Below, piece by piece: positions 1 to 7,965 of a DNA stretch of 7,965 nucleotides (the stretch's first letter is position 1; each line of letters begins with the position of its first letter). The stretch is from contig CAMYLR010000032.1 in the NCBI GenBank assembly GCA_947259315.1, forward strand, positions 1 to 7,965, read 5' to 3'. Made by a program: the position numbers and the translations under genes. Source of the stretch: an uncultured Gemmatimonadales bacterium (GTDB lineage: Bacteria; Gemmatimonadota; Gemmatimonadetes; JACCXV01; JAHWKZ01). A model generated the notes under the pieces. It ran no database searches. It saw nothing but the letters and a program-made list of their open reading frames with translations, and had not been told where the DNA came from.

Positions 1-2536
1 GGCATGGCCCCAGGGGTCCAAAGTTGAGACCGAAACAAGCGGCAGGGCGGAAGGATTCCGGGCTCCCAGGAACTCCACATGGCCGAGACCGCTCGATCGC
101 CGTCGCAACTCCTCGGCCGTCGTTTAACCGGGCACTCAGAAGACCCAGGAGATAGTGGCGATAGAGCGGATCGAAACTAGGGGTTTCTGTACTGGTCTCG
201 TCGTCAGCAACGCGCTCAAAGGGATCCCAATGAACGATCCCGGCTCGCACAGCTTCGACTTCACTATCCGGAACTGAAAGAAACGGCATCGCTGCGTAAA
301 ACGCATGGAGTTGCAGCGCAGTAGCCGGATCGATCGTCTTCAGCGCCTCGAACTGGCCCTTTGCTGCATCCCATCGGCCACCCCTCAGGTAGATGGTAGC
401 CAACCACAGGTAACCTGAACGCTGGGCCGCCTGCGAGCGCTGTGGTTGCAAGAGAAGACTTGCCACCTGTTCTGCGCCACGCCCGATGGGCGAAAGGGCC
501 GCGAGTTTTCCGACAGCCAATCTGACCTCGAAATCACCACCGGCCTGGAGCTCAGACATCACGGCTTCCTGATCCGCCGAGTCACCGGTCGCAAAGACGA
601 GAAGCGGGCGGAATTTGGATCGGACTTCGCTCTCCGGTTCAACTCGTTGAAGCAATGAATCGAGGTGACCGAAATCACCGTTGAGTGCAGCGATGTCCAT
701 CAGATGGCTCAGGAGTGGTGTGTTTGTGGGATCTAGATCGAGTGCCCGCTCGAAATAATCACGCGCTTCAGTCATTGGCCGACCGAAGAGGTCGTTGTAG
801 TGAAAGAGGGATTCCCCGTAGAGGTATAGTGCGTCGATATCGTTTGGATGGCGATCGAGGTACGGCCAGACCAGATTTCTTACTTCCACAGGCCTACCCG
901 TTACGAGCGCATGAGATGCCTGGACAAGCGTCTGATGCGGCGCCGAAAGCCTATCGTTGTAGCGAAGAGCGTTCGCGGCCGCTTCGTTCCACAGGGGATA
1001 ATTCTCTTGCCAGCTGGCGCTAGTTGCCAAGCCGTAGTAGGCGAGCGCGAAGAGGCTGTCGATCTCGACGGCGCGCTGGAAGCCCTCGATCGCATTCCCG
1101 AAGCTTCCCGCTCGGTATTCACGATCCGCCTCGAGATACTCCTTGAGCGCGTCTAGAGAGTCGGTAGTGATCGCCGCCAGACTTGCTAGGCCGGCGCCGG
1201 ATTCGCCGAGTTCGGCTACGAGTATCTTCCCGACGAGCTGGTCCACCAATCCGATTAGGTCGTCGGCTTCTCCTTGTACACTGATCTGGGTGGTCGGATC
1301 TTGTTTGTCTGAATCGTAAACAGTGGCCTCAAGATGAAGTTCTTCGCCGATTTGGATTACGCTGCCCAGGACATAGTTCCCTGCGCCCAGACGCTCCGCG
1401 ACGATTCGTCCGGCTTGTGGATCGATATCTCGAAAGCCTTGCCGCTCTACGAATTCGAGCACCGCGTGCGGGTCCGCGCTTTGGTAGTCTTCGATGTCGC
1501 CGATCTTGGTAGCGATGAGGGTCGCCATACCTTCACCGAGATACTCGAAAGCTTCGTTGGCTCGTACATCGAAAGGTAGAATCGCTACCGTCGATGCAGA
1601 GATGTCGGTGGGACCCCAGCCCCATCGATCCCACCCCACCCATCCGCTAATCACAACCGCTGCGATGAGAAGCCCGGCGGCGAGTTTCTGAAGGAGCGGG
1701 AAGCGTACTTCAGGGGCTTGTTCTACGGCTCCTCTCGGTGGGGTTCGCTTCAGCCCCTCACGAGTGAGGTCGTACGCCCAGGCGATCACGATCGCGATCG
1801 GGAACCCGAGAATGGCAATGACTATGACCGCTCGGGTTATCCACGATGGTAGGAATAACTCGGGAACTATGATCGCCGCGATCTGCGTAATGAGCCAGGC
1901 GACTACCGCGTAACCAGCGGCGACTCTGAAAACACGACGTCGCTTGAGCTCATCGTAGAGGGTGCCGAGTTTGCTAGCCAACACCTCCTCGTCGACTTCC
2001 CACTCGGTGGACGATTCGTCTTCTACGTCGACGCAGTGCAGGACGTGCTGGCCCGCGCCGCGAAGATCGCGCTCGCCCAACTCTTCAAACTGAAACTCCT
2101 TGCGCTGACGCAACTGATGCCAGACATCATCGCTCGCTAGGATTTGTCCCGGCTCGGCTTGATTCATGATGCGGGCGGTGGCGTTTACGCCGTCGCCGTA
2201 GACGTCCCCGTCGGGCGTGGTGGCGATCTCGCCCACGTGCACACCAATATGGAGATCACGGTCTCCCAAATCGTTGGCGTTGGTTTGCTCGGAGAAGGAG
2301 TTGCGCAGTCTGCAGGCCGCTCGAACGGCGGCTTCGGTGCTGTGGAACTCGGCCAAGGCACCGTCACCGACAAACTTGACGACATGCCCCCCGTACCGCC
2401 CCACCGTGTCGCGCGTGATGCCCTGAAAGAGCTGGACCAGCTCGAGGGCGGCGCTTTCATCTTCGTGTGAGAGTTGGCTGAAGCCGACGATGTCGGCAAA
2501 CCAGAGAGCGGCGAGGCGGTGTTGCAGGTTCGCCAT
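1..2536 (-). CDS. Class III adenylate cyclase with membrane segments, TolB-like domain and TPR region (3' end beyond window)
   Basis: Open from ATG 2536 to the left edge, at least 845 codons. The N-terminal cyclase domain (about residues 8-170) would make cAMP from ATP in the cytoplasm. Metal-binding Asp15 (FADIVGFS) and Asp58 (KFVGDG), adenine-specifying Lys54 and Asp111, and transition-state Asn118 and Arg122 (GVNATARI) are all present at the spacing known for class III cyclases, so it should be active and prefer ATP. Hydrophobic segments at about 203-224, 233-254 and 281-302 are probable membrane helices; an odd number would put the rest in the periplasm. Residues about 315-415 (STVAILPFDV, YLGEGMA, YVLGSVIQIG) resemble the TolB-like/FlgO-like domain often found in such proteins, and TPR-like helices follow from about 470. 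A GAAGGA Shine-Dalgarno sequence 8 nt upstream supports the start. The last ~25 visible residues look less typical; the C-terminus is off the window. Confidence 0.9.
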   Translation of the reverse strand, partial: MANLQHRLAALWFADIVGFSQLSHEDESAALELVQLFQGITRDTVGRYGGHVVKFVGDGALAEFHSTEAAVRAACRLRNSFSEQTNANDLGDRDLHIGVHVGEIATTPDGDVYGDGVNATARIMNQAEPGQILASDDVWHQLRQRKEFQFEELGERDLRGAGQHVLHCVDVEDESSTEWEVDEEVLASKLGTLYDELKRRRVFRVAAGYAVVAWLITQIAAIIVPELFLPSWITRAVIVIAILGFPIAIVIAWAYDLTREGLKRTPPRGAVEQAPEVRFPLLQKLAAGLLIAAVVISGWVGWDRWGWGPTDISASTVAILPFDVRANEAFEYLGEGMATLIATKIGDIEDYQSADPHAVLEFVERQGFRDIDPQAGRIVAERLGAGNYVLGSVIQIGEELHLEATVYDSDKQDPTTQISVQGEADDLIGLVDQLVGKILVAELGESGAGLASLAAITTDSLDALKEYLEADREYRAGSFGNAIEGFQRAVEIDSLFALAYYGLATSASWQENYPLWNEAAANALRYNDRLSAPHQTLVQASHALVTGRPVEVRNLVWPYLDRHPNDIDALYLYGESLFHYNDLFGRPMTEARDYFERALDLDPTNTPLLSHLMDIAALNGDFGHLDSLLQRVEPESEVRSKFRPLLVFATGDSADQEAVMSELQAGGDFEVRLAVGKLAALSPIGRGAEQVASLLLQPQRSQAAQRSGYLWLATIYLRGGRWDAAKGQFEALKTIDPATALQLHAFYAAMPFLSVPDSEVEAVRAGIVHWDPFERVADDETSTETPSFDPLYRHYLLGLLSARLNDGRGVATAIERSRPCGVPGSPESFRPAACFGLNFGPLGPC

Positions 2537-2544
2537 AGGCTAGA

Positions 2545-2573
2545 TCCTTCGCTGGGATCGCATGGGCGATCCC
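2545..2573 (-). promoter_or_regulatory. Ribosome binding site and perfect hairpin in the cyclase leader
   Basis: On the minus strand GAAGGA (2550-2545) sits 8 nt before the cyclase ATG. Directly upstream is a perfect 8-bp inverted repeat, GGGATCGC/GCGATCCC, with a 4-nt loop (2554-2561 and 2566-2573). No T-tract follows it, so it is a poor intrinsic terminator for the channel gene. It could be an RNA hairpin limiting translation, a processing site or a protein-binding palindrome. The ribosome site is well supported; the role of the hairpin is unknown. Confidence 0.5.
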
Positions 2574-2626
2574 GACTCGACTAACCGATATCACTCCATG
2601 TTACCACAACCTATGGGTGTACGCGA

Positions 2627-3685
2627 CTAGGGCCCGGTGCCCTTCGCCTCGGCTTCGCGCTGGGCGATGAGCCTCTCCAGGTAGTCACGACGCGTCTCCA
2701 CGCGCTGGAGCTCGGCGTGCAATCGGTCCCGCTCCGCACCCTCCGGCGTTTCCTTGATCAGCGCCCCGGACTGTTCGATCTCCGCCTCTAACTTCTTGCA
2801 CGTCTCACGAAGCGCTTCCAATGACTCCGCCTCGTCCGCTTTGTCGAAGACGACTTCGTCCGGCGTGGAGGCAGCGGAGGAAGGGGGCGCCGCGGGCGTC
2901 GGCCTTGGGCGGAACACTTGATCGGCGGAAAGCCTGCGCTGATTCATAAACGTTGGCGAGACGATCTCGATCTTCCCGTCGTGCAAAGCGTCCATCACGT
3001 TACCGCGCAGGTGAGAGCGCACCGAGACGAGTCGCTTGACGTCGGTCAAGATGCCGGCCGCGCGGTACGTCACCGAGAAGTCACCGAGTTCCAGGATCTG
3101 GACGAATGGATCTTCCAGCTCCGTCTTACGCGCCGCTTCGAGCAACACCTCTTCGACCTGCGCACGGGGGATGTCGTAACCCAAGGAGACGGTCGCCGAT
3201 AGAACGGTCCCCGAAGTCCGTATTGTCGTGACCGGGTGTGTCACCAGGTAGAGGTTCGGCAGCGTGGTGAGCTCGCGATCTTCGGTTTGAATCTCGGTGT
3301 GGAGCAGACCGCGCTCGGAGACGCGGCCAAAGTGCTCGCCGCAGCGGATGAAATCGCCGATACGGAAGTTGCGAACCGCGCGCAACATGAAACCGGCCAA
3401 CGCATTACCGAGAAACGTCGTGGCCGAGAGGGCGACCGCTGCGCTGAAGACGAGCCCGAGAACTCGGATGAGCTCCAGGCGGGTACCGGCCGCCATTGGC
3501 AGCATGAGCAGAACGATCAGCGCGCCGACCACAGTGGCCGCCAGCATGAACAGCTGGCTCCGAAGTCCCAAGCCGCGAGCCGGCCCGCTGCGCTGGAGGA
3601 CGTGGTTCAACACGAACAGCGCGAACACGACTCCGATGAGGGCGCCGGTTGAAGGAAGGAAGTCTCTCAGTAGCTCGATGGGCAC
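2627..3685 (-). CDS. MscS-family mechanosensitive channel with C-terminal coiled coil
   Basis: A 352-residue inner-membrane protein expected to open on membrane tension and release solutes during hypo-osmotic shock. Three hydrophobic helices lie at about residues 13-30, 44-66 and 74-104. The third is Gly/Ala-rich (FLGNALAGFMLRAVRNFRIGD) and leads into the beta domain with the family pattern GEHFGRVSERG...TTLPN (116-144), then the alpha/beta cytoplasmic domain ending IEIVSPTFMNQR (239-250). After a Pro/Ser-rich linker (258-276) comes a charged Glu/Arg heptad-like helix (about 283-346) that probably forms a coiled coil and is not part of the E. coli MscS core. The start is GTG at 3685; no ATG lies in the open frame upstream and GGAG abuts the GTG, too close for a normal ribosome site, so the start is less certain than the gene. 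The cyclase follows 90 bp downstream on the same strand, so the two may share a transcript. Confidence 0.9.
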   Translation of the reverse strand: MPIELLRDFLPSTGALIGVVFALFVLNHVLQRSGPARGLGLRSQLFMLAATVVGALIVLLMLPMAAGTRLELIRVLGLVFSAAVALSATTFLGNALAGFMLRAVRNFRIGDFIRCGEHFGRVSERGLLHTEIQTEDRELTTLPNLYLVTHPVTTIRTSGTVLSATVSLGYDIPRAQVEEVLLEAARKTELEDPFVQILELGDFSVTYRAAGILTDVKRLVSVRSHLRGNVMDALHDGKIEIVSPTFMNQRRLSADQVFRPRPTPAAPPSSAASTPDEVVFDKADEAESLEALRETCKKLEAEIEQSGALIKETPEGAERDRLHAELQRVETRRDYLERLIAQREAEAKGTGP

Positions 3686-3806
3686 CTCCGGCTGAGTGGC
3701 GTTGTTGGGCAGATGCTGACCGCTGTGGACACGATGCGCAAGTCTGGGCGGAGACGATACGGGACTTTCCCCACAGACGCGGGTCTCAGCTCCCGGCTAT
3801 CCTAAG

Positions 3807-3815
3807 TGTTACAAG
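3807..3815 (+). promoter_or_regulatory. Possible extended -10 promoter element for riboswitch 1
   Basis: TGTTACAAG matches the extended -10 layout (TGn plus a TAnnnT-like hexamer, TACAAG here) and would start RNA at about 3822, the 5' edge of the aptamer. No convincing -35 hexamer is found 16-18 bp upstream. The equivalent place before the second aptamer (4665-4670, ATTAAG) is weaker. Treat as a candidate only. The rest of the divergent gap 3686-3806 shows no other clear element. Confidence 0.25.
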
Positions 3816-3820
3816 TGAGC

Positions 3821-3941
3821 GAGTAGGCCACGAAAAGGCAAACCCGGCGAAAGCCGGGGACGCAAAGCTACGGATCCTCGCTTCCTACGCGACGCCTTCC
3901 GACGCCACGCAGGATCCTCAAGACCGCCGAGCCGCCGCAGG
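3821..3941 (+). promoter_or_regulatory. c-di-GMP-I (GEMM-I) riboswitch aptamer 1
   Basis: The core GGCAAA (3837-3842), a CCCGGC-GAAA-GCCGGG tetraloop hairpin (3843-3858), GACGCAAAGC (3859-3868) and a GGATCCT/AGGATCC stem (3872-3878 with 3911-3917) follow the GEMM-I consensus in order and spacing. GAGCCGCCG (3929-3937) fits the conserved 3' part. The residue that contacts the ligand and separates c-di-GMP from cGAMP types (G20 in Vc2 numbering) is G3838, which predicts c-di-GMP; the stacking A47 equivalent is A3866. The outer arm carries a long loop (3879-3910). The second aptamer shows a compensatory base-pair change in the tetraloop hairpin, good evidence that the RNA folds this way. It precedes and should control the lipoprotein gene at 3986. 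Confidence 0.92.
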
Positions 3942-3985
3942 TCTCCCCTTTCCCAGGGTCCGAGCACCAACTACAAGGGGGAAAA
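3940..3985 (+). promoter_or_regulatory. Expression platform 1 with Shine-Dalgarno sequence
   Basis: A strong Shine-Dalgarno sequence, AAGGGGG (3975-3981), stands 4 nt before the ATG at 3986. CCCCTT (3945-3950), immediately after the aptamer, is exactly complementary to AAGGGG (3975-3980) and could hide it. GGTCT (3940-3944) is complementary to AGACC (3921-3925) inside the aptamer, giving an alternative helix that would compete with the ligand-bound fold. No hairpin with a T-run is present, so control of translation is more likely than termination. The pairings are seen; the direction of switching is not determined. Confidence 0.5.
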
Positions 3986-4465
3986 ATGTACAGAGCGTTA
4001 ACGGCGCTGGTTGTCGTAACGGTGATGGTCGCCGGCTGCGCCACCGAGAGTGGTGGTCGCGCCGGACGAACATCGCCAGCGCCCGGATGGTACGGTGATA
4101 TTCAAGTTGGTATGGAGGGCGGTGACGAAAGCGAAAGCGTTGTCGCCAACGTCACGACGACGCGGCTGACCGACGAGCGAGCCAGGTCATCGGTCACACT
4201 ACGGGGCAAGCTGCCGGCCGGCACGTACCCGTGGTTTATCCATACTGGGACCTGTGAAGATGGTTCCGAAGGGCCGATCCTCGGGAGGCCTGAGGACTAC
4301 CAGATGCTGACGCCGGATGCGGAGGGTTACCACACCGCCACCGCCAATCTGGAGGTGCCGCTCGATCTGGATGGCAGCTACTACATCGCCATCCACAACG
4401 CCGAAGAGGTCAGTCCCATGACGACGATCGTTGCTTGTGGGGAACTCGAGCGCCGGGGTAGCTGA
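3986..4465 (+). CDS. Small lipoprotein with degenerate Cu/Zn-SOD-like pattern, c-di-GMP riboswitch controlled
   Basis: A 159-residue protein with a lipoprotein signal: positively charged N-terminus, hydrophobic stretch 5-16 and lipobox VAGC with Cys18 as the lipidated residue. The mature part is predicted beta-rich. LPAGTYPWFIHTGTC (76-90), YYIAIH (132-137) and VACGEL (149-154) follow the order of the copper-binding HxH, the later Cu-ligand His and the disulphide Cys of Cu/Zn superoxide dismutases. Only His86 and His137 of the copper ligands appear to remain, the first His of HxH is Phe84, and a zinc loop is not recognisable. Cys90 and Cys151 could form the conserved disulphide. A dismutase activity is therefore unlikely; a SOD-fold or CHRD-like structural or ligand-binding role is an inference from pattern. 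Start is supported by AAGGGGG. Overlapping reading frames in this region lack any such features. Confidence 0.85.
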   Translation: MYRALTALVVVTVMVAGCATESGGRAGRTSPAPGWYGDIQVGMEGGDESESVVANVTTTRLTDERARSSVTLRGKLPAGTYPWFIHTGTCEDGSEGPILGRPEDYQMLTPDAEGYHTATANLEVPLDLDGSYYIAIHNAEEVSPMTTIVACGELERRGS

Positions 4466-4666
4466 GCACGGGTACTTGCACGACGACGAAGTCTCTGCAC
4501 GCAGCGGGGCGTTCGCATGAACGTCCCGCGCCTCGAAGCGCGCGCGATGCCCTGACCCGGCTGGCGGCTAAGACCCGAGAGTAGAGCCGCAGGAGGCCCG
4601 TACAATCAATTGCAGAAAAGCCAGTTACGGTTTCCACCTCATGTAATGTCTAGTCGAAGTGACGAT
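4466..4666 (+). other. Intergenic spacer between the lipoprotein gene and riboswitch 2
   Basis: No coding potential was recognised. It holds the hairpin at 4504-4529 and a TACAAT hexamer (4601-4606) that would be a good -10 box, starting RNA near 4613, but no -35 hexamer is recognisable 16-18 bp upstream. A separate promoter for the second unit is plausible because the hairpin stands between it and the lipoprotein gene. Confidence 0.4.
4504..4529 (+). terminator. Strong hairpin after the lipoprotein gene, terminator-like but without T-run
   Basis: An 11-bp stem (4504-4514 with 4519-4529, one G-T wobble) closes a GCAT tetraloop, 38 nt after the stop codon at 4465. The stability and position suit the end of a transcript, but the downstream bases GCCTCGAAGC contain no T-tract. 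It may act as a 3' stabilising hairpin or as part of Rho-dependent termination rather than as a classical intrinsic terminator. Confidence 0.5.
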
Positions 4667-4676
4667 TAAGTGAGCG

Positions 4677-4799
4677 AGTAGGCCAAGAAAAAGGCAAATC
4701 CGGCGAAAGCCGGAGACGCAAAGCTACGGATCCTCGCTTCCTCCGCGACGCCTTCAGCGACGCCACGAAGGATCCTAAGACCGCCGAGCCGCCGCAGGG
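4677..4799 (+). promoter_or_regulatory. c-di-GMP-I (GEMM-I) riboswitch aptamer 2
   Basis: The same architecture as the aptamer at 3821: GGCAAA (4693-4698), TCCGGC-GAAA-GCCGGA hairpin (4699-4714), GACGCAAAGC (4715-4724), GGATCCT/AGGATCC stem (4728-4734 with 4769-4775) and GAGCCGCCG (4786-4794). The c-di-GMP-selecting G is G4694 and the A47 equivalent is A4722. Relative to copy 1 the terminal pair of the tetraloop hairpin changes from C-G (3843-3858) to U-A (4699-4714), which preserves pairing. It stands in front of the GAF-HlyD gene and should control that operon. Confidence 0.92.
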
Positions 4800-4842
4800 T
4801 CTCCCTCTCAACAGGCCATAGTACAACCAACCCGGGGAGGAG
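4798..4842 (+). promoter_or_regulatory. Expression platform 2 with Shine-Dalgarno sequence
   Basis: GGGGAGGAG (4834-4842) is a very strong Shine-Dalgarno sequence. CTCCC (4801-4805), directly after the aptamer, can pair with GGGAG (4835-4839). GGTCT (4798-4802) can pair with AGACC (4778-4782) within the aptamer. Both complementarities occur at the same places in the platform after aptamer 1, although the spacer between differs almost completely. This supports translational control, with direction unknown. The ribosome site lies 24 nt before ATG 4867, too far for direct use there. Confidence 0.45.
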
Positions 4843-4852
4843 CCAGCCATTC

Positions 4853-4870
4853 ATGAGCGGGCTCTCATGA
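4853..4870 (+). CDS. Possible five-codon leader ORF (MSGLS) translationally coupled to the GAF-HlyD gene
   Basis: ATG 4853 starts five codons, MSGLS, ending at TGA 4868-4870, which overlaps ATG 4867 as ATGA. The strong GGGGAGGAG at 4834-4842 is 10 nt upstream of this ATG, closer than to the main ATG. Translation of this mini-ORF could deliver ribosomes to ATG 4867 by reinitiation. An alternative reading is an ATT start at 4849, in frame with the main gene and 6 nt after the Shine-Dalgarno sequence, adding HERAL before the annotated Met. Sequence alone cannot choose between them. Confidence 0.3.
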   Translation: MSGLS

Positions 4871-6774
4871 CTGCCAGCCCGACCGCGACCACGCGGCGAG
4901 AGCAAGCCGACCTTCTGTATGAGGCATCACTCGAGTTCAACTCGACGCTCGATCTCGATGAGCTCTTGCCGAGGTTGTTCGATCGCGTGCTCGAAATCCT
5001 GGACGCGGAGGCCGGGTCGATCTGGCTATGCCGCAATGGTAACGTGGTGTGCCACTTGGCTAGAGGACCCGCCAGCGAGCAACTCAAGGACCTCGAGCTT
5101 CCACTGGGTGCTGGCATCGTAGGTGACGTCGCGCGCCGGGGAGAACCGGAGCTGGTGGACGACGTCCGCGACGATCCGCGATTCATCTATCAGGTCGACG
5201 AGGCCACCGGGTATGCCACGCGCTCAATGTTGGCCGCGCCGCTCAAAGCACAAGACGAAGTCTTGGGCGTGTTCCAGTTGCTTAACAAGCGTTCAGGGAC
5301 CGGCCAGTTCGACCAGCGCGACATGGCGCTGCTGACTGGGTTGAGTGCAACCGCCGGGTTGGCATTACGTAACGCCCAGCTTCACGTCGCCGAAAAAGAG
5401 GCGCGCGACTTGAAGTCCCTGCTCCGCATTAGCCAGGAACTCACCTCGACCCTGGATGTCGATCGATTAGTGCTATCGGTAGTGAACCTGGGTAGCCAGG
5501 CCCTGCCCTACGATCGCGCGGCGATCGCACTTGACTTAGGGGGACGCCTTTCGATTCAGGCGATTTCCGGACAGAAGCCAGGCGAGATGAACCCCGAAGA
5601 TGTCAGCGACCTCGAGCGGCTCTTGCCGTGGCTTGCGGAAAAGGACGCGCTCACCTACTTGGCGGACGTCGAATCTCAGGACGACGCGGCCATGACACTG
5701 CGTGAGAGGTTCGCTGACTACCTCCATCGTTCGGGAGCAAGATCGATCTGCGCTGCCAGACTCGAGGACGACGAAGGGCGTTTAGGCGCTCTCTATCTCG
5801 AGTCCAAGCAACCCGACTCTTTCCCCGAGGTCGAGCTCGAGGAGCTGGGGCTGCTTGCCAACCAAACAACGGTCGCGCTGCGCAATGCACAACTCTACGA
5901 CCAAGTTCCGTTCATCGGCGTGGTTGAACGAGTGGGCGGCTGGAAACGCCGGCTGGTTGAGGCCCAGGGACGACCGCTGCTAAAGCGGGTAGGAATCCGA
6001 GTCGCCGTGGTCGCAGCGATTCTCCTGATCCCATGGGGAGCGCGGGTCAAGCCCCCGGAGACGGTGCTGCTGCCCGGAGACCGCACGCCGGTTCGGGCAA
6101 CGGTTGCCGGGTTGATCGACGAGGTCCGAATCGAAGAAGGAGAGGCGGTTGTCGCAGGCCATGTGATGGCCCTGCTGCGCGCCGATGATCTAAGCATCGA
6201 GAGCCAAGAGGTAAGGGCCTCGCTCGCCGTTGCGCGGCGAGATGCCGCCGCGGCTCGGAGCCGTGGCGATCAGGGCGCCGCACAGGTCGCGGAGCTGCGT
6301 GCGCGGGAGATGGAGAATCGTCTGGCAGTCATCGACGAACAGATGGACCGAACCCTCATCAAAGCAAGGCAAGCCGGCGTCGTTCTCACTCCGCGTCCGC
6401 GCGAAATGGTGGGTCAGTGGCTGCGCGAGGGAGAGACGTTCGTGGTCCTTGGTCAAACTGACCGGCTTGAGATCGAATCGCGGGTCGCTCAACATGACAT
6501 CGGGCGCGTACGCGAAGGACAAGAGATCCGGGTCCGGGCGTCCGCACGACCGGAGTACACGTTTGTCGGAACAGTGACCAAGATCGCAGCGCACGCGGAT
6601 TCGTTGCCTGGAGGCGAACCCACGTTCTTGGTGCGGGCGGAGATCGACAACACCGAAGGGGTTTTGCGACCCGGGATGGAAGCAAAAGCAAAAATCGTGG
6701 CCGGGCTACGCCCCGTCGGTTGGTTGATGGTGCGTCCGTTGTTCAACTGGACTCGAATGAGGATGTGGAGATGA
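4867..6774 (+). CDS. Membrane adaptor with two GAF sensor domains fused to HlyD-type periplasmic adaptor
   Basis: A 635-residue protein. GAF1 (about 28-172) and GAF2 (about 185-343) lie in the cytoplasm and each ends with the GAF-typical ALRNAQL helix. Both are small-molecule-binding folds. GAF1 holds NK(140-141)...F148xxxD152, close to the NKxnFx3DE motif of cyclic-nucleotide-binding GAF domains. A basic stretch (359-378) precedes one membrane helix (about 376-393), so the C-terminal half is periplasmic. That half is a full adaptor: first lipoyl half (407-441), short helical hairpin (442-495), second lipoyl half with KARQAGVV (499-506), beta-barrel, and closing RPGMEAKAKI (601-610), then an aromatic/basic tail. 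It probably joins an inner-membrane exporter or protease partner not seen here. Control is by aptamer 2, with coupling of adaptor function to a ligand as inference. Its stop overlaps the next start as ATGA, so the two form an operon. Confidence 0.88.
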   Translation: MTASPTATTRREQADLLYEASLEFNSTLDLDELLPRLFDRVLEILDAEAGSIWLCRNGNVVCHLARGPASEQLKDLELPLGAGIVGDVARRGEPELVDDVRDDPRFIYQVDEATGYATRSMLAAPLKAQDEVLGVFQLLNKRSGTGQFDQRDMALLTGLSATAGLALRNAQLHVAEKEARDLKSLLRISQELTSTLDVDRLVLSVVNLGSQALPYDRAAIALDLGGRLSIQAISGQKPGEMNPEDVSDLERLLPWLAEKDALTYLADVESQDDAAMTLRERFADYLHRSGARSICAARLEDDEGRLGALYLESKQPDSFPEVELEELGLLANQTTVALRNAQLYDQVPFIGVVERVGGWKRRLVEAQGRPLLKRVGIRVAVVAAILLIPWGARVKPPETVLLPGDRTPVRATVAGLIDEVRIEEGEAVVAGHVMALLRADDLSIESQEVRASLAVARRDAAAARSRGDQGAAQVAELRAREMENRLAVIDEQMDRTLIKARQAGVVLTPRPREMVGQWLREGETFVVLGQTDRLEIESRVAQHDIGRVREGQEIRVRASARPEYTFVGTVTKIAAHADSLPGGEPTFLVRAEIDNTEGVLRPGMEAKAKIVAGLRPVGWLMVRPLFNWTRMRMWR

Positions 6775-7965
6775 AAAGCACAGGCGCATCGACGCTTGGG
6801 GTCGCCGCCCTCTGGTTCGCTTTGTCGTGGTTGGCTCTGGGGTGTGGCAAGAAGATCGAGTCGCAACCCGTTGAAATACCGGTCGCGGTTGGTTCGATGG
6901 ATGCAGTCGCGGAGACCACAAACGAAATCGGCTTCGATTCTCAGTCGTTAGGCCGCTATCGATCTCATCTCTACTCCGAGAATGACACCGACGTCTATAC
7001 GTACATCGACGAGCTCATCAGCGGCACCGATGCGACGATGGTCCGATCGATCTTGGTCGATATCGGAGATCGGGTGAGCAAGGGCCAGACTCTGGCCCGG
7101 CTGGAAGATCGACACATCACTCTGGCCGTCGCAGCGGCACAAGCCCGCGCCGACGAGGCGCGTGCCAAGGCGGAGCGCACCAAGCAACTCCTTGACAGGG
7201 AGGTCGCCGCCCCGGCCGAGTATGAAACCCTGCTGAACTTCCAGCGCGAAACCGAAGCGGAACTTGATCGGGTAAGACTCGAGCTGGCAAGAACCCGTGT
7301 TCGAGCCCCGTTTTCAGGCGTGGTGTCGCGGCGCTATGTCACTCTCGGGCAGCGGGTCCTGAACGACACGCCTTTGTTCCGAGTCACGGCGATGAGCCCG
7401 CTTCGGGCGCGCTTTCTCATCCCCGAGGGCGAGACGGCGGGGTTCGAGATCGGGTCAACGACTCGGTTGACTGCAGTAGATGGTGCGACCGCGCAGGGGG
7501 AGGTCGTGCGAACCGTCGTGCCGCTCGACCAGGCGAAGCTCCCCGGCGCCGTTCGGCTCATCGGCAACCGGCCCATTACCAGCGTCGTCGCCATCGTTGA
7601 ATTGCCGCCTGGCGTCGTCCTGCCGTCACCTTCCGCTGCCGGCGAATCCGCGGAGCGTGACGTCGTTAGCGAGCTGCCGATCGACCAACGCGCGCCGGTC
7701 GTCGAGGTCGACCGAGTGGTCTACTCGCCCTGGGAAAGCGTGGAACGCGCGCTGCGCGAGAAAGCCTTGTGCGCGACGATCGCGGAAAGCGGCTTTGCGG
7801 GCAAAGGCAAGGTCGCCTTCTTGCCGAACCATGACTACGAGATCGCGCTCGAGACCGAGGTAGTCCTGCGCCACCAAACGACTGGGACGAAAACCGAGAC
7901 GTTCGAGCAGTACTTGTATTTCCGGACCAAGGGCCTGCCAGGCTCGAACGCCGTCGAGCGCATCG
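6771..7965 (+). CDS. HlyD/RND-type adaptor lipoprotein with atypical C-terminal part (3' end beyond window)
   Basis: At least 398 codons open to the right edge. Start ATG 6771 overlaps the preceding stop (ATGA) and has GAGGA (6759-6763) 7 nt upstream. A hydrophobic signal ends in LALGC with Cys25 as probable lipidated residue, a relaxed lipobox. Residues 84-112 (IDVG-like VDIGDRVSKGQTLARLED) are the first lipoyl half, 113-172 a helical hairpin, 174-199 the second half (TRVRAPFSGVVSRRYVTLG) and 205-247 the start of the beta-barrel. This is a periplasmic adaptor bridging an inner-membrane pump to an outer-membrane channel. From about residue 248 the expected ending, with its GTV and RPGM motifs, is missing. 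Instead comes a different protein-like stretch (WESVERALREKALC, FLPNHDYEIALETEVVLRH, YLYFRTKGLPG) that I do not recognise. A true fusion or a sequence chimera near 7500-7520 are both possible. Confidence 0.8.
   Translation, partial: MKSTGASTLGVAALWFALSWLALGCGKKIESQPVEIPVAVGSMDAVAETTNEIGFDSQSLGRYRSHLYSENDTDVYTYIDELISGTDATMVRSILVDIGDRVSKGQTLARLEDRHITLAVAAAQARADEARAKAERTKQLLDREVAAPAEYETLLNFQRETEAELDRVRLELARTRVRAPFSGVVSRRYVTLGQRVLNDTPLFRVTAMSPLRARFLIPEGETAGFEIGSTTRLTAVDGATAQGEVVRTVVPLDQAKLPGAVRLIGNRPITSVVAIVELPPGVVLPSPSAAGESAERDVVSELPIDQRAPVVEVDRVVYSPWESVERALREKALCATIAESGFAGKGKVAFLPNHDYEIALETEVVLRHQTTGTKTETFEQYLYFRTKGLPGSNAVERI

Follow-up and report, generated by a model that had tools for sequence, protein, structure and literature searches.

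Two c-di-GMP class I aptamers ahead of two genes

The window, a stretch of 7,965 nucleotides from an uncultured Gemmatimonadales bacterium, carries two similar RNA elements on its + strand, termed here copy a and copy b. Copy a (aptamer at 3828-3940) lies directly 5′ of a gene for a lipoprotein of 159 aa (3986-4465, open reading frame from the ATG at 3986), and copy b (aptamer at 4684-4797) lies directly 5′ of a gene for a GAF-HlyD fusion protein of 635 aa (4867-6774, identified with Pfam), so that each copy heads its own gene as the earlier note had described. Upstream of copy a, the - strand encodes a TPR protein that resembles nucleotide cyclases (2-2536) and a channel of the MscS type (2627-3685), and both genes point away from it.

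Searches with Infernal identified both copies as full-length c-di-GMP class I aptamers. Copy a scored 65.0 bits against RF03167 (E 5.3e-14) and 56.0 bits against RF01051, and copy b 65.9 bits (E 2.9e-14) and 60.2 bits, which for both copies is above the gathering scores of 59 bits (RF03167) and 35 bits (RF01051). The check with the GEMM-I model RF01051 that the earlier note had proposed is thus passed twice, but the best Rfam match for either copy is RF03167. Because the covariance scores agree with the nucleotides that contact the ligand (G, A and C; see below), the identity of both copies as c-di-GMP-I riboswitches, already proposed from the letters, is well supported.

A MAFFT comparison of positions 3701-3990 with 4556-4870 showed a single continuous block of similarity, which begins at AAGTGAGCGAGTAGGCC (3813 and 4668), reaches ~3948 and ~4806, where it ends at GTCTCCC just past the aptamer, and contains ~6 substitutions and 4 short indels. 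No comparable similarity was present in the flanks outside the block within these ranges, and the two copies were 93% identical in a DNA search; their description as near-identical elements in unlike surroundings holds. Besides the aptamers, the block takes in a shared 5′ flank (3813-3827 for copy a and, by alignment with it, 4668-4683 for copy b), which in copy a holds the likely 5′ strand of P1 (AGGCC), as judged from alignment and sequence. P1 is short in both copies and departs from the RF03167 model, with a mismatch marked in the Infernal alignment, and P2 carries in both, by alignment, a GAAA loop. The pair that closes P2 is C-G in copy a (3843/3858) and U-A in copy b (4699/4714); among the nine long-loop copies it is C-G in seven, C-A in one and U-A in one (copy 4684). 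This change had been read as selection on the fold. The change is real but is one event and weak evidence alone, and the real evidence for the fold is the covariance scores.

The lipoprotein had been called SOD-like, and its family can be assigned weakly to a SOD/CHRD-like group, with support from profile searches only: the protein matched Cu/Zn SOD at E 0.007, and CHRD was matched in 5 of 12 family members. The structural route, through a single-sequence model that was too weak (pLDDT 62.7), gave no match at E 0.001. At 4235-4243 the protein reads PWFIH where its relatives have PWHIH; of two histidines that are conserved elsewhere, it has thus lost one. The second protein combines GAF domains and an HlyD-type membrane-fusion part in one chain; its relatives share 55-57% in Gemmatimonadota and 28-40% in Acidobacteria and others, and the nearest named ones are Gemmatimonadota MAGs.

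A long extension of P3

The least described feature of the two RNAs is an extension of P3 at 3884-3913 in copy a (3884-3896 opposite 3901-3913) and 4740-4771 in copy b (4740-4752 opposite 4759-4771), which appears as an unaligned insertion in the cmscan alignment. This addition of ~30 nt to the outer loop (CCTCCGCGACGCC...GACGCCACGAAGG) is kept in six of the nine good copies of the genome. Some twelve further Gemmatimonadota genomes of the class share it, and most of these belong to one other family; within the searches made, it was found only in this one Gemmatimonadota class. It can be drawn as a helix of 13 positions with four A.C mismatches, which become standard pairs in diverged copies, and one C.A is flipped to A.C in copy a and in the copy on contig C30. 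These replacements are suggestive, but covariation across the extension was not significant (P 0.25 among eight distinct rows). We tentatively suggest, as a reading with somewhat less than even chances, that the long P3 extension marks a structural subtype that multiplied in this genome, moved onto unrelated surface-protein genes and changed its platform, which would be a terminator in relatives and of another kind here.

Further copies and their history

The 2.4-Mb genome, in which the window belongs to contig C32, contains eleven copies in all, nine of them good and two degenerate (C24:142242 and C11:81541). Judged by their N-termini, the proteins encoded downstream mostly have a lipobox or signal peptide; the remainder include a TPR protein besides the GAF-HlyD fusion. 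RF03167 was matched in 38 of 101 related genomes, and matches to a model built in this analysis place the RNA in 176 of 394 genomes across the class. Separate copies on neighbouring genes occur on contig C24 of the same genome (three, one of them degenerate) and as pairs in three other genomes (G003, G028 and G059). The arrangement of copies a and b, which the earlier note had presented as special, thus follows a common pattern and is ordinary in kind. In G003 (L049, G003:C88), two near-identical leaders at contig positions 9602 and 13333 on the - strand, 3.7 kb apart, precede two similar lipoprotein genes. The degenerate copy C24:142242 (L012:4243-4300) has kept P2 and lost P3 and stands before an intact-looking PD40 beta-propeller gene; its upstream region still resembles that of the neighbouring good copies.

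Tandem c-di-GMP-I riboswitches, of which 347 doublets and 12 triplets have been described (PMC9481103), likewise consist of complete riboswitches that resemble each other and lie near one another on the same strand. Unlike in these, a whole gene (the lipoprotein gene, 3986-4465) separates copies a and b, and we rejected a tandem riboswitch in one leader on this ground. True tandem copies in one leader are found in genome G008, where three lie ~157 nt apart. Nearer precedents for copies a and b are the riboswitch clusters of Desulfobacca acetoxidans, separated by ORFs within 7 kb (PMC9481103), and Geobacter sulfurreducens, in which several loci are preceded by GEMM copies (PMC8683041).

The proposal that both copies came from a single duplication did not hold up well. 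Across the core alignment, only 3 positions separate copy a from the C30 copy, against 10 that separate it from copy b, and FastTree groups copy a with the C30 copy (support 0.88) and leaves copy b outside. The 5′ flank is more fully common to copies a and b, and in part common to C30. One local duplication is no simple explanation of this pattern, and spread followed by later exchange appears as likely. On contigs C4, C24 and C30 the copies are no more than ~1 kb away from a contig end, which looks as though these repeats broke the assembly. Because several copies are near contig ends in a MAG, a chimeric assembly is conceivable.

In the other genomes searched, no riboswitch was found beside relatives of the GAF-HlyD gene, and none was found beside 29 homologues of the lipoprotein gene. 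We rejected a conserved riboswitch-gene association for this reason, and it seems that the switch was added to the two genes within this lineage.

Ligand, function and alternative explanations

Vc2 of Vibrio cholerae touches its ligand through G20, A47 and C92 (PMC4744006). By alignment to Vc2, these nucleotides correspond to 3837, 3864 and 3935 in copy a and to 4693, 4720 and 4792 in copy b. Because this canonical set is present, c-di-GMP is the likely ligand of both copies. Copies a and b also share with Vc1 and Vc2 (RF01051, PMC4744006) the fold, the GAAA-capped P2 and the position of a single copy ahead of a gene for a secreted or surface protein, and differ from them in the long conserved P3 extension, the shifted P1 and a platform that was not recognised; the expression platform of Vc1 is likewise unknown (PMC4744006).

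For turnover of the ligand, the genome offers four GGDEF matches, three strong and one weaker, and one EAL match; no match to PilZ was found in the genome. The EAL domain and one GGDEF domain share a single open frame of 733 aa just upstream of riboswitch copy C29:60852. This frame (G000:C29:59327-60937, L014) lies directly 5′ of the copy that heads the TPR gene, and the riboswitch-TPR pair recurs in G001.

The explanation that we consider probable as a whole starts from what was computed, namely the aptamer identity, the pocket nucleotides, the place ahead of genes, the further copies and the GGDEF and EAL matches. Copies a and b would belong to a set of c-di-GMP class I riboswitches that is spread over the genome, and each would occupy the 5′ leader of a single gene. 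Binding of c-di-GMP in the G20/A47/C92 pocket would stabilise P1 as well as the contact by which P2 packs on P3, and the stabilised aptamer would alter expression of the gene behind it, with translation initiation as a plausible output step; the two copies may respond alike, as the earlier note had inferred. Both genes would have gained the switch as riboswitch copies spread in the lineage. Copies a and b are in this respect sound but ordinary members of a known riboswitch class, and they extend a known RNA sensor to a c-di-GMP regulon of several genes in a phylum that has received little study; in the literature searched, a single paper mentions Gemmatimonadota, c-di-GMP and riboswitch together, each of them once. 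The GAF-HlyD fusion and the SOD/CHRD-like lipoprotein would come under the c-di-GMP signal, and in a genome without a PilZ match the riboswitch may be a main reader of c-di-GMP.

That the copies sense another dinucleotide, either cGAMP or the ligand of the GGC variant, is improbable. It would agree with the higher scores of RF03167 (c-di-GMP-I-GGC) over RF01051 for both copies, but the RF03167 consensus has a G where Vc2 has A47 (GACGCGAAgC in the Infernal alignment), which we take, from our reading of the Rfam consensus, to be the middle letter of the name GGC. Copies a and b have A at this middle contact, as do all 33 copies checked in the class, and we rejected the GGC variant even though RF03167 is the best match. 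The cGAMP-binding forms have A at position 20 (PMC7288161), and cGAMP-sensing GEMM-I was set aside because both copies have G there. It is more improbable still that one or both copies are functionless relics of the spread of the riboswitch: degenerate copies do exist in the genome (C24:142242 and C11:81541), but copies a and b keep the conserved core and their scores are among the best in the genome.

A stronger competitor, to which we give perhaps one chance in three, concerns transcription. The earlier note had placed the copies at the heads of two transcription units, and a gene does stand behind each copy, but no clear promoter or terminator separates the two genes: on the + strand we found no consensus promoter, also not in the stretch from the lipoprotein gene to copy b, and no U-tailed terminator in this stretch. 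Both genes share the strand, and the distance from the stop codon of the lipoprotein gene to the 5′ flank that copy b has in common with copy a is 203 bp. These features would suit one operon with two riboswitches, in which copy a heads the transcript and the intercistronic copy b sets the expression of GAF-HlyD on top. Against it stand a strong GC-rich hairpin in the intergenic stretch on the + strand (4504-4529, from fold and sequence), which has no T run, a weak promoter-like match 5′ of copy b and the fact that other copies in the genome head single genes. In the promoter weight-matrix scan, the P value was 0.057 for copy b and 0.21 for copy a, and a clear promoter was found for only some copies. 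Upstream of copy a lies CCCCACAGAC, which the C24 copies have as well, and its placement fits a -35 region.

Output of the two riboswitches

No intrinsic terminator was found after either copy on the + strand. In the predicted fold, the Shine-Dalgarno of each gene is paired to a run of pyrimidines that directly follows the aptamer, with differing sequences in the two leaders; in the lipoprotein gene leader (3941-3985) the tract at 3945-3951 is predicted to pair with AAGGGGG at 3975-3981. This pairing was no stronger than in dinucleotide-shuffled leaders, and the Shine-Dalgarno was not freed when the aptamer core was forced in the predicted fold. Because shuffled leaders pair equally well, we do not accept sequestration of the Shine-Dalgarno as a proven switch, and because in addition the forced core leaves the site paired, translational control is a plausible best guess for the output and only a guess.

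Related long-loop copies offer a hint at the direction of control. In six of these (L154-L159, in genomes G224, G367, G293, G349, G187 and G279), as read by eye, a near reverse complement of the P3 3′ strand (GACCGCCGAGCTACCG) lies a short way downstream, and in most of the six a stretch rich in T comes after it. From the letters, this is evidently a terminator-like hairpin whose 5′ arm would be the P3 3′ strand of the aptamer itself. Since a folded aptamer precludes such a terminator, an ON switch is expected for these six. Copies a and b do not have the second terminator arm. Because the related copies carry a terminator that ligand binding should prevent, the ON direction is by analogy slightly favoured for copies a and b as well. 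The next ORF behind L154-L159 starts with MKNRNG.LMSVADFQAEL or similar.

The leader of the GAF-HlyD gene (4798-4866) has its Shine-Dalgarno, GGGGAGGAG, at 4834-4842. This good site serves an ORF of five codons (MSGLS, 4853-4870). Because the stop codon of this ORF and the main start codon (4867) overlap in the letters ATGA, the arrangement suggests that MSGLS is translationally coupled to GAF-HlyD.
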